Translations under genes and position numbers: made by a program | Origin: Mariprofundaceae bacterium | GTDB lineage: Bacteria; Pseudomonadota; Zetaproteobacteria; Mariprofundales; Mariprofundaceae | Direction: 5' to 3' | Assembly (NCBI GenBank): GCA_021772895.1 | Contig: JAJFLC010000013.1 | Location: forward strand, 1-64,000 | Length of the DNA: 64,000 nucleotides | Notes under the pieces: generated by a model | What the model saw: the letters and a program-made list of their open reading frames with translations, nothing else | The model's database searches: none | Told to the model about the DNA's origin: nothing | In this document: positions 1 through 64,000 of the stretch, piece by piece | Position numbering within the stretch: position 1 is the first letter of the stretch | Layout: each line of letters starts with the position of its first letter

Positions 1-161
1 TTTGGGGGTTTTACACTGGTTGGTATCCAAACATTTAACCAAAAAAAAATTTGTTTTTTGTTCCACCACCAACCTGTCACCACCGCCAAAGGCGGACATT
101 GGGGAGTCAAGCTGTATCGTTCTTTTTTACCTCAACCGATAACCATTGAGTCTTTGCCAAT

Positions 162-746
162 TTAGCTCCCTTCGATAAGGTAGATCACTACCATCGTGAT
201 CAGCGCGACAACTAGAGCCTGAATGCCGCTACGCAGCCAGGAGGTGTCGGCAATGCGGCCTAGAAATACGCCGAGTAAGAAGATCATCAGCATTGCAATG
301 ATGATGGCAAGATAGAGCGGTGATAGTGGCAGTGTAATGCCCGCGTCCGCGAGCCAGAGTGGCATAAGAATCAGTAGCGAGATAACTAGCGGGGCTAATC
401 CATTGACCAGAGCAACCAGTATAGGAACCCAACGTGCAGCTTGCCCGTGTGCACTATCCTGAAGGTCAGTGGCCATCGCCTCCTCAAGTTTATCGAGAGC
501 CCTCTTTCGTTCCGCCACCTCGCTTATATATGCGCTACTCATGCCACTCATGCAGAGTGCAATGGCTGCACCTACACATACGTTGATTATAACTCTCAGA
601 TTCTCGGAGGCACTAATTAGGAAGCCGATAATGAGCCCAAGCATCGTAAGCGCACCATCAAAGCCATTAACCACAAAGTAGCGCCGAACAATATCGTGTG
701 TACGGGTAATACGAAGGAGGAACTTTGCTTGTTCTAAGAACGGCAC
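162..746 (-). CDS. VIT1/CCC1-family Fe2+/Mn2+ transporter-like membrane protein
   Basis: The 194-residue protein has about five membrane segments (roughly residues 28-47, 52-72, 107-132, 142-163 and 172-191). The first carries the family signature FVVNGFDGALTMLG; in VIT1 the Asp of this segment helps form the metal path. A charged Glu/Lys helix (about 75-92) lies between segments 2 and 3, where VIT proteins hold a metal-binding domain, but it is much shorter here, as in the small TIGR00267-like members. The family moves Fe2+ or Mn2+ across membranes by proton antiport; substrate and direction here are inferred. It starts with GTG, 6 nt after the stop of the DUF211 gene, without a clear ribosome site, so the two are probably translationally coupled. 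Confidence 0.8.
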   Translation of the reverse strand: MPFLEQAKFLLRITRTHDIVRRYFVVNGFDGALTMLGLIIGFLISASENLRVIINVCVGAAIALCMSGMSSAYISEVAERKRALDKLEEAMATDLQDSAHGQAARWVPILVALVNGLAPLVISLLILMPLWLADAGITLPLSPLYLAIIIAMLMIFLLGVFLGRIADTSWLRSGIQALVVALITMVVIYLIEGS

Positions 747-752
747 GGTAAT

Positions 753-1022
753 TTATTCTGTATCTGTTTCACTCTGCACTTCCACCTCATCAATGCTATG
801 CAGAGATCCTCCTAGGTTGCTGATAGTTGCCTGTACCGCTTCAAAATCGATAGCGTTACCGACAATCTCAATCCGGAGTGTTTCCGTATTTTCATCCACC
901 TCGACCACAGTCAATGTTATACGATAATCATTCCCAACTTCAGCAATGGCCTTGGAAAACTCCAATGCATTGGGTTGATGGGGTTTAAGAACATCCAAGA
1001 CAACTCGTTTAACAAATTCCAT
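753..1022 (-). CDS. DUF211 domain protein
   Basis: The 89-residue protein matches DUF211 over its full length: N-terminal VVLDVLKPH, central VVEVDENTETLRIEIVG, and C-terminal LGGSLHSIDEV. DUF211 proteins are small ferredoxin-like-fold proteins known mainly from archaea; their function is not established. The gene directly precedes the VIT-type transporter with a 6-nt gap, so it may be an accessory or regulatory partner of that transporter (inference from position). Its ATG begins one base after the stop of a 30-codon ORF upstream, suggesting a third coupled member. GAGGTTGAG lies about 8 nt before the ATG and may be the ribosome site. Confidence 0.8.
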   Translation of the reverse strand: MEFVKRVVLDVLKPHQPNALEFSKAIAEVGNDYRITLTVVEVDENTETLRIEIVGNAIDFEAVQATISNLGGSLHSIDEVEVQSETDTE

Positions 1023-1023
1023 A

Positions 1024-1116
1024 TCAACTCAACCTCGCAAGCTTTCCCTGCTTGAGCACAGCAAAACAGTGCGCGCCATAACATTCACACACTGATTCAA
1101 TCTCAGCGTATTTCAT
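1024..1116 (-). CDS. possible 30-residue small protein upstream of DUF211
   Basis: An ATG ORF of 30 codons ends one base before the DUF211 start. The product begins MKYAEIESVCECYGAHC and is rich in Cys near its middle (three Cys within eight residues) with a basic C-terminus. Its ATG overlaps by ATGA the stop of another open frame (about 1113-1220) that reads ...DTGSITDEELDLIMHRLNYRL but has no start codon before an in-frame TGA. The chain of touching frames may be a real coupled microprotein or the decayed end of a longer gene. No ribosome site is obvious. I do not recognise either sequence. Confidence 0.25.
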   Translation of the reverse strand: MKYAEIESVCECYGAHCFAVLKQGKLARLS

Positions 1117-1423
1117 AGCCGATAATTGAGCCTGTGCATGATGAGGTCAAGCTCCTCATCGGTTATGCTGCCAGTATCAGGAATTACTATAGAGTTTGAG
1201 AGAATGACAATTCTATCGTAGCTTCAAAACTGAATGCCCGCTTTTGCTGCGGAAACGGCCTGTCAACTTGCCACAGCAGGGTGCCACTTTGAGCCACACT
1301 CATCTACCACCTTGAATCACAATAACCTGGCACATTCATTACAACCTGCACCCAAAGGAAAAACAAGCCTACCCAGTTTTATTTGTCTGACCTTATCAAT
1401 CCACAGAGTATGATCTACCACGA
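1117..1423. other. intergenic stretch, no firm gene
   Basis: About 300 bases between the DUF211 group and the membrane-protein gene. On the minus strand an open frame of roughly 36 codons (about 1113-1220) lacks an ATG/GTG/TTG start after its upstream stop and may be a remnant. No tRNA, terminator or repeat was seen. The promoter for the DUF211-VIT pair probably lies here. Confidence 0.4.
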
Positions 1424-2002
1424 TCATTGACATGTCGTCCGCCTCCGACACATCACCATCAAAACAAATATGAGGCATGCCACTGCTGTCACCGACGGAA
1501 ACAGAACAGTTGTCAGTGAATAGTGTTCCAACGCCACGATGGCAAAAAGATTACGCACTACAAAAAGTATATAAAACATGAGTTGTTCTTCAAATGGACG
1601 GATATATGCTTTTCTGAAGGTTGGTCCAAACCCCATCACATCCACCGTTGTTAATATCACCACCGCCCATAATGGATCGGAAGTCAGATACCAAAACGGT
1701 AAGGACGACATTGCCATGATAAAAAATAACCAATCTGTTTGGGTGATCGTGTTATCTGATTTGTGCATGTATGCCAAAAATGCCACATAGATAGTGACAA
1801 TGCCTGACACACCGATTGGCCAGGCACCAACCCCTCCCTTATCTGCAAGCTGCGCCAGAAAAACCACAAATGTGGTAGAACCCCAAATCACCCAGGAAAA
1901 CAGATGCGGCTTTGTTTTCCCTTGCAAAATTGAACGTGTGTAGGGGAAAAAAGCCATCAAGGTCAATACAATCGCAACTGCGCTGAAAAGCTCTTTATAC
2001 AT
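1424..2002 (-). CDS. multi-pass membrane protein of unknown function
   Basis: The 192-residue protein is almost entirely hydrophobic with six or seven predicted membrane helices. The first helix is followed by FPYTRSILQGKTKPHLFSW, a short polar segment with a Pro and basic residues that resembles the start of PQ-loop/SemiSWEET-like repeats, but the full PQ motif is not evident, so no transport role is claimed. The C-terminus is short and basic (CRRRTTCQ). It stands alone, about 40 bp downstream of the GFA-domain gene on the same strand. Function unknown. Confidence 0.6.
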   Translation of the reverse strand: MYKELFSAVAIVLTLMAFFPYTRSILQGKTKPHLFSWVIWGSTTFVVFLAQLADKGGVGAWPIGVSGIVTIYVAFLAYMHKSDNTITQTDWLFFIMAMSSLPFWYLTSDPLWAVVILTTVDVMGFGPTFRKAYIRPFEEQLMFYILFVVRNLFAIVALEHYSLTTVLFPSVTAVACLIFVLMVMCRRRTTCQ

Positions 2003-2040
2003 TATAACTCAGTTATAAATATCATTTCCATGTGCGATAT

Positions 2041-2430
2041 TTATGGCCTTTCTTTGCTGAGAGAAGAAAGTTTATGTGCATGGCGTTCCCAATGTTTCCC
2101 ATCAAAGGCTTCAACGATCAATTCCCTGGGTTGTGGCTCAAGGCAACGAACATTCACATCATACCCATCAGGATTAGAGCGCGGTATATAAAACGATTTA
2201 ACACCACATATTTTACAGAATCTATGCTTGGCTACAGCAGTACCAAATGTGTAAGTCGTCAGATCACTTTCACCCTGAAGCAATCTGAATTTGGATTCAG
2301 GGACAATCAGATGCAAATACCCGGATTTTGAACAAATACTGCAATTACAATCCTGACACTCAATCACTTCAGGCGCTTCAACTTCAAACTGTATTGCACC
2401 ACAATGGCAACCGCCTTTATAGTTCATCAA
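2041..2430 (-). CDS. GFA/CENP-V family zinc protein
   Basis: The 129-residue protein has the GFA (glutathione-dependent formaldehyde-activating enzyme-like) cysteine pattern: GGCHCGAIQFE at residues 6-16, CNCSICSKSG around 28-37 and FCKICGVK around 71-78. These cysteines bind the structural and catalytic zinc ions of the fold. The family name comes from one enzyme that condenses formaldehyde with glutathione; most members have no known substrate, so only the fold is certain. A second GFA paralogue lies 1 kb away, with VOC and cupin genes between them on the same strand, suggesting a small stress or detoxification cluster. Confidence 0.8.
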   Translation of the reverse strand: MMNYKGGCHCGAIQFEVEAPEVIECQDCNCSICSKSGYLHLIVPESKFRLLQGESDLTTYTFGTAVAKHRFCKICGVKSFYIPRSNPDGYDVNVRCLEPQPRELIVEAFDGKHWERHAHKLSSLSKERP

Positions 2431-2519
2431 ATCATTCCTTTCCTGAACATAACATCACGCAAACGCCCACATAGTGCCCGCAATAACGATCCACCTTGAT
2501 ATCTTTATGATGTCCCCGA

Positions 2520-2888
2520 TTATGTACGGCAGAAAAAATTAAGTTTATTGCCATCAAGATCTCGAAAATACCCGATATAAAAACTTTTCCCTCGTTGTCC
2601 GGGGTCTCCCTCATTGCTCCCTCCAAGCCTTAATGCTTCAGCGTGCAGAACATCCACCGCCTCAGGACTCTCTGCTTCTAATGCAATCATAACACCATTC
2701 CCTACTGTCGCGGGATTCCCGTCAAAAGGCTTCGTAATAGAGAACAGAGCGGTACCTTCACCAAAGCTCCAGACGGCCAGTTCCTCTGTTTTATATGCTC
2801 TCGTAGCACCTATCCCACTAAGCAAACTGTCATAATAATGAGCCGCTTTTTCTAAATCATTGGTGCCAAGTGTTAAATAACCAATCAT
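2520..2888 (-). CDS. VOC-superfamily (glyoxalase-like) protein
   Basis: The 122-residue protein shows the single-domain vicinal oxygen chelate pattern: an opening strand and helix MIGYLTLGTNDLEKAAHYYD, a central SFGEGTALFSITKPF, and the closing YFRDLDGNKLNFF typical of glyoxalase/bleomycin-resistance-like proteins. Members bind a divalent metal and act on varied small molecules, so the substrate cannot be told. The start codon overlaps the stop of the upstream cupin gene by four bases (ATGA), so the two are co-translated. Confidence 0.8.
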   Translation of the reverse strand: MIGYLTLGTNDLEKAAHYYDSLLSGIGATRAYKTEELAVWSFGEGTALFSITKPFDGNPATVGNGVMIALEAESPEAVDVLHAEALRLGGSNEGDPGQRGKSFYIGYFRDLDGNKLNFFCRT

Positions 2889-3217
2889 ATTGATCCTTTC
2901 ATATCATCTTCGTTAAACCAAAATTCTATTTCCGATGTCTCAACTTCAAATGAAGCCGCATGTTCTGTATTTGCAGGAACATGATACCAGCCACCCACCG
3001 AAATTCTCTCTGTCTTTCCATCCATGGTTAAAATAAGTTCCCCTTGTGTAATGATGCCAATGTTATCTGTTTCATGTGTATGCGAATCAATGGCCGTCCC
3101 GGATGGGTATGAAGCAAAGAGAATATTGCAATGCTTCGCCTGCAATTCATAAGCATCAAAAGGGCCTTCGAATTTAGGAAGTGCAAGAATCTGATCTGGA
3201 TAATGCCTGTTCATCAT
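2885..3217 (-). CDS. small cupin-domain protein
   Basis: A single-domain cupin of about 110 residues. Cupin motif 1 is visible as HTHETDNIGIITQGELIL and motif 2 as GGWYHVPANTEHAA; the two His of HTH, a nearby Glu/Asp and the His of EHAA are the expected metal ligands. An upstream start adds ten residues, but GAGAGGGGG sits about 9 nt before the ATG at 3217, which therefore seems the true start. The stop overlaps the following VOC gene by four bases. Small cupins may be isomerases, dioxygenases or sensors; no specific role can be assigned. Confidence 0.75.
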   Translation of the reverse strand: MMNRHYPDQILALPKFEGPFDAYELQAKHCNILFASYPSGTAIDSHTHETDNIGIITQGELILTMDGKTERISVGGWYHVPANTEHAASFEVETSEIEFWFNEDDMKGSI

Positions 3218-3382
3218 ATGGGTATTCCCCCTCTCTGCTTTCATCATAGCTCAACCAGCTTTCACGGGCCATCAGAGCCTATATAAACTTGCATAACAGC
3301 ATACGTTAGATGAAATATGAACAAACAATGAGTCATCCAACGATAAACCTAAAGCTTTGTCGTAACCGACTAAATTATATCG

Positions 3383-3826
3383 TTATACTTCCAGTGGGCT
3401 GTTCCTGTCTTCGGTATGTTTTGGCAAATGATCGCAAACTTCCACCCAGTTTGCCTTCGATGCAAAATATATATGTGCATCGGGAGATATATCTATCTCA
3501 CTATCAAGTGTCCCCAAAGAGAACTCCACCCGTTCCTCCTGTCCACTTGATGCCTTGAAAGTCATGCTTGATCCACAGTTTTTACAAAATTGACGTATCG
3601 TTCCATTGCTTGCGACATAGCTGCTCAAAAGATCCACCCCTTGAAGCCAACGAAAGTTTTCTTTTTTTACTTCGCCAAAAGTTGCAAAGGCTGCGCCATG
3701 AAATTTACGGCACATAGAACAATGGCAATGGCCCATGTGTGGTTCAAGTCGATCAACTTCGTATTCAATAGAGCCACATAAACACTGACCTTGTAGCGGT
3801 GCGTTTGTTTCGTTTTTCATTGCCAT
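3383..3826 (-). CDS. GFA/CENP-V family zinc protein, second paralogue
   Basis: The 147-residue protein carries the GFA zinc motifs GQCLCGSIEYEV (about 13-24), GHCHCSMCRKFHG (about 32-44) and QFCKNCGSSM (about 79-88), followed by the FSLGTLD segment usual in the family. It is distinct in sequence from the GFA protein at 2041-2430 and more typical of the family. It reads in the same direction as the neighbouring cupin-VOC pair but starts its own unit, with a 135-bp gap after its stop. The reaction is unknown; the family name should not be taken as proof of formaldehyde chemistry. Confidence 0.8.
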   Translation of the reverse strand: MAMKNETNAPLQGQCLCGSIEYEVDRLEPHMGHCHCSMCRKFHGAAFATFGEVKKENFRWLQGVDLLSSYVASNGTIRQFCKNCGSSMTFKASSGQEERVEFSLGTLDSEIDISPDAHIYFASKANWVEVCDHLPKHTEDRNSPLEV

Positions 3827-3971
3827 CTTCCTTAGCCATCAACACATGGTCGAACTTATTTCCTCTGTTTTCTGAAAACTGAAAAACTTAACCCATGGAT
3901 CGATGCTCTGCGACCAAAACTTAGGGAATCAGCGCCAGTACGTAACCGTTACCATACAATGCCACAAAGAG

Positions 3972-4005
3972 AAAACCCTTGTCTAATATTTAAAACAAGG
4001 GTTTT
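3972..4005 (-). terminator. hairpin, likely rho-independent terminator
   Basis: An 11-bp perfect inverted repeat, AAAACCCTTGT and ACAAGGGTTTT, separated by 12 AT-rich bases. On the minus strand it is followed by TTTTCTCTTT and lies about 85 bp after the unknown membrane-protein gene ending at 4091, which it would terminate. A T-rich run also follows on the plus strand, so it could act both ways. Confidence 0.5.
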
Positions 4006-4030
4006 TCTTTGATTCAACACTAAGGATGTT

Positions 4031-4060
4031 CTGAGAAATTACGTCCATGTGGTTTTTTAG
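4031..4060 (+). repeat. 30-nt hairpin element, copy 1
   Basis: This intergenic 30-mer matches the stretch at 24537-24566 at 26 of 30 positions, in the same orientation. The shared core is CTGA.AAA.TACGT.CATGT with GTTTTTTAG following. The stem here is weaker (contains G-T pairs) than in the second copy, which forms a clean hairpin with a T run. It may be a dispersed terminator-like repeat. Confidence 0.35.
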
Positions 4061-4065
4061 CACGT

Positions 4066-4091
4066 AAAGACCAAAACGGAGTTTTGTCTTT
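4066..4091 (-). other. hairpin directly after stop codon
   Basis: AAAGAC-C-AAAAC, GGA loop, GTTTT-GTCTTT forms an 11-bp stem with one bulged C, touching the stop codon of the unknown membrane-protein gene. On the minus strand no strong T run follows, so it may protect the 3' end or act together with the terminator about 80 bp downstream. Confidence 0.35.
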
Positions 4092-4687
4092 TATGGAGCA
4101 AGCTGCCACTGATACAAACCCGGTGCCTTTTCCTGACCATATCTCGCCACTTCATTCCAAATCGCGGGGCGTTTTGTGCGCAACCTGGCAATACCAGACT
4201 GGAGAAATTGAACAAACTGTTGATCCGGTTCTTCCATTTCGGAGATGATTTTAATACCAACCAAATAAGTATTCAGTTCGTATGGGGAAGATTGAAAGGC
4301 CTGTTTATATTTGTTTAAGGCTCCATCATACATGGCAAAACGATGAAGATTGTATGCCTGATTCAAACATTCAGAACCTGTAACCTTTGCCTCAATCTTT
4401 GCCTGGCTCTCTTGTTGTGGTCTGCGTGTTAATTGTGAACGCTTATTTTGAACCCAGCCACGAAAGGCTGATTTTTGATGCACAGCAATCAACAGACGTA
4501 CAAGAGAAAACAGCACTAAAAAATTCACATTCAACACCAGAAAAGTCTGCCAATCATGTTGCGAAAATGCTTGACCATCTTGCCAAGCATGAATGAGGGG
4601 TGCGGTGTTTAAATGACTAAAATACCACTGTATAGCCAAATTCCAATTCACCATGGTCAAATTCGATAAAAAAGAGCTTTCAAACAT
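4091..4687 (-). CDS. unknown membrane-anchored protein with TPR-like C-terminal part
   Basis: I do not recognise this 198-residue protein. Residues about 48-68 (FLVLNVNFLVLFSLVRLLIA) form one membrane helix, preceded by an aromatic-rich segment and followed by a basic stretch. Residues about 105-150 (LNQAYNLHRFAMYDGALNKY and onward) look like a single tetratricopeptide-type helix pair. The start is supported by AAGGAG 6 nt upstream; that site lies inside a short hairpin. The gene is alone, followed by two hairpins, and separated from ettA by a 195-bp AT-rich gap. Confidence 0.5.
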   Translation of the reverse strand: MFESSFLSNLTMVNWNLAIQWYFSHLNTAPLIHAWQDGQAFSQHDWQTFLVLNVNFLVLFSLVRLLIAVHQKSAFRGWVQNKRSQLTRRPQQESQAKIEAKVTGSECLNQAYNLHRFAMYDGALNKYKQAFQSSPYELNTYLVGIKIISEMEEPDQQFVQFLQSGIARLRTKRPAIWNEVARYGQEKAPGLYQWQLAP

Positions 4688-4692
4688 ATCAT

Positions 4693-4709
4693 ACTCCTTA
4701 AACAGGAGT
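4693..4709 (-). promoter_or_regulatory. hairpin that covers the ribosome-binding site
   Basis: ACTCCT and AGGAGT form a six-bp stem around a five-base loop just upstream of the ATG at 4687 on the minus strand; the AGGAG arm is the Shine-Dalgarno sequence. Folding would hide the ribosome site. The stem is short, so the effect may be mild or a chance occurrence. Confidence 0.3.
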
Positions 4710-4882
4710 TCATTTTAAAATACGTTTGCAGCCACAACAGTGATACACATCATAAAAAAAACGTTATATTGCTAGAATATTATAAAATACATTCACAAGC
4801 GTTATTTTTTAATAAAATACACAAAAATAACAAGGTTAAAGCCCCTTTTTTGCATTTTTTTAGTGACCTGGATTACATATTT

Positions 4883-6559
4883 TTAAGCAAGCTTTTTATA
4901 TTTGATCCGATGTGGCTGGGTAGCATCTTCGCCCAGACGTCTCTTTTTATCTGCTTCATAATCAGCGAAGTTACCCTCAAACCACTCCACATGCCCTTCA
5001 CCTTCAAAAGCAAGGATGTGCGTTGCGATACGATCAAGAAACCAGCGATCATGTGAAATCACCACAGCGCAACCGCCAAAATCAAGCAGTGCCTCTTCCA
5101 GTGCACGCAGTGTTTCGACATCAAGATCATTGGTCGGCTCATCAAGCAGCAGTACATTGCCACCGGTTTTTAACATTTTGGCCAAATGCACACGATTGCG
5201 TTCACCGCCGGAGAGAGCTTTCATTTTTTTCTGCTGATCGCCACCCTTAAAATTGAATCGGGCGCAATAAGCACGGGATTGCACCTCATGTTTGCCAAGA
5301 TAAACAACATCATTGCCATCAGACATCTCTTCCCAAACTGTCTTCTCAGGATCAAGCGCATCACGGCTCTGATCAACGTAAGAGAGCTGCACGGTTTCGC
5401 CAATGGTCAGTGTCCCTGAATCGGGTTTCTCCTGACCTGTGAGCATCCTGAAAAGCGTCGTTTTACCCGCACCATTGGCACCGATGATACCGACAATACC
5501 ACCCGGTGGCAGGTTAAACTCAAGGTTTTCAACCAGCTCACGATCACCGAATCCTTTGCAGACCCCTTCTGCTTTGATCACGGTACCACCGAGCCGTTCA
5601 GAGGTTGGGATAAAAATCTGTTTGGTGGCATTACGTTTCTGAACTTCAACTGAATTCAACTCATCAAAGGCCTTCAACCTGGCTTTAGACTTGGCATGGC
5701 GACCCTTGGTGCCAGCACGCACCCATTCCAGTTCATGTTTAATCGCTTTCTGACGTGAGGACTCCTCTTTCTCTTCCTGAGAGAGACGTTTGTCTTTCTG
5801 CTCCAGCCAGGATGAATAGTTGCCTTCAAATGGAATACCACGGCCACGATCCAGCTCAAGAATCCAGCCAGCCACGTTATCAAGGAAATAACGATCATGG
5901 GTCACGGCCACAACGGTTCCCGGATAGTCATGTAAAAAACGCTCCAGCCATGCCACAGATTCAGCATCCAGATGGTTGGTCGGTTCATCAAGCAACAGCA
6001 TATCAGGGTTTGACAGCAGCAAACGGCACAACGCCACACGGCGACGTTCACCACCGGATAATTTGGTGACATCGGCATCCCAATCCGGCAAACGCAGTGC
6101 ATCCGCTGCCACTTCAAGCTTGCGTTCCAGATCCCATGCATCAGCTGCATCGATTTTATCCTGTAACTTGCCCTGTTCTTCAATGAGGTTGTTCATCTCA
6201 TCATCCGACATCGGCTCTGCAAACTTCATACTGATTTCGTTGAATGCATCCAGCAAAGCCTTGGTTTCGGCGACACCCTCTTCGACGTTACCACGCACAT
6301 CTTTGGCCGGGTCCAGCTCAGGCTCCTGAGAAAGATAACCAATATGAATGCCCGGTGCCGGGCGAGCTTCACCAAGAATTTCAGTATCAATGCCCGCCAT
6401 GATTTTTAACAATGTAGACTTACCCGAACCATTCAAACCCAGCACACCAATTTTGGCGCCCGGAAAAAACGAGAGATAGATATCTTTTAGAATCTCTTTT
6501 TTGCCATCGACAACCTTGCCAACGCCTTCCATAGAATAGATATATTGATGTTCGGCCAT
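4883..6559 (-). CDS. ettA: energy-dependent translational throttle protein EttA (ABC-F)
   Basis: The 558-residue protein has two ABC ATPase domains and no membrane segment. Walker A motifs are GLNGSGKST (about 41-49) and GANGAGKT (about 360), signature motifs [11 protein letters not shown] and [11 protein letters not shown], and Walker [12 protein letters not shown] and [11 protein letters not shown]. Between the domains is the charged linker (about 240-325) that in ABC-F proteins reaches the ribosomal P site. EttA binds the E site and gates the first elongation step according to the ATP/ADP ratio. Length and the [13 protein letters not shown] start match EttA closely. GAGGTAACAC precedes the ATG. 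It is monocistronic and divergent from the next gene. Confidence 0.95.
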
Positions 6560-6698
6560 GTGTTACCTCGAATATAAATGTCGGGGGACAGCATAACACC
6601 CGCACACTCAAATCCCAGCCTGTGCAAAGCCCATAAAAATTTCTTGTGCCCTCTACGCTCTCTGTGGTTAACATCCCGTCCTTCAGGGAGTAAACAGC

Positions 6699-7466
6699 AT
6701 GTCTAAATCTTTTGAGAAAGAAAGTTTTGAAAGTGATAACGATTTTAAAAATAAGATCATCATGGTCACCGGTGCGTCCTCTGGCTTAGGCCGGGCGATT
6801 GCACAACAGTTAGGTGCCAAAGGTGCCAATGTGATTGCACTCGGCCGCGATGATGAAGCTTTGGGCAAGACCCAGTCTCGCATTGAAGAGGCAGGCGGAC
6901 GTTGTCTCTGTATTCCTTTTGACCTCACCGATTTTGACAACTATGGAAAACTCTTTCTTGCCCTGAAAGATCAGGTTCCACATCTGGATGGACTGGTGCA
7001 CTGTGCAGGCAGCCTGAAACGTTGTGCCCCAATGCAACACGTGAAACCGGACGTATTCAAAGGTGCGCTGGATATTCATCTCACCGCTCCCAACCTGCTC
7101 ACCCAGATCATGTTCCCGCTACTCAAGCGCGCTAAATCTGCATCGGTCATCTTTACGACCTGTGATATGATCGATCAGGATCAACCCAACTGGCATGCTT
7201 ATGGCATGGCAAAACGTGCTCTGGGTTATGCCGCAGCGATGTGGCAAGCGGAACAACCATCAACAGGCATGCGTTTCAATACCATCAACCCGGGACGTAT
7301 GCGCACCCGAAGCTTTGAACGAGCATTTCCAGGATTAAGCCCAGCCACAGTCCCTGTTGCAGCAGATATTGCCCCTGCTTTTTTACAGATACTCTCCGAT
7401 GAAACACATGATGTTCGCGGGCAACTTTTACAGGCTTCCGATCTGTTGGAAAAGGTCATACACTAA
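6699..7466 (+). CDS. short-chain dehydrogenase-like protein (YciK-related) with altered active site
   Basis: The 255-residue protein has the classical SDR Rossmann motif TGASSGLGRA (about 24-33) for NAD(P) binding and the YGMAK motif (Y168, K172). Overall it resembles YciK. Other catalytic positions differ: the Asn of the tetrad aligns with His127 in LDIHLTAP, the Ser 13 residues before the Tyr is Cys155 in FTTCDM, and the NAG motif reads CAG. The fold and cofactor site are therefore intact but the proton relay is not standard. CAGGGAG lies 8 nt before the ATG. It is divergent from ettA and ends 2 bp from the convergent NHL-repeat gene. Substrate unknown. Confidence 0.8.
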   Translation: MSKSFEKESFESDNDFKNKIIMVTGASSGLGRAIAQQLGAKGANVIALGRDDEALGKTQSRIEEAGGRCLCIPFDLTDFDNYGKLFLALKDQVPHLDGLVHCAGSLKRCAPMQHVKPDVFKGALDIHLTAPNLLTQIMFPLLKRAKSASVIFTTCDMIDQDQPNWHAYGMAKRALGYAAAMWQAEQPSTGMRFNTINPGRMRTRSFERAFPGLSPATVPVAADIAPAFLQILSDETHDVRGQLLQASDLLEKVIH

Positions 7467-7468
7467 GT

Positions 7469-9982
7469 TCAAAGAACAGGTTGTCCCACAAGCGTAAATA
7501 TATTCAAAATCAGAGCCTGACCCTGAGCAACTGTAAACTGAACAGGCACTGCCGGTGGATAAGCAACCTGACCGGAAGCTCCTATCGGGCCACCTTCATC
7601 ACCATTTGGAAAAAACAGATCAGGATAACCTGTTGCAGAATTGAAATACATCACGTCAATGCCGTAAGTACCCGGCAATATCCCGTCAAACTGATAGTTA
7701 CCATTTGCATCTGCATGCACTGAAACAGGTGCTGGCAACATCATACTTGTCATAGGGTCCCAAATGGCATTCACATCATATGCCGTAATATATGCATCTG
7801 ATGCAGCCAGACCATTGGCATAAGTAACCGAACCACTGATCGAAGTACCAAACGTTGGGTTATAAAGCTGAGCATTTGCAGTAACAGTTCCACCAAACTG
7901 CGAATAATAATTCCCTGGAGATGAAGGCGGGATCAGAACCCCTCCATTGCCATCAAAATAACCGCCAATGTCTCCATTTGGAAATGGGGAAAGCAAACCC
8001 GTCATAGGGTCTATATAATCTACCCGAAGTGTGTGGGAACTAACAGGCAGGTTTTCGAAAACAAATCGACCAGCTGCATCTGTGAAAGCATCGGTAATCA
8101 CGAGCGTAGAGTTTGCTTGAACTAATGCGCCTGCCACTGGCATACCTATTGAATCTGTTACAGTACCTGTAATTGTCATTTGATTTGGGAAATTTGAAAA
8201 CACAAGATCTGTGGCATTTAACTGCTCGCCATTCACAACTCTCGTGTATCTTGATTCTGTGAATGGCTCAATTCCACCATCCCATATTCCATTCTCATTT
8301 GTATCAATAAATGCTTGAACAATATATTTGTCACTATCTGAGACAATTGGCCCAAACTGATATCGACCATTCAAACCACTCGCATACCCTTCCTCTACCA
8401 AAGCGGGAAAGAAAATATCATTATATAACGAGATGTGATATAGCCCTGATACACCCGTTAAGTTAATAATTTGTCCGGTGATTGTCCCAAGCTTTGGCTG
8501 TAAGGCTTCAGTTGATTCCATCTTTCTAATTCGCAAATGATCACTATCGGAGACATATAAACCACCTTGCTTATCAACTGCAATTGCATTTGAGAAGCCA
8601 AGTTGAGCCATGATGCCCGGCCCTCCATCGCCATTCAACATTGGGTTCACATTCATAACGCCACTACCCACTACGGTAGTGATTATCCCGGTATAAGCAT
8701 CAATCTTACGAACTCTGTAATTCCCAGCATCTGCGACATAAAGATTCCCTTGGTAATCTACCTTTATGTCTCTAACAGGATTAAATGCCGCATTCACTGC
8801 CAAGTAACCGTCACCACTGAATCCGGGTGAACCATTGCCAGCTACTACTCTAAGTTGTCCCCCTACAGGAAACGGAGAAAAAGGCACAACGTACTCAATC
8901 ATATTATCGATTGTAATGATCTGATCGAAATCATTACTAAAATAGATTTTACCTTGCCGATCAACAGCTAAATGGCGTGCATTAATAGGGCTCGAAGCTG
9001 GCATTCCATTTATGATAGGAGCAGAAAATCCGGACCCATCACCTGCTACCGTTGTAATAATTCCATTGCTATCAATCTTACGAATCGCCCCGTTGTCTCG
9101 CTCAGCCACATAAAGATTCCCAGATGCATCAAACACCAAATCGCGAGGCCCAAGTATAGAGGCGTTGGTTGCAGGCCCCCCATCACCCATAAAAGGAATC
9201 ATCGAAGCATATGAATCCCCTGCTACAGTTGTAATGATTCCAGAGGTGTCAATTTTGCGAATTGCATTATTAAAAGCCTCGGCAATATACAGATTACCAA
9301 CGGCATCAAAAGCCAAACCTCGTGGGTTGAATAACGAAGCATTAAGCGCAGGCCCATTGTCTCCAAAAAATGGGGCTGCATTGGCATTTCCTGCTATCGT
9401 TGTGACAATTCCGGCAGCATCAATCTTTCTGATTCTATCATAACCGATTGTTCGATCTGAATAGTAAATATTTCCATATTTATCTAATACAATCTCTTTA
9501 GTATCCACGAGCGCATCCCAAGCTGGAATACCATCACTCATAGGGTCACCAATGCCGCCACCCGCGATCGTAGTAATAATTCCAGCTGGCGGAGTATTAG
9601 CTATTGTAAGGTTGACTCCGGAAACGGGTACTCCTCCAATTATATTAATAGCCGAGGAAACGACAAAAGGCTCACCAGCAGAAATAGCTGGCCCATCTAA
9701 AGCAACATCTACCGAGGCTCTCAGGTAATAAACACCATCAACAAGGTTTCCCATTCCAGGCAATTGATAGCTACCTGAAGTAACAATACCAAAACTCTGT
9801 ACTTCTAAAAAAGTATTTAATTGCGGATTATCAAACAATTCAACAAACAACATGCCAGTTTGCCCACTGTTATTACTCACAGTTCCTGAAATAGAATTAG
9901 CTTGAGCTGTAGAAGAAAACACCCCCATCAGCAGTGATAAAAAAACAAAGAAACAATATACCAAACGATTATTAAATAACAT
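7469..9982 (-). CDS. secreted NHL-repeat protein with carboxypeptidase-regulatory-like domains
   Basis: The 837-residue protein begins with a signal peptide (hydrophobic core YCFFVFLSLLMGVFSS, probable cleavage after AQA). Residues about 30-130 form a beta-rich domain. Residues about 135-490 hold about six NHL-type blades, each with a form of GDGGPA..A, NLYVAD and IRKID..GIITTVAG, predicting a beta-propeller. Residues about 495-837 hold three carboxypeptidase-regulatory-like beta-sandwich modules (TGTVTDSIGMPVAGALV, SGSVTYANGLAASDAYI). The architecture suggests extracellular binding, not catalysis. No membrane anchor, lipobox or sorting domain is seen. AAGGGGAG precedes the ATG. It is a single-gene unit preceded by a 460-bp gap. 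Confidence 0.8.
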   Translation of the reverse strand: MLFNNRLVYCFFVFLSLLMGVFSSTAQANSISGTVSNNSGQTGMLFVELFDNPQLNTFLEVQSFGIVTSGSYQLPGMGNLVDGVYYLRASVDVALDGPAISAGEPFVVSSAINIIGGVPVSGVNLTIANTPPAGIITTIAGGGIGDPMSDGIPAWDALVDTKEIVLDKYGNIYYSDRTIGYDRIRKIDAAGIVTTIAGNANAAPFFGDNGPALNASLFNPRGLAFDAVGNLYIAEAFNNAIRKIDTSGIITTVAGDSYASMIPFMGDGGPATNASILGPRDLVFDASGNLYVAERDNGAIRKIDSNGIITTVAGDGSGFSAPIINGMPASSPINARHLAVDRQGKIYFSNDFDQIITIDNMIEYVVPFSPFPVGGQLRVVAGNGSPGFSGDGYLAVNAAFNPVRDIKVDYQGNLYVADAGNYRVRKIDAYTGIITTVVGSGVMNVNPMLNGDGGPGIMAQLGFSNAIAVDKQGGLYVSDSDHLRIRKMESTEALQPKLGTITGQIINLTGVSGLYHISLYNDIFFPALVEEGYASGLNGRYQFGPIVSDSDKYIVQAFIDTNENGIWDGGIEPFTESRYTRVVNGEQLNATDLVFSNFPNQMTITGTVTDSIGMPVAGALVQANSTLVITDAFTDAAGRFVFENLPVSSHTLRVDYIDPMTGLLSPFPNGDIGGYFDGNGGVLIPPSSPGNYYSQFGGTVTANAQLYNPTFGTSISGSVTYANGLAASDAYITAYDVNAIWDPMTSMMLPAPVSVHADANGNYQFDGILPGTYGIDVMYFNSATGYPDLFFPNGDEGGPIGASGQVAYPPAVPVQFTVAQGQALILNIFTLVGQPVL

Positions 9983-10440
9983 GCACTCCCCTTTTCCTCA
10001 ATTATGATTTAATATAATGCTAACGCGTAAGCAAAACCCTGTCCATTTAATTTACACAAGCTTGAATTCTCGCATACAGTTTTATACGCTTTATTTTGCT
10101 TTTCATCAGATACTTTTACAATAATATTTCGCCTGTTCGGTATATCCGTCAAACCAATAGAGATTCACTAAATCTACGAAGCTAAAGTGTTTGCCATGCA
10201 GCAAAAAACGAACCCCTGTATACAAGCCCCCTGTGCCCAACATTTGGCCCCAAAATATAACGCAACAATCACCCATTTAATTGTTATATCGGCACAAGGG
10301 TAAATATCAATATCGCACCGATCACCAAAGAGACATGTACGACACGCCAGGTAAAAAAAAATAATGCCTCAGAACCATCAATCCAGGATGCAAGGAGTAC
10401 TGAGCAAATCAACTATCCCCTGACAAACATGGATCGTACT
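9983..10440. other. 458-bp intergenic region without a gene
   Basis: No plausible ORF, tRNA or clear terminator. It should hold the promoter of the NHL-repeat gene (minus strand). An imperfect inverted repeat, ATATAAC...GTTATAT at about 10254-10289, is present but too short and weak for a confident call. Confidence 0.5.
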
Positions 10441-10866
10441 TTACAAACTTGATACCGAAATCAAAACAGGCTTGTTACTGCTACTTTTACATCCGGTATC
10501 CACAGGCTGCTTTAAACAGACTTTTTTACTGTGTGTCGAGCCATCCCGACAGGTAAACGTCACCTGAGTGCAATCATCCATGACTGAAGTGACATGCAGT
10601 TGGAGACGCCACTTGGCAGCGTTGGGATCATACGGGTCATCAAACTCCCGTGTCTGCGGTGTGCAAACCTGACTTCTCAGATTATCCGCAACAGTCCGTT
10701 CATTCACCTGCACACGCAGAAGCACAACCTGACCGCCGGTGACAGGATCTGTGGCTTCAATGGGTTCTTTGATTTCAGGACTGGCACAGCCGGAAGAAAA
10801 AAGAGCCACCGCCGATAGCCAGCATAGTGCCAGAGAAATAGGCAAGAGATAATGACGCCAAAGCAT
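10441..10866 (-). CDS. small lipoprotein of unknown function
   Basis: The 141-residue protein has a lipoprotein signal: basic start, hydrophobic core LLPISLALCWLSAVALF and a lipobox-like SSGC, so the mature protein would begin at Cys27 followed by ASPEIKE. The mature part is short, with five further Cys in its second half (CTPQ, DDCTQVTFTC, KKVCLK, DTGCK), suggesting disulfides. It starts 11 bp after the stop of the upstream 256-residue gene, so they form one operon. No known family is recognised. Confidence 0.65.
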   Translation of the reverse strand: MLWRHYLLPISLALCWLSAVALFSSGCASPEIKEPIEATDPVTGGQVVLLRVQVNERTVADNLRSQVCTPQTREFDDPYDPNAAKWRLQLHVTSVMDDCTQVTFTCRDGSTHSKKVCLKQPVDTGCKSSSNKPVLISVSSL

Positions 10867-10877
10867 GGTCTTGCATC

Positions 10878-11648
10878 CTACCCTTCAACGGCAGGTTGAT
10901 CTCTGCACCAGCCATAAACCTCTTCAATCACCCGCTTTTCAATCAGTTTCCAAATCCACTCAATAATCGCGCAGACAATCGCATTCCATGTTTTACAAAT
11001 TGCAATCAGTGCACGAATAATCAAGACAATGACTTTGGTTGCAATAACCTTCCATACTGGCACACCTTTTGTATCGGCCTCTTTGCCTCTGCCCGGCTTT
11101 CCTCGTGTATCCGTGAGGTTGTCGATTTCATTTGCCAGGTCTTTCAGCGTATTACGAATCGGGGTACTGTAAGCTTCGGCATCGCCAAGCCCCTTGTAGA
11201 GATAACCCGTTTCAGTCGGTGTTGCATCAGATTCCAAAAGTATTTTTCTCACTTCCGGTAAAATCTCAACTTGGACAGATGTCTGAAATGCACTGTTTCC
11301 AATCGCTTCATCAATTTCACGGGTTGTATCCGTATCGACATCCAGTTTTTCCACAGCCATACGCACCTGTTGGCTCGCGGCTTTAAGTTGGTCTATAGCA
11401 CGATGATTAAGTCCTGCTGCATATTCCTGCTGATACTTGCCTTCACCTGCAATTTTCAAAACCTTTGCCCGTTCAACATGTTTATAGGCCATCTCACTTT
11501 TGACTGAGTTTCTAAGCCCTGCCAGAAGAAGATCCAGTGCACTCTTTAGATAGACACGGTCAAGCAGCGACTGAAACATTTCATATTCTCTTTGGTCAAC
11601 GCCAGATGAGCAGATATCACTTCGGTATAAATCGGATTTGTTTGACAT
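10878..11648 (-). CDS. unknown protein with helical middle and hydrophobic C-terminal segment
   Basis: A longer frame begins at 11693, but AAGAAGGGGG sits a few bases before the ATG at 11648 (MSNKSDLYRSD), giving 256 residues. The first 185 residues are polar and mainly helical. A basic, Gly-rich linker (TRGKPGRGKEAD) follows, then a strongly hydrophobic segment (VIATKVIVLIIRALIAICK and on through AIIEWIWKLIEK) that could insert into or lie on a membrane. There is no signal peptide. It is followed by a lipoprotein gene 11 bp downstream, so the pair may act together at the envelope. I do not recognise the family. Confidence 0.6.
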   Translation of the reverse strand: MSNKSDLYRSDICSSGVDQREYEMFQSLLDRVYLKSALDLLLAGLRNSVKSEMAYKHVERAKVLKIAGEGKYQQEYAAGLNHRAIDQLKAASQQVRMAVEKLDVDTDTTREIDEAIGNSAFQTSVQVEILPEVRKILLESDATPTETGYLYKGLGDAEAYSTPIRNTLKDLANEIDNLTDTRGKPGRGKEADTKGVPVWKVIATKVIVLIIRALIAICKTWNAIVCAIIEWIWKLIEKRVIEEVYGWCRDQPAVEG

Positions 11649-11735
11649 AGGGTCCCCCTTCTTATGTGATAGTTTATTCAATAGACCATCCATTTATATA
11701 TGTCAAACAAACAAAAAATCATGTTTGAGACCGGT

Positions 11736-12437
11736 TCAGACCATCCGTTTGGCATACCACGCATGAATCAACAGCGCCTGGAAAAATAATACAGGCTTGT
11801 CAAAGTCACCCGATGCAATGATAGCTTCAATTTCCTGTGTCGAAAGCACTGCAACATCCTGGCCCAAAGCCGTAAGGCGTTTTTCAACTTCTTCAGCAGA
11901 CATTTCAGAATATAGCATTGTCCGTGCCCAAACTTCAAAAAGGCTTTTATAGGCTGGAGCACTCATATCAGAAGCCAGATCAGCATTCACCAAACACCCG
12001 CCAGGACGAAGCCTTGCAGCAATCTGACGAAAAAAATCACATCGTTCATCTGACCCCATGAAAAATTGAGACACCAGAATACAGGTTGCCGCATCAAACG
12101 CATCTGATTCAGGAAGCGAAGCCAGATAACCTTCGTGAAACGTGCAACGTGATGCAAAACCACATGTTTCAACCCGCTCACGGCAAATGTCCAACATCGG
12201 AGCTGCGGGCTCTACAACAGTGAAATGCCACTGTGGAAATGCCCGGGCAAGATCCATCAGTTCCGCTCCCGTTCCTACACCAACACAAAGAACACGCGCA
12301 TCGACAGGGAGTTCAGAAAACACCATCTGAATAACAAAATGAAGTGCGTCACGCATCGGTGCTAATTTCGCGACCTGTTTATCGTAAGAAGAAGCGCGTT
12401 TCTGATCAAAAACAACGGTCTGTTCTTTGCTTTTCAT
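11736..12437 (-). CDS. class I SAM-dependent methyltransferase
   Basis: The 233-residue protein has the Rossmann-like methyltransferase fold: motif I VLCVGVGTGAEL (about 45-56), acidic residue ending motif II (VVEPAAPM), motif post-I/III around DAFDAATCILVSQFFMG and ARLRPGGCLVNADL. The C-terminal part is helical. The substrate is not apparent; the sequence resembles small-molecule rather than RNA or DNA methyltransferases. AAGGATTC precedes the ATG. It is probably a single gene, with 40-160 bp gaps on either side. Confidence 0.8.
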   Translation of the reverse strand: MKSKEQTVVFDQKRASSYDKQVAKLAPMRDALHFVIQMVFSELPVDARVLCVGVGTGAELMDLARAFPQWHFTVVEPAAPMLDICRERVETCGFASRCTFHEGYLASLPESDAFDAATCILVSQFFMGSDERCDFFRQIAARLRPGGCLVNADLASDMSAPAYKSLFEVWARTMLYSEMSAEEVEKRLTALGQDVAVLSTQEIEAIIASGDFDKPVLFFQALLIHAWYAKRMV

Positions 12438-12598
12438 GATATGAATCCTTAAATAAATCTTAATCTATAGTTAAGTGATGCCAGTGACATTAATGACGCG
12501 TAGAGTCACTGATTTACCGGGAGAGCGGCTTAATTAACCCGGATAAATTTCTTATCCTGATCAATGATACTCACTTCACTTTCCCCATTTGCATTTTT

Positions 12599-12949
12599 TT
12601 AAAAAATCATCGTATGATCAACAAGATACTTCCCGTCTTCTTCGATCAACAGAAGCTCTGCAACATATTCACCCTGTGCTTTTGTGAACCATTGTTTCCA
12701 AACAACAGCGACAGCATCAGGACGTTTGAACACTGCAACAAATGCTCTTTTTGAGAAGGTTCCCTTTTCACTTTGATACTGTTTACAGACCTTTTGAAAA
12801 TACGCTTTTGTTACGATATTTTTCATTCTCGCGCTAAAATCCCGGATATGCCTCTCATGATCAATATCTGTGGAAGCACCCATCAAATTATCCATGATTG
12901 GATTTACGATATTCAAAATTTCTTCATCACTCATTTTGGTGAAATCCAA
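12599..12949 (-). CDS. 116-residue protein of unknown function with TTG start
   Basis: The gene starts at TTG with an excellent ribosome site, AAGGAGGGC, about 6 nt upstream. The product has an N-terminal helical half with DEEILNIVNPIMDNLM and a beta-rich C-terminal half (RAFVAVFKRPDAVAVVWKQW, VAELLLIEEDGKYLVDHTMIF), an arrangement compatible with an NTF2/SnoaL-like small fold. This is only a structural guess. It lies 80 bp downstream of the BLUF gene on the same strand, so the two may be co-transcribed and this protein could be a partner or output of the light sensor. Confidence 0.55.
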   Translation of the reverse strand: MDFTKMSDEEILNIVNPIMDNLMGASTDIDHERHIRDFSARMKNIVTKAYFQKVCKQYQSEKGTFSKRAFVAVFKRPDAVAVVWKQWFTKAQGEYVAELLLIEEDGKYLVDHTMIF

Positions 12950-13029
12950 AAAGCCCTCCTTAAAATGCTAATTTTTGAGTTTAATGACCGTAGGCCATAC
13001 TTAAACGGTTCATCAGATACGGTGAACTA

Positions 13030-13488
13030 TCAATTAGTCTCATTAAATCGCGTTATAAACCTGTAGACATGCTTAGCATCATCCTGAAACGACCTTAACG
13101 TAAGGTTCTGATCAATATATTCATTATACTTTGGAAAATTTCCGGCCTGATCCATATTGAAAAAGCCCATTGACCATTCCGCATAATTTCTTTTTTTAAT
13201 ATCTCCCGTCATGATTTTAGTGACATCCTTATGGCGACTGTCCTTTGTGATCATATCATACAATTCTAAAATGACCTGCCTCTCCCCCTCAAGCATTTGC
13301 ATAAAATTCCCTTCCTTATACAAAAGCATTCCAGTTACCCCAAGTTTACGATTCCTTTCACGCGCTTCCTGTAGAAGAAGCAATAGCTCATCCTCATCCA
13401 TTAACTTGGTAGCTGAACTTACATAAATCAGATAAAATATAATATTGACTTCCCAAACATTAAATTCACATCGCCTTTTGGATGACAA
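13030..13488 (-). CDS. BLUF-domain blue-light sensor
   Basis: Nearly the whole 152-residue protein is one BLUF domain. The key residues are visible: the Tyr in YLIYVSSAT, the Asn in ERNRKLGVTGMLLY, the Gln in FMQMLEGE and the Trp in EWSMGF, the set that binds FAD and rearranges hydrogen bonds on illumination. There is no effector domain (EAL, cyclase), so it is a short BLUF protein that must signal through a partner. The predicted start is a TTG and adds about 18 residues ahead of the usual domain start without a good ribosome site, so the true start is uncertain. Confidence 0.85.
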   Translation of the reverse strand: MSSKRRCEFNVWEVNIIFYLIYVSSATKLMDEDELLLLLQEARERNRKLGVTGMLLYKEGNFMQMLEGERQVILELYDMITKDSRHKDVTKIMTGDIKKRNYAEWSMGFFNMDQAGNFPKYNEYIDQNLTLRSFQDDAKHVYRFITRFNETN

Positions 13489-13644
13489 ATCTCAAACAAA
13501 GGAAATGCTCTGCCCTTATTTACAGACGTTATCGAAAAAACAAAATCCCGTCTATCATCGAAACAACCCATCTTCAGGCACGAAAATATTCCCCGACTGA
13601 CTTTTCATCATGACGGACGAAACACATACAGCTAGAGTGACCCG

Positions 13645-14589
13645 ATGCCTAAATCTGATTCTCCTGTTCCTGACCTATCCGTTCCATTTGCAGGCTTAAC
13701 GCTGCAATCTCCAATCGTACTGCTTTCGGGCTGTGTTGGTTTTGGTGAGGAATACACACGGGTCGAAGGTTTTTCGAACAAAGATGTTGGCGCGGTGATT
13801 CTCAAAGGCACCACACTTGAACCACGCATGGGCAATGCGCCACACCGTGTTTACGAAACACCATCAGGCATGCTCAATGCCATTGGTCTGCAAAATCCGG
13901 GTACCCGCTATGTGATTGACAATATTTTACCCAACCTGCCCCACAGTGAAACCCAGTTCTGGGCCAATGCCAACGGTACTTCACTGGAAGAATACGCAGA
14001 AATTGCAGCTATATTCGATGATTCACCTGTCACCGCCATTGAAATCAACATCTCCTGCCCCAATGTAAAAGAGGGTGGTGTACATTTTGGCAACGACCCC
14101 GTGATGGCAGGAAAAGTGGTCGAGGCGATGCGCCCGATGACAAAAAAACCGCTGATCACCAAGCTTTCACCCAACAATGCAGATATTGCTGAAACTGCAC
14201 GCCATTGTATTGAGGCTGGCACAGATGGCCTCTCTGTTATCAATACACTGGTAGGCATGGCTGTGGATATTGAATCGAGAAAACCGATTATCGGCAATAT
14301 CTCCGGTGGCCTGTCAGGGCCAGCCATCAAACCCGTGGCATTGTGGAAGATTCATCAAACCCGTGCAGTTGCGGCCAAACATAACATTCCAATTCTGGGC
14401 CAGGGCGGTATCACATCAGGGAAAGATGCTATTGAATTTGCCATCACTGGTTCGGATGCGATTGGGGTCGGAACGGGTCTCTTTTATGATCCACTGCTCT
14501 GTGGCAAGATCCTGGAAGAACTGCGCGACTATCTCTCCAAACACAACATGGAGAGCTATCAGGAACTGGTTGGAACGTTGCAAAGTTAA
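13645..14589 (+). CDS. pyrD: dihydroorotate dehydrogenase, class 1B catalytic subunit type
   Basis: The 314-residue TIM-barrel protein has the class 1 dihydroorotate dehydrogenase features: NISCPNVKEGG with the catalytic Cys (about residue 134), LITKLSPN, SVINTLVGMA, NISGGLSGPAIKP and GQGGITSG for FMN binding. It oxidises dihydroorotate to orotate in pyrimidine synthesis. Cys rather than Ser as base and the soluble form point to class 1B, which normally pairs with the PyrK iron-sulfur subunit; no pyrK is adjacent. The next gene, a secreted nuclease, starts 42 bp downstream but is probably unrelated. Confidence 0.9.
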   Translation: MPKSDSPVPDLSVPFAGLTLQSPIVLLSGCVGFGEEYTRVEGFSNKDVGAVILKGTTLEPRMGNAPHRVYETPSGMLNAIGLQNPGTRYVIDNILPNLPHSETQFWANANGTSLEEYAEIAAIFDDSPVTAIEINISCPNVKEGGVHFGNDPVMAGKVVEAMRPMTKKPLITKLSPNNADIAETARHCIEAGTDGLSVINTLVGMAVDIESRKPIIGNISGGLSGPAIKPVALWKIHQTRAVAAKHNIPILGQGGITSGKDAIEFAITGSDAIGVGTGLFYDPLLCGKILEELRDYLSKHNMESYQELVGTLQS

Positions 14590-14630
14590 AGACCCATTTC
14601 TATGCCAATCCTGACACCAATCACTCTGTA

Positions 14631-15404
14631 ATGCGCACACACTCTTTTTTACTTCTAATGCTTGCAGGCGTTACTTCCGGGCTGTTTTTCAACGATCAGA
14701 CATTTGCAGGTACATTGTCACAGCTGGGATCCAGCCGTTGGGTGACTGTTAACAAGGTTTACGATGGCGATACCTTTAAAACACGCGCAGGCGAAAAGAT
14801 ACGCCTGCTTGGTATCAACACACCTGAAATTGCCCATGGTGGAAAACCCGGTCAACCCTTGGGAAAAAAAGCAAGACAGAAACTTCTATCACTTATACAG
14901 GGAAAACTGGTTCGCATCGAATTTGATAAGGATAAACAGGACAAATATGGTCGCCTCTTAGCCCATGTATATCTCAGGGATGGAACCTGGATTAATGCGC
15001 AGATGATCGAGCGTGGTTGGGCCCACCAATATATTTTTGCTCCCAATTTTCGCCATGCCGATATGCTCTTAAAAAAAGAACAGGCTGCCAGACAAAAAAA
15101 GAGTGGTATCTGGAACACGCCACGTTTTGAACGACTCGAATCAAAACAGGTCAGCGAAAAATTGATTGGTCAGTTTCGATTAATCTCTGGACATGTTGTT
15201 TCGATTGGAAAAAAAAGATGGGGCTTTAAACTGGGCAAGCTCTCCATCAGCATTCCAAGAGCTTACCGAAAATGGTTTAAAACGCCTCTGAAACTTAAAA
15301 AGAATGACAGGGTCATCGTGCATGGAACCATACGTATTTCCAACAAAGGAAAACTCTATCTTGCCTTGCATTCACCCTACGACCTGGAGATAATCAAACA
15401 ATGA
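14631..15404 (+). CDS. secreted thermonuclease-family (SNase) nuclease
   Basis: The 257-residue protein has a signal peptide (LLLMLAGVTSGLFF, likely cut after TFAG). Residues about 38-165 form an SNase domain: VYDGDTFK, RLLGINTPE, KQDKYGRLLAHVYL and WAHQYI include the Asp, Arg and Glu residues that bind Ca2+ and catalyse phosphodiester cleavage. The last 90 residues form a basic beta-rich domain (NDRVIVHGTIRISNKGKLYL) that looks like an OB fold and may bind nucleic acid. The stop overlaps the start of the BepA-like gene by four bases, so both envelope proteins are made together. Confidence 0.85.
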   Translation: MRTHSFLLLMLAGVTSGLFFNDQTFAGTLSQLGSSRWVTVNKVYDGDTFKTRAGEKIRLLGINTPEIAHGGKPGQPLGKKARQKLLSLIQGKLVRIEFDKDKQDKYGRLLAHVYLRDGTWINAQMIERGWAHQYIFAPNFRHADMLLKKEQAARQKKSGIWNTPRFERLESKQVSEKLIGQFRLISGHVVSIGKKRWGFKLGKLSISIPRAYRKWFKTPLKLKKNDRVIVHGTIRISNKGKLYLALHSPYDLEIIKQ

Positions 15405-16864
15405 AACGTTTACTCAGCATTCTCTCACTATTAACACTTCCCATCATGTTAACAGCCTGCGCAACCAACCCGGCCAACAAAAAAACGGACTTTGTACTCA
15501 TGTCTGAATCACAGGAGCTCAGGCTTGGGCAGCAACTTTCACGCATGGTTGCCAAACAAATGTCATTATTGCCCAAAGACGACCCATTGGTTATCTATGT
15601 AAATAAAATTGGCCAACAAGTGGCCGCGACATCTGATCGGCCTGAGCTTTTTTATCGTTTTCATGTGGTAGACGATGGCACGATCAATGCGTTTGCGCTG
15701 CCCGGTGGTTATATCTATGTGCATCGTGGTCTTTTAGCCCAGTTTAACAATGAAGCAGAACTCGCTGCTGTGCTGGGCCATGAAATTGGCCATGTAACAG
15801 CCCGCCATGCTGTTCAACGTTATACTCAGGCACAGGCGTACAACATTGGAATGACTGTCACTTCCATTTTTGTGCCCATTCCTCAAGCCGCTGCAAACCT
15901 GAGTAACCTTCTGGCGCAATCCATCATTTTGGGATATGGACGAGAACAGGAATTAGAATCCGATGAACTCTCACTAAGATACCTGTCAAAGTCCGGCTAT
16001 GACCCCAGTGCCACCATTCGCTTGCTCGAAACGCTGGAACGACACGATGCCATTAATAAAAAAGAGAAAACCGATGCCGGTGAAAAAGTAAAAAGCTATC
16101 ACGGTGCATTTTCAAGCCATCCGAAAACAAAAAAACGTATCCAACAGGCCGTTGCAAAAGAATCGCTTATACAAAAAGAGGGTATGAACCGAGTGGGCAA
16201 AGAGCCCATGCTTGCGACACTCGATGGCTACCCTTTAAAAGATAGCAGCAAAGATGGTGCAGTGGTTGGTCAACGTTTTTTGCACCCGGAACTTGGTATC
16301 CAGCTTGAATTTCCTGAAAACTGGGTCATTAAAAACTCACCCGCCACACTCACTGCCAGACTACGTCAGAAAAAAGTCTATTTCATGTTGGGTCTAAAAG
16401 AGCTTCAAAAACGTTACTCTGCTGAAAAGATATTAAAATCTCTCTTCCCAAGGCGACATATAGGTGCCATCACGACCGGCAAGCAAGATGGTTACCCCTA
16501 TGCAAGAAGCATGGTCATGGCATCTGCACCCCATGTCAGTAAGGCCGCGATTGACGTTTCGGTTTTTCTTGATGGTCCCAAAGCATTTATTATCATGCTC
16601 TATAGTAAGCGAGATGAAAAAGGAAAGTATCAAACACAGTTTAACCAGATTCGTGACTCGTTTCGTCATTATGATGTGGCAAAAGATGGTGACGTACCAA
16701 AAATTCGTATCGACATCTGGAGACAAGGTGATAGCTGGGAAAAAGTTGCCAAAAGAGATAATCATATACTGGGTCGCTTCACCGCAGAAAAACTTGCTGC
16801 ACTCAACGGCATGAATGTAGATCAAACACCTGTTCCGGGAACGCTCATTAAAAACGTTCAGTAA
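15401..16864 (+). CDS. M48-family periplasmic metalloprotease lipoprotein (BepA-like)
   Basis: The 487-residue protein begins with a lipoprotein signal ending in LTAC (Cys20). The M48 peptidase domain has HEIGH with two zinc His (about 127-131) and the third ligand Glu in the ELESDELSLRYL helix. The C-terminal third (about 290-487) has no TPR repeats like those of E. coli BepA; its end, QGDSWEKVAKRDNHILGRFTAEKLAALNG, resembles a LysM-type segment. BepA proteases act in outer-membrane protein and LPS assembly quality control. TGGAGA lies upstream of the ATG, which overlaps the nuclease gene. Confidence 0.85.
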   Translation: MKRLLSILSLLTLPIMLTACATNPANKKTDFVLMSESQELRLGQQLSRMVAKQMSLLPKDDPLVIYVNKIGQQVAATSDRPELFYRFHVVDDGTINAFALPGGYIYVHRGLLAQFNNEAELAAVLGHEIGHVTARHAVQRYTQAQAYNIGMTVTSIFVPIPQAAANLSNLLAQSIILGYGREQELESDELSLRYLSKSGYDPSATIRLLETLERHDAINKKEKTDAGEKVKSYHGAFSSHPKTKKRIQQAVAKESLIQKEGMNRVGKEPMLATLDGYPLKDSSKDGAVVGQRFLHPELGIQLEFPENWVIKNSPATLTARLRQKKVYFMLGLKELQKRYSAEKILKSLFPRRHIGAITTGKQDGYPYARSMVMASAPHVSKAAIDVSVFLDGPKAFIIMLYSKRDEKGKYQTQFNQIRDSFRHYDVAKDGDVPKIRIDIWRQGDSWEKVAKRDNHILGRFTAEKLAALNGMNVDQTPVPGTLIKNVQ

Positions 16865-16879
16865 TTCTCTTGTTTGTTT

Positions 16880-17155
16880 TTATAGATTCCGAAGATCCGG
16901 GCCAGTATAAATCTGCCTCGGGCGGTCGATGCTATGATTGCTATCCTGCTTAAGCCTCAGGCAATGGCTAACCCAGTCTGGTGTCCTTGCTACTGCAAAT
17001 AACGCAGTAAACATGTGATTCGGAAAACCTATAACTCGTAGCATAATACCTGAATAAAAATCGATATTGGAATAAAGTTTTTTCTCAATAAAATATGCAT
17101 CACTGAGTGTTAGATGTTCAGGTTCTGATGCCATCGCTATGAATTGGCTATTCAT
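16880..17155 (-). pseudogene. citrate synthase C-terminal remnant
   Basis: The 91-residue frame matches the last ~90 residues of type II citrate synthase: [43 protein letters not shown] and RPRQIYTG. The Asp of DFYSG and the Arg of RPRQ are catalytic or substrate residues, but the rest of the enzyme (about 330 residues, with both catalytic His) is missing; an in-frame TAA lies just upstream and the next gene begins 30 bp away. It is therefore a gene fragment, not a working enzyme. It may mark a lost copy of gltA or a recombination scar. It sits between convergently oriented bepA-like and hydrolase genes. Confidence 0.8.
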
Positions 17156-17184
17156 ACGATGATTCAGTATTTAAAAAAAACAAA

Positions 17185-17799
17185 CTACAACGTTGAAGTA
17201 AGTGCCCATTGTAAATGTTCCATATGTTCAGGAAAAAAGTGTCCTGCCCCTTCAATTTCGTGATATTCAACTGAATCGAGAAGCGCCACCCAGGCCGATA
17301 CCATTTCATGAGGCACCAATTCATCGATGCTACCATGAATCACTTTAAGCGGACGTGCCTCATTACGCATGAATGAGAAATCCCATAAATTCACTGCGGG
17401 TGCGACTGCAAACATGCGTTCCACCCGGATGTCCTGACTGGCGGCCGTCAGCCCCGCATAACAACCAAAAGAGAAACCAGCCAACCAGAGTGGAACCTCT
17501 GGATGTTTTTCGTGCATCCAATCCAGAACTGCACCCGCATCATCGGCTTCCCCCAAACCTTCATCCCAACTTCCTTCACTCTGTTCCACGCCACGAAAAT
17601 TAAAACGCAAAATTGGGTGCCCCAGATTTTCAAAGGCACGTGCCATCCAATACACCACTTTATTGCGCATCGTACCTCCAAACTGAGGATGTGGATGGCA
17701 AATCACCACCGCAGCTTTACCGATCTCTCCAGTTTGATAAATCGCTTGTAATTTCCCTACAGGCCCCTCAATAAAAAGTTTCTCGTGGTGATGTTGCAC
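17185..17799 (-). CDS. alpha/beta hydrolase
   Basis: The 204-residue protein has the alpha/beta hydrolase pattern of the small COG2945 type: VVICHPHPQFGGTM near the oxyanion loop, RFNFRGVEQSEG, nucleophile elbow GFSFG (Ser about 107), Asp in HGSIDELVP and His in EGAGHFF complete the triad. The substrate is unknown. It starts with GTG, whose G overlaps the stop (TAGTG) of the ArsC-like gene, making it the last intact member of a four-gene overlapping operon headed by the large FAD/Fe-S dehydrogenase. Confidence 0.8.
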   Translation of the reverse strand: MQHHHEKLFIEGPVGKLQAIYQTGEIGKAAVVICHPHPQFGGTMRNKVVYWMARAFENLGHPILRFNFRGVEQSEGSWDEGLGEADDAGAVLDWMHEKHPEVPLWLAGFSFGCYAGLTAASQDIRVERMFAVAPAVNLWDFSFMRNEARPLKVIHGSIDELVPHEMVSAWVALLDSVEYHEIEGAGHFFPEHMEHLQWALTSTL

Positions 17800-18149
17800 T
17801 AGTCAAACAGTGCCTGATAAATTTCAGGTGAAAACCCAACCGTTATACCGCCAGAAGTCACCAATACAGGACGTTTGATCATCGAAGGGTTCTCCATCAT
17901 CAAATGAATCGCTTTGTCCTCATCCACATCCTCTTTCAGATCATCAGGAAGTTTGCGCCAGGTGGTTCCTCGTCTGTTTAAAAGTGTTTCCCAGCCTTTG
18001 GCCGCACACCACTTAGTCAAAAAATCACGGTTTGCACCCTCTTTTTTATAATCGTGAAACTGATAATCAATGGCTTGTGCCACTAACCATTTGCGCGCTT
18101 TTTTAATCGTATCGCAATGAGGAATACCAAACATTTCAACCTGACTCAT
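17799..18149 (-). CDS. ArsC/Spx-family protein (YffB-like)
   Basis: The 116-residue thioredoxin-fold protein begins VEMFGIPHCDTIKKARKWL with the family Cys in PHCDT and ends with KRPVLVTSGGITVGFSPEIY. The RGTTWRKL segment is typical of the YffB/ArsC-like branch, which keeps one Cys but lacks the other Cys of true arsenate reductases; its role (perhaps glutathione-linked reduction) is not established. The start overlaps the stop of the upstream reductase-like gene (ATGA) and its stop overlaps the hydrolase start. Confidence 0.85.
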   Translation of the reverse strand: MSQVEMFGIPHCDTIKKARKWLVAQAIDYQFHDYKKEGANRDFLTKWCAAKGWETLLNRRGTTWRKLPDDLKEDVDEDKAIHLMMENPSMIKRPVLVTSGGITVGFSPEIYQALFD

Positions 18150-18979
18150 AATTTCTCCAATCTGTTTTCAGCAGTATAAACAACTGCATAATCAGCAAAC
18201 AGCTGTTGACCTTTTTCATCCCTGTAAAGTGCCTGCAAATTCATCTCTGGCGGCACAGAAAGCCCACCTTCACACAAACCATGTGTATGCTCATTTCCCA
18301 AAAACGTAAAGCGTGTGGTCAAAAACATCCGATTCAATACGCCCGCAGCAATCAGCGTGCCATGCACTTCCGGTCCTGCGATCATATAAGCACTTTTAAA
18401 ACCGCAATCGATGAGGCCTTCTCTTAATCGTATGCCTTCGACCCCTGTTTCACCTGCGCTAATCACTTTAACGCCATATGTTTCAAGCAAGGCTCGTTTA
18501 TCAGTAGATGCAGTATCTGAGGTGAATACATAGATCTGCCTTTCTTGTAATAATTCAATCGCATCCAACGGTATCTCAAGTGTCCGGCTTAAGATGGCAA
18601 CGGCTGGTTGTTTTTTAAGCCTCTGTTGTATCCGCCACGCCATCAAGTCCTGATATTTATGCCCAACCGGAAGCATCTCCTGTGCAGTACCTGATGCGAG
18701 CTGTCGAAAATAGCGTGCAGATGTGACCAATACATCACTTTGAGCCGCCAGCTCTTGATAAAGACGCCAGTCCCGCTCATTGGCGAGTGAGTTTGGCACT
18801 TCATCATTATCTGTTGTTGGATTGTAACGTGAAATGCGCCCATCAATGCTTGCGACGTAATTCGAGTAAATCAGCACCTCACCCTCACTTGCTTCATGAT
18901 GCAGGTTCAGCCTTAGATAAAGACCTTCTAACGATATGTCACTCGCACGGCCGGAATCAGGGAATAGACGATAAATCAT
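18146..18979 (-). CDS. RibD C-terminal-like (pyrimidine reductase/DHFR-fold) protein
   Basis: The 277-residue protein has the RibD reductase-domain pattern: SNYVASIDGRISRY, SDVLVTSARYFRQLASG, VAILSRTLEIPL, GFKSAYMIAGPEVHGTLIAAGVLN and FTFLGNEHTHG. This NADPH-dependent fold reduces ribosylamino-pyrimidines in riboflavin synthesis, but a complete ribD lies at 33802-34896, so this stand-alone copy probably has another substrate or is a riboflavin paralogue. It begins 18 bp after the large dehydrogenase gene and overlaps the ArsC-like gene by four bases. Confidence 0.75.
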   Translation of the reverse strand: MIYRLFPDSGRASDISLEGLYLRLNLHHEASEGEVLIYSNYVASIDGRISRYNPTTDNDEVPNSLANERDWRLYQELAAQSDVLVTSARYFRQLASGTAQEMLPVGHKYQDLMAWRIQQRLKKQPAVAILSRTLEIPLDAIELLQERQIYVFTSDTASTDKRALLETYGVKVISAGETGVEGIRLREGLIDCGFKSAYMIAGPEVHGTLIAAGVLNRMFLTTRFTFLGNEHTHGLCEGGLSVPPEMNLQALYRDEKGQQLFADYAVVYTAENRLEKL

Positions 18980-18997
18980 GATCGTGACCGGATACTG

Positions 18998-21900
18998 CTA
19001 CATGAGCACCCGTTCAACGCCCCCGTTTTTCACCTGTTTGATAAAATCACGCTGCCATTTTTCACCTTTCAGATGACGCGCAAGTTCAACCACAATGTAC
19101 TCGGCTTCAACACCACTCTCGCCTTCCAGACGGCTCAACCCCTGCAAGCATGATGGACAGGAGGTAAGAATCTTCTGTTTTCCTTCACCCTGTTCTGCCA
19201 GTTTTTTGCTGGCCTTGGCCATTTCCTCTTCTTTGCGTGCGCGAATCTTGCCCGCAATCGCAGGCTTGGCGACAGCCAGCGTACCCGCCTCACCACAACA
19301 TTGTTCTGACTCCACGGATGGCTTGTTCAATAACGATTCAATGGCTGCTTCGGAGCCATGTCGTTTCAAAGGTGTATGACATGGCTCGTGATACATATAT
19401 TGCACCCCATCCACAGCATCAGCCTTAACCCCTTGTGTCATCAGATATTCATGAATATCAATCAAGGGTGCGCCCGGAAAGACCTCCTGCAACTGATAAC
19501 GGGTCAACTGATCATAACATGTACCGCAGGATACAATCACCGCCTCAAAATCAAGGTAGGACAAGGCATTTTTCAAACGATGAAACAGCACCCGGTTTTC
19601 ATAAGTGATTTTGTCACCCGTCTTATGATCACCCGCTGCCGTACTGGGATACCCACAGCACAAATACGATGGAGGTAAAACCACATTCACACCTAGATCA
19701 AACAACATTGCCTGCGTTGCCAAACCCACCTGCGAAAACAGACGTTCCGAGCCACAACCCGGAAAATAAAATACCGCCCGGCCATTGGCCTTTTGCGGGT
19801 CGCGCAGGATTGGAATCATGTTTTTGTCACGGGATTCAATGCCCAGCTGCTGACGGTTTGTGGTCAATGGTAATGAAGGCAAAGGTCGTTCAACAAAATT
19901 AATCACATTGGCCTGAACACCCTCAAGGTTACGTTTGGCCGCTGTTGTAGGTTTCACCAGACCCAGTTTTTTAGCCACAGCATGCAATAAACGATGCCCT
20001 GCATAACCCCAGCGAATCACCACTTCCCGCATGATGCGAACTGCATCGGGATTTTTCATCACCAAAAAGGCCATCGATAATTTTGCACCCAAATTAAAAC
20101 GCGCCTGCCCTTTGTCTTTAAGTAACGCACGCATTTTTTCAGTCACGTTTCCAAAATCAATATCAACCGGACATGGTGACTCGCACTTATGACAAATCGT
20201 GCAATGATCGGCCACATCATGCAGGCCCTCAAACTGTTCAAAGGAGATACCATTGCCCGTCTGTGACTCATACAAAAACGCCTCAATAATTGCGCCCGAT
20301 GCCTGAATTTTATTGCGTGGTGAATAGAGCATATTGGCACGTGGAAAATGGGTATTACACACCGGTTTGCACTTACCACAACGCAGACAAGGTGAGATTT
20401 CTTCCGAAAGTTCGGTGAGATCTGCCGCTTCCATGATCACAGCTTCATGCTCCAGCAAATTAAAACTCGGTGTATAGGTGAGACCTAAATCCAGCCCCGG
20501 CTGCAATTTCCCACGGTTAAACAAGTCATCAGGATCAGCCTGTTGAAGATAATCGGCGGTTTCCTGCAAAATTTCCTTATTAAGATAAGGTAGTTTTGTA
20601 ATGCCAATACCATGCTCACCTGAAATCACGCCGCCCAATGCCTCAGCTTTGGCCATGACCTTTTCAACCGCATGATGGGCTTTACGCATCATCACATAAT
20701 CATTGGAATTCACTGGAATATTGGTATGTACATTGCCATCACCAGCATGCATATGTGTTGCCACCACCACCCGGCCGGAAAGCACACGCTGATGAATCGC
20801 CCTGATATTTTTCAGTAAAGTTTCATTGCCACGCAATCGATCCAGAATAGGTGCTTCCACCTCTTTGCGATATGAGATGCGCACATCGCCACGCTGAATC
20901 ACACAAAACAGTGATTCATCCTGCTCATATTCACTGCCCTCAATCAATGCCGCGACATCTTTGGCTGGTCCATCCAGCCCTTTTAACATGTCTCTCCAGC
21001 TTTGGCTGGCCGTCTCCACAACCTGAAGACACTCATTAATTTTTTCAGCCAAATAAACATCATCTTCAAGATTTAACTCTTCACGCACCAATTGATTATC
21101 TGAACCCAATCGTTCACGCGTTTTTATCAGGTAATCACCCATCGCTTCAACAATATCAACCTTGTTGGAGATCGAATTTTCAATATTCAAATGTTCAACA
21201 TAATCATTATATTCAGACAAATGTGTTAGCGGGATCACCACATCCTCATTCATTTTAAACGCACGGGTATGTTTGGCAATAGCTGCCATACGCCCACGGT
21301 CACCCCAGAAACGCCCACGATCTTCTTTAGAGATCGCCACAAACCCTTCACCGTTACCCTGCGAGGCGATGCGACAAATATCAGCACTGACCTTGGCAAC
21401 TTCTTCTTCATCATTGCCGGACACATCAATCAACAACACCACACGCGGTCGTTCACGGCGGGTCGATTTACTGACATAATTAATGGCTTTGACATATTTT
21501 TCATCAAAGTGTTCAAAACCTTCAAGAAACACAGCATCCATTGCATCAACATGCTTTTTAATGCCCACCAATGCCTGTGTTGCATCATCAAGTTTCTGCC
21601 CAAAAAATTCACAACAAACCGTACGTGTTACATCATAGGCACGGTGCAGGATGAAAGTTGCCTCTGTAATAAAACCATCTGTGCCTTCTTTCTGGATGCC
21701 CGGCAGTCCACCCATGGCTTTGCGTGTCACATCTTTACCAAGACCTTCACGGCGAAAAATCGAACCCGGCAGATTCATCTCTTCTTCTGAAATCAGACTG
21801 CCATCCATGCCTGATGTGCGTGTCAATTTGAATGACACTTCAGCCTCATCATGCAGCTTACCCATATTATGATTCAGGCGTTGCACTTCCAGCCAGTTCC

Positions 21901-22804
21901 CATCCGGTGTGACCATTTTCCAGCTAAGCAGATTATCTGCACAGGTGCCCCAAATCACCGCATGTTTACCACCGGCATTGGAGGCAACATTACCACCGAT
22001 CGTGCATGCCCATAGACTGGTTGGATCGGTTGCAAAGACGTGAGGCCTGGATGTTTCCATCACTTTTCCAGTGACCGCACCTGCCTGTGCTGTAATCACT
22101 GCCACTTCACCCTTCATACCAACATTCTGAGTTTTCACTTCACCGATATGGTCAAATTTCTCAACATTGATCATCACCGCATCGTTCGACAAAGGCACAG
22201 AGCCACCACACAGCCCTGTCCCACCACCACGCGGGATGACAATCAGGCGCAATTTAGCAATGGCACGAATAAGACCGGGAATTTCATCAGGTGAATCAGG
22301 CGTTAATACACAAAACGGGTGATGTGAACGCCAATCTGTGGCATCGGTCGCATGATGCGTTAAGGTGTAAGCATCAAAATGAATGTTGTTTGCGTGTGTA
22401 TGCTTGGCAAGTGCACGTTTGGCTTTGCGGCGTTTTTTTGGTTCTTCTTCAAACCAGGCATAAAAATCATCCAGCATACGTTCAGTACATGCTGCAACCT
22501 TTTGCGCCCGTGGGTTGTCTTCTGCTCCACCGGTAATGCGTTGCATTCTTTCCTGATGACGATGACGCATTTTTTTCAGGCGTTTAGGATGTTTCAGTAA
22601 GTCATTTTTTAGAAAGACATTGCGTTCAATCACCCAGACATCACCCAGAATTTCAAACAACATCCGTGCAGAACGCCCTGTGCGGCGTTGTTCGCGCAAT
22701 ACATTCAGATCATCCCACATATTTTTGCCAAGGAACCGGACAACAATCTCCCGATCAGAATAGGAGGTATAGTTATAGGGGATTTCCCGAATATTATCAG
22801 TCAA
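18998..22804 (-). CDS. DUF3683 / FAD-linked oxidase / Fe-S dehydrogenase (D-lactate dehydrogenase-like)
   Basis: The 1268-residue cytoplasmic protein has four parts: an N-terminal DUF3683 domain (about 1-110), an FAD-binding PCMH domain with IPRGGGTGLCGG (about 210) and FAD-oxidase C-terminal domain with THMHAGDGNVHTN and GEHGIG, two 4Fe-4S motifs (CLRCGKCKPVC and CTICHKCESPCP, about 810-870), and two CCG domains ending CCGYPS and CCGEAG. The order matches large D-2-hydroxyacid (D-lactate/glycolate-type) dehydrogenases that feed electrons to the respiratory chain. It starts with TTG after AAGGAG. It heads the operon with the reductase-like, ArsC-like and hydrolase genes. Confidence 0.9.
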   Translation of the reverse strand: MTDNIREIPYNYTSYSDREIVVRFLGKNMWDDLNVLREQRRTGRSARMLFEILGDVWVIERNVFLKNDLLKHPKRLKKMRHRHQERMQRITGGAEDNPRAQKVAACTERMLDDFYAWFEEEPKKRRKAKRALAKHTHANNIHFDAYTLTHHATDATDWRSHHPFCVLTPDSPDEIPGLIRAIAKLRLIVIPRGGGTGLCGGSVPLSNDAVMINVEKFDHIGEVKTQNVGMKGEVAVITAQAGAVTGKVMETSRPHVFATDPTSLWACTIGGNVASNAGGKHAVIWGTCADNLLSWKMVTPDGNWLEVQRLNHNMGKLHDEAEVSFKLTRTSGMDGSLISEEEMNLPGSIFRREGLGKDVTRKAMGGLPGIQKEGTDGFITEATFILHRAYDVTRTVCCEFFGQKLDDATQALVGIKKHVDAMDAVFLEGFEHFDEKYVKAINYVSKSTRRERPRVVLLIDVSGNDEEEVAKVSADICRIASQGNGEGFVAISKEDRGRFWGDRGRMAAIAKHTRAFKMNEDVVIPLTHLSEYNDYVEHLNIENSISNKVDIVEAMGDYLIKTRERLGSDNQLVREELNLEDDVYLAEKINECLQVVETASQSWRDMLKGLDGPAKDVAALIEGSEYEQDESLFCVIQRGDVRISYRKEVEAPILDRLRGNETLLKNIRAIHQRVLSGRVVVATHMHAGDGNVHTNIPVNSNDYVMMRKAHHAVEKVMAKAEALGGVISGEHGIGITKLPYLNKEILQETADYLQQADPDDLFNRGKLQPGLDLGLTYTPSFNLLEHEAVIMEAADLTELSEEISPCLRCGKCKPVCNTHFPRANMLYSPRNKIQASGAIIEAFLYESQTGNGISFEQFEGLHDVADHCTICHKCESPCPVDIDFGNVTEKMRALLKDKGQARFNLGAKLSMAFLVMKNPDAVRIMREVVIRWGYAGHRLLHAVAKKLGLVKPTTAAKRNLEGVQANVINFVERPLPSLPLTTNRQQLGIESRDKNMIPILRDPQKANGRAVFYFPGCGSERLFSQVGLATQAMLFDLGVNVVLPPSYLCCGYPSTAAGDHKTGDKITYENRVLFHRLKNALSYLDFEAVIVSCGTCYDQLTRYQLQEVFPGAPLIDIHEYLMTQGVKADAVDGVQYMYHEPCHTPLKRHGSEAAIESLLNKPSVESEQCCGEAGTLAVAKPAIAGKIRARKEEEMAKASKKLAEQGEGKQKILTSCPSCLQGLSRLEGESGVEAEYIVVELARHLKGEKWQRDFIKQVKNGGVERVLM

Positions 22805-22958
22805 AGATCGGCTCCTTGCCTTCGGTGATACGTCTTTCCTGCCATATGCCGCAGCATCATAACGTCTGGAACATTAAAAACAGCTAAAGAAGTCCATATA
22901 AAAACAATTGGTAAGTGGGTACGCTTGTACATCAGATAAGCTCTGGCATGATTAGGCC

Positions 22959-24161
22959 ATGATTCAATTATCTGAACGTATCCAAAAAATCAAGCCTTCC
23001 GCTACCCTCGCGATCACAGCCAAAGCCGCTGAATTGCGGGCTACGGGCAAAAACATTATATCTCTTTCCGTTGGCGAACCTGACTTTGAAACACCCAAAG
23101 CAGCCCGTGAAGCTGGCATCGAAGCGATCAACGCCGGGTTTACACGCTATACCGCAGTGTCCGGTATTCCTGCACTTCGTCAGGCCATCGCTGAGAAATT
23201 CAAAAAAGATAATGATCTGGATTACGAAGCTGAGGATATTCTGGTCTCCACTGGCGGCAAGCAGTGCATCTACAATCTCTTGCAGGCCATGATTAACCCC
23301 GGTGATGAAGTCATCATTCCTGCCCCTTACTGGGTCTCTTATCCTGATATGGTCCTGTTGGCCGAAGGTGTACCTATCATTGTTGAAGCCAACGCAGATG
23401 CCAACTTTAAACTTACGGCTGCACAGCTTGAAGCTGCCATCACACCCAAGACAAAGTTACTGTTTATCAACTCACCCTCAAACCCGACGGGCATGATCTA
23501 TTCGGCGGATGATCTGGCTGCTTTGGGTGAAGTCATTCGAAAATACCCGAACATCGCAGTTGCTACCGATGATATGTATGAAAAAATCCTTTTTGATGAT
23601 AAAAAATTTGCCACTTTTGCACAGATCAACCCAGACCTGAAAGATCGAACCATCACATTCAATGGCGTATCCAAAGCCTACTGCATGACAGGCTGGCGCA
23701 TCGGTTTTTGTGCTGGCCCACGGGAACTCATTAAGGCCATGGGAAAGGCGCAAAGCCAGAGCACTTCCAACCCCTCTTCTATCTCCCAAAAAGCAGCCCT
23801 CGCAGCACTCATGGGCCCAACTGATGAGCTCAATGAGATGGTAAAAGTCTATCAAACCCGCCGCACGTGGCTGGTCAAAGCTCTAAACAATATTCCCGGC
23901 ATACATTGCATCACCCCTGATGGCGCATTTTATCTGTTTCCATCCGTAGCAGGCTGGATAGGTAAAACCACATCCAATGGTACCCAGTTAACCAATGATG
24001 TGGTGATTTGCGAATGGCTGCTGGATGCCGCAGGTGTTGCGTTGGTGCCCGGCACAGAGTTCGGTTCACCCGGCCAGATTCGTTTCTCCTATGCAGTCTC
24101 TCAGGATACACTGGAAGATGCCGTAAATCGTATTGCAGAAGCCGCTAAAAAATTAAACTAA
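22959..24161 (+). CDS. aspartate aminotransferase, class I fold (type Ib)
   Basis: The 400-residue pyridoxal-phosphate enzyme shows SVGEPDFETPKAAREAG, GGKQCIYNL, NSPSNPTGM with the cofactor-contacting Asn, and the Schiff-base Lys in NGVSKAYCMTGWRIGF; an Arg near the C-terminus (GQIRFSYAVS) binds the substrate carboxylate. It converts aspartate and 2-oxoglutarate to oxaloacetate and glutamate, and family members often also take prephenate. It is divergent from the FAD/Fe-S dehydrogenase gene across a 150-bp promoter region, and 28 bp upstream of the small 2Fe-2S protein gene. Confidence 0.9.
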   Translation: MIQLSERIQKIKPSATLAITAKAAELRATGKNIISLSVGEPDFETPKAAREAGIEAINAGFTRYTAVSGIPALRQAIAEKFKKDNDLDYEAEDILVSTGGKQCIYNLLQAMINPGDEVIIPAPYWVSYPDMVLLAEGVPIIVEANADANFKLTAAQLEAAITPKTKLLFINSPSNPTGMIYSADDLAALGEVIRKYPNIAVATDDMYEKILFDDKKFATFAQINPDLKDRTITFNGVSKAYCMTGWRIGFCAGPRELIKAMGKAQSQSTSNPSSISQKAALAALMGPTDELNEMVKVYQTRRTWLVKALNNIPGIHCITPDGAFYLFPSVAGWIGKTTSNGTQLTNDVVICEWLLDAAGVALVPGTEFGSPGQIRFSYAVSQDTLEDAVNRIAEAAKKLN

Positions 24162-24189
24162 CAATGTCCAACATCCATCAAAGAGCACT

Positions 24190-24387
24190 ATGAGCAGCAT
24201 TGAAATTTGCCATGGCCCTCGATGCAGTGATTACGGTGGTAAGGCCCTCTTAACTGAACTTCAATCCCTCGGTGTTCATGCCAGCTCGGGCGAGTGTCGC
24301 AGCCTTTGCCCTTATTCACCTGTAGTGCATATGAATAAAAAATTTATTCCCAGAGCTACGGCCAGTGAGATTATCGAACGGCTTTAA
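24190..24387 (+). CDS. small thioredoxin-like [2Fe-2S] ferredoxin protein
   Basis: The 65-residue protein has Cys-His-Gly-Pro-Arg-Cys near its start and GECRSLCPYSPVV near residue 37, giving the C-x4-C and C-x3-C pairs of thioredoxin-like 2Fe-2S ferredoxins (the NuoE C-terminal fold). It is shorter than the usual 80-100 residues but keeps all four cluster ligands and the MNKKFIP strand. AAAGAGC lies before the ATG. It follows the aspartate aminotransferase by 28 bp, so the two are likely co-transcribed; the electron partner is not evident. Confidence 0.75.
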   Translation: MSSIEICHGPRCSDYGGKALLTELQSLGVHASSGECRSLCPYSPVVHMNKKFIPRATASEIIERL

Positions 24388-24437
24388 AGCTTGATTACGA
24401 TGTATTTAGGGATGCGCCGAAATGCCAGAGCATCCGT

Positions 24438-24456
24438 GAAGGCTTGAATAGCCTTC
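24438..24456. other. 7-bp perfect hairpin
   Basis: GAAGGCT, loop TGAAT, AGCCTTC lies about 50 bp after the 2Fe-2S protein gene. No T run follows on the plus strand, so it is not a standard terminator; it could slow 3' decay. Confidence 0.3.
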
Positions 24457-24487
24457 CAAAATCATACAAAGCATATTTTAACGCGAA

Positions 24488-24661
24488 GTGTTTGAATTTG
24501 TGAGCAACGGCAAAACCGAGATTTTTCGATTACGTGCTGAAAAACTACGTGCATGTAGTTTTTTAGACTATCCCTGGAAGTTCGATTTACTTAAAAACAA
24601 AAAAAATGACACACTTGATAACACCTATGTCAAAATACCCGAAATATACTACCGGACCTAA
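24488..24661 (+). CDS. possible 57-residue ORF (weak)
   Basis: A GTG-started frame reads FEFVSNGKTEIFRLRAEKLR... to TAA in the otherwise empty 367-bp gap before the YqhA genes. The composition is protein-like, but there is no ribosome site, and a terminator-like hairpin lies inside the frame. It may be a remnant of a lost gene. I do not recognise it. Confidence 0.15.
   Translation: MFEFVSNGKTEIFRLRAEKLRACSFLDYPWKFDLLKNKKNDTLDNTYVKIPEIYYRT
24537..24566 (+). terminator. hairpin with T run; 30-nt element copy 2
   Basis: AAAAACTAC, loop GTGCAT, GTAGTTTTT forms a perfect 9-bp stem followed by a T run, a good rho-independent terminator for the aminotransferase/2Fe-2S transcript. The 30 bases match 4031-4060 at 26 positions in the same orientation, so this terminator belongs to, or doubles as, a dispersed repeat. 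Confidence 0.6.
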
Positions 24662-24755
24662 TCCTCAATTCACCTGACTACATGTATATCCCATCGTTTT
24701 TACTTGGCCCTGTTTTTGCTTGAGAGGTCTCAAACCATCTTTAAGAGGTATTTAA

Positions 24756-25361
24756 ATGAAAGATCATCAATCAAAGCTCGAATACTTTTTTGAACATTCA
24801 TTATGGCAGTTGCGCTGGTCTGTGCTTGTTGCAGTCATTTTCAGTGCCTTGACGGCCATCATCATGTTTTACGTTTCCGCAGTTGATACCTATTATATTG
24901 TTCATATGCTCACAGACTATGCAGGCGTTGTAGAAGAGCATGCACGCAAAGAGCTACGCGCTGAGGCTGTCGCCCACATTGTTGAAGTTATTGATGGATT
25001 TCTGCTTGCTGTGGTGCTGCTGATCTTTTCCTACGGCACTTATGAACTCTATATAAGCCGTATCACTGACGTCCAGCAAACTGAAGCGGCTGAACACTTA
25101 CTACAGATTAAAAATCTTGATGATCTGAAAGCACGCCTCGGCAAGGTGGTTTTAATGATTCTGATTGTTAAGTTTTTTGGCATCTCCATGGGAACAGACT
25201 ACGAAACAGTCAAAGAGTTGACCATCTTTGCCGTGTCCATTGCCATCATCGCCTTCTCATTCTTTATTGCTGAAACAGCGGCCAGAAAAAACGGTCAGAT
25301 GAAAACACGAAAAGCAGATTTTGACGAAACCCGGAAAAAACTTTCCGAGCCGGAAGCATGA
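24756..25361 (+). CDS. YqhA-family (UPF0114) membrane protein, copy 1
   Basis: The 201-residue protein has four membrane helices: about 20-42, 82-103, 127-145 and 153-173. The family hallmark is HIVEVIDGFLLAVVLLIFSYGTYELYISRI and DDLKARLGKVVLMILIVKFF. Function of the UPF0114 family is unknown. AAGAGGT precedes the ATG. A diverged paralogue follows 31 bp downstream, so this is a tandem duplication retained as a two-gene operon. Confidence 0.85.
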   Translation: MKDHQSKLEYFFEHSLWQLRWSVLVAVIFSALTAIIMFYVSAVDTYYIVHMLTDYAGVVEEHARKELRAEAVAHIVEVIDGFLLAVVLLIFSYGTYELYISRITDVQQTEAAEHLLQIKNLDDLKARLGKVVLMILIVKFFGISMGTDYETVKELTIFAVSIAIIAFSFFIAETAARKNGQMKTRKADFDETRKKLSEPEA

Positions 25362-25392
25362 ATCAAATCAAATTAAATCAATTGGGGTACTT

Positions 25393-25962
25393 ATGAAAGA
25401 AGAGATATCAGCACTGGAGCGAAATTTTGAAAATGGGCTATGGCAAGTCCGCTGGACTGTAATCGTTGCTGTCGTTTGCAGTGGTGTTACTGCACTTGCG
25501 ATGTTTTATGTTGCATCTGTTGATGCATACCACGTACTCAATTTATTGCTGGATTATGGATCATTATCTGACAATGACATTCGTAGTAGCGTTCGCGCTT
25601 TAGCCATTGGTCATGTGGTTGAGGTTGTTGATGGGTTTTTACTTGCCATTGTTTTGCTTATTTTCTCGTTTGGTCTGTATGAGCTTTATGTAAGTAAAAT
25701 CGATACGGCTTATGATCAGGAGTCTGCATCTCACATGTTAGCCATTGATAGTCTGGATGATCTAAAAAGCCGACTGGGAAAAGTGATTTTGATGATTCTA
25801 ATTGTAAAGTTTTTCGAACTGGCAATCAGCATGGAATTTACAAATGTTTATGATTTACTTCTCTTCTCAATCGGCATTGTTCTGATTTCCGGTTCACTGT
25901 TCCTCACCGAATTTTCGCTCGGAAAAAACACAAACAAAGATAGACGATCAGATAAAACTTAA
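25393..25962 (+). CDS. YqhA-family (UPF0114) membrane protein, copy 2
   Basis: A longer frame overlaps the first yqhA-like gene, but TTGGGG before the ATG at 25393 and alignment with copy 1 (MKEEISALERNFENGLWQVRW against KLEYFFEHSLWQLRW) give a 189-residue protein. It keeps the family core HVVEVVDGFLLAIVLLIFSFGLYELYVSKID and DDLKSRLGKVILMILIVKFF. The two copies differ most in loops and at both ends, suggesting an old duplication with both retained, perhaps as a heteromer. It is followed by a convergent CBS gene. Confidence 0.85.
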   Translation: MKEEISALERNFENGLWQVRWTVIVAVVCSGVTALAMFYVASVDAYHVLNLLLDYGSLSDNDIRSSVRALAIGHVVEVVDGFLLAIVLLIFSFGLYELYVSKIDTAYDQESASHMLAIDSLDDLKSRLGKVILMILIVKFFELAISMEFTNVYDLLLFSIGIVLISGSLFLTEFSLGKNTNKDRRSDKT

Positions 25963-25985
25963 ACACCGGAAAACCATAAAAAAAA

Positions 25986-26402
25986 TCAGGCTGAAATATA
26001 CTGTTTCAGATCTTCGATGAGGTGCTCCTTCTCTCCCAGAAGGAGCGAAACCATATCCCGGAGTGAAACCAGACCCATCAAATCCTCACCGGTAAATACA
26101 AGCAAATGTCTGCAATTATTCTCCTTCATCAGATCAAGACAAGATTCGGCACTATCCTGTGGGCTGACTCTTACATAGTCCTCTCTCACAACATCAACAA
26201 GTTTTGTTGATGATGGATCTCGCTCTTCTCCTACCACATCGACCATCAGATCACGCTCTGTGAACAGACCACGAAATCCCATTTTCCCGGTAACAATAAG
26301 CGATCCAACGTTGTGTTTTCGCATCAGGTTTACGGCATCCAGAATGGTGCCATGCTCATCAAGGGTTAGCACATTTCTTTCAATCATCGATTCAATAATC
26401 AC
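25986..26402 (-). CDS. tandem CBS-domain protein
   Basis: The 138-residue protein consists of one CBS pair: IIESMIERNVLTLDEHGTILDAVNLMRKHNVGSLIV and VVREDYVRVSPQDSAESCLDLMKENNCRHLLVF, ending GLVSLRDMVSLLLGEKE. CBS pairs bind adenine nucleotides and gate partner proteins. With no effector domain it is a stand-alone sensor. It starts with GTG after GGAGGTTGTC, a strong site. It lies downstream of the FTR1-fur pair on the same strand, separated by 67 bp. Confidence 0.85.
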   Translation of the reverse strand: MIIESMIERNVLTLDEHGTILDAVNLMRKHNVGSLIVTGKMGFRGLFTERDLMVDVVGEERDPSSTKLVDVVREDYVRVSPQDSAESCLDLMKENNCRHLLVFTGEDLMGLVSLRDMVSLLLGEKEHLIEDLKQYISA

Positions 26403-26469
26403 GACAACCTCCTACGATTTACCTTTAGTTTAGGCTAAAGCAACAATATCGCAGGAGCGATCACCCCTT

Positions 26470-27312
26470 TCATGAAAATGAGCGGCCCGATTGAGCGGCT
26501 TTTGCCTCACCATGGCCAGACTGCAAATGGTGATTGACCGTGACCATCGCTATCAATGCAATCACAAACACGAGAAACTGCATCCCGCTTGGGTTTTCAT
26601 CATAACCAATTAGCACATGCAGAAACTCACCCACAAGGCTCTCCTGCGATAGCCATGCAGAGCTGTTCCATAACGAATCAACAATCGGCGGTAACATCTC
26701 AATCACAACGAGATTCCATGCCGCTTGAGATGCCATGCCTGCTGCCAGTAACATTAATAACCACCCGGTCACAAGGAACAGTTGTTTTGTTGGAATCCAG
26801 ACAAGACCACGATAAAGCAGGTAACCCGTCAAGCCACCCAGCACGACTCCCATCAACCCACCGGTAAACATACTAGTGGCATCATGCCCGGCCTGAAGAA
26901 AACCGAACAGAAAAAAGACCGCTTCCGAGCCTTCTCGCAGCACCGCAGCCAATGAAACCATCATCAATGCCGTTTTTGGCAATTCACCTTCTGCAACCGA
27001 TTTTCCCACCTGTTTCATGCGCATCGTCATCTCACGACCGTGTTGGCTCATCCATAACACAGTCCAGGCAATCAAAAGCGATGCCAGAGAAAGAACCACA
27101 GCATTAAACAGGAACTCCCCATTACCTGTCATAGCATTTTCAAGCTCCTCCATAAAGAAAGCAACAAAACACGCACCAAGCAAACCGATGCCCGCTCCAA
27201 ACACAATCCAGCGCTGAGTCCTTTGCATGCCATTGGTTGCAGCAAACAACACACCCAGCACCAACGACATCTCCAACATTTCACGAAATACAATAACAAG
27301 TGATGAGATCAT
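26470..27312 (-). CDS. FTR1-family high-affinity iron permease
   Basis: The 280-residue protein has about seven membrane helices. The FTR1 Glu motifs are present: FREMLEMSLVLGVLF in the first helix (REMLE in place of REGLE) and LREGSEAVFFLFGF about 110 residues later. FTR1/EfeU permeases take up iron, usually together with an oxidase or the EfeO/EfeB proteins; none is adjacent here. The start overlaps the stop of the upstream Fur-family gene by four bases, so permease and regulator are co-expressed from the Fur-box promoter. Confidence 0.88.
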   Translation of the reverse strand: MISSLVIVFREMLEMSLVLGVLFAATNGMQRTQRWIVFGAGIGLLGACFVAFFMEELENAMTGNGEFLFNAVVLSLASLLIAWTVLWMSQHGREMTMRMKQVGKSVAEGELPKTALMMVSLAAVLREGSEAVFFLFGFLQAGHDATSMFTGGLMGVVLGGLTGYLLYRGLVWIPTKQLFLVTGWLLMLLAAGMASQAAWNLVVIEMLPPIVDSLWNSSAWLSQESLVGEFLHVLIGYDENPSGMQFLVFVIALIAMVTVNHHLQSGHGEAKAAQSGRSFS

Positions 27313-27725
27313 ATCTTTTTCCCTTTATCTAAATCTTGATTCGAATCATGATTGTCACACGCATAGCAGATGCCAAAAAGAAGCAATTGATGATTCAGCA
27401 TCCTAAATCCCTTCTCTTCTGCCACCTGTGCCTGTAGCCGTTCAATCTCAGGCTGTACAAATTCTTCAAGGCTACCGCACTCTGTACACACAAGATGATC
27501 ATGATGCGACTTATCAATTCGCTCATAACGTTTCCGGTCTCCCAGTTGAACTGAGGCGATCAATCCCGCCCCTTCCAGAGCCGAAAGACCTCGGTAAACC
27601 GTTGCAATACCCACTGCCTGGCCAGACTGAACCAACTCACGCGCCAGCTCTTCAGCATCCCAGTGAACATTGGATCTGTTAATCAGTGCAAGAATGGCCT
27701 GACGTTGTGGTGTGACTCTTAACAT
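27309..27725 (-). CDS. Fur-family metalloregulator
   Basis: The 138-residue protein has the Fur winged-helix (RVTPQRQAILALINRSNVHWDAEEL, ATVYRGLSALEGAGLI) and dimerisation domain with HHDHLVCTECG and a C-terminal CYAC, ligands of the structural zinc. Metal preference (Fe, Zn, Mn) cannot be read with certainty, but the promoter carries a canonical Fur box and the co-transcribed gene is an iron permease, so iron-dependent autoregulation is likely. The only usable start is the ATG at 27725: an in-frame TGA lies seven codons upstream and there is no ribosome site, which suggests a leaderless message. Confidence 0.88.
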   Translation of the reverse strand: MLRVTPQRQAILALINRSNVHWDAEELARELVQSGQAVGIATVYRGLSALEGAGLIASVQLGDRKRYERIDKSHHDHLVCTECGSLEEFVQPEIERLQAQVAEEKGFRMLNHQLLLFGICYACDNHDSNQDLDKGKKI

Positions 27726-27729
27726 ATAT

Positions 27730-27748
27730 GCTAATGATAGTCATTATC
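27730..27748 (-). promoter_or_regulatory. Fur box
   Basis: The 19-mer GCTAATGATAGTCATTATC matches the consensus GATAATGATAATCATTATC at 17 of 19 positions. It covers the -10 element and much of the spacer of the predicted fur-FTR1 promoter, an ideal repressor position. An additional GATA-type hexamer next to it (CTATCA) may extend the site. Confidence 0.85.
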
Positions 27749-27762
27749 ACTATCAGTTACAA
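27734..27762 (-). promoter_or_regulatory. predicted sigma70-type promoter of fur-FTR1
   Basis: On the minus strand TTGTAA and TATCAT are separated by exactly 17 bases; the -10 matches five of six consensus bases, the -35 four of six. The -10 ends eight bases before the fur ATG, so transcription would start at or within two bases of the start codon. Confidence 0.5.
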
Positions 27763-28119
27763 GCAACTATTTAGATTCAAAGTCATTCCACTATTCTCTG
27801 CTTAACACACATCTATTTTCAGCACTTTAGCGAAATTACATAACAAAGCGTTCAACGCAGGCGAGCCAAAAGATGCAACACGCTAACAGCAATAACGTAG
27901 AGAGAGGTTTAATATAAAAACCTACGCGTTATTCCAGTTTCGCAGTAGCCTGGCGTGAGGTAACAACGAAAGTGATGATAGATCAGTCAGTTAATTTGGA
28001 ATAAAAGAGCACTTGATTGACCTCAATACTGCCCAAAGAATTTTATTGGTGTCAGCCGCATCTATTTTCAGGCCGATCAATCACAACATAATCAATACAT
28101 AAACATAAAGGAGTAAACC
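27763..28119. other. intergenic region between fur and haemoglobin genes
   Basis: About 350 bases with no convincing ORF or RNA gene. A weak inverted repeat (AGGTTT...AAACCT, about 27905-27925) is present. The promoter of the truncated haemoglobin gene should lie here. Confidence 0.4.
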
Positions 28120-28548
28120 ATGTCATCCTCTATCACAAACTACGGCGTAAGCTCTGCGACTTATCAAGCCGCAGGAGAATTGAAAGGTATTCGCCAATTG
28201 GTTGATGATTTTTACAACATTATGAATACTTCAAATGATTATAAAATCATTCGTGCAATGCATACCGGAGATTTAACGATCTCAAAAGACAAGCTTACAT
28301 GTTTTTTAAGTGGTTGGATGGGCGGTGAACGTCTATTTAGTGAAAAATACGGCTCAATCAACATTCCTCAATTTCATGCCTTTATCAAAATTGGTGAAAA
28401 AGAGCGTGACCAGTGGCTTCATTGCATGCAGGAATCTTTGGCCAAACAGAACTATCCAGAAAGCCTGAAAACATATCTCATTGAACAGTTATGGGTTCCA
28501 GCAGAAAGAATTCGTATCGCCAGCAAACAACGGCATGAAAAAAGCTAA
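28120..28548 (+). CDS. group II truncated haemoglobin
   Basis: The 142-residue protein has the group II truncated globin pattern: FLSGWMGGERLFSEKYG, the proximal-His region IPQFHAFIKIGEKERDQWLHCM with the invariant Trp, and a 2-on-2 globin length. Such proteins bind O2 or NO and are linked to oxidative or nitrosative stress. The N-terminal 20 residues are an extra tail. AAAGGAG sits 7 nt before the ATG. The gene is alone, 370 bp from the divergent fur. Confidence 0.85.
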   Translation: MSSSITNYGVSSATYQAAGELKGIRQLVDDFYNIMNTSNDYKIIRAMHTGDLTISKDKLTCFLSGWMGGERLFSEKYGSINIPQFHAFIKIGEKERDQWLHCMQESLAKQNYPESLKTYLIEQLWVPAERIRIASKQRHEKS

Positions 28549-28696
28549 TCTGTTGATTAAAGGTTAAATAGACTCAATGAAAAAGTATCTTTTACAATGA
28601 TTATTTATGAAGATAATTTTAAAAAACCATCGATTTCACACTTTAAAACATCACTCGACTATTATTTAACATTAAAGGTTTAAGTGCAGGGTTCGT

Positions 28697-28906
28697 TTAA
28701 TCAGATTCAGTGATATTCTCAACGGTCTGTTCAGCGATAGCATTTTCAGCCTGGACACGCTCAAAGACTTCTTCCCGGTTGATCGAGACCTCGCGTGGCG
28801 CATCAATACCAATTCGCACTTGGCCGCCTTTCACAGTCAAAACACGAATTTGAATGTTTTCACCTATCGTGATGGTTTCACCGGTTTTTCGAGTAAGTAT
28901 TAGCAT
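28697..28906 (-). CDS. csrA: carbon storage regulator CsrA
   Basis: The 69-residue protein starts [15 protein letters not shown] and contains [23 protein letters not shown], including the RNA-contacting Leu4 and Arg44-type residues. CsrA binds GGA motifs in mRNA leaders and controls carbon flow, motility and biofilm. It lies 70 bp after lysC, the common lysC-csrA neighbourhood. Its own leader contains AGGAGCTTATGAACTC before ATG, with GGA in the ribosome site, so autorepression is possible. Confidence 0.95.
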
Positions 28907-28976
28907 GAGTTCATAAGCTCCTGCCTTTAAATAGACTTATATAGTACAATGCGCAAGTTTCACTCACATCTTTGAT

Positions 28977-30197
28977 CTATGTTTCGGGCTGATCCAACCC
29001 AAATTCACGATGCAATGATTGCACAGCCTGATCCACATATTGTTCTTCAATCACCACCGTTACCTTGATTTCACTGGTGGTAATCATCTGAATATTAATA
29101 CTCTCTTTTGCCAGCACCTCAAACATCTTTCGGGCAACACCGGTATGCGAACGCATGCCCACACCAATGATGGATACCTTGGCAACTGTGTTATCACCAA
29201 GCACATCACGCGCCTGCATTTTTTCACGTGTGGTCTCAAGCAACGCTATCGTTGCCGCATAATCGCTGCGCGGTACCGTAAAGGTGATGTCTGTAAAGCC
29301 TTTTTCACTGACGTTCTGGACAATCACATCAACATTAATTTCTGCATGGGCAACAGGCCCAAACACATTGGCTGCAATGCCCGGATGATCAGGAATACCT
29401 AAAATCGTAACCTTGGCCTCATCGCGATTATATGCCACGCCGGTAATCGTCTCTCGTTCCATCGTCTCGTCCTCTTCCATCACTAACGTACCCTCTACAG
29501 GTTCAAAACTGGAGCGCAAATGAATCGGCATTTTATACCGCATCGCCAATTCCACACTTCGGGTCTGAAGAACTTTTGCACCCAACGATGCAAACTCCAA
29601 CATCTCTTCATAACTGATACGATCAATCTTTGATGCATTGGATACAATGCGTGGATCGGTTGAATAAATACCATCCACATCGGTATAAATATCACAACGA
29701 TCTGCTTTAATCGCAATTGCCAGTGCAACTGCGGAAGTATCTGAACCGCCGCGTCCAAGCGTTGTGATATTGCCTGATTCATCCACGCCCTGAAAACCAG
29801 CAACCACAGGCACGTCACCCTGTTTAAGCCGTTTGGTTAAATGACGACTTTCAATATTCGAAATCCGCGCTTTGGCATGGTTCCCTCGCGTCTGAAAACC
29901 AGCCTGCGCGCCACTAAAGGAACAGGCTTTAATACCACGCCGCCGCAACTCAATGGCAAGCAGTGCTGCCGTCACCTGTTCCCCGGTTGCAACCAGTGCA
30001 TCCACTTCACGAGGCTGTGCATTGGCATCCATTTCACGTGCCATATTTATCAGGCGGTTGGTTTCACCACTCATCGCAGAGACCACTACAATGATCTCAT
30101 CCCCTTCTTGCAGGGAAGATTCTACGATATCTGCCGTTTTGCGAATCCTTTCCAGACTACCAACCGATGTACCACCAAACTTCTGTACAATACGCAC
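28977..30197 (-). CDS. lysC: aspartate kinase
   Basis: The 406-residue protein is a monofunctional aspartokinase: VQKFGGTSVGS at the start, GRGGSDTSAVALA and DVDGIYSTDPRIV in the kinase domain, and two C-terminal ACT domains (about 265-400) that bind lysine and/or threonine. It makes aspartyl phosphate for lysine, threonine and methionine synthesis. It starts with GTG 2 bp after exbD, so it is read through from the exbB-exbD genes. Confidence 0.95.
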   Translation of the reverse strand: MRIVQKFGGTSVGSLERIRKTADIVESSLQEGDEIIVVVSAMSGETNRLINMAREMDANAQPREVDALVATGEQVTAALLAIELRRRGIKACSFSGAQAGFQTRGNHAKARISNIESRHLTKRLKQGDVPVVAGFQGVDESGNITTLGRGGSDTSAVALAIAIKADRCDIYTDVDGIYSTDPRIVSNASKIDRISYEEMLEFASLGAKVLQTRSVELAMRYKMPIHLRSSFEPVEGTLVMEEDETMERETITGVAYNRDEAKVTILGIPDHPGIAANVFGPVAHAEINVDVIVQNVSEKGFTDITFTVPRSDYAATIALLETTREKMQARDVLGDNTVAKVSIIGVGMRSHTGVARKMFEVLAKESINIQMITTSEIKVTVVIEEQYVDQAVQSLHREFGLDQPET

Positions 30198-30199
30198 GA

Positions 30200-30640
30200 T
30201 TATTTAGATTCCCCACTGCCGCCCGATTCAGGCTCTGATCCGGCATTCATCGTTGCAATGCCAATTTTACCCATACCCAAGGCTCTGATTGTATCCAATA
30301 CATACACCACCCGACGATGACGTGCGTTGGCATCTGCACGCAGCACAACACGCATATTCGGATCACCCTTGCTAACATTCAGAATACGCCTGCGAAGATC
30401 GCCATCTTTCACGGGCTCATCCTGAACAAAAAGCTGACCGGATCCGTCGATACTGATCACCACCTCTTTCTGTTCAGTCTGCTGTGCCTTGGAATGACTT
30501 GCCGGAAGCTCCAGATTCAAGCTGCTCGACACCTTAAAGCTGGTCGAGACCATAAAAAAGATTAACATCAGAAAAACGACATCAACCAATGGCGTGATAT
30601 CTACGAGATAATCAGTTTTCTTTTTTTCGCGAAGCTTCAT
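30200..30640 (-). CDS. exbD: ExbD/TolR-family protein
   Basis: The 146-residue protein has a short basic N-terminus, one membrane helix (about 15-37, VDVVFLMLIFFMVSTSF) with the membrane Asp, and a periplasmic domain ending DTIRALGMGKIGIATM. With ExbB it uses the proton gradient to energise TonB-type transport. The start overlaps the exbB stop by four bases. There is no tonB next to it, so assignment to TonB rather than Tol function is by similarity only. Confidence 0.88.
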   Translation of the reverse strand: MKLREKKKTDYLVDITPLVDVVFLMLIFFMVSTSFKVSSSLNLELPASHSKAQQTEQKEVVISIDGSGQLFVQDEPVKDGDLRRRILNVSKGDPNMRVVLRADANARHRRVVYVLDTIRALGMGKIGIATMNAGSEPESGGSGESK

Positions 30641-31245
30641 TCACGCTCGCCTTTTAAAAGCTCAACAAAACGAAGTGCATGCTGTTCAATATCAATCACA
30701 AAGAGATTGACCCGCGATTCAAAAATACGATATGCAACGAGTGCAGGGATCGCCACTGAAAGACCAGCAGCCGTTGTATTCAAGGCTTTGGATATACCAC
30801 CAGCCAGAATATCTGCCTTACCAACACCTTCAATTGAGATCACTTGGAACACCTCAATCATACCAACGACTGTACCCAATAAACCCAATAACGGAGAAAC
30901 CGCAGCTATCACCCCCAGCACACCAATATAGCGTTCCAGATGTGCCACTTCCTGACGGCCAATCTCTTCCAGAATTTCCTTCATGACCGCACGTCTTGCA
31001 CCACGATTTTTCAGTGCCACCCATAAAATCCGACTCATTGCTGTATTATTATCACTGCAGGCCTTCATCGCAGCATCAACATTTCCCTGACGAACTGCGG
31101 TTTCAATACTCACAATTTTGTCAATGGGAAGCACAACAGAACGCCTGAGGCTCCAGCTACGTTCAAAAACAATTGTCAGTGCTAAAATAGAAGCGGCCAG
31201 CAGGATATACATCACCATGCCGCCCTGAACGATAAATTCGTACAC
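30637..31245 (-). CDS. exbB: ExbB/TolQ/MotA-type proton channel protein
   Basis: The 202-residue protein has three membrane helices: about 9-27, 105-130 and 150-172. The typical IGVLGVIAAVSPLLGLLGTVVGMIEVF and AGGISKALNTTAAGLSVAIPALVAY segments form the channel. It starts with GTG after GGGGGTGATTA. It is the first gene of an exbB-exbD-lysC(-csrA) run on the minus strand, 29 bp after comEC. Confidence 0.88.
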   Translation of the reverse strand: MYEFIVQGGMVMYILLAASILALTIVFERSWSLRRSVVLPIDKIVSIETAVRQGNVDAAMKACSDNNTAMSRILWVALKNRGARRAVMKEILEEIGRQEVAHLERYIGVLGVIAAVSPLLGLLGTVVGMIEVFQVISIEGVGKADILAGGISKALNTTAAGLSVAIPALVAYRIFESRVNLFVIDIEQHALRFVELLKGERE

Positions 31246-31274
31246 TAATCACCCCCGCTGGAAAGATGCCGGGA

Positions 31275-33788
31275 TTATAGGGCTGCTTGCCACCACTGCA
31301 ATGCAGTTTCTCGTTTTCCTCTCATTTCACTCTGAAATTGTTCAATTTTCATGCCACGATGAACCCCGGAATCAACCCCACGATCAGTACCCGGACCAGG
31401 CTTATCATCAAAACGAATCGTCACAGCGCCATATTTGGTATCCCGCAGTTGCACACCCCGTTTTTGATACCGTTGCATCACATCAGGGCATGGAAAAGCA
31501 TAACGATTTTTCCAACCTGTCTGCGCAATCGCAATCGTGGGACTCACATCTGCAACCCATTTTTCACTGCTGGATGTCCGGCTTCCATGATGAGGAATCA
31601 GTGCCACATCATGGTGGCTCAACCCCTGTTGTATGATCTTTAATTCACTTGCCTTCTCCACATCACCGGGAAAAAGAAGTTTTTGACCCGATGGCAACAG
31701 CATCGAAAGCACCAGCGAAGTATGATTGCCGTTGGCTGGATCAAATCCTTTGGGCGGCCATAAAACTTCCACTTTCGTTTCTCCAAAACTCATTTCGTCT
31801 CCCTGTTTAAGCCAATGAACATCACCACCCTGTTTTAAAACCCGCGCAACCACATCGTTCATGGCCCGATAATCACGATTCGCAGGCACATCAGCCAGCC
31901 ACACTTCTCTGACGCTGCGAAGATGATCCAACAGACGCCCTGCACCGCCTGCATGATCGGATTGTGCATGCGAAAGCACCAACACATCCACATGCACCAG
32001 CCCTTGCTCCCTCAAGCCTGCTGCAAGCATGGTTCCACCATTAAATTTACTCCCGTACCTGCCCGGCACATCAATCACCATGACCTTCCCATCAGGCATT
32101 GCTAACGTCGCGCCAGCCCCTTGCCCTACATCCCAAACTGTCATTTGTATATTTTCCGGGTAACGCTCCGGTATCACCAGTGTCAGATACAAAAACAACG
32201 AAAGTGAGCTGCATACCAAAAGGGCCACATAATTCTTTCGCAGTAGAAAAAAACCGGATATCAAAATACCTGTGCCGTATAACAGACCTGTCATCAGCGG
32301 AATATCAGGAACCCAGAGATTTCCTGCTGGCCATGTTTTTAATGAAATTAAAAAACTGTTGCCATACGTGATGCCTGTTGCAGCCATGTCGAACAACCAG
32401 TAAGCCACATCCCCGGCACCTAATATAGCCGAAATTTCACCGAGTATTGAAAACGGTAATACATACAGGCTGTAAAGAGGTACAAGCAGCAGATTTGCCA
32501 CAAGCGTATAGGTAGGAATTCTGCCAAACAGATCTGCAATGATTGGTAGTGTAGCCATTGCCGCGAGCAAACTTACCCAGAATAGACCTCCTACCCACTT
32601 TCTTAGAGATACAGATATGACTCCTTTTTCATCTTCTCTCCCTTCCTGAGTTTTCTCTTTCCCTGCCCATACAAGCAGTGCTGTGACCGCCACAAAAGAT
32701 AACCAGAGCGAAATCGACACAATGGCTGCCGGATCAACCAGCAAAAGCAGGATCAAAGCAGCAAACATGGTGTTTAACGGCTCAGAACGACTGCGAAGCC
32801 ACCATGCAAGAATCGCTGCTGCCATCATCAGCACCGATCTTTGGGCGGTGATCGGCCAACCGGCTACCGTGGCATAAAGCACGGCTGCAAGAAGCCCTGT
32901 TGAAAGTGCTATTTTACGTACAGGCAGATGCACAATCCATGTTTCTCTGCGCGTTATCAGCCACCAGACAATCACAAAAGCCCAACCAGCCATCATGCCG
33001 ACATGTAACCCTGAAATAGCCAGCAGGTGTGCTGCACCCGCTGCTGCAAAAGCATCCTGAACTAAAATGGATATATGCTTTCGATCTGCCAAAAGCAGTG
33101 CTCTGATAATGCCGGAACCATCATCAGCCTGAGAACTGGAAACATCATGATTAAAAGAAGCATTGAGGGAGGGATAGGGAAGATGCGCAATAATACGCTG
33201 CCTCACTTTTTCCAGCAGTGAAGTTTTGTCATCGATGAGCACAACATCTTTGGCACTTCCGATCAGGGCAATGTGTTTATCAAAACAGTAAGCGCGATAA
33301 TCAAAAGCACCGGGGTTCAGCTTGTTTCTTGGCAAATGAAGTTTCACTGAAGCTTGAATCATCTGGCCTGATGACAAAGTTAATGTTCGATCTTTTCCAT
33401 AAAGGTAAACATCTATCTTGCCTGTCCCATTTTTTATGAGTTCAGCACCATCATCACGTTTCACATCAATCAACCGTAAACGCAAATATGCGGATGAGAG
33501 ATCAACCTGTTCGACTTCAGCCACAACCTGTTGCCTTCCGGAGAGCCAACTCTCATCGACTGAAATCCGATAAACATCCCAAAACAGTGCTGCCATCCCC
33601 CAAAGCATGCCGATAAGTGTTGTGATGATTAAAATTCTGATCGTTTGATTTGAAAGTAGAGAGAACAGCAATGCAGTTAACAAAACCGCCAGCATGCCTG
33701 CAATTTCAAATGAAATCGTATCGATTCTGGCAATCGCCAACCCAGACAACCAGCCAAGCGAAGGGATAAGCAGTGGCAGTCGATTCAA
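31275..33788 (-). CDS. comEC: DNA internalisation competence protein ComEC
   Basis: The 837-residue protein has an N-terminal membrane and OB-like region (to about 200), the competence domain with many helices and the AAAGAAHLLAISGLHVGMM motif (about 235-260), and a C-terminal metallo-beta-lactamase-like domain with LSHAQSDHAGG and a later IPHHGSRTS. It forms the inner-membrane channel for single-stranded DNA during transformation. It starts with TTG 13 bp after ribD. A ComEA-like gene at 57631-57948 could supply its DNA receptor. Confidence 0.9.
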   Translation of the reverse strand: MNRLPLLIPSLGWLSGLAIARIDTISFEIAGMLAVLLTALLFSLLSNQTIRILIITTLIGMLWGMAALFWDVYRISVDESWLSGRQQVVAEVEQVDLSSAYLRLRLIDVKRDDGAELIKNGTGKIDVYLYGKDRTLTLSSGQMIQASVKLHLPRNKLNPGAFDYRAYCFDKHIALIGSAKDVVLIDDKTSLLEKVRQRIIAHLPYPSLNASFNHDVSSSQADDGSGIIRALLLADRKHISILVQDAFAAAGAAHLLAISGLHVGMMAGWAFVIVWWLITRRETWIVHLPVRKIALSTGLLAAVLYATVAGWPITAQRSVLMMAAAILAWWLRSRSEPLNTMFAALILLLLVDPAAIVSISLWLSFVAVTALLVWAGKEKTQEGREDEKGVISVSLRKWVGGLFWVSLLAAMATLPIIADLFGRIPTYTLVANLLLVPLYSLYVLPFSILGEISAILGAGDVAYWLFDMAATGITYGNSFLISLKTWPAGNLWVPDIPLMTGLLYGTGILISGFFLLRKNYVALLVCSSLSLFLYLTLVIPERYPENIQMTVWDVGQGAGATLAMPDGKVMVIDVPGRYGSKFNGGTMLAAGLREQGLVHVDVLVLSHAQSDHAGGAGRLLDHLRSVREVWLADVPANRDYRAMNDVVARVLKQGGDVHWLKQGDEMSFGETKVEVLWPPKGFDPANGNHTSLVLSMLLPSGQKLLFPGDVEKASELKIIQQGLSHHDVALIPHHGSRTSSSEKWVADVSPTIAIAQTGWKNRYAFPCPDVMQRYQKRGVQLRDTKYGAVTIRFDDKPGPGTDRGVDSGVHRGMKIEQFQSEMRGKRETALQWWQAAL

Positions 33789-33801
33789 GTCCGGCTGAAA
33801 A

Positions 33802-34896
33802 TCACTCCGGATAGATAACTTTGCCTCGAATCATTTGATCATCTCCCAACTTACGACGCTGAATATGATCCAATCGCAATGCCCGGCTAACCTGATCGAC
33901 ACCCCTTCCATGCCACAAGTCCACCGCATCACTACCACCAATCAGTATCGGGGCTTGATAAAGCACCAGTTCATCGGTTAATTGCGATTCAAAAAAGGCA
34001 GCATGGAGCTTGCCGCCACCTTCAAGCAAAAGATTCAAACAACCATCCTGTGCCAGATGTTTCAGAATCGTAATCAGATTCGGCGCGCGCCCGATTTGCA
34101 CGCCTGCATCCCGCCATTTGGCTGTCTCTTCATTGATGATCCGCACATACATTCGTGTTGTTGCCACATCATCCAGCAATTTACAGTTCGGGAAAAACTT
34201 GGGTGTTTTCATGCCAATCACAACACGCATCGGCACATCACCTTTGACCTTCGCATCACGCACCGTTAGCGATGGGTTATCATGGATAAGTGTGCCTGTT
34301 CCCACAACAATCGCATCAGCTTCTGCTCTCAAACTATGCGCATGTTTACGTGATTTTTCACCACTGATCCACTGCGAGTCGTGGCGATAAGTCGCAAGTT
34401 TTCCATCCAGAGAGATCGCACCTTTTGCAATAATATAAGGCCTGCCTGTTTTAATATAATGAAAAAACGGCTCGTTTAATTTATCAGCCTCTTCAGCAAG
34501 GAGTCCGCCACTGACTTCCACATTTTGAGCGGCCAGAAGCTTTCCGCCACCCGCCATGTCCGGATTCGGATCGGATGAAGCAAACACCACCCGCCAGATA
34601 CCCGCCCTTAAAATCGCATCCGTACAAGGCGGTGTTTTGCCTCTGGATGAGCATGGTTCCATGGTGATATAAATCGTTCCCCCACGGGCTTTATGGCCTG
34701 CCTTTTCCAATGCATGGATTTCTGCATGCGGCTCGCCAGCCCGTTCATGCCAACCTTCTCCAACCATCACCCCATGATTAACAACAACAGCTCCAACACG
34801 TGGATTAGGATGTGTTGTACCCATGCCCTTCTTGGCAAGCTGAATAGCCCGCTTCATCCATCGCTGGTCTTGTTTTAATTGATCCGCCTCAACCAT
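33802..34896 (-). CDS. ribD: riboflavin biosynthesis bifunctional deaminase/reductase RibD
   Basis: The 364-residue protein has an N-terminal deaminase domain with zinc motif HAEIHAL and PCSSRGKTPPC (about 56-95) and a C-terminal reductase domain with KGAISLDGKLA, VGTGTLIHDNPSLTVR and NLLLEGGGKLHAAF. The two domains deaminate and then reduce the pyrimidine intermediate of riboflavin synthesis. No ribosome site is evident before the ATG and no FMN riboswitch is seen in the 54-bp gap to the divergent yaaA gene. Confidence 0.92.
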   Translation of the reverse strand: MVEADQLKQDQRWMKRAIQLAKKGMGTTHPNPRVGAVVVNHGVMVGEGWHERAGEPHAEIHALEKAGHKARGGTIYITMEPCSSRGKTPPCTDAILRAGIWRVVFASSDPNPDMAGGGKLLAAQNVEVSGGLLAEEADKLNEPFFHYIKTGRPYIIAKGAISLDGKLATYRHDSQWISGEKSRKHAHSLRAEADAIVVGTGTLIHDNPSLTVRDAKVKGDVPMRVVIGMKTPKFFPNCKLLDDVATTRMYVRIINEETAKWRDAGVQIGRAPNLITILKHLAQDGCLNLLLEGGGKLHAAFFESQLTDELVLYQAPILIGGSDAVDLWHGRGVDQVSRALRLDHIQRRKLGDDQMIRGKVIYPE

Positions 34897-34950
34897 TTGT
34901 TGAGCATGGCAAGCTTGTCAGAACAAATCAAGAGACCGTAGGGTGCACCC

Positions 34951-35715
34951 ATGTTAATGATCGTCTCCCCCGCCAAAACACTGGATTACAAACTCCCCGC
35001 TCCAAGCTCAGAGTTCAGCATACCTGATTTACTGGGTCAGTCTCAGAAACTCATCAATATCCTGCGAGAAAAAGACAGTTTCGACATTGCTGAACTCATG
35101 AAAATAAGCATGAAACTGGCAGATTTGAATACCGCACGTTTCAAAACGTGGCAGCAGCCATTTACAACAGAAAATGCAAAACAGTCACTTTTTGCCTTCA
35201 AAGGCGATGTTTACACAGGCCTTGATGCAGAAACACTGGATAAAACAGGCATTGCTTTTGCACAAAAACATCTGCGCATCCTTTCAGGCCTTTATGGCCT
35301 GCTTCGCCCACTTGATCTGATGCAAGCCTATCGGCTTGAGATGGGTACAAAGCTTGCCAATGCACAAGGTCGCAATCTCTACGAGTTCTGGGGTTCTATC
35401 ATCACAGATAAACTCAATCAGGCGGTAAAAGAACAAGGTGACAATATCCTGATCAACCTGGCCTCCAACGAATATTTCAAAGCTGTAAAAACAAACAAAC
35501 TAAGTGCAGAGATCATTACGCCCATTTTCAAAGAAAAACGTGGTGACACCTATAAAATCATCAGCTTTTCCGCAAAAAAAGCCCGTGGTTTGATGTGCCG
35601 GTATATCATCGACAATCAAATCACTGAGCCTGAATCCATCAAAACATTTGATCTTGAAGATTATGTTTATAACCCGACTTTATCGTCTGGTCATCAATGG
35701 GTGTTCAGCCGCTGA
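34951..35715 (+). CDS. yaaA: YaaA-family peroxide stress protein
   Basis: The 254-residue protein is a full-length YaaA (DUF328): MIVSPAKTLDY at the start, LSGLYGLLRPLDLMQAYRLEMG in the middle and KKARGLMCRYIIDN near the end. YaaA lowers free intracellular iron and limits DNA damage during peroxide stress in E. coli, which fits the window's iron-related content. TAGGGTG lies before the ATG. Confidence 0.92.
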   Translation: MLMIVSPAKTLDYKLPAPSSEFSIPDLLGQSQKLINILREKDSFDIAELMKISMKLADLNTARFKTWQQPFTTENAKQSLFAFKGDVYTGLDAETLDKTGIAFAQKHLRILSGLYGLLRPLDLMQAYRLEMGTKLANAQGRNLYEFWGSIITDKLNQAVKEQGDNILINLASNEYFKAVKTNKLSAEIITPIFKEKRGDTYKIISFSAKKARGLMCRYIIDNQITEPESIKTFDLEDYVYNPTLSSGHQWVFSR

Positions 35716-35740
35716 TTTTGAAACGTATGAGCCACTAAAC

Positions 35741-36349
35741 ATGCCCACGCTGTATTATATACACGATCCCATGTGCAGTTGGTGTTGGGCATTTCGCCCC
35801 GTATGGCAGGAAGTAAAAAACAAACTCCCTGCAAACATCGAGGTGGTCTACTTGCTCGGTGGTTTAGCCCCGGACACGCAGACACCCATGACTCCGGCCA
35901 TGCAACAGGAAATTCGAAGCCATTGGAAAACCATTCAAAAACAGGTACCCGATACCATGTTCAATTTTGAATTCTGGCAGCAAAACAGCCCCAGACGTTC
36001 AACTTACCCTGCTTGCCGCGCAGTTATTGCCGCAAAGGCTCAGGACACATCCATCGAAGATGCAATGATTCATGCCATACAAACCGCTTATTATTTGCAT
36101 GCAAAAAATCCATCAGATGACGAAGTATTGGTAAGTTGTGCAGAAAGCCTCGGCTTGGACATTCCCCGGTTCAAAGACGACTTACATGCCTCATCAACCA
36201 GAGAACAGCTCTTCCATGAAATTAAATTGTCTCAAAACATGCAGGTATTCAGTTTTCCCAGTCTCGTATTAAAAACCAATGACAATATTCGATTCATTCA
36301 CATTGATTATCTTGATGTTGATAAAATCCTAACTCAGTTAAAAGGATAA
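35741..36349 (+). CDS. DsbA-family thiol oxidoreductase-like protein (cytoplasmic)
   Basis: A longer frame overlaps yaaA by 68 bp, but the ATG at 35741 gives MPTLYYIHDPMCSWCWAFRP, the usual start of this family, and 202 residues. The CSWC motif (about 12-15) is the active-site pair, and the rest is the helical insert and thioredoxin fold of DsbA/FrnE-like proteins. Without a signal peptide it acts in the cytoplasm; partners are unknown. It starts 25 bp after yaaA, so the two may share a transcript in oxidative defence. Confidence 0.8.
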   Translation: MPTLYYIHDPMCSWCWAFRPVWQEVKNKLPANIEVVYLLGGLAPDTQTPMTPAMQQEIRSHWKTIQKQVPDTMFNFEFWQQNSPRRSTYPACRAVIAAKAQDTSIEDAMIHAIQTAYYLHAKNPSDDEVLVSCAESLGLDIPRFKDDLHASSTREQLFHEIKLSQNMQVFSFPSLVLKTNDNIRFIHIDYLDVDKILTQLKG

Positions 36350-36463
36350 AATAGCAAAACCCGTCTCGTAAACTCCAAACATCACCTGCTCCAGGTATGC
36401 AGTGTTAATTTCCATGTTCAAAAGCAGATATTTTGTTTAACCTGTGTGCATAGGGAGATGCCA

Positions 36464-36928
36464 ATGTCTGATGTTCAATTTTTAATTCCAAAAAAAGATC
36501 GCCCTGTATGGCCTGCAACAGCTGATGTGTTGCCGATTGAAGCTGCTGACATGACTGAGATCCCTTTGCTTGGCTGGGTCGCTGCCGGACAACCTGTTGA
36601 TCTGTTTGAACAGCAGGAAAATATCTCTGTCCCCTCCAATATGGTTCGTAAAGATACCTATGCCCTTCGAGTGCGTGGTGATTCGATGATTGATGATAAC
36701 ATCGAAGATGGTGATGTGATTGTGGTGGAAAAGCGTGCCACCGCAGAGAATGGTCAATCTGTCGTTGCAATGATCAATGGTGAGACGGTCACACTCAAAA
36801 AATTCTACATCGAAAAAGATGGTGTACGCCTGCAACCCGCCAACCCTGCTCTGAACCCTATTTATCTAAAAAATGGTGATATTCAAATTCTTGGTATTGT
36901 CATGGGTGTAATCCGAACCCCAAGTTAA
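36464..36928 (+). CDS. LexA-like S24 protease without DNA-binding domain
   Basis: AGGGAG lies about 7 nt before the ATG at 36464; the upstream GTG at 36446 is less likely. The 154-residue product starts MSDVQFLIPKKDR and then has the LexA C-terminal fold: autocleavage Ala-Gly in GWVAAGQPVD, catalytic Ser in RGDSMID, catalytic Lys in GETVTLKKF, and a C-terminal LGIVMGVIR strand. There is no helix-turn-helix and no room for one before the gene. It could be a UmuD-like protein, but no umuC is adjacent, and its core is closer to LexA. It lies just upstream of the attC-bearing cassettes. Confidence 0.8.
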   Translation: MSDVQFLIPKKDRPVWPATADVLPIEAADMTEIPLLGWVAAGQPVDLFEQQENISVPSNMVRKDTYALRVRGDSMIDDNIEDGDVIVVEKRATAENGQSVVAMINGETVTLKKFYIEKDGVRLQPANPALNPIYLKNGDIQILGIVMGVIRTPS

Positions 36929-37009
36929 ATGCACCCGCAAAAAGCTTCCTTCCTTGTTTTATCTTTCATAGGCAACATCAAAAAAACTAAGGGCGTATAA
37001 GGGAAATAC

Positions 37010-37069
37010 ATGGAAAAAACACACGTATTAACAAGTTATGTTTTAAAGATAGAGAATGGCTTTGAATAA
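37010..37069 (+). CDS. possible 19-codon leader ORF
   Basis: An ATG frame (MEKTHVLTSYVLKIENGFE) ends inside the start region of the first cassette gene, overlapping it by 14 bp. It begins just after a core-site-like GCGTATAAGGG that mirrors the start of cassette 2. Short overlapping leaders are common in cassette genes, but there is no other support. Confidence 0.2.
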   Translation: MEKTHVLTSYVLKIENGFE

Positions 37070-37316
37070 ATTATTGCAAGGTGATGAGCTTGAAAAAAGA
37101 GCTATTGAGCTTGGAATTGATATTCAAGGTGATCCAATTACACAAAGCAAAATGGGGCGCCATAAACGCGCAGATGACAGTGAACTACAACGGAGAGTTC
37201 TTGAGGCAGAGCGTAGCAATCGTGAATCTAGGTTATGGCTTTTCGCATTAGTGTCTTCTATAGCGTCAGTGATAAGCGCAGCAACAGCAATTATTGTAGT
37301 TGGTTATGGTAAATAA
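37056..37316 (+). CDS. cassette gene 1: small protein with C-terminal membrane helix
   Basis: The 86-residue product starts MALNKLLQGDELEKRAIELG; residues about 60-82 (LWLFALVSSIASVISAATAIIVVGYG) form one membrane helix preceded by a charged helix (SELQRRVLEAERSNRESR). It ends 4 bp before an attC-like palindrome, the usual layout of an integron gene cassette. AGAGA precedes the ATG. No function is known. Composition is more AT-rich than the neighbouring lexA-like and polA genes. Confidence 0.6.
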   Translation: MALNKLLQGDELEKRAIELGIDIQGDPITQSKMGRHKRADDSELQRRVLEAERSNRESRLWLFALVSSIASVISAATAIIVVGYGK

Positions 37317-37319
37317 AAA

Positions 37320-37394
37320 ACATAACAGACGCATAGAGTCCGACATATTTTGTCACTACGTTCCAAAATATTCGGCTCATGCAACACGTTATAA
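37320..37394 (+). other. attC-like recombination site 1
   Basis: An imperfect palindrome of about 75 bp. It opens ATAACAGACGCAT and closes ATGCAACACGTTATAA, so the outer ATAAC/GTTAT, then GCAT/ATGC, GAG/CTC, CCGA/TCGG and ATATTTTG/CAAAATAT pair in order with unpaired bases between them, around an 11-base loop. This spaced pairing with extrahelical bases is the structure recognised by integron integrases. The presumed core site is GTTATAA at 37388, a near fit to GTTRRRY. Cassette 2 starts right after it. Confidence 0.7.
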
Positions 37395-37400
37395 GGCAAA

Positions 37401-37613
37401 ATGAAAAAACTTAATCCAGTTCTGATAATGGCTTTTTGTTTCGTCTTTCTATTGTCTGGGTGCAAAGAGACCACGCCAATTGATGCAACTTCGTTTAAAA
37501 AGCTGTGGGAGGAATCTGGTAAAAATTCTGCGGTTTCGTGGTGGTATGCTGGAGAGTCAGAAGGTCATTATCTAATCGAAGAGAAATGGCCAACTAAGCA
37601 AACTGCCTTATAA
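37401..37613 (+). CDS. cassette gene 2: small lipoprotein
   Basis: The 70-residue product has a lipoprotein signal, MKKLNPVLIMAFCFVFLLSGC, with lipobox LSGC (Cys21). The mature part is only about 50 residues (KETTPIDATSFKKLWEESGK and on), with WW and a Glu-rich tail. The ATG is 6 bp past the presumed core site of attC-like site 1, and its stop lies inside the second attC-like site. No known family is recognised; tiny envelope proteins are common in chromosomal cassette arrays. Confidence 0.65.
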   Translation: MKKLNPVLIMAFCFVFLLSGCKETTPIDATSFKKLWEESGKNSAVSWWYAGESEGHYLIEEKWPTKQTAL

Positions 37614-37668
37614 TCAAAGCGCTTCAGCCGGTGCCAAAAAATGGCGCGGCTAGGCTTAAACGTTAGAC
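37609..37668 (+). other. attC-like recombination site 2
   Basis: A roughly 60-bp imperfect palindrome. The 5' arm TATAATCAAAGCGCTTCAGCCGG pairs with the 3' arm CGGCTAGGCTTAAACGTTAGAC: AGCC/GGCT, AAGC/GCTT and GGTGCCA/TGGCGC align around an A-rich loop, and the site ends in GTTAGAC, a perfect GTTRRRY core site with the cut expected after the first G. CGCTTCAGCC and AAACGTTAGAC are typical of published cassette attC sites. It ends the array, 115 bp before polA. Confidence 0.75.
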
Positions 37669-37783
37669 TGGCAATTTGTCGGTTTTTTTATTACAAGGTA
37701 AAAGAACAAACTGGAAGGCTTACGCATTGCCGCTTTTCTTCATCTAAGGCATCCTCCTCCCCTATTCCCGACTTGGAGTCTGC

Positions 37784-40540
37784 ATGCCTCACTTAGTTCT
37801 CATTGATGGGCCAAATTACGTATTTCGTGCATTCCACGCCGTCCGCCATCTCACCAACAGCAAAGGTGAACCTACCAATGCCGTATTCGGCTATGTGCAA
37901 ATGCTCAAGAGCGTATTGGGAAGGCTTGCGCCTACCCATGTCGCTGTCGCATTTGATCCCAAGGGTGGCACGTTCCGCAATCAAATGTATTCGGAATACA
38001 AAGCGCATCGCCCGCCCATGCCGGAAGAATTGGCAGAACAATGGCCAAAGGTGCTGGAAGTTACCCATGCGTTTAACCTGCCACTGATCTGTATTGAGAA
38101 TTATGAAGCAGATGATGTGATTGCCACGCTGGCAATTCAGGCAGAAAAAGAGGGCTGGGATGTCACCATTGTCTCCACAGACAAAGATCTGATGCAACTG
38201 GTCAACAAGCGCATTCACATGCTCGATACCATGAAAGACATTGAATATGATCCAGCAGCGGTCAAAGACAAATGGGGTGTCGAACCCACACGTATTCATG
38301 ATCTTCTGGCACTGGCTGGCGATTCAGCCGATAACATTCCCGGTGTGCCCGGCATTGGTCCAAAAACTGCCGTACAACTGCTTGATGCTTATGGCGATCT
38401 GGAAGGTGTATTGGCCAGGGCTGGTGAAATCAAACAGAACAAGCGGCGCGAAAATCTGATTGAATTTGCCGATGATGCGCGTCTCTCTTATCGACTGGTT
38501 GCACTGGATCATGAAACACCTGTCGGATGTAGCATTGCAGACCTTGCAACCCAAACGCCAAACCGTGAGGAGCTGGCAAGACTTTTTACACAACTGGAAT
38601 TTAAACGACTGGTTGAAGAGTATGGTGGCGATGCAATAAAACAAACGACCCCGCCCAAAGATGTTTCCAGCCCAACATCCGAACCGTCCAAACCATCTGA
38701 ACCGAAAGAAAACATCCCGTGTAATAATCGGCTTGTTGATGATGAAACATCATTCAAGGCGCTACTGATCGCTCTGAACGATGCCAGCCTGATTGCGATT
38801 GATACCGAAACCACATCACTGAATACCCATGATGCAGAGATTGTGGGTCTATCCTTTGCCGTTAAACCCGGTGAAGGATGGTACCTGCCCGTTGGCCACC
38901 GTGCAGCCGATCTGCTTGACCCAACACCCAAACAACTGGATCGAGAGCACGTACTTAAGATATTAAAACCTATCCTTGAAGATGCCAGCAAAGCCAAGTG
39001 CGGCCATAACCTCAAATACGATGCGCAGGTATTACGGCGCGCAGGCATCAATCTTTCCGGAATTACAGCCGATTCCATGCTGCTTGCTTATTGCCTTTAC
39101 CCCGCCAAATATCCACCCAAGATGGATACAGTCGCAGAAGACTATCTCGGCCATCACTGTATTGCTTATGAAGAGGTTGCCGGGAAAGGTGCCAAACAGA
39201 TCAACTTTGCCCATGTTCCGATTGAAACTGCACTTCCATATGCTGCTGAGGATGCAGAGGTATCGCTACGTCTAACAGAGCTTTTAAAAGAAAGGCTCAA
39301 TGCTGAAAATCGTCTTAAACGACATGATGAGATCGAACTTCCGGTCTCATATGTGCTGACGGACATGGAATGGACAGGCACAAAAATCGACAAAGCTACG
39401 TTGGCAAAACTGTCCGGTGAATTTGGCACACGCATTGATGTATTAGAAACAAAAATTCATGCTGCGGCAGGCCAGGAATTTAATATTCAGTCACCCAAAC
39501 AACTCGGTGAACTTCTTTTTGATACGCTTGAAATTCCCGGTGGCAAGAAAACCAAATCCGGTCAGTGGGCAACAGGTCAGGAAGTGTTGGAAAAGCTGGC
39601 CGATGAACATGAAGTTCCTCGTCTTGTGTTGGAAGTGCGCCAACTCTCCAAACTCAAATCCACCTACACCGATGCCCTGCAAAAACTGATTCATTCTGAA
39701 ACCGGACGGGTACATACATCATACAATCAGGCGATCACAACCACAGGCCGCCTCTCTTCAACTGAACCTAATTTACAAAACATCCCCATCCGTACAGAAG
39801 CAGGCCGGATGATTCGAAAAGCATTTATCGCTGAAGAAGGGAGCATTCTTCTTGCCGCAGACTATTCGCAGATTGAGCTGCGTCTGATGGCCCATTTTTC
39901 ACAGGATGAGGCATTGATTCGAGCGTTCTCAGAAGCTCAGGATATTCATGCCGCGACCGCCGCCGCTGTGAATAATGTCGACCTTTCAGATGTAACGGGT
40001 GAAATGCGCCGCCATGCCAAGATCATCAATTTTGGCATTCTCTATGGTATGAGTGCATTTGGTCTCTCCAAGCAACTTGGCTTGGGGCGGAGTGAATCGC
40101 AGGCCTTCATTGATGCTTATTTTGAACGTTACCCGACTGTACGTAACTTTATGGATCGGACACTCGAACATGCCAAAGAACAAGGTTATGTAGAAACACT
40201 TCTGGGCCATAGGGTGTATGTGCCGGATATCAACGCCAAAAATGGCATGCACCGCGCTTATGCGGAACGAACAGCGATCAATGCGCCGCTGCAAGGCTCT
40301 GCATCTGACATCATCAAAGTCGCCATGATCAACCTGCATAAACGGCTTAAATATGTGTACCCTGATGCCAAAATGACCCTACAGGTTCACGATGAACTGG
40401 TCATAGAATGCCCGGAGAAACAGAGCAATGAAATCAGTCGCATTGTGAAAGAAGTGATGGAAAGCGCTGTAACGCTTCATGTGCCGCTCGCCGTGGATAT
40501 TGGAAAAGGGAAAAACTGGTTTGAGGCACACCAATTATGA
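37784..40540 (+). CDS. polA: DNA polymerase I
   Basis: The 918-residue protein has the three PolA domains: 5' nuclease (about 1-290; DGPNYVFRAFHA, NYEADDVIATLA, GVPGIGPKTA), 3'-5' exonuclease (about 325-510, with the Asp/Glu of AIDTETTSL and NLKYDAQVL) and polymerase (motif A AADYSQIELRLMAH, motif B RRHAKIINFGILYG, motif C QVHDELVIE). The exonuclease acidic residues are present, so proofreading is expected. It processes Okazaki fragments and fills repair gaps. GGAGTCTGC precedes the ATG. Confidence 0.95.
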   Translation: MPHLVLIDGPNYVFRAFHAVRHLTNSKGEPTNAVFGYVQMLKSVLGRLAPTHVAVAFDPKGGTFRNQMYSEYKAHRPPMPEELAEQWPKVLEVTHAFNLPLICIENYEADDVIATLAIQAEKEGWDVTIVSTDKDLMQLVNKRIHMLDTMKDIEYDPAAVKDKWGVEPTRIHDLLALAGDSADNIPGVPGIGPKTAVQLLDAYGDLEGVLARAGEIKQNKRRENLIEFADDARLSYRLVALDHETPVGCSIADLATQTPNREELARLFTQLEFKRLVEEYGGDAIKQTTPPKDVSSPTSEPSKPSEPKENIPCNNRLVDDETSFKALLIALNDASLIAIDTETTSLNTHDAEIVGLSFAVKPGEGWYLPVGHRAADLLDPTPKQLDREHVLKILKPILEDASKAKCGHNLKYDAQVLRRAGINLSGITADSMLLAYCLYPAKYPPKMDTVAEDYLGHHCIAYEEVAGKGAKQINFAHVPIETALPYAAEDAEVSLRLTELLKERLNAENRLKRHDEIELPVSYVLTDMEWTGTKIDKATLAKLSGEFGTRIDVLETKIHAAAGQEFNIQSPKQLGELLFDTLEIPGGKKTKSGQWATGQEVLEKLADEHEVPRLVLEVRQLSKLKSTYTDALQKLIHSETGRVHTSYNQAITTTGRLSSTEPNLQNIPIRTEAGRMIRKAFIAEEGSILLAADYSQIELRLMAHFSQDEALIRAFSEAQDIHAATAAAVNNVDLSDVTGEMRRHAKIINFGILYGMSAFGLSKQLGLGRSESQAFIDAYFERYPTVRNFMDRTLEHAKEQGYVETLLGHRVYVPDINAKNGMHRAYAERTAINAPLQGSASDIIKVAMINLHKRLKYVYPDAKMTLQVHDELVIECPEKQSNEISRIVKEVMESAVTLHVPLAVDIGKGKNWFEAHQL

Positions 40541-40553
40541 TACAGTTCCCCTA

Positions 40554-41264
40554 ATGGAAATGCTGCTCAACTACATGCCTGCGACATCAACTGACTGGTC
40601 TCTTTTGAGTCTGGCTTTTGCCGTTTTAATCATCATGGTTTTAACCATGAAACTGATTCGCAGAAAAAAAAGTTCCCTTCCGATACAGGAAGTCTCTAAA
40701 AATGATATTCCTTCGCTGCTAACCGAGCCTGAACTGGCCTGTTTTAATACGCTTGATAGCGTCGCTGGTAAAGATTATTACGTGATGGCCAAGGTATCAC
40801 TTTCTGATATCGCCGTTGTCAAAAAAGGGGTTGATCAAACTCGCCTTAAAAGGGCTGCCAAACAGGGGAAAAGTCATATCGATTTCATTCTTTGTGATCG
40901 TGTAACGCTGGCAGTTGTATGTGCCATTCAACTCGAAGATGTCGGTGCTGCCTCAGCCTCCCAAAAAGATACCCGCTCTGCCGACCTGCTTCAGGAAGTT
41001 GGCGTGATGGTCTTTCACTTACCCGTCAAAACCAGTTACTCCATGCCAGAAATCCAACAGATGCTGACCCCTTACCTCAAGGGCCAGAGTCCATCACCGG
41101 ATGAAATGGTGGCCACTGTTTCGATGGAAGCATTCCGCTCCTGCAAAAACTGCCAGTCCCGCATGGTTCTTAAACGTGCAAAGTCCGGCAAATACAAAGG
41201 TGTACTCTTTTGGGTCTGCGGCCGTTATCCAAAATGTAAAACCTTCGAGCTGTTTATCCGCTAA
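40554..41264 (+). CDS. membrane-anchored DUF2726 protein with topoisomerase-type zinc ribbon
   Basis: The frame extends into polA, but the ATG at 40554 (MEMLLNYMP) is 13 bp after the polA stop and gives 236 residues. One membrane helix (about 17-36, LLSLAFAVLIIMVLTM) is followed by a basic stretch, then a DUF2726 nuclease-like domain (about 60-180, HIDFILCDRVTLAVVCAIQLED, close to PD-(D/E)xK folds) and a C-terminal zinc ribbon of topoisomerase type (CKNCQSRMVLKRAKSG...WVCGRYPKCK). A role in nucleic acid processing at the membrane is plausible but unproven. It is probably co-transcribed with polA. Confidence 0.75.
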   Translation: MEMLLNYMPATSTDWSLLSLAFAVLIIMVLTMKLIRRKKSSLPIQEVSKNDIPSLLTEPELACFNTLDSVAGKDYYVMAKVSLSDIAVVKKGVDQTRLKRAAKQGKSHIDFILCDRVTLAVVCAIQLEDVGAASASQKDTRSADLLQEVGVMVFHLPVKTSYSMPEIQQMLTPYLKGQSPSPDEMVATVSMEAFRSCKNCQSRMVLKRAKSGKYKGVLFWVCGRYPKCKTFELFIR

Positions 41265-41345
41265 ATCACTCGGCAACAAACTTGCTATAATATAAATCAA
41301 ACTTTAAATCAGACTCTTTATCGCCTAACGGGACAAGGTGGAATA

Positions 41346-43223
41346 TTGAAAATATTTCGTTTTAACACGGTAAAAAAACTTTTTACCGGCTATACATCCA
41401 GCAAAGCGCAGGAAATCGACTTTCAGCGTAAAACAATCATATTAATTGCAAGCATTGCTTTTCCAACAGGCGCTATTTTTTCAATCATTAATTTCCTGAA
41501 TCATCATACATGGCTGGCAATCGTCGAGCTGTTTGCAATTGCATTACTCTATCCATGTTTCAGGATGATTTCTGATAAACGCTCTCTCACTTTCACAAAA
41601 AACCTGCTGATGTTCAGTGCGACTATGGTTTTTATCGCCATTTTTATTGATGGCGGTGTAGGTAGCACTGGCATGCTATGGACTCTGATCCTTCCATTTA
41701 TAGCACTTTTAGTCATGGGTTTACCGACTGCCTGGTATTGGATCATGGCCTACTTCACAGCCTCTTCAGCTTCTGTAATTGCGCATTTCATGAAATTATA
41801 CACGTTACCTTACAATAACGAGGCACTTTTATATTACCCCATAATCTTTATTCTTTTTTCGTTGGTTGCAGCCGTATTTGAAATGCAATTCGAGCGTTTA
41901 CAGATACGATATGAAAAAAATATTTCTGAACTACAACACCTTCAAAACAGCCTTCAACACAACATTAAACAACGAACACATGCGCTGCAAAAAGTTAATG
42001 ACGAATTACAGGATGAAATCGAGCAACACAAAGAAACATCTCAAGCACTACAGGATAGTGAAACACGATTCTACCAAGCCCAGAAAATGGATGCTGTAGG
42101 CACACTTGTCGGTGGTATCGCCCATGATTTTAATAATATGCTGGCAGGCATCAATGCCAACCTGTTTATGGTTAAAAGAAAAATTGATGCAGACCCTGAA
42201 GTGAACAGTAAACTGGAAAATGTAGAAAGCCTTGTCATGAGTGCATCCGATATGATTCGGCAATTACTCACATTTGCCAGAAAGGATCATGTGGAATTCA
42301 AATATTTTGACCTCGTTCCATTCATGAATGAAGCATATAAGCTGGCTGAAGTCGCGGTTTCAGAAAAAATCAAAATCCGTTATGAATGTGACAACACTCA
42401 GGAAATCCCTGTGCAAGCCAACGGTACCCAATTGCAGCAGGTATTGATGAATCTGGTGAATAACGCACGCGATGCATTAAAGAATTCTGATAAACCAACC
42501 ATTCATATCAAGCTACAAACCTATCAGGCAAACAATACGTTTAAAGCACTACACCCGGAACTTTATGCTGATGACTACGCCATCCTCACCGTAGCTGATA
42601 ATGGCCAAGGCATTCCTCCTAAAACTCTCGTCAAAATCTTCGAGCCTTTTTTCACCACCAAAGAGATTGGCAAAGGAACAGGGCTTGGATTGTCCATGTG
42701 TTATGGTGCCATCCAAAGCCACAATGGAACCATTGAGGTTCAAAGTAAACCCGGCAAAGGCACTGCCTTTAAAGTCTACATTCCTATTTGCAGTGATGAT
42801 TTTTCTAAACAGATGGATTTAACCATCCACAATGCTGTGCTTGGCAATGGCGAAACCATTTTGTTAGCAGATGATGATGGCGCGCTCAGAAAAGCACAGA
42901 AGGAAGTACTCGAATCTCTGGGCTATTCAATCATTGAAGCCAGCCATGGTCGAGAAGCTGTCACACTTTTTTCTGAGCATAATGAATTGATTGATCTGGT
43001 CATTATAGACTTAACGATGCCTGTCATGGGTGGCGTTCCAGCAGCCCGACATATCCGCAGCATCAGAAAAAATGCTCGTATCATTTTTGTTACAGGGTAT
43101 GATAAAGACAGTTCAATCAACGGCGAACATATGCCTTCCAGCGATGAATTCGTTCTCGAAAAACCTTATACGATGGATGAGCTAAGCAGTGTTATTCGCA
43201 AACAGCTATTAACACAACAATAG
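41346..43223 (+). CDS. hybrid sensor histidine kinase with receiver domain
   Basis: The 625-residue protein has about six N-terminal membrane helices (about 25-180), a coiled coil (about 180-235), a HisKA-type dimerisation domain with phospho-acceptor His in [14 protein letters not shown] (about residue 258), an HATPase domain ([25 protein letters not shown]) and a C-terminal receiver with DLTMPVMGG and the conserved Lys in [10 protein letters not shown]. The Asp-containing receiver suggests intramolecular phospho-relay. It starts with TTG after AAGGTGG. There is no partner regulator next to it. The input is unknown; no known ligand domain is seen. Confidence 0.85.
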
Positions 43224-43245
43224 GTTAAAAAAAACAACGCCAAAT

Positions 43246-43596
43246 TTACTGAATGGCTTTTAAAAACTCAATCATATCCTGCCGTTTTTTTGCATCCTGC
43301 ATTTCAGGAAGTGAAGGCATGGTCAGGCCATATTTATTATTCTCTCTAAGCGTGTGGGCATATTCATCTGATTTAATCATTTTAGCTGGATCCTTTAAAA
43401 ATTTATCCAGCCATTCCGTATCCCTTCTGTCTGTAATTCCAGCAAGGCCCGGCCCAAATTTATCGTTATAATCAAGCCTGTGACAATGGATACAAAGCTC
43501 TTCAAAAATTTGTGCGCCCGCTTCTACATTACCTGCGATTCCATGGTTGGCAGCACAAAAAACAAAAATAATACCCATGATTAACTTTTGACACAT
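43246..43596 (-). CDS. periplasmic class I cytochrome c
   Basis: The 116-residue protein has a signal peptide (LIMGIIFVFCAANHGIAG), one heme motif CIHCH and a downstream axial Met in LTMPSLPE. The rest (DPAKMIKSDEYAHTLRENNK) is typical of small soluble c-type cytochromes that carry electrons in the periplasm. It is convergent with the sensor kinase gene and stands alone on the minus strand. Confidence 0.85.
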   Translation of the reverse strand: MCQKLIMGIIFVFCAANHGIAGNVEAGAQIFEELCIHCHRLDYNDKFGPGLAGITDRRDTEWLDKFLKDPAKMIKSDEYAHTLRENNKYGLTMPSLPEMQDAKKRQDMIEFLKAIQ

Positions 43597-43678
43597 TTTA
43601 TTTCCCTTCCGAAAGTTTATAATATTTACATCAACATCCCCCCCTCCTTATTCTTTGCTCATTTCAACAAAAGCACGT

Positions 43679-44233
43679 CTATTCATCCAGCCATTTAATT
43701 GAACAACCGATTGTCGGGTACTGAGTTGCAGGGGCTTCATGACCTGCGATCATGGCTTCAACCGCAGGAATCAGCTCCTGTTTTGTAACTTTGTTTTCAT
43801 CTTTCCAATAATCATCAATCCGGCCATGGTAATAAAGTTCTCCATCAGCGTTATAGAGATAAATATCCGGTGTACACTGCGCATCAAGCGCTTTTGAAAC
43901 AGACTGATCTGCATCCACCAGATAAGGAAAATCAATCCCCCACTCGGTCACCTTTTCTTTCATGGCTTCTGGAGAATCTTCCTGATAGTCAGGATGAATA
44001 TTTGGATTGATCGCTACAGTATTGATTCCTTTCGCACGAAACGCTTTTGCCAGTCGAATGACACGTGGCCAGACTGCAATCGCATAAGGACAGTGATTAC
44101 AGGTCACAACAACCAACAAACCTTCTTCTCCAGCCAATTGACTGCTTTGATATGATACCCCTGAAGCATCCTGCAATGAAAACTCCGGAAGTTTTGTACC
44201 ATGATTAACGTGAATCGAACCCACCAATGCCAT
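43679..44233 (-). CDS. thioredoxin/AhpC-TSA-fold protein
   Basis: The 184-residue protein has a peroxiredoxin/thioredoxin-like fold: PEFSLQDASGVSYQSSQL, TCNHCPYAI with two Cys separated by Asn-His, and GIDFPYLVDADQSVSKALDAQCTPDIYLYN. The CNHC pair suits a thiol reductase or peroxidase of the ResA-like cytosolic group (no signal peptide). AAGGAGTGTAAAG precedes the ATG. It follows the SirB-like gene on the same strand with a 26-bp gap. Confidence 0.82.
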   Translation of the reverse strand: MALVGSIHVNHGTKLPEFSLQDASGVSYQSSQLAGEEGLLVVVTCNHCPYAIAVWPRVIRLAKAFRAKGINTVAINPNIHPDYQEDSPEAMKEKVTEWGIDFPYLVDADQSVSKALDAQCTPDIYLYNADGELYYHGRIDDYWKDENKVTKQELIPAVEAMIAGHEAPATQYPTIGCSIKWLDE

Positions 44234-44259
44234 CTTTACACTCCTTGTTTTAAAAACAA

Positions 44260-44676
44260 TTAAATCAACGTATCAAACGTGCAACTGAAAAAAGTACCCC
44301 ACGCTTCAAACGGCCATGGATTTCGTGTTAACGCGATCGATACAATCATTACCAGCACACCCAAAGCCAAAAGCCACGTGCCGAATTTTACAGCTCGACT
44401 TTTCGCCCAGTGAAACGCAATCATGCCTAATAAAATATAAACTAAAAGCATCCCGAGTTTTGCAGCCAACCAGATATCACCCCAGGGAGTCTGGGAAGTC
44501 ATCCATGCAAGCAAAACACCTGTCGAAAAAAGGATCGTGTCAATGCTTTCCGCCACTCTCCTGACCCATCGCCGATTCACAAAGTCCGGTGTTTGCAGCA
44601 TGATCAAGCCACGACCCATAAAAAACAGCATTGTAAGACCTGCGCAGGTCAGGTGTACATATTTCAATGTCTCCAT
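44260..44676 (-). CDS. SirB-family membrane protein
   Basis: The ATG at 44676 (METLKYVHLTCAGL) starts 2 bp after the stop of the aldolase gene; a longer frame would overlap it, so I take 138 residues. Four membrane helices cover most of the protein; FMGRGLIMLQ, SIDTILFSTGVLLAWM and WLAAKLGMLLVYILLGMIAFHW match the SirB family. The function is not known; some members affect invasion-gene expression. It is co-translated with the class II aldolase and followed by the thioredoxin-fold gene. Confidence 0.75.
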   Translation of the reverse strand: METLKYVHLTCAGLTMLFFMGRGLIMLQTPDFVNRRWVRRVAESIDTILFSTGVLLAWMTSQTPWGDIWLAAKLGMLLVYILLGMIAFHWAKSRAVKFGTWLLALGVLVMIVSIALTRNPWPFEAWGTFFSCTFDTLI

Positions 44677-44678
44677 AA

Positions 44679-45251
44679 TTAAACGGAGGCCTTTGCCACA
44701 GTTCCAGCCTGCTTTGCCAAAAAAACTGTTTTTGCTGAAAGTTCCAAAGAGCAGGTCCATTTGTATGCAAGGTTCAGATGTTCAGCCTGAGCATAAACAC
44801 CATGTCCTCGCACGATACAAACCGGGTATTCAGCCAGCACTTCCGCCACCTTCGCCGCAGCATCTGCAAAATACGTTTCATAAGGGACTGTAATGACTGG
44901 TACTTTAGGGAAATAAAGTTGCCCTTCAAAATCGACAGGAACAAAATCTTCGCCATTTAACGTCATCGCAATACTGTAAGCGCCATGACTATGAATCATT
45001 GCATTGGCTTTTGCATTGCGTTGATACACTGCAATATGCAATGCAGCATCGCCTGAAGCCCCGGCAGGAATCACTGCATCAATGCCGCATGTGACAAAAT
45101 CTTCAGGTAAAAGCGTGTCCGCACAGGCACTCGTGGGCGTGATAAGAACAGCATCTCCATTCCGTACAGAGATATTGCCAGAATGAGAGTCATTATATCC
45201 ATATTCTCTAAGCCACTTATAATACCGGGTTAATTCCTGCTGTGGTTTCAT
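44679..45251 (-). CDS. class II aldolase/adducin-family protein
   Basis: AGGAGAG before the ATG at 45251 (MKPQQELTRYY) is a better start than the ATG two codons earlier; the product has 190 residues. Metal ligands are visible in MIHSHGAYSIAM and IVRGHGVYAQAEHL, and SGNISVRNGDAVLITPTSA is the usual phosphate-binding region. Enzymes of this family cleave phosphorylated sugars or decarboxylate; the substrate cannot be told. It is the first gene of a unit with sirB and the thioredoxin-fold gene. Confidence 0.8.
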   Translation of the reverse strand: MKPQQELTRYYKWLREYGYNDSHSGNISVRNGDAVLITPTSACADTLLPEDFVTCGIDAVIPAGASGDAALHIAVYQRNAKANAMIHSHGAYSIAMTLNGEDFVPVDFEGQLYFPKVPVITVPYETYFADAAAKVAEVLAEYPVCIVRGHGVYAQAEHLNLAYKWTCSLELSAKTVFLAKQAGTVAKASV

Positions 45252-45438
45252 CGTCATCTCTCCTGATATACCAAACGTAAACCTCTGGTAATCCGCGTTG
45301 GCAAGCAAGCCTGACCCTACCCATCATTGAGCAGTTTGTTGATGATACAGGAATTTATATTGAAACAAACCGGTGTTAAATCGGTGTTGTTAACGTGATA
45401 CTGATCGCCGGGTAAAGACGATACCCACAGTCACTTCT

Positions 45439-45657
45439 TCATCGCTGCCAATGAGCAATCAGAGCATGTTTGCAGTCATCCGCCCATTCACATGTCTCTT
45501 TTGTGTCCTGGCAAAAATCACGGGCGTCTGTTCTAAAACAGGGGAGATGTCCTTCACTGCGCTGAATACGCCGAATCAGGCGTGTCATGGTCATACCCTT
45601 TGTAATGAAAATACCATCATTGATAGCCCGTACACTTAATTCAGAGGGAATTCTCAT
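45439..45657 (-). CDS. small Cys-rich protein of unknown function
   Basis: The 72-residue product has a basic N-terminal half and a C-terminal half with four Cys (LPCFRTDARDFCQD, ETCEWADDCKH). The spacing C-x8-C-x6-C-x5-C could hold a metal or iron-sulfur cluster, but this is inference. AGAGGATTAAGAT before the ATG supports expression. It is divergent from prfC across a 110-bp region. No family is recognised. Confidence 0.6.
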   Translation of the reverse strand: MRIPSELSVRAINDGIFITKGMTMTRLIRRIQRSEGHLPCFRTDARDFCQDTKETCEWADDCKHALIAHWQR

Positions 45658-45766
45658 ATCTTAATCCTCTATTACTATTTTAGCACATTGACTGCTTACG
45701 TGTACCTCCAGTTCATTTCACAGGTCTGCCGCGCTACACTCCGGCGAATTAAGATATGAGGTAAAG

Positions 45767-47347
45767 ATGAGTCTGAAACACGAAGTCGAAAAACGCCGTA
45801 CATTTGGCATTATTTCGCATCCAGATGCCGGTAAAACGACATTAACCGAAAAATTACTGCTTTTTGGTGGTGCCATTCAAATGGCTGGCGCTGTTAAAGC
45901 CAGAAAAGCCACCCGCCATGCCACCAGTGACTGGATGAAGATTGAGCAGGAGCGTGGTATCTCGGTTGCATCCTCTGTCATGAAATTCAATTACCGTGAT
46001 TTTGAAATCAACCTGCTTGATACCCCCGGCCATCAGGACTTCTCGGAGGATACTTATCGTGTACTCACAGCTGTCGATTCAGCCATGATGGTGATTGATT
46101 CAGGTAATGGTGTTGAACCACAGACTGAAAAGTTGATGGAAGTGTGTCGCATGCGGAACACACCCATCGTCACCTTTATCAACAAACTTGATCGGGAAGG
46201 CCTTGAGCCGCTTGATATCCTGACTGAAATTGAAGAAAAGCTTCAAATTGAATGCGCCCCACTCTCCTGGCCCATTGGTATGGGCAAAGCATTCAAGGGT
46301 GTGTATAGCCTTTACAAAAAAGAACTCCAGCTATTCAAAGCCGGTGCGGATAGCAATCATTTTGAAACCGTAAAAATTACTGATCTGAATGATTCCAAAC
46401 TCGATGAACTTCTTGGTACTCAAGCCGCTGAGCTTAGAGAGGAAATAGAACTTCTTGAAGGCGCTGCCAACCCATTTGATCTGGATCATTTCCTTAAAGG
46501 AAACCAGACCCCTGTATTTTTTGGCAGTGCCATCAATAACTTTGGTGTAAAAGAATTACTTGATGCCTTTGTCGAACTTGCACCTGCCCCCGGACCACGA
46601 AAAGCTGAAGAGCGCACGGTTGCTCCAGATGAAAAAGGCTTTTCAGCCTTCGCATTTAAAATTCAGGCAAACATGGATCCTGCACATCGAGATCGCATCG
46701 CCTTTTTCCGTATCTGCTCCGGCAAATTCACCAAAGGCATGAGCGTTCGCCATCATCGCCTTGGAAAGGATGTGAAGCTGGCCAACGCCACCGTATTCAT
46801 GGCTCAGGATCGTGCCCACATCGATGAAGCCTATGCGGGTGATATTATTGGTATTCATAACCACGGAACCATCCGGATCGGCGATACGTTCACCACCAAA
46901 GAAGCACTCAAATTTACGGGTGTTCCCAACTTCGCACCTGAAATGTTTCGCCGTATTCGCCTGAAAGATCCCATGAAACGCAAACAATTGCATAAAGGAC
47001 TCATCCAGCTCTCAGAAGAAGGCGCCGTGCAGGTATTCCGCACCCTCTTGGGTGGTGACTATATTCTTGGCGCGGTGGGTGTGCTTCAATTTGATGTCAC
47101 CGTTGAACGTTTAAAAACCGAATACAAGGTTGAGGCTGACTATACAGCGACAGACTTTCAAACCGCCCGCTGGATTGAATCTGACGATGAAAAAAAACTC
47201 GCAGAGTTTAAACGCCTGTTTGAACACAGCCTCGCTGAAGATGCCGATGGCTACCTGACATATATGGCACCAAGTGTTTGGAAATTAAATTACACCATTG
47301 AGCAGTGGCCAGACATTTTATTTCACAAGACACGCGAACAGGTTTGA
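45767..47347 (+). CDS. prfC: peptide chain release factor 3
   Basis: The 526-residue GTPase has the translation-factor G domain ([28 protein letters not shown]) and the RF3-specific domains II and III. It recycles RF1/RF2 from the ribosome after termination. GAGGTAAAG precedes the ATG. Its stop overlaps the arfB start by one base (TGATG), which fits a shared role in termination and ribosome rescue. Confidence 0.95.
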
Positions 47348-47757
47348 TGTTTCAGATCACAACATCGATTGCCATTCATGAGGATGAAATCCAGTTGGAT
47401 TTTGTTCGCTCATCCGGGCCGGGTGGGCAGAATGTTAATAAAGTTGCGACCGCTGTGCAGCTTCGTTTTGACGTATTCAACAGCGAGTCACTTCCAAATG
47501 ATGTATGTGAGCGTCTCATTTCACTTGCTGGCTCCAAAATCAACAACAATGGTATCCTTGTCTTAAAATCACAACGGCACCGAACCCAGCATGCCAACAG
47601 AAAAGATGCCATACACCGTTTTAAACTGCTGATTGAACAAGCTGCGATTCAACCAAAAATCAGATTAAAACGTTCAATGCCTGCAAGCCTTAATGAACAA
47701 CGACTTGCCAATAAAAAACACCGAAGCCAAATCAAACGTGTTCGCAGAGGTGAATAA
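47347..47757 (+). CDS. arfB: ribosome-rescue peptidyl-tRNA hydrolase ArfB
   Basis: Starting at the ATG that overlaps the prfC stop, the product has 136 residues. It contains the GGQ motif in RSSGPGGQNVNKV and the basic C-terminal tail (RLKRSMPASLNEQRL, KHRSQIKRVRRGE) that enters the empty mRNA channel. ArfB releases peptides from stalled ribosomes. The longer upstream frame overlaps prfC and lacks a site. Confidence 0.92.
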   Translation: MFQITTSIAIHEDEIQLDFVRSSGPGGQNVNKVATAVQLRFDVFNSESLPNDVCERLISLAGSKINNNGILVLKSQRHRTQHANRKDAIHRFKLLIEQAAIQPKIRLKRSMPASLNEQRLANKKHRSQIKRVRRGE

Positions 47758-47762
47758 CCCTT

Positions 47763-48278
47763 ATGTATAAAACTGACAAACCTGATGATGAAGAAGAATA
47801 TGTAAGACCCAACAAAAGCCAAATCAAACGTGAAGCGGCTGCCCTTTTTGAATTGGGTAAAAGACTCGTGGAACTTGAAAAATCCACACTCCAGAGTCTC
47901 ACATTGCCCAATGAGCTTATGCAGGAAATTGACCATGCCAGAAACATTCATTCACATACTGCCCGAAAACGACAACTCAAACTTATTGGTAAGCTTCTGC
48001 GTTCCATTGATACAACCGAACTACAACAACTCATCGAAAAACGCGATCTGCAACATCAAAAAGGTATCAACGAGTTTCACCACATTGAAAAGTGGCGAGA
48101 CCGGTTGATTCAGCAAGGTGCCTCAGCCATGAGTGAGTTTCTGGAGAAACACCCCGATGTAGACAGGCAAAAACTCAATCAACTGGTTCGTGGAGCCATC
48201 AAAGAAGCAAACCAGGGGAAACCACCCAAATCAGCCCGCATGCTGTTCCGTTACTTACGCGAGTCTATCGACGGCTAA
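47763..48278 (+). CDS. yjgA: ribosome assembly factor YjgA/DarP (DUF615)
   Basis: The 171-residue protein matches DUF615: RPNKSQIKREAAALFELGKRLVEL, LRSIDTTELQQLI, WRDRLIQQG and a C-terminal KSARMLFRYLRESI. DarP binds and helps mature the 50S subunit. The gene starts 6 bp after arfB, so prfC-arfB-yjgA form one translation-related operon. Confidence 0.92.
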   Translation: MYKTDKPDDEEEYVRPNKSQIKREAAALFELGKRLVELEKSTLQSLTLPNELMQEIDHARNIHSHTARKRQLKLIGKLLRSIDTTELQQLIEKRDLQHQKGINEFHHIEKWRDRLIQQGASAMSEFLEKHPDVDRQKLNQLVRGAIKEANQGKPPKSARMLFRYLRESIDG

Positions 48279-48294
48279 ACGTCTTGTTCGTATT

Positions 48295-48756
48295 TTAAAT
48301 TAGAGGTTTATACAGAATGAAATAACCCAGGTTATAATAACAATGAAGGAATATCGAAGGCAGTAGCCAACCATCATAGCGATCCCGAAAATAGCCAAAA
48401 ATAAGCGATGGGAAGACAACAAGCGCCGCCATGAGTGGTGCATGTGCAATCACATGAAACATGGCAAACATCATACTAGTCAGAAAATTCGCACCTGAAA
48501 TACCACATTTTCTAAACATTCCCCAAGGTTTCTCCGCAAGCCAACCCTGAACGAGCCCTCTAAATACGATCTCTTCCAAAACAGGGTAAAATAATACAAT
48601 CGATAAAAACAACCAAGTTCGCTCTATGATCCAGCTCAATGTAATGACAGGTGAATCAACCCAATAAAGAGTAATCCAAAGAACTGGCCCAGCCAGTAAA
48701 GCTGTGCCCCACTGCCAGTTCTTCCACCAGCGATCTGGCCATTTGAAACATTCCAT
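48295..48756 (-). CDS. CPBP-family intramembrane metalloprotease
   Basis: The 153-residue protein has about four or five membrane helices and the family motifs: EEIVFRGLVQGWL (EExxxR, about 62-74), FAMFHVIAHAPL with FxxxH, and later Phe/His helix. The family includes Rce1-type prenyl proteases and immunity-type Abi proteins. It is convergent with yjgA and has no associated bacteriocin genes, so the substrate is unknown. Confidence 0.8.
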   Translation of the reverse strand: MECFKWPDRWWKNWQWGTALLAGPVLWITLYWVDSPVITLSWIIERTWLFLSIVLFYPVLEEIVFRGLVQGWLAEKPWGMFRKCGISGANFLTSMMFAMFHVIAHAPLMAALVVFPSLIFGYFRDRYDGWLLPSIFLHCYYNLGYFILYKPLI

Positions 48757-48807
48757 CCAACCTACAATACAAGCTTTTTACAGGCAGACAAACCATTGCA
48801 AACAAAA

Positions 48808-48834
48808 CCCCTCACATCTTTACAGATGGAGGGG
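48808..48834 (-). terminator. rho-independent terminator after ssb
   Basis: CCCCTCCATCT and AGATGTGAGGGG pair around TGTAA on the minus strand with one mismatch, followed by TTTTGTTTG. It lies about 50 bp after the ssb stop. Confidence 0.75.
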
Positions 48835-48885
48835 CTCTTAAGAAAGGGGTTATCTATTATGCAACATTTCTAACTATGGTAGACA

Positions 48886-49368
48886 TCAAAATGGAATATC
48901 ATCATCCACGGGAACATCGCCAAAATCTGGGCTGTCTGCAAATGGATCATTGTTTTTCTGTGGCGCTTTATCAAATCCACCGCTCTTCTGTGAACCACCA
49001 CCGGACTGAGATCCACCGAAGTCTCCGCCGCCACCACCTTGGTTGCCACCGCCCAGCATTTTCATCTCAGTAGCACGAATCTCAGTGGTGTATTTATCAT
49101 TACCATCACGATCTTGCCACTTGCGGGTTTCGATCTTGCCTTCAATGTAAACACGTGCACCTTTTTTCAGATATTGATTGGCAATCTCGCCAAGGCGACC
49201 CCAGAGCACAACACGATGCCATTCTGTCTTTTCCTGCTGTTCGCCATTTCTGTTTTTAAACTTCTCAGTGGTAGCCAGTCTAAGATTACATACGCAGGTA
49301 CCATCCTGAGTAAAGCGAGTATCAGGATCAGCGCCTAAATTTCCAATCAAAGTAGCCTTATTCAGCAT
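48886..49368 (-). CDS. ssb: single-stranded DNA-binding protein
   Basis: The ATG at 49368 has GGAG about 8 nt upstream; a GTG four codons earlier is less likely. The 160-residue product starts MLNKATLIGNLGADPDTR, has the OB-fold core (TEWHRVVLWGRLGEIA, GARVYIEGKIETRKWQDRDG), a Gly-rich linker (GGNQGGGGGDFGG) and the acidic tip DVPVDDDIPF that recruits repair proteins. It follows hisC, which follows uvrA, all on the minus strand. Confidence 0.95.
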   Translation of the reverse strand: MLNKATLIGNLGADPDTRFTQDGTCVCNLRLATTEKFKNRNGEQQEKTEWHRVVLWGRLGEIANQYLKKGARVYIEGKIETRKWQDRDGNDKYTTEIRATEMKMLGGGNQGGGGGDFGGSQSGGGSQKSGGFDKAPQKNNDPFADSPDFGDVPVDDDIPF

Positions 49369-49447
49369 GATGAACTCCACATCCCAGAATTAAATGAGGC
49401 TGAAAGCTAAAGGTATCCATGTCCAATGACAACGCCACAGAAGCCCC

Positions 49448-50512
49448 TTATTTCAAAATCAGTTCCAGCGCATCACAAAGTGCTGCGTTCTCTTCATCTT
49501 TACCAACTGTGATTCGGAGATATGCATTGATACGTGACTTTGCAAAATGACGGACCAACATCCCTTTACTTTTCAGGCCAGCATAAAGTGATTCAGCTTT
49601 GTGTTCAGGATGTGTTACGAATAAAAAGTTACTCTCAGAAGGCAATACTTCAAAACCAAAAGATTCCAGTCGCTTCGCCAACAAATCGCGTGATGCGATG
49701 ATCATTGCACAAACCTTTTTGAAATAGACATCATCTTTAATCGCTGACATCGCAACAGCCTGTGCAAGCGTATCCAACGGGTAGGAATTAAATGAATTTT
49801 TCACTCGTTCCAACCCATCAATTAATTGTTGATTTCCAACTGAAAAACCAACACGCATGCCTGCTAAATTTCGTGATTTTGAAAACGTTTGAATCACCAA
49901 AAGATTGTCATACTTTTTAATCAACGGAATTACGGATACTCCCCCAAAATCAACATAAGCCTCATCAATAATTACTACAGAATCACGATTCTTTTTTAGC
50001 AACTGTTCGACTTGATTCAGTGAAAGGCCTATGCCCGTTGGTGCATTAGGGTTGGGTATAATGATGCCCCCATTGCTTTGAGAATAAGCTTCCAGTCCAA
50101 TCGTAAAATCATCATGCACTGCCAATGCTTTGTAATGAATGTCATACAAAGCGCAATAAACCGTATAAAAACTATAAGTCACATCCGGGAATAAAATGGG
50201 CTCTTTCTGTTTGAAAAATGCCATGAATGAATGTGCCAAAACCTCATCGGAACCGTTCCCGACAAAGATATTCTCCACACCCACATCATAATAATCTGCA
50301 ATGCTCTTTCTCAACGCTCTGGCATCCGGGTCAGGGTAAAGTCTCAGGTTTTCCACATCATAAGCCGCCAGCATTCTGGCTACCTCAGGTGAAGGAGGAT
50401 AAGGATTCTCATTGGTATTAAGCTTTATCAGCCTTTCACCCTGTTGCGGTTGTTCACCCGGCACATAAGGGCTCAACGCATCAACCCGTGGGCTCCAATA
50501 TCGACATGTCAT
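49448..50512 (-). CDS. hisC: histidinol-phosphate aminotransferase
   Basis: The ATG at 50512, with GGGAGAGAT upstream, gives 354 residues. The pyridoxal enzyme has LNTNENPYPPSPEV, NPNAPTGIGL, VIDEAYVDFGG and the Schiff-base Lys in TFSKSRNLAGMRVGF, all typical of HisC, which acts in the seventh step of histidine synthesis. It is not with other his genes; it starts 10 bp after uvrA and is followed by ssb. Confidence 0.92.
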   Translation of the reverse strand: MTCRYWSPRVDALSPYVPGEQPQQGERLIKLNTNENPYPPSPEVARMLAAYDVENLRLYPDPDARALRKSIADYYDVGVENIFVGNGSDEVLAHSFMAFFKQKEPILFPDVTYSFYTVYCALYDIHYKALAVHDDFTIGLEAYSQSNGGIIIPNPNAPTGIGLSLNQVEQLLKKNRDSVVIIDEAYVDFGGVSVIPLIKKYDNLLVIQTFSKSRNLAGMRVGFSVGNQQLIDGLERVKNSFNSYPLDTLAQAVAMSAIKDDVYFKKVCAMIIASRDLLAKRLESFGFEVLPSESNFLFVTHPEHKAESLYAGLKSKGMLVRHFAKSRINAYLRITVGKDEENAALCDALELILK

Positions 50513-50522
50513 CAATCTCTCC

Positions 50523-53336
50523 CTACAAGTGAGACTTCAAATAACGTCCTGTCCATGAGGCTTCACATGCTGCCACCGCTTCCGGCGTACCTGCCACCAT
50601 CACTTGGCCACCCCGATCACCACCTTCGGGACCCATATCAACAATCCAGTCAGCTGTTTTGATTACATCCAGATTATGTTCGATCACCACCACGGTATTA
50701 CCACGCTCCACCAATGCATGCAGCACTTCCAACAGCTTCCTCACATCTTCAAAATGCAGTCCTGTTGTTGGCTCATCAAGGATATAAAGGGTATCGCCCG
50801 TTGCCCGCCTTGCCAGCTCTTTGGCAAGTTTGATACGCTGGGCTTCTCCACCTGAAAGTGTGGTCGCTGATTGACCAAGACGTATGTAGCCCAACCCCAC
50901 CTGCTGAAGTGTATCCAGTTTGTTTTTCAAGGCTGGAATGACATCAAAAAATGCCGCACCTTCATCAACCGTCATCTCCAACACATTAGCAATGGTTTTG
51001 CCTTTGTAACGGACATCCAGTGTCTCCCGATTATAACGAGCGCCCTGACATGACTCACAGTAAACGTAGACATCAGGAAGAAAATGCATCTCTACCTTGA
51101 TAATGCCATCACCCTGACATGCCTCGCAGCGGCCACCTTTTACGTTAAAAGAGAAACGCCCCGGCTTATAACCACGCGCTCTGGACTCGGGCACAGCAGA
51201 AAAAAGATCTCGGATCGGTGTGAAAATACCCGTATAGGTAGCCGGATTAGAACGCGGCGTCCGCCCGATCGGGCTCTGATCAATATCAATAATTTTATCA
51301 AACAATTCAGCACCAAGCAAAGCCGAATGCGCACCTACACGCTGTGAAATCTGCCGTTTGCTTCGAGCCAGACCGCGATAGAGTGTATCAATGGTCAGCG
51401 TCGATTTACCAGATCCTGAAACACCCGTCACACAGGTAAAACGAGATTGAGGGAACCCCGTTGTGACATTTTGCAGGTTGTGTTCTGTCGCTCCCTCAAC
51501 ACCGACCATCGGATGATCAACATCAACCACTCTGCGTTTTGGTACTGCAATACTTCTGCGACCCGAAAGATAATCAGCAGTTAAAGAGCCCTCAGTTGCA
51601 AGAATCTGCTCCAGACTACCCTGAGCAATCACTTCACCACCATGTTCACCCGCAAGCGGACCCATATCGATAATCCAGTCGGCCGTTCGAATTGCATCTT
51701 CATCATGCTCAACCACCAACACTGAGTTGCCAAGATCACGTAATTTTCTCAATGTGCCCAGCAATCGATCATTGTCCCGTTGGTGCAAACCAATGGACGG
51801 TTCATCAAGAATATAGAGCACACCAACCAATGCAGAACCAATCTGTGTGGCCAACCTGATACGCTGAGACTCACCGCCCGAAAGGGTCCCTGAAGTTCGA
51901 TCAAGACTCAGATAATCCAGCCCGACTTCGATCATGAAACCAATACGTGCAGAAATCTCCTCCAGAACCTTTTCAGCAATAGCCTGTTGCTGTTTAGAAA
52001 GTTTGAGCGATTCAATCCACTGCTTTGATTCCCGAAGCGGCATAGCCACAATATCAGGCAGTGCTCGCTCGTTGATCAGCACATGCCGTGCTGCACGGGT
52101 CAAACGGCTACCATGACAAGTCGGGCAATCAATGGCGTTGATATAACGACTCAGTTCTTCTCGAACGTCATCCGATGTAGTTTCACGATATCTGCGCTCA
52201 AGATTGGGGATTACGCCCTCAAAAGGCCGCTCCACCACACGTTCCTGCATCGAAGTTGAGAACTCGAATTTGATTTTTTCTTTTCCCGATCCATACAAAA
52301 ACATCTCTCTGGCTTTATCAGGCAACGTATGAAAAGGTGTACGCATACTGATTTTTAAATATTTTGCGACCGCCTCAAGTGTTTGTAGATACATAAAAGA
52401 TTCACGGCCTGACCATACTTCAATCGCGCCCTGTTTCAGTGAAAGCGAGGCATCCGGTACCACGATATCAGGGTCAAACACTGTCTGAGTACCAATGCCA
52501 TCACACTGCGGACACGCGCCAACGGGTGAATTAAACGAAAAAAGCCTCGGCTCAATTTCAGGGTATGAAATGCCGCAGTCCGGGCAGGCAAAACGCTCTG
52601 AATATGAAGTAAGCTCATCACCCGACAACGTCATCATCATGCCATCACCAAACCTTAGTGCAGTCTCAACTGAATCAGCCAAACGTATGCGAATACCATC
52701 ACGGATCACCAAACGGTCAACTACAAGTTCAATATTGTGTTTGATGTTTTTTTCAAGCACACCCACATCTTCAAGTGCCAGCACTTCGCCATCGACTCGA
52801 ACACGAACAAAACCATCCTGGCCTGCCTTCTCCAACTCGCGGCGAAACTCACCCTTTTTGGCCCGTGCAATTGGGGCCAAAATCAGCAGTTTTGTACCTT
52901 CTTCCAACTCCATCAACGCATCAATGATCTGACTTGCCGGCTGCGATGTAATCGGCTTGTTGCAACCATGGCAAAAAGGCTGACCGATACGAGCAAAAAG
53001 AAGACGCAGGTAGTCATACACTTCTGTGATGGTGCCAACCGTTGAACGTGGATTCCGACTCGTTGTCTTTTGCTCGATGGAAATGGCAGGAGAAAGTCCT
53101 TCAATGGTATCAACATCAGGCCGCTCCATGACACCAAGAAACTGGCGGGCATAGGCCGAAAGAGACTCAACATAGCGGCGTTGCCCTTCGGCATAAAGCG
53201 TATCAAAAGCAAGTGAAGATTTGCCTGATCCTGATACACCCGTAATCACTACCAGTTGCTCACGGGGAATATCCAGACTGATATTTTTAAGATTATGCAC
53301 CCGTGCGCCCTGCACACTGATCTTCTGCTCTTTCAT
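50523..53336 (-). CDS. uvrA: excinuclease ABC subunit A
   Basis: AGGAG precedes the ATG at 53336 ([19 protein letters not shown]), a better start than the one 17 codons upstream. The 937-residue protein has two ABC ATPase modules ([35 protein letters not shown]), signature motifs [12 protein letters not shown] and [12 protein letters not shown], and zinc ribbons CPDCG..CPQC and CEACQ..CESC. It finds DNA lesions in nucleotide excision repair. It leads a uvrA-hisC-ssb unit, an atypical grouping. Confidence 0.95.
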
Positions 53337-53545
53337 GCCATCTCCTGAATCTAGCCCATCTGAATTTATCTCAAAAACTAAATCCATCTCGAAAAGGGCA
53401 AACGGCAGATGCTACATATTTATGAGTCAGACAACACTGTTTGTACCAGTATCCAATAAAATCGAGCACGCAATAAAAACAAACACTAAGCAGCGAAAAG
53501 AGGGCTGAAAGCTTTCCACATGAACAAATAGTCACCCTGACTGTG

Positions 53546-55678
53546 TTACATCATATCCAGTGGATCCACATCGACTTTACGGCGTACACCCGAAGGGATT
53601 TTAACGCCTTCAAGCAGAGGTGCTAACTTCCATGGTAATGTCTTTTTCTCTGTATCGCGCAGCAAGAGTTCCACCCGATAGCGACCTGCCAGACGTTCAA
53701 GTGGACACAACATCGGGCCACTGAACTGCACCCTGTTCCAGCGTTGTAGATGAACCGCCATGTCATTTGCAGCTTTCTCTGCTTTATTCAACTGTATCGA
53801 TGAAAAAACGATGCGTACCCAGCGTGCATAAGGTGGATAATTCAACTGCTGCCTCAAATCAAGTTCATCATCCAGCACCTGCAACGCAAATTCATCACCA
53901 ATACGATCAAACCAGGGGGCATCCGGCGTATTACTCTGAATGATAACTCTGCCCGGGTATTGACCGCGACCTGCACGTCCTGTCACCTGCGTCATTTGCT
54001 GCCACCAACGCTCCCCTGCCCGAAAATCGGGAATGCTTAACCCCATATCCGCATTTACAACACCGACCAATGTCACATTGGGAAAGTGGTGCCCTTTTAC
54101 CAGCATTTGTGTGCCAATCAGACAATCAACCTGCCCGGATGAAAAAGATTCCAAGGTCTCTTGCAAACGTTGATTGCTTGTAATGACATCCCTGTCAAAA
54201 CGGGCGAACCGTAGCTTTGGAAGCTTCTCAGCCAATATTTCTTCCAGTTTTTCCGTACCAGCACCCAAAGGAAGCAAAGCCTGTTCACCACAAACCTCAC
54301 AACTGCTTGGCACACGTTGCACCAGACCACAGGCATGGCATCGTAACTGCCCTGCTCTGCGGTGCAGTGTCAGTTTCAATGAACAGGCACGACATGTTGG
54401 CACATCACCACATGCCGTACATTGCAAAGCCGGTGCATATCCTCTGCGATTCAGAAAAAGAATAGATTGCTGCCCGTTTTGATGTGTTTCATCTAACGCT
54501 TTGAGCAACTGTGAAGAGAGCACATGCTCACCCTTTCGCATATCAACCACATTCATTTTCATTGGCCCGTGTGACTGGATACGCTCAGGCAACTCAAGCA
54601 ACGCCATGCTCCCCTCTTTCACCCGGCGCCAGCTCTCAAGACTTGGGGTTGCTGACCCCAGAACAACAGGTATCTCCAGCGCCTGCCCAAGCAGTAAAGT
54701 CATATCCCGCGCGGAATAACTGACCCCATCCTGTTGTTTAAATGATGCATCATGTTCCTCATCCACCACAATCAGACCAAGGCGTGGAAGCGGTAGAAAA
54801 AGTGCCGAACGCGTACCAATAAGCACATCCAGATTGTTCAACTGCTGCCGAACATGGATACGTTCGGAAATACCCATGCCAGAATGCCAAATCCCAACAT
54901 GCTGAAATCTGCTGTTTAATCTGGATAACCACATCGGCGTCAAACCAATCTCCGGCACCAGAATCAATACCTGTTTCCCCTGTTCAACTATCGCTTGCGA
55001 AGCATTCAGATAAACTTCAGTTTTACCTGAGCCCGTAGCGCCAAACAGAAGCAATGTTTTAAAATGATCAAAGGCCGCCACAATCGCATCACAGGCTTTT
55101 TGCTGTGCGGAGCGCAACTCGATCAAAGGATCTTTATTCGCATCCGTAGTGACTCTATCCTCACTAGCTTTACTCCGGCACTCTTCAAGATAAGTGAACT
55201 CAATAGCTTGTAAGACTCTATAAAACAAGGCCGGGCCGCTACAGCGTTCTCGAATTGTTTTCACAGAAAGCGAACGCTTTGTTGTGAAAACCGCAGCCAG
55301 ATCAGGATCACTCCGCTCAAGCTTTTCAGCATTCAAGAGGCGCACCTTTCGCTTCTCATCTACACTTCCCCAAGCCAGAGCTGTTTCAAGAAATGCTCCA
55401 AATGATGCCAGATAGTAACGACTCGCCCGTTCGATCCAGGACAAATACGAAGCGTGATAGGATGGTATTAACTCCAGCCGATCATCAACTGGCTTACACT
55501 GGTAGTCTGGCGCAGACTCAAGAATCGAAATAACAATGCCGGTACGCCAGCCTTTTCCAAAAGGAATACGGACTCTGAGCCCTGCAACAGGTAGACCCAA
55601 GTACTCTGGCCACAGATAACTATACACGCCATGTAACGGTGAAAAGACTGCAACTTCAACAAAAGTGAAAGGATTCAT
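53546..55678 (-). CDS. priA: primosomal replication protein N' (PriA helicase)
   Basis: The 710-residue protein has an N-terminal 3'-end-binding domain, a helicase core (GATGSGKTEVYLN, VVDEEHDASFKQQ, GSATPSLESW, TQMLVKGHHFPN) and the zinc-binding insert (CTACGDVPTCRAC, CHACG, CEVCG). It restarts stalled replication forks. It begins 10 bp after the WbpM-like gene, so it is the end of the long polysaccharide run. Confidence 0.95.
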   Translation of the reverse strand: MNPFTFVEVAVFSPLHGVYSYLWPEYLGLPVAGLRVRIPFGKGWRTGIVISILESAPDYQCKPVDDRLELIPSYHASYLSWIERASRYYLASFGAFLETALAWGSVDEKRKVRLLNAEKLERSDPDLAAVFTTKRSLSVKTIRERCSGPALFYRVLQAIEFTYLEECRSKASEDRVTTDANKDPLIELRSAQQKACDAIVAAFDHFKTLLLFGATGSGKTEVYLNASQAIVEQGKQVLILVPEIGLTPMWLSRLNSRFQHVGIWHSGMGISERIHVRQQLNNLDVLIGTRSALFLPLPRLGLIVVDEEHDASFKQQDGVSYSARDMTLLLGQALEIPVVLGSATPSLESWRRVKEGSMALLELPERIQSHGPMKMNVVDMRKGEHVLSSQLLKALDETHQNGQQSILFLNRRGYAPALQCTACGDVPTCRACSLKLTLHRRAGQLRCHACGLVQRVPSSCEVCGEQALLPLGAGTEKLEEILAEKLPKLRFARFDRDVITSNQRLQETLESFSSGQVDCLIGTQMLVKGHHFPNVTLVGVVNADMGLSIPDFRAGERWWQQMTQVTGRAGRGQYPGRVIIQSNTPDAPWFDRIGDEFALQVLDDELDLRQQLNYPPYARWVRIVFSSIQLNKAEKAANDMAVHLQRWNRVQFSGPMLCPLERLAGRYRVELLLRDTEKKTLPWKLAPLLEGVKIPSGVRRKVDVDPLDMM

Positions 55679-55688
55679 TCAGAATAAT

Positions 55689-57566
55689 TTAGTGAACAAT
55701 CGCCCCATCAGGCTTAACAGGTGAGTCCAAGGTGGAGTTCTGTACAAACTCGGGCACCAATTCCTGAAGCAGGACACGCAGCTTTTCGACCTCACGTTCT
55801 ACACATGAAACACGTAATTTCTCAAGCAGCGACTGCATCTCATCCCAATCCACTTCACGGCTGGCAGAAAGCATAATTTTAGGATGTGTTGTCCCCATTA
55901 ATGATTCCGCTTTATGGAAAAGTTCCTCAAACAGTTTTTCACCCGGACGAAGGCCGGTGAATTCAATTTTAATATCCTTCTCAGGTTCCATGCCTGACAG
56001 ACAAATCATCTGCTCTGCCAAGTCAACAATTTTGATTGGCTCACCCATATCAAGCACAAAAATCTCACCACCCATTCCCATGCTACCCGCCTGAAGAATA
56101 AGGCGAACAGCTTCCGGGATAGTCATAAAGTAACGTGTGATCTCAGGATGAGTTACGGTCACTGGCCCACCCTGCTGAATTTGCGTTTGAAATAAAGGTA
56201 CAACTGAGCCAGCCGAACCAAGTACATTTCCAAAACGTGTTGTTATAAATGCTGTCCTCGATGTACGAGCATTCAAATTCTGACAGTAAATTTCTGCAGC
56301 ACGTTTGGTAGCACCCATCACATTGGCTGGATTCACCGCCTTGTCAGTCGAGACCTGAACAAATTTCTCACAACCATTCTCCACTGCAATATCTGCAAGC
56401 TTGCATGTGCCAAGCACATTGGTTTTTATACCCTCAGCAGGGTTCTCTTCGACCAGTGGCACATGTTTATAAGCTGCCGCATTAAATACGATCTGAGGCT
56501 GGTATGTTTCAAATACCCACTTCATCCGGGATTCATCACGAATATCTCCCAATAATGCAACCACAGAAACAACTTTGTTACGCCCAATTTCACCTTTGAT
56601 CTGATAAAGGTTGTATTCACCATGATCCAACATAATAAGTTTTTCAGGGTGATACAGGAGAATCTGACGGCAAAGCTCTGAACCGATTGAGCCACCGGCA
56701 CCCGTTACCAAAACAGACTTATTCTTCAGAAAGCCCTGAATTTGCACGTCATCCAGAACAATTTCTTCACGGCCCAACAAGTCTTCAATCTGAATATCAC
56801 GGAGTGTTCCGACTTCAACCTTCCCATCAGTCAGTTCCGGCAGAGATGGTAATGTTCGGCATGGAACTTTTAACATAGCGCTCTGATCAACCAACTTACG
56901 CATCAATGCAGCAGATCCTGTTGGCATCGCAAGTAAAACAATTTCAATATTTAATTGCTCGACCTGCTCTTCAAAAAAATCAGTCCCAGTAATAACACGC
57001 ACACCATGGATGTCCAAGCCATGTTTTTTTCTGTTATCATCCAAAAATGCCACTGGTTGATATTGCTCGTCCTTCAACAAGTCTCGCACTAGCAGTTCGC
57101 CCGCCCTGCCAGCACCAACGATCAAAGCTCTCTTTCCCTGCCGAACTGCAAACCCAAGGTGATGATCCTTCATCCAACGATAAAGTAACCTTGGAAATGC
57201 AAGCCCTGCGATTAACAAAAATGGATAAAGCACAATAACTGAACGAGGGGCCCCCTCCAACCGCTGCCAAATAAACAGAATCAAAAAAGTTATCAATGCA
57301 CCCACTGCAACGGCTTTCAGGATTCGTATCAGGTCAGGAACAGATGCAAAACGCCATATGCCTCGGTAAAGCCCAAAATAATAAAACGAGACCACGTGTA
57401 CAGGTAAAGCAATGCCTACAATAAGCCAAAACTTAGAAATATACGGACTGGGGATCAGCCCAAGATTAAAACGAAACCAAAATGCCAACAATAATGCCAA
57501 TGGTACCCAGATGATATCATGTGATAATGCCATCCAACGACTTTGCCAAATAGATAATTTACTCAT
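55689..57566 (-). CDS. WbpM/CapD-like nucleotide-sugar 4,6-dehydratase with membrane anchor
   Basis: The 625-residue protein has four N-terminal membrane helices (about 12-125), a first Rossmann domain with VGAGRAGELLVRDLL, and a catalytic SDR domain with VTGAGGSIGSELCRQ and STDKAVNPANVMGATKR, where Met replaces the usual Tyr before Lys as in the PglF/WbpM family. Such enzymes make UDP-4-keto-6-deoxy-GlcNAc for surface sugars. It is the last sugar gene of the run, separated from the comEA-like gene by a terminator. Confidence 0.9.
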   Translation of the reverse strand: MSKLSIWQSRWMALSHDIIWVPLALLLAFWFRFNLGLIPSPYISKFWLIVGIALPVHVVSFYYFGLYRGIWRFASVPDLIRILKAVAVGALITFLILFIWQRLEGAPRSVIVLYPFLLIAGLAFPRLLYRWMKDHHLGFAVRQGKRALIVGAGRAGELLVRDLLKDEQYQPVAFLDDNRKKHGLDIHGVRVITGTDFFEEQVEQLNIEIVLLAMPTGSAALMRKLVDQSAMLKVPCRTLPSLPELTDGKVEVGTLRDIQIEDLLGREEIVLDDVQIQGFLKNKSVLVTGAGGSIGSELCRQILLYHPEKLIMLDHGEYNLYQIKGEIGRNKVVSVVALLGDIRDESRMKWVFETYQPQIVFNAAAYKHVPLVEENPAEGIKTNVLGTCKLADIAVENGCEKFVQVSTDKAVNPANVMGATKRAAEIYCQNLNARTSRTAFITTRFGNVLGSAGSVVPLFQTQIQQGGPVTVTHPEITRYFMTIPEAVRLILQAGSMGMGGEIFVLDMGEPIKIVDLAEQMICLSGMEPEKDIKIEFTGLRPGEKLFEELFHKAESLMGTTHPKIMLSASREVDWDEMQSLLEKLRVSCVEREVEKLRVLLQELVPEFVQNSTLDSPVKPDGAIVH

Positions 57567-57586
57567 AATTCTGAGTTATAACAAAA

Positions 57587-57615
57587 AAAGAGCGTGGTTT
57601 AAACCACGCTCTTTA
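57587..57615 (-). terminator. rho-independent terminator after comEA-like gene
   Basis: AAAGAGCGTGGTTT and AAACCACGCTCTTT form a near-perfect 14-bp palindrome followed on the minus strand by seven T residues. It ends the transcript containing the comEA-like gene and separates it from the WbpM-like gene downstream. Confidence 0.85.
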
Positions 57616-57630
57616 ACAGACAGTAAAAAA

Positions 57631-57948
57631 CTAACTATCATGTTTCTCCATATGATGACCATCATTTTGGTCCTGAGCTTTTCCTGCTGTAAGATCACCT
57701 TTAATTTTTTTCAGTTTCTTTTCACCAATGCCTTTTACATTTTCTAAGTCATCAACTTTGCCAAAACCACCATTCGCCTTACGGTAAGCAACAATTGCTT
57801 CAGCCGTTTTTGGTCCAATTCCTTTCACCATTTGGAGTTGTTCAACGGTTGCAGTATTGATGTTAATTTGATCAGATGCCTGAGCATTCAAACCAATAAG
57901 CATTGTGCAGGCAAACAGCGTTGCCATAAATAAAGATTTTAATTTCAT
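57631..57948 (-). CDS. secreted ComEA-like helix-hairpin-helix DNA-binding protein
   Basis: The 105-residue protein has a signal peptide (LFMATLFACTMLIGLNAQA) and two helix-hairpin-helix motifs: ININTATVEQLQMVKGIGPKTAEAIVAYR and DLENVKGIGEKKLKKIKG. It resembles the DNA-binding part of ComEA, which captures DNA in the periplasm for ComEC. The start overlaps the stop of the WbpL-like transferase by four bases. A comEC gene at 31275-33788 makes a working uptake route possible. Confidence 0.88.
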   Translation of the reverse strand: MKLKSLFMATLFACTMLIGLNAQASDQININTATVEQLQMVKGIGPKTAEAIVAYRKANGGFGKVDDLENVKGIGEKKLKKIKGDLTAGKAQDQNDGHHMEKHDS

Positions 57949-58955
57949 GATTTCCCTTCCATATTTTTTTTACAAAACATATCTGCTTTGTATGCAAGCA
58001 GTGAATAGACCAGTGCCCAAAACCCCAAGCCAATCATCACCGCCTCGCTCCAATATAGCATGCTTATCGCGCTCATGCCAACAAAAAACATCAGGATATA
58101 CTCATAAACCACCGTCTTTTTATGTCCCCAGCCCGCCAATGCCAATCTTTGATAATAATGTTCCCGATGAGCTCGCCATACTTTTTCACCTTTTAATGCC
58201 CGGCGAATCAGCGTAATCGTAGCATCAAAAATGAAAGGTGAAAAAACCAATAATGGAAACCACAGCTCAAACAGGTTTAGAGAAAGGCCCCACATAGAAA
58301 GTCCAGCAACAAGAAATCCCATCGTTGCTGATCCGGCATCGCCCATAAAGATTTTAGCTGGGGGAAAATTAAATCTCAGAAAACCAACGTTTGCAGCAGC
58401 AATCAGTATCGCCACAAGTGAAAATTCAATATCCGCATGGAAAACACCTGCAATTGCAAAAAGACTAAAACCAATCGCCCCCATACCACCTGCAAGACCA
58501 TCCATTCCATCCATAAAATTATAAAGATTTATCAACCAGATGGTCGAAAGCATAAAAAACAGCAGTCCAACCCAATGATTAATAAACATCGATGTATCCA
58601 CATCCAATCCAAGCACAACCCAAACTGATGCCGCCATGTGAACCAAAAGTCGAATACTTGCTGGCAAATCAATCCAGTCATCCGCCATTGAAACGATCGA
58701 TATCACAAAGCCTCCTCCAGCCAGCAACCACACAGACTCTGAGTAGGAAAATGGCGTAAGTAGCATTCCGCACATGATTGCAATAATCATAGCAACACCG
58801 CCGCTTCTCGGAACAGGGGTTTGATGCAGTGAGCGTTCGTTCGGGTGATCCAGTAGATGAAGCGGCGAATCAGGATTGATAAATTGCCTACACAACCACC
58901 ATGACAAAATCCCTGTAAGAGTCAACTGCCCTGCCATAATTGATAGAGCAATCAC
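57945..58955 (-). CDS. WbpL/WecA-like initiating glycosyltransferase (undecaprenyl-phosphate HexNAc-1-P transferase)
   Basis: The 336-residue protein has about ten membrane helices and the polyprenyl-phosphate transferase motifs: DDWIDLPASIR, NLYNFMDGMDGLAGG with the catalytic Asp pair, and FMGDAGSATMGF. It would load the first sugar phosphate on the lipid carrier for O-antigen or capsule. It overlaps the genes on both sides by four bases (ATGA), so it is tightly coupled within the operon. Confidence 0.88.
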   Translation of the reverse strand: MIALSIMAGQLTLTGILSWWLCRQFINPDSPLHLLDHPNERSLHQTPVPRSGGVAMIIAIMCGMLLTPFSYSESVWLLAGGGFVISIVSMADDWIDLPASIRLLVHMAASVWVVLGLDVDTSMFINHWVGLLFFMLSTIWLINLYNFMDGMDGLAGGMGAIGFSLFAIAGVFHADIEFSLVAILIAAANVGFLRFNFPPAKIFMGDAGSATMGFLVAGLSMWGLSLNLFELWFPLLVFSPFIFDATITLIRRALKGEKVWRAHREHYYQRLALAGWGHKKTVVYEYILMFFVGMSAISMLYWSEAVMIGLGFWALVYSLLAYKADMFCKKNMEGKS

Positions 58956-59947
58956 GATTTGTTTAGCCCAAGAAACCGAACAATCTCTGGCAAGCTATCG
59001 CGTAAATTATATTTTGGATTAAATCCCAATTCGTCACAAATTTTTTCTGAACTATACAACGCTGACCCTGTTAATTTATCCAGTGTGTCAGAATCAAAAA
59101 CAAATCTACGGCCGCTGAGTGCTCCAATGGTATTCCCAGTCACTGCCATCAACTTCAACACAAAGAGAGGTAGATACCAAATCGGTACCGGTTTATGAAG
59201 TGCCTCACAAATCCACTCATACATCTGCCGTGTCGAATAGTTTTCACCGTCAGTCACGATATAGGTTTTACCAGCAGACTCCGCATGCCCGGCAGCCAAA
59301 AGGGCTGCCTGAACAACATCATTAACATGCACCATAGATCGCCTGTTATTCATCTCTGGCAGAGGTGGGAATTTGCCTGCATAAATAGCCCTGATCATTT
59401 TTGGAAGGTTTCCTTTTTCTGTATTACCATACACCATAGAAGGCCTGATTACGATCGGACATGGAACATACCGCCCCTCCAGAACCAGTCTTTCTGAAGC
59501 TCTTTTTGACCTACCATATGGCGTATCAGCCTCCACTGAAACCGATTCATCCATCACTCCATCCATATCTCCAACTGCTTTCACACTACTGAAATAAACA
59601 AAAGTCTGAACTCCCGATTTTTTGGCTTCCTCAAGTAATTTTCGCGTAGATTCAGTATTGATTTGGAAATACTCATCCTCATCTTGCCGTGTTTCCGCCA
59701 ACGCATGTGCTTTTCCAGCCAAATGAAAAATCGTGTCAATTCCGGCTAATGACGTTGCATTTAGAGGTTCTATCAGATCCCAATAATGAAATTTAGCATC
59801 AATTTCTGGCTGCCTTCGTCCAAGTATGTGCAGCTCCACCCCACGTTTGAGCAAAACGGAACAGAGGTGTTGACCGATAAAACCTGTAGTGCCAGTTACC
59901 AGAACCGTTTTCAATTCAGCTCTCTCGCCAGACAGTCCGCCTGACAT
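58952..59947 (-). CDS. NAD-dependent epimerase/reductase (WbpV/GalE-like)
   Basis: The 331-residue SDR has VTGTTGFIGQHL, FHLAGKAHA, catalytic Ser in YFSSVKAVG and YGRSK. In P. aeruginosa the related WbpV, next to wbpL, reduces the 4-keto sugar to UDP-D-QuiNAc/FucNAc; a similar role is likely. The ATG start overlaps wecB by 32 bp; a TTG at 59914 with GAGAGAG upstream is an alternative start that removes eleven residues and the overlap. Confidence 0.8.
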   Translation of the reverse strand: MSGGLSGERAELKTVLVTGTTGFIGQHLCSVLLKRGVELHILGRRQPEIDAKFHYWDLIEPLNATSLAGIDTIFHLAGKAHALAETRQDEDEYFQINTESTRKLLEEAKKSGVQTFVYFSSVKAVGDMDGVMDESVSVEADTPYGRSKRASERLVLEGRYVPCPIVIRPSMVYGNTEKGNLPKMIRAIYAGKFPPLPEMNNRRSMVHVNDVVQAALLAAGHAESAGKTYIVTDGENYSTRQMYEWICEALHKPVPIWYLPLFVLKLMAVTGNTIGALSGRRFVFDSDTLDKLTGSALYSSEKICDELGFNPKYNLRDSLPEIVRFLGLNKS

Positions 59948-61043
59948 AATCGGTATAACTCTGGATGATACGCACCACCTTCAGTGAAACCTTGCCCCCG
60001 TTGTAATCAGCAACTTGTCGAATCCCAGGGTTCTCCGCATCAAAATGAGCGAGTGCCATAGCAACAGAATTTAAAACATTTTCAGGCTCAACATCGGACA
60101 TAATCACTGTCCCCTCATCCATACCTTCTGGTCGCTCATGAGCCTGACGCAGCGTTACTGCGGGAAGATTAAGCAAGGAACCTTCTTCAGCAATCGTACC
60201 ACTGTCTGAAATCACACACATGGCCTGTTTCTGTAGCTGAATATAGTCGAGGAAGCCCATGGCCTTCATAAACTGGATACGGGAATCAATATTGCCATGC
60301 GCAAGATCATCAAGCCGCTTTCGCGTACGCGGATGCACAGAAAAGATAATTGGAACATCGTAGGTTTCAGCCAGCGCATTCAAGGATTCCAACAGACCTG
60401 CCAGACGCTTTGGCGTGTCGATATTCTCTTCCCTATGTGCGCTGATGAGAAAATACTGTCTAGGCTTCAATCCCAGATGTTTAACCGCATCTGACATCTC
60501 AATCTTCGGTGCGTAATACTCAAGCACCTCCTGCATGCAGGAGCCAGTCTTAATTACAGTCTCAGACTTGATACCCTCTGCGACCAAATAACGGCGAGCA
60601 TGCTCGGTAAGCGGCATATTGATATCACTAATGTGATCCACAATGCGGCGATTAATCTCTTCAGGTACACGATCATCAAAGGAGCGGTTACCTGCTTCCA
60701 TGTGGAACACCGGTATCTTGTGCCTTTTGGCAGCGATGGCAGCCATACAACTGTTTGTATCACCGTAGAGCAAAATAGCATCGGGCTTCTCTTCAGCCAT
60801 CACCGGATCAACCTTGGAGAGAACCTGTGCAATGGTATCAACAGCAGTCGTACCAGCTGCATCCAGATAATAATCAGGCTGGCGAATCTCCAGGTCCTCG
60901 AAGAATATCCGGTTCAACTCATCATCGTAATTCTGGCCCGTATGCACCAGCACATGATGCACACTGCGATCCAACTCTGCCATTACACGTGAGAGTTTAA
61001 TCAGCTCAGGGCGTGTGCCCACAACAGTCATGACTTTAAGCAT
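59916..61043 (-). CDS. UDP-HexNAc 2-epimerase (WecB/CapG-like)
   Basis: The 375-residue protein has the UDP-GlcNAc 2-epimerase pattern: MTVVGTRPELIKLSRV, HTGQNYDDELN, YGDTNSCMAAIAAKRHKIPVFHMEAG, SAHREENID and SDSGTIAEEG. It inverts C2 of a UDP-HexNAc; beside a CapE-type dehydratase and a reductase it is expected to finish the UDP-L-6-deoxy-HexNAc sugar rather than make UDP-ManNAc. It overlaps the CapE-like gene by eight bases. Confidence 0.88.
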   Translation of the reverse strand: MLKVMTVVGTRPELIKLSRVMAELDRSVHHVLVHTGQNYDDELNRIFFEDLEIRQPDYYLDAAGTTAVDTIAQVLSKVDPVMAEEKPDAILLYGDTNSCMAAIAAKRHKIPVFHMEAGNRSFDDRVPEEINRRIVDHISDINMPLTEHARRYLVAEGIKSETVIKTGSCMQEVLEYYAPKIEMSDAVKHLGLKPRQYFLISAHREENIDTPKRLAGLLESLNALAETYDVPIIFSVHPRTRKRLDDLAHGNIDSRIQFMKAMGFLDYIQLQKQAMCVISDSGTIAEEGSLLNLPAVTLRQAHERPEGMDEGTVIMSDVEPENVLNSVAMALAHFDAENPGIRQVADYNGGKVSLKVVRIIQSYTDYVRRTVWRES

Positions 61044-62046
61044 TTAGTTCTTCCTTTATGTAGTCCAATTTCAATAAAACTTTCTTGATCTGTTCCACGC
61101 TCAGCCGTTCTGTATTATGAGATGTATAATCATCCAAGTGAGAAATTATCTCCTCACCTTCACTGAAATACTGTGCGTAATTAAGATCACGATTATCGGC
61201 TGGGATCCGATAATAATCACCCAAATCATCTGCCTTAGCCATCTCCTCACGTGAAATAAGGGACTCATATAGCTTTTCGCCGTGACGTGTACCAAAGACA
61301 TGTACCGGATTATCTTTTTTGAACAGTTCCTTTAATGCCTGCGCCAGATCGGCAACTGTTGAAGCAGGTGCTTTCTGTACAAAAACATCGCCTTGATTAC
61401 CTTGTTCAAAGGCATAAAGCACCAGATCCACTGAATCCTCCAATGACATCAAAAAACGTGTCATATTCGGATCAGTAACTGTGAGCTGCCTTCCCTCTTT
61501 GAGTTGTGAAACAAACAAGGGAATGACCGAACCACGTGAAGCCATCACATTGCCATAGCGGGTAGCACAAATCACTGTATCGCCATCGCCTTGCATACGC
61601 GCTTTGGCCACTACCAGTTTTTCCATCATTGCCTTTGAAATCCCCATGGCATTAATGGGATAGACGGCCTTGTCCGTACTTAGCATAACCACCCGCGAGA
61701 CACCTTGAGCAATCGCGGCACTCATCACATTCTCTGAACCCAGAATATTGGTGCGTACAGCTTCCATCGGATAAAATTCACAGGAGGGGACTTGCTTAAG
61801 AGCTGCGGCATGAAACACATAATCCACCCCCTTCATTGCCTGATAAACACTGTCATAATGGCGAACATCACCAATATAGAACTTCAACTTCTCATGATTC
61901 ATCGAAATGCGCATCTCTTCCTGCTTCTTTTCGTCACGGCTAAAGATGCGAATCTCTCGCACAGCACTCGCCAAAAAGCGTTTGAGCACAGTATTCCCAA
62001 AAGAACCTGTGCCCCCGGTAATCATCAATACTTTGTTATTGAACAT
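61036..62046 (-). CDS. UDP-GlcNAc 5-inverting 4,6-dehydratase (CapE/WbjB-like)
   Basis: The 336-residue SDR has ITGGTGSFGNTVL, the SRDEKKQEEMR and KFYIGDVRHYDSV segments of the family, and STDKAVYPINAMGISKAMMEKL with Met-Lys in place of Tyr-Lys. CapE/WbjB forms UDP-2-acetamido-2,6-dideoxy-L-hexos-4-uloses from UDP-GlcNAc. It begins 2 bp after the RmlD-like reductase and overlaps the 2-epimerase gene. Confidence 0.88.
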   Translation of the reverse strand: MFNNKVLMITGGTGSFGNTVLKRFLASAVREIRIFSRDEKKQEEMRISMNHEKLKFYIGDVRHYDSVYQAMKGVDYVFHAAALKQVPSCEFYPMEAVRTNILGSENVMSAAIAQGVSRVVMLSTDKAVYPINAMGISKAMMEKLVVAKARMQGDGDTVICATRYGNVMASRGSVIPLFVSQLKEGRQLTVTDPNMTRFLMSLEDSVDLVLYAFEQGNQGDVFVQKAPASTVADLAQALKELFKKDNPVHVFGTRHGEKLYESLISREEMAKADDLGDYYRIPADNRDLNYAQYFSEGEEIISHLDDYTSHNTERLSVEQIKKVLLKLDYIKEELNA

Positions 62047-62048
62047 GG

Positions 62049-62915
62049 TTATTTATCGCGCTCCTTTATCTGATCAGCCAACTCATCAAGCATCGCTTCC
62101 CACGAAGGCGCAATATAACCTGTTTTTCGACAAAATGCCGCCCCATTAAGGCTACGGTCGCAAACAAATCCATCATCAGGCTCAATTTCAACATCTTCAC
62201 GATCTAGCCGTTTAGCAAGCCTTACTAACAGATCGTACTTATTGATCGGTTCACTGGCGACATTCCAGATACCACTCAGGGTTGTGTGATTGACCAGAAC
62301 ATCTTCAATAACCCGTGCAAGTTCAATTGAAATCAAACCTGAATAGATAGCTTTACGATAGCCTCTTATTTCCCCATTCTGTTCAAGAAACCATTCAATC
62401 AAACCGTGGGCTCCGTCAAGCTCCAGTCCAATCGTAGATTTTCTTAAAGTGATCACATGGGGTTGATTCACTTCACCAAGATATTTACTTCTACCATACA
62501 GATCTCCGGCATCAGATACAGCCTGTTCATCATAATATCCGATTTTTCCGGAAAAGATGCAGTCGGTACTCATATGCACCAGCCTTGCCCCATATTTACC
62601 GCACAGATCAGCCAGCCGATGGGGAAACAGCGCGTTGATCCCAATTGTCGGAATCAGACTGGAGTCGTCCGCGCGCTGCTTAGTCACACCAATGGCGTTA
62701 ACCACTGCATCGGGTCTGAATGATTGCATCACCTCTTCAAGCTTTTGAATTGAACTGACATCAATGCCATAGTAGCTGTTAGACGATGTGAACAGATCCG
62801 CTGCGTAATCAGACGGTTGATGGTGCAGTGTGACCCTCACATCATGACGACCCTGCCAGGCCCGTAGAAACTGGTGACCAAGCATACCGTTCCCACCCAG
62901 AATCAGTATCTTCAT
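62049..62915 (-). CDS. RmlD-like nucleotide-sugar reductase
   Basis: AAGGAAACAAA precedes the ATG at 62915 (MKILILGGNGMLGHQF), giving 288 residues; a longer frame starts ten codons earlier. NAD(P) binding GGNGMLG, HMSTDCIFSGK and YGRSKYLGE are typical of dTDP-4-dehydrorhamnose reductase. No C-terminal cupin domain is present, unlike CapF/WbjC. Between CapE- and WecB-type genes it fits the WbvR role (4-keto reduction toward UDP-L-RhaNAc/QuiNAc). Its start overlaps the transferase stop (ATGA). Confidence 0.8.
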   Translation of the reverse strand: MKILILGGNGMLGHQFLRAWQGRHDVRVTLHHQPSDYAADLFTSSNSYYGIDVSSIQKLEEVMQSFRPDAVVNAIGVTKQRADDSSLIPTIGINALFPHRLADLCGKYGARLVHMSTDCIFSGKIGYYDEQAVSDAGDLYGRSKYLGEVNQPHVITLRKSTIGLELDGAHGLIEWFLEQNGEIRGYRKAIYSGLISIELARVIEDVLVNHTTLSGIWNVASEPINKYDLLVRLAKRLDREDVEIEPDDGFVCDRSLNGAAFCRKTGYIAPSWEAMLDELADQIKERDK

Positions 62916-64000
62916 TTTGTTTCCTTTACCAAATCGTGCATCCATCCTTCCAACTGACTCACTAAATGCTCCCGATCAAAATGCTGTCTATAATATGCCA
63001 GCCCAGCATCGCCCATAGCTTGCCGTTCAGCACCACTCATTCCACTCACTTTCAACACAGCCTCTGACAATCCCTTTGCATCACCGGATGCAACTGCAAA
63101 ACCTGAATTGCTCTCATCAATGATCTTCGCCCCCTCTCCGTCAAGAGCACCTATAATGGGTCTAGCACATGCCAGGTATGACTGCACCTTACCCGGGATA
63201 GTCGTAGTCATGACTGGATCTGCACGTAGCGTCACCAGCAAAGCATCCGCTAGCGCGAAGTAGGCAGGCATTGTTTCAACAGGCCTGCTTCCCAGAAGGT
63301 GCACACGACTTAAACCGCGCAACTCTATCTGCTCCTGCATCCAAGCACGTCGCCTACCATCACCAAGGAAGACCCAGTGAATCGGTTTCTCCTTTAACAA
63401 CTCTGCAGCATCGAGAATCGTATCCAACGATTGTGCAGACCCCAGATTGCCAGCAAACATGGCAACAAAACCATCGGCCGGAACCTCCACTCTTTCATTA
63501 GCATCAGGAGCAAGTCTGACAGGTTGGTAGAGTGCCTCAGCCGAGTTAGGGAAATACTCTATTTTTTCGGTTTCAGCACCTACTGCTATAACTGGTTCAA
63601 TAAAACCTCTGGATTGAACCAACACTTTGTCACAGTTTCGGTAGATCCATTTCACCATACGTCTTACTGTAGACAAAATCACTGGCGAGTTGATTGTTCC
63701 TGTCGCTGACAGGCTTTCCGGCCAGAGATCCTGTACCCAGAATAGCATCGGTGCTTTTTTGAGTTTTCTCATCACTATCGCAGGTATAGCCACAGTAATC
63801 GGTGAAGGTTCATAGCCAAAGATGATGTCGAATTTCCTCCTGCGCAACAGCCATAGTCCCAACAGACAACCGGAAACCATAAACGAAAGATAATTAAGCG
63901 CCAATTGCCAGGCTTTACTCTCACGCCTTACGAAAAGAGGAACGCGAACAATTGAAATCCCCTGTATTGTGTCACGGCGTTTGTTCCACCAACTGTACCC
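62912..64000 (-). CDS. glycosyltransferase family 4 (WbuB-like), N-terminus beyond window
   Basis: The open frame runs past the window end, so the gene is incomplete: the TTG at 63904 is internal, because upstream codons read in frame as SWWNKRRDTIQGISIVRVPL, a sequence expected in WbuB-type transferases. The visible 362 residues have FWVQDLWPESL, PNSAEALY, FAGNLGSAQSLDTILDA and MTTTIPGKVQSYLA, typical GT-B donor-site motifs. It probably transfers an L-FucNAc/QuiNAc-type sugar. The stop overlaps the reductase gene by four bases. Confidence 0.88.
   Translation of the reverse strand, partial: GYSWWNKRRDTIQGISIVRVPLFVRRESKAWQLALNYLSFMVSGCLLGLWLLRRRKFDIIFGYEPSPITVAIPAIVMRKLKKAPMLFWVQDLWPESLSATGTINSPVILSTVRRMVKWIYRNCDKVLVQSRGFIEPVIAVGAETEKIEYFPNSAEALYQPVRLAPDANERVEVPADGFVAMFAGNLGSAQSLDTILDAAELLKEKPIHWVFLGDGRRRAWMQEQIELRGLSRVHLLGSRPVETMPAYFALADALLVTLRADPVMTTTIPGKVQSYLACARPIIGALDGEGAKIIDESNSGFAVASGDAKGLSEAVLKVSGMSGAERQAMGDAGLAYYRQHFDREHLVSQLEGWMHDLVKETK

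Follow-up and report, generated by a model that had tools for sequence, protein, structure and literature searches.

A probable integron lacking only its integrase gene, with an attI site and two cassettes, between a LexA-like gene and polA in a Mariprofundaceae bacterium

Gene content of the LexA-like/polA interval

We analysed a window of 64,000 nucleotides from the genome of a Mariprofundaceae bacterium, a relative of iron-oxidisers, in which a small gene-capture array sits between a LexA-like gene and polA. All features of the locus lie on the plus strand. The S24/LexA-like gene on the left (36464-36928; PF00717, E 6e-31) and polA on the right (37784-40540; PF00476, E 7e-163) are chromosomal; the former lies outside the insert and is also found upstream of polA in two genomes of the same genus, G003 and G002. 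Between them lie an attI site without an integrase gene (36948-37041), a first gene cassette of 353 bp (37036-37388) ending in attC1 (37320-37394) and a second of 274 bp (37389-37662) ending in attC2 (37608-37668). A terminator-like stem with a T run (37665-37685) stands directly after the array; it comes from a pattern scan only, which found 2 such elements against 0.8 expected. A search of Rfam over the whole window matched no family.

The original prediction had described two tiny open reading frames of 86 and 70 codons, each followed by an imperfect palindrome, and both frames and both palindromes are present where it placed them. The ORF of cassette 1 (37056-37316) encodes a small protein of 86 aa with a hydrophobic C-terminal segment, for which we found no Pfam family above cut-off and no PADLOC or PHROGs match. 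It is 54% identical to a protein of Mariprofundus ferrooxydans PV-1 (G069). That homologue (L086, G069:C3:724000-740000, at 7368-7634) is located some 1.5 kb away from an orphan attI on the minus strand (9181-9274), and no attC of its own was seen. Another relative of the cassette 1 protein (70% over residues 1-69) occurs in a Sedimentisphaerales (Planctomycetota) MAG (L199, 5007-5258), where its neighbours are a trpE-like and a trpG-like gene and no attC lies in the vicinity. The ORF of cassette 2 (37401-37613) encodes a putative small lipoprotein of 70 aa (LLSGC) with no relative in the order, in plasmids or in viral contigs; its PHROGs match, with an E-value of only 0.088, is at chance level and was set aside. 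Neither cassette protein matched plasmids, viral contigs or PADLOC. The cassette genes may still be transcribed, either from within the attI region or through read-through.

attC sites and cassette boundaries

attC sites were detected with a covariance model (R2) trained on 16 attC sites taken from intI-linked arrays in other genomes of the same family, which was used instead of the covariance model of IntegronFinder. The E-values of R2, like those of the attI model R1 described below, are rough because calibration was shortened. attC1 has the outer motifs R'' ACATAAC and R' GTTATAA and the inner arms GCATaGAGtCCGAc and TCGGCTCATGC, with extrahelical bases on the 5' arm (GCATaGAGtCCGAc) only. 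It scored 33.7 bits (E 3e-5) and folded better than its shuffles, with DNA z-scores of -4.2 for the top strand and -4.6 for the bottom strand, which bears out its assignment as an integron attC.

attC2 ends in the core GTTAGAC (37662-37668). In place, it reached 10.2 bits with R2 (E 0.14 over 1 kb), and its fold was not significant (z about -1). Such weakness is to be expected of an inserted cassette, whose 3' core derives from the old target and not from the cassette. When the circular forms were folded, cassette 2 rejoined to its own start gave a z-score of -4.5, and cassette 1 gave -6.8. The full attC anatomy, with R''/R' and L''/L' arms, extrahelical bases and a GTTRRRY-like core, is therefore seen at attC1 and, in the circular form only, at attC2. 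In the covariance check proposed in the original prediction, attC1 was matched by the family-trained model and attC2 was borderline in place. With at least two attC and no proximal intI, the array falls under the definition of a CALIN, although attC2 is borderline by model score.

The limits of the cassettes could be read from the complementarity between the start of each cassette and its own R''. In cassette 1, the 10 nt GTTATGTTTT (37035-37044) are exactly complementary to AAAACATAAC (37317-37326), and in cassette 2 the 10 nt TTATAAGGCA (37389-37398) are exactly complementary to TGCCTTATAA (37604-37613), here after one mismatch. These two inverted pairs set the cassette limits at 37036-37388 and 37389-37662. 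The same rule holds over 8-10 nt in the intI-linked arrays of the family, one run of 4 nt excepted, and a 10-nt match was obtained in 13 of 2000 trials at random positions. By these sequence comparisons, the array consists of two real cassettes with exact boundaries, each ending in an attC.

An attI site ahead of the first cassette

The region upstream of the first cassette resembles, at 74-76% identity over 94-98 bp (blastn, E 2e-8), the attI sites that stand beside an intact intI in relatives. The match covers the 95 bp to the left of the crossover G at 37035 (GTTATGT), and in the relatives its counterpart separates intI from the first cassette. A sequence model built from eight intI-linked attI sites only (R1) recovered the window site in its own genome with 45.4 bits (E 1.5e-11). 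In a phylum sample of 120 genomes, R1 matched 19 of the 28 family genomes and none of the other 92. An alignment of the family attI sites (A1) displays a conserved block, GGGCGTATA...TAATACATGGA...ACGTATTA...AAGTTA. By position and homology, 36948-37041 is thus identified as an attI, lying upstream of the first cassette as in a complete integron.

The original prediction had overlooked this site, as well as the approximately 11 such sites in the genome, and had read GCGTATAAGGG (36993-37003) as a decayed first core. That reading was abandoned, as alignment A1 places these bases in an internal part of the conserved attI; the true first core is at G37035. Because an attI is present, we consider that the element is probably an integron lacking only intI, formed of attI and two cassettes, rather than a plain cluster of attC sites.

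The same interval in relatives and the missing integrase gene

Comparison with the same genus indicates that the array was inserted. In G003, the interval between the LexA-like gene and polA measures only 98 bp, i.e. the site is empty, so the insert is not an ancestral feature of this interval. The arrangement is thus not conserved in all relatives, the outcome that the original prediction had named as counting against it. In G002, which belongs to another species, the interval is filled by a PAS-domain-like sensor gene (L007, 2342-3388, plus strand, G002:C19), labelled from its sequence and with no family search; the interval therefore accepts different inserts. Local alignments to G002 extend along the left flank up to 36954 and resume on the right from 37711, so that the insert comprises little besides attI, the two cassettes and a short tail. 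In the alignments to G002 and G003, the intergenic DNA shared with these relatives resumes at 37711-37721, left of polA. Going by these alignments, the insert is missing from the LexA-like/polA interval in those sequenced genus relatives that could be read, and we found no relative with intI at this site. A chimeric-protein search of the orthologous loci in the genus relatives found synteny broken except at L124, and an exact empty site could therefore be read for the window locus only.

The divergent intI of a complete integron is missing. The LexA-like stop codon lies 20 bp from attI, leaving no room for an integrase gene there. The window locus holds no trace of intI, and its junction coincides with the left edge of attI. 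Across the 2.45-Mb genome (98.5% complete), the best TIGR02249 scores were 70.8 and 67.6 bits, far below the cut-off of 265, and control genomes also give matches below the cut-off. The original prediction of an array without intI thus holds at the locus and, as far as matches above the family cut-off are concerned, genome-wide. Within the order, 26 of 78 genomes carry intI.

attI and attC sites elsewhere in the genome and the order

A whole-genome search for more sites, also proposed in the original prediction, found 11 attI-like sites with R1 and eight attC sites with R2 at E < 0.07, attC1 of the window included. Six of the eight attC sites are downstream of an attI on the same strand, and two have no attI nearby. 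Of the 93 tabulated attI hits in the order, 11 have an intI no more than 1.5 kb away, and the other 82 lack one within that distance; in 33 of the 36 plus-strand orphans, the contig extends for 1.1 kb or more on the side where intI would be.

The genes first after the other attI sites of the genome mostly belong to no known family. At L121 (G000:C7:1-5500), the first gene after the orphan attI encodes a KAP-family P-loop ATPase (232-1593, minus strand), which matches the PADLOC candidate defence family PDC-S20 (E 1e-101). At L120 (G000:C1:105700-112700), a gene for an RsgA-like GTPase lies between attC-like sites of an array; an RsgA-like GTPase gene is also found in G002 between dapF and its neighbour (L183, G002:C26), where the genome studied here has an attI array. 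Three of its own sites (L119b, L120 and L125) have no intact GTT core beside attI, and several others yielded no match under the start/end rule. At L119 (G000:C4:234700-243000), tandem copies of attI that include the left flank (2926-3137 and 4167-4381) are followed by different genes. In L072 (G019:C15:1-4300), a single intact intI is accompanied by two attI separated by about 800 bp; ahead of the second lies sequence that matches the 5' end of intI.

Origin of the integrase-less site

Because the cassette boundaries are exact, we infer that the cassettes were brought in by IntI. They would have entered one after another, by IntI-catalysed recombination between attI and attC at G|TT. The intI gene, which in relatives is divergent and just left of attI, would then have been lost, so that attI now abuts ancestral intergenic DNA. 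Repeated loss of this kind would account for the roughly eleven attI sites of this genome and for the many others across the family, and the remaining array would be frozen unless an integrase were supplied in trans.

Loss of intI in place is the best account of the orphan attI sites. Two orphans of G003 occupy loci of integrons in other genera. At L128, a methyltransferase gene is kept and attI lies 156 bp away, with intI missing; the same gene adjoins intI in G076 and G008 and is in the same intI flank in G073. L129 adjoins queG, as intI does in G008. At L124 of the genome studied here, an N-terminal remnant of intI (33 aa, E 1e-6) is followed by a stop, and N-terminal remnants also occur in relatives at L134 and L137. 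The positions of L128 and L129 together with the remnant at L124 support loss in place.

Two observations concern these loci themselves. What appeared to be an intact intI beside L129 is in fact queG. The class I methyltransferase gene (L051, 2461-3060; also L044, L064 and L128) stands next to the 3' end of intI in two genera and is a possible integron-associated gene.

Many orphan attI share a left edge, about -95 from the core, while their flanks are unrelated, and such a common edge is not obviously expected from random deletions of intI. It would fit an attI-led unit that disperses, the segment from the left edge of attI to the core of an attC or of a second attI being excised and re-inserted by an IntI acting in trans. 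The 11 scattered sites in a genome where intI was not found, and the lack of an attI-segment match at the orthologous loci examined in genus relatives, also point this way, and class 1 cassettes in which a whole or partial attI substitutes for attC were shown to be excised and inserted by IntI1 (PMC12901181). We nevertheless regard this as unlikely, as two orphans occupy the loci of intact integrons in other genera, several retain the 5' codons of intI, and apart from CCTTG|TTT no recombination core is evident at the left edge. The tandem pair at L119 duplicates the left flank too, which speaks for ordinary duplication. That attI and cassettes of the Mariprofundaceae form dispersing, integrase-less mini-arrays at many intergenic sites, with the integrase supplied in trans, is if anything slightly less probable still; if true, the landing pad for gene capture would itself be mobile.

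It is improbable that the cell has a complete integron whose intI is missing from the draft assembly. The assembly comprises 24 contigs at 98.5% completeness, but at the window locus it leaves no gap on the intI side, the LexA-like gene being 20 bp off, and the left sides of the other attI sites of the genome also lie inside contigs. An intI elsewhere, in a part of the genome missing from the contigs, is conceivable. Slightly more improbable is that an integrase located elsewhere inserted the cassettes off-target (attG) directly into the chromosome, in which case the attC cluster would have been without an attI from the start. This is a known route to attC clusters (PMC8618304), and two attC-like sites of the genome have no attI nearby; in the window, however, a full attI, significant in two independent searches, precedes cassette 1. 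Chance palindromes beside two small chromosomal genes, with no integron at all, can practically be dismissed, since the weakness of attC2 in place is set against the score of attC1, the complementarity at both cassettes, the attI homology and the empty site in a relative.

Comparison with known integrons

Three routes have been proposed by which cassette clusters without an integrase arise (PMC8618304); intI loss is one of them (PMC8618304, PMC9024848), and intI loss that leaves arrays behind has been described in Xanthomonas (PMC12444791). Retained attI sites discriminate among these routes, and with an attI model specific to the family such cases can be counted: 82 of the 93 attI hits in the order have no intI beside them. 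The scattered sites suggest that cassettes can settle singly or in small numbers at many chromosomal loci, one of them with a candidate phage-defence ATPase.

Like the CALINs of IntegronFinder, which are proposed to be degraded integrons (PMC9024848), the window array has cassettes and attC but no integrase; it differs in its conserved attI, which reveals its origin. IntegronFinder detects no attI outside class 1 (PMC9024848), so that such sites would be counted as plain CALINs, or missed where a single attC is left. In Xanthomonas, too, in-place loss of intI leaves cassette arrays and further attC clusters lie elsewhere, but intI, where it survives, is at ilvD, and the extra clusters are at seven loci across the species examined (PMC12444791), whereas here about eleven attI-bearing loci lie in one genome in which no intI was found. 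The delta-attI cassettes of class 1 and 2 integrons likewise hold an attI away from its usual place beside intI, but in those a complete or fragmentary attI takes the place of attC, downstream of the gene and within the array (PMC12901181), while the window attI is upstream, chromosomal and of a dispersed kind. The intact chromosomal integrons of the Mariprofundaceae (for example those of G019, G010, G008 and G088) share with the window array the kind of attI and attC, the attC arm pattern and the cassette boundary rule, the attI of G019 being about 75% identical; they differ in having intI and, in some cases, longer arrays, with five attC sites in G010.
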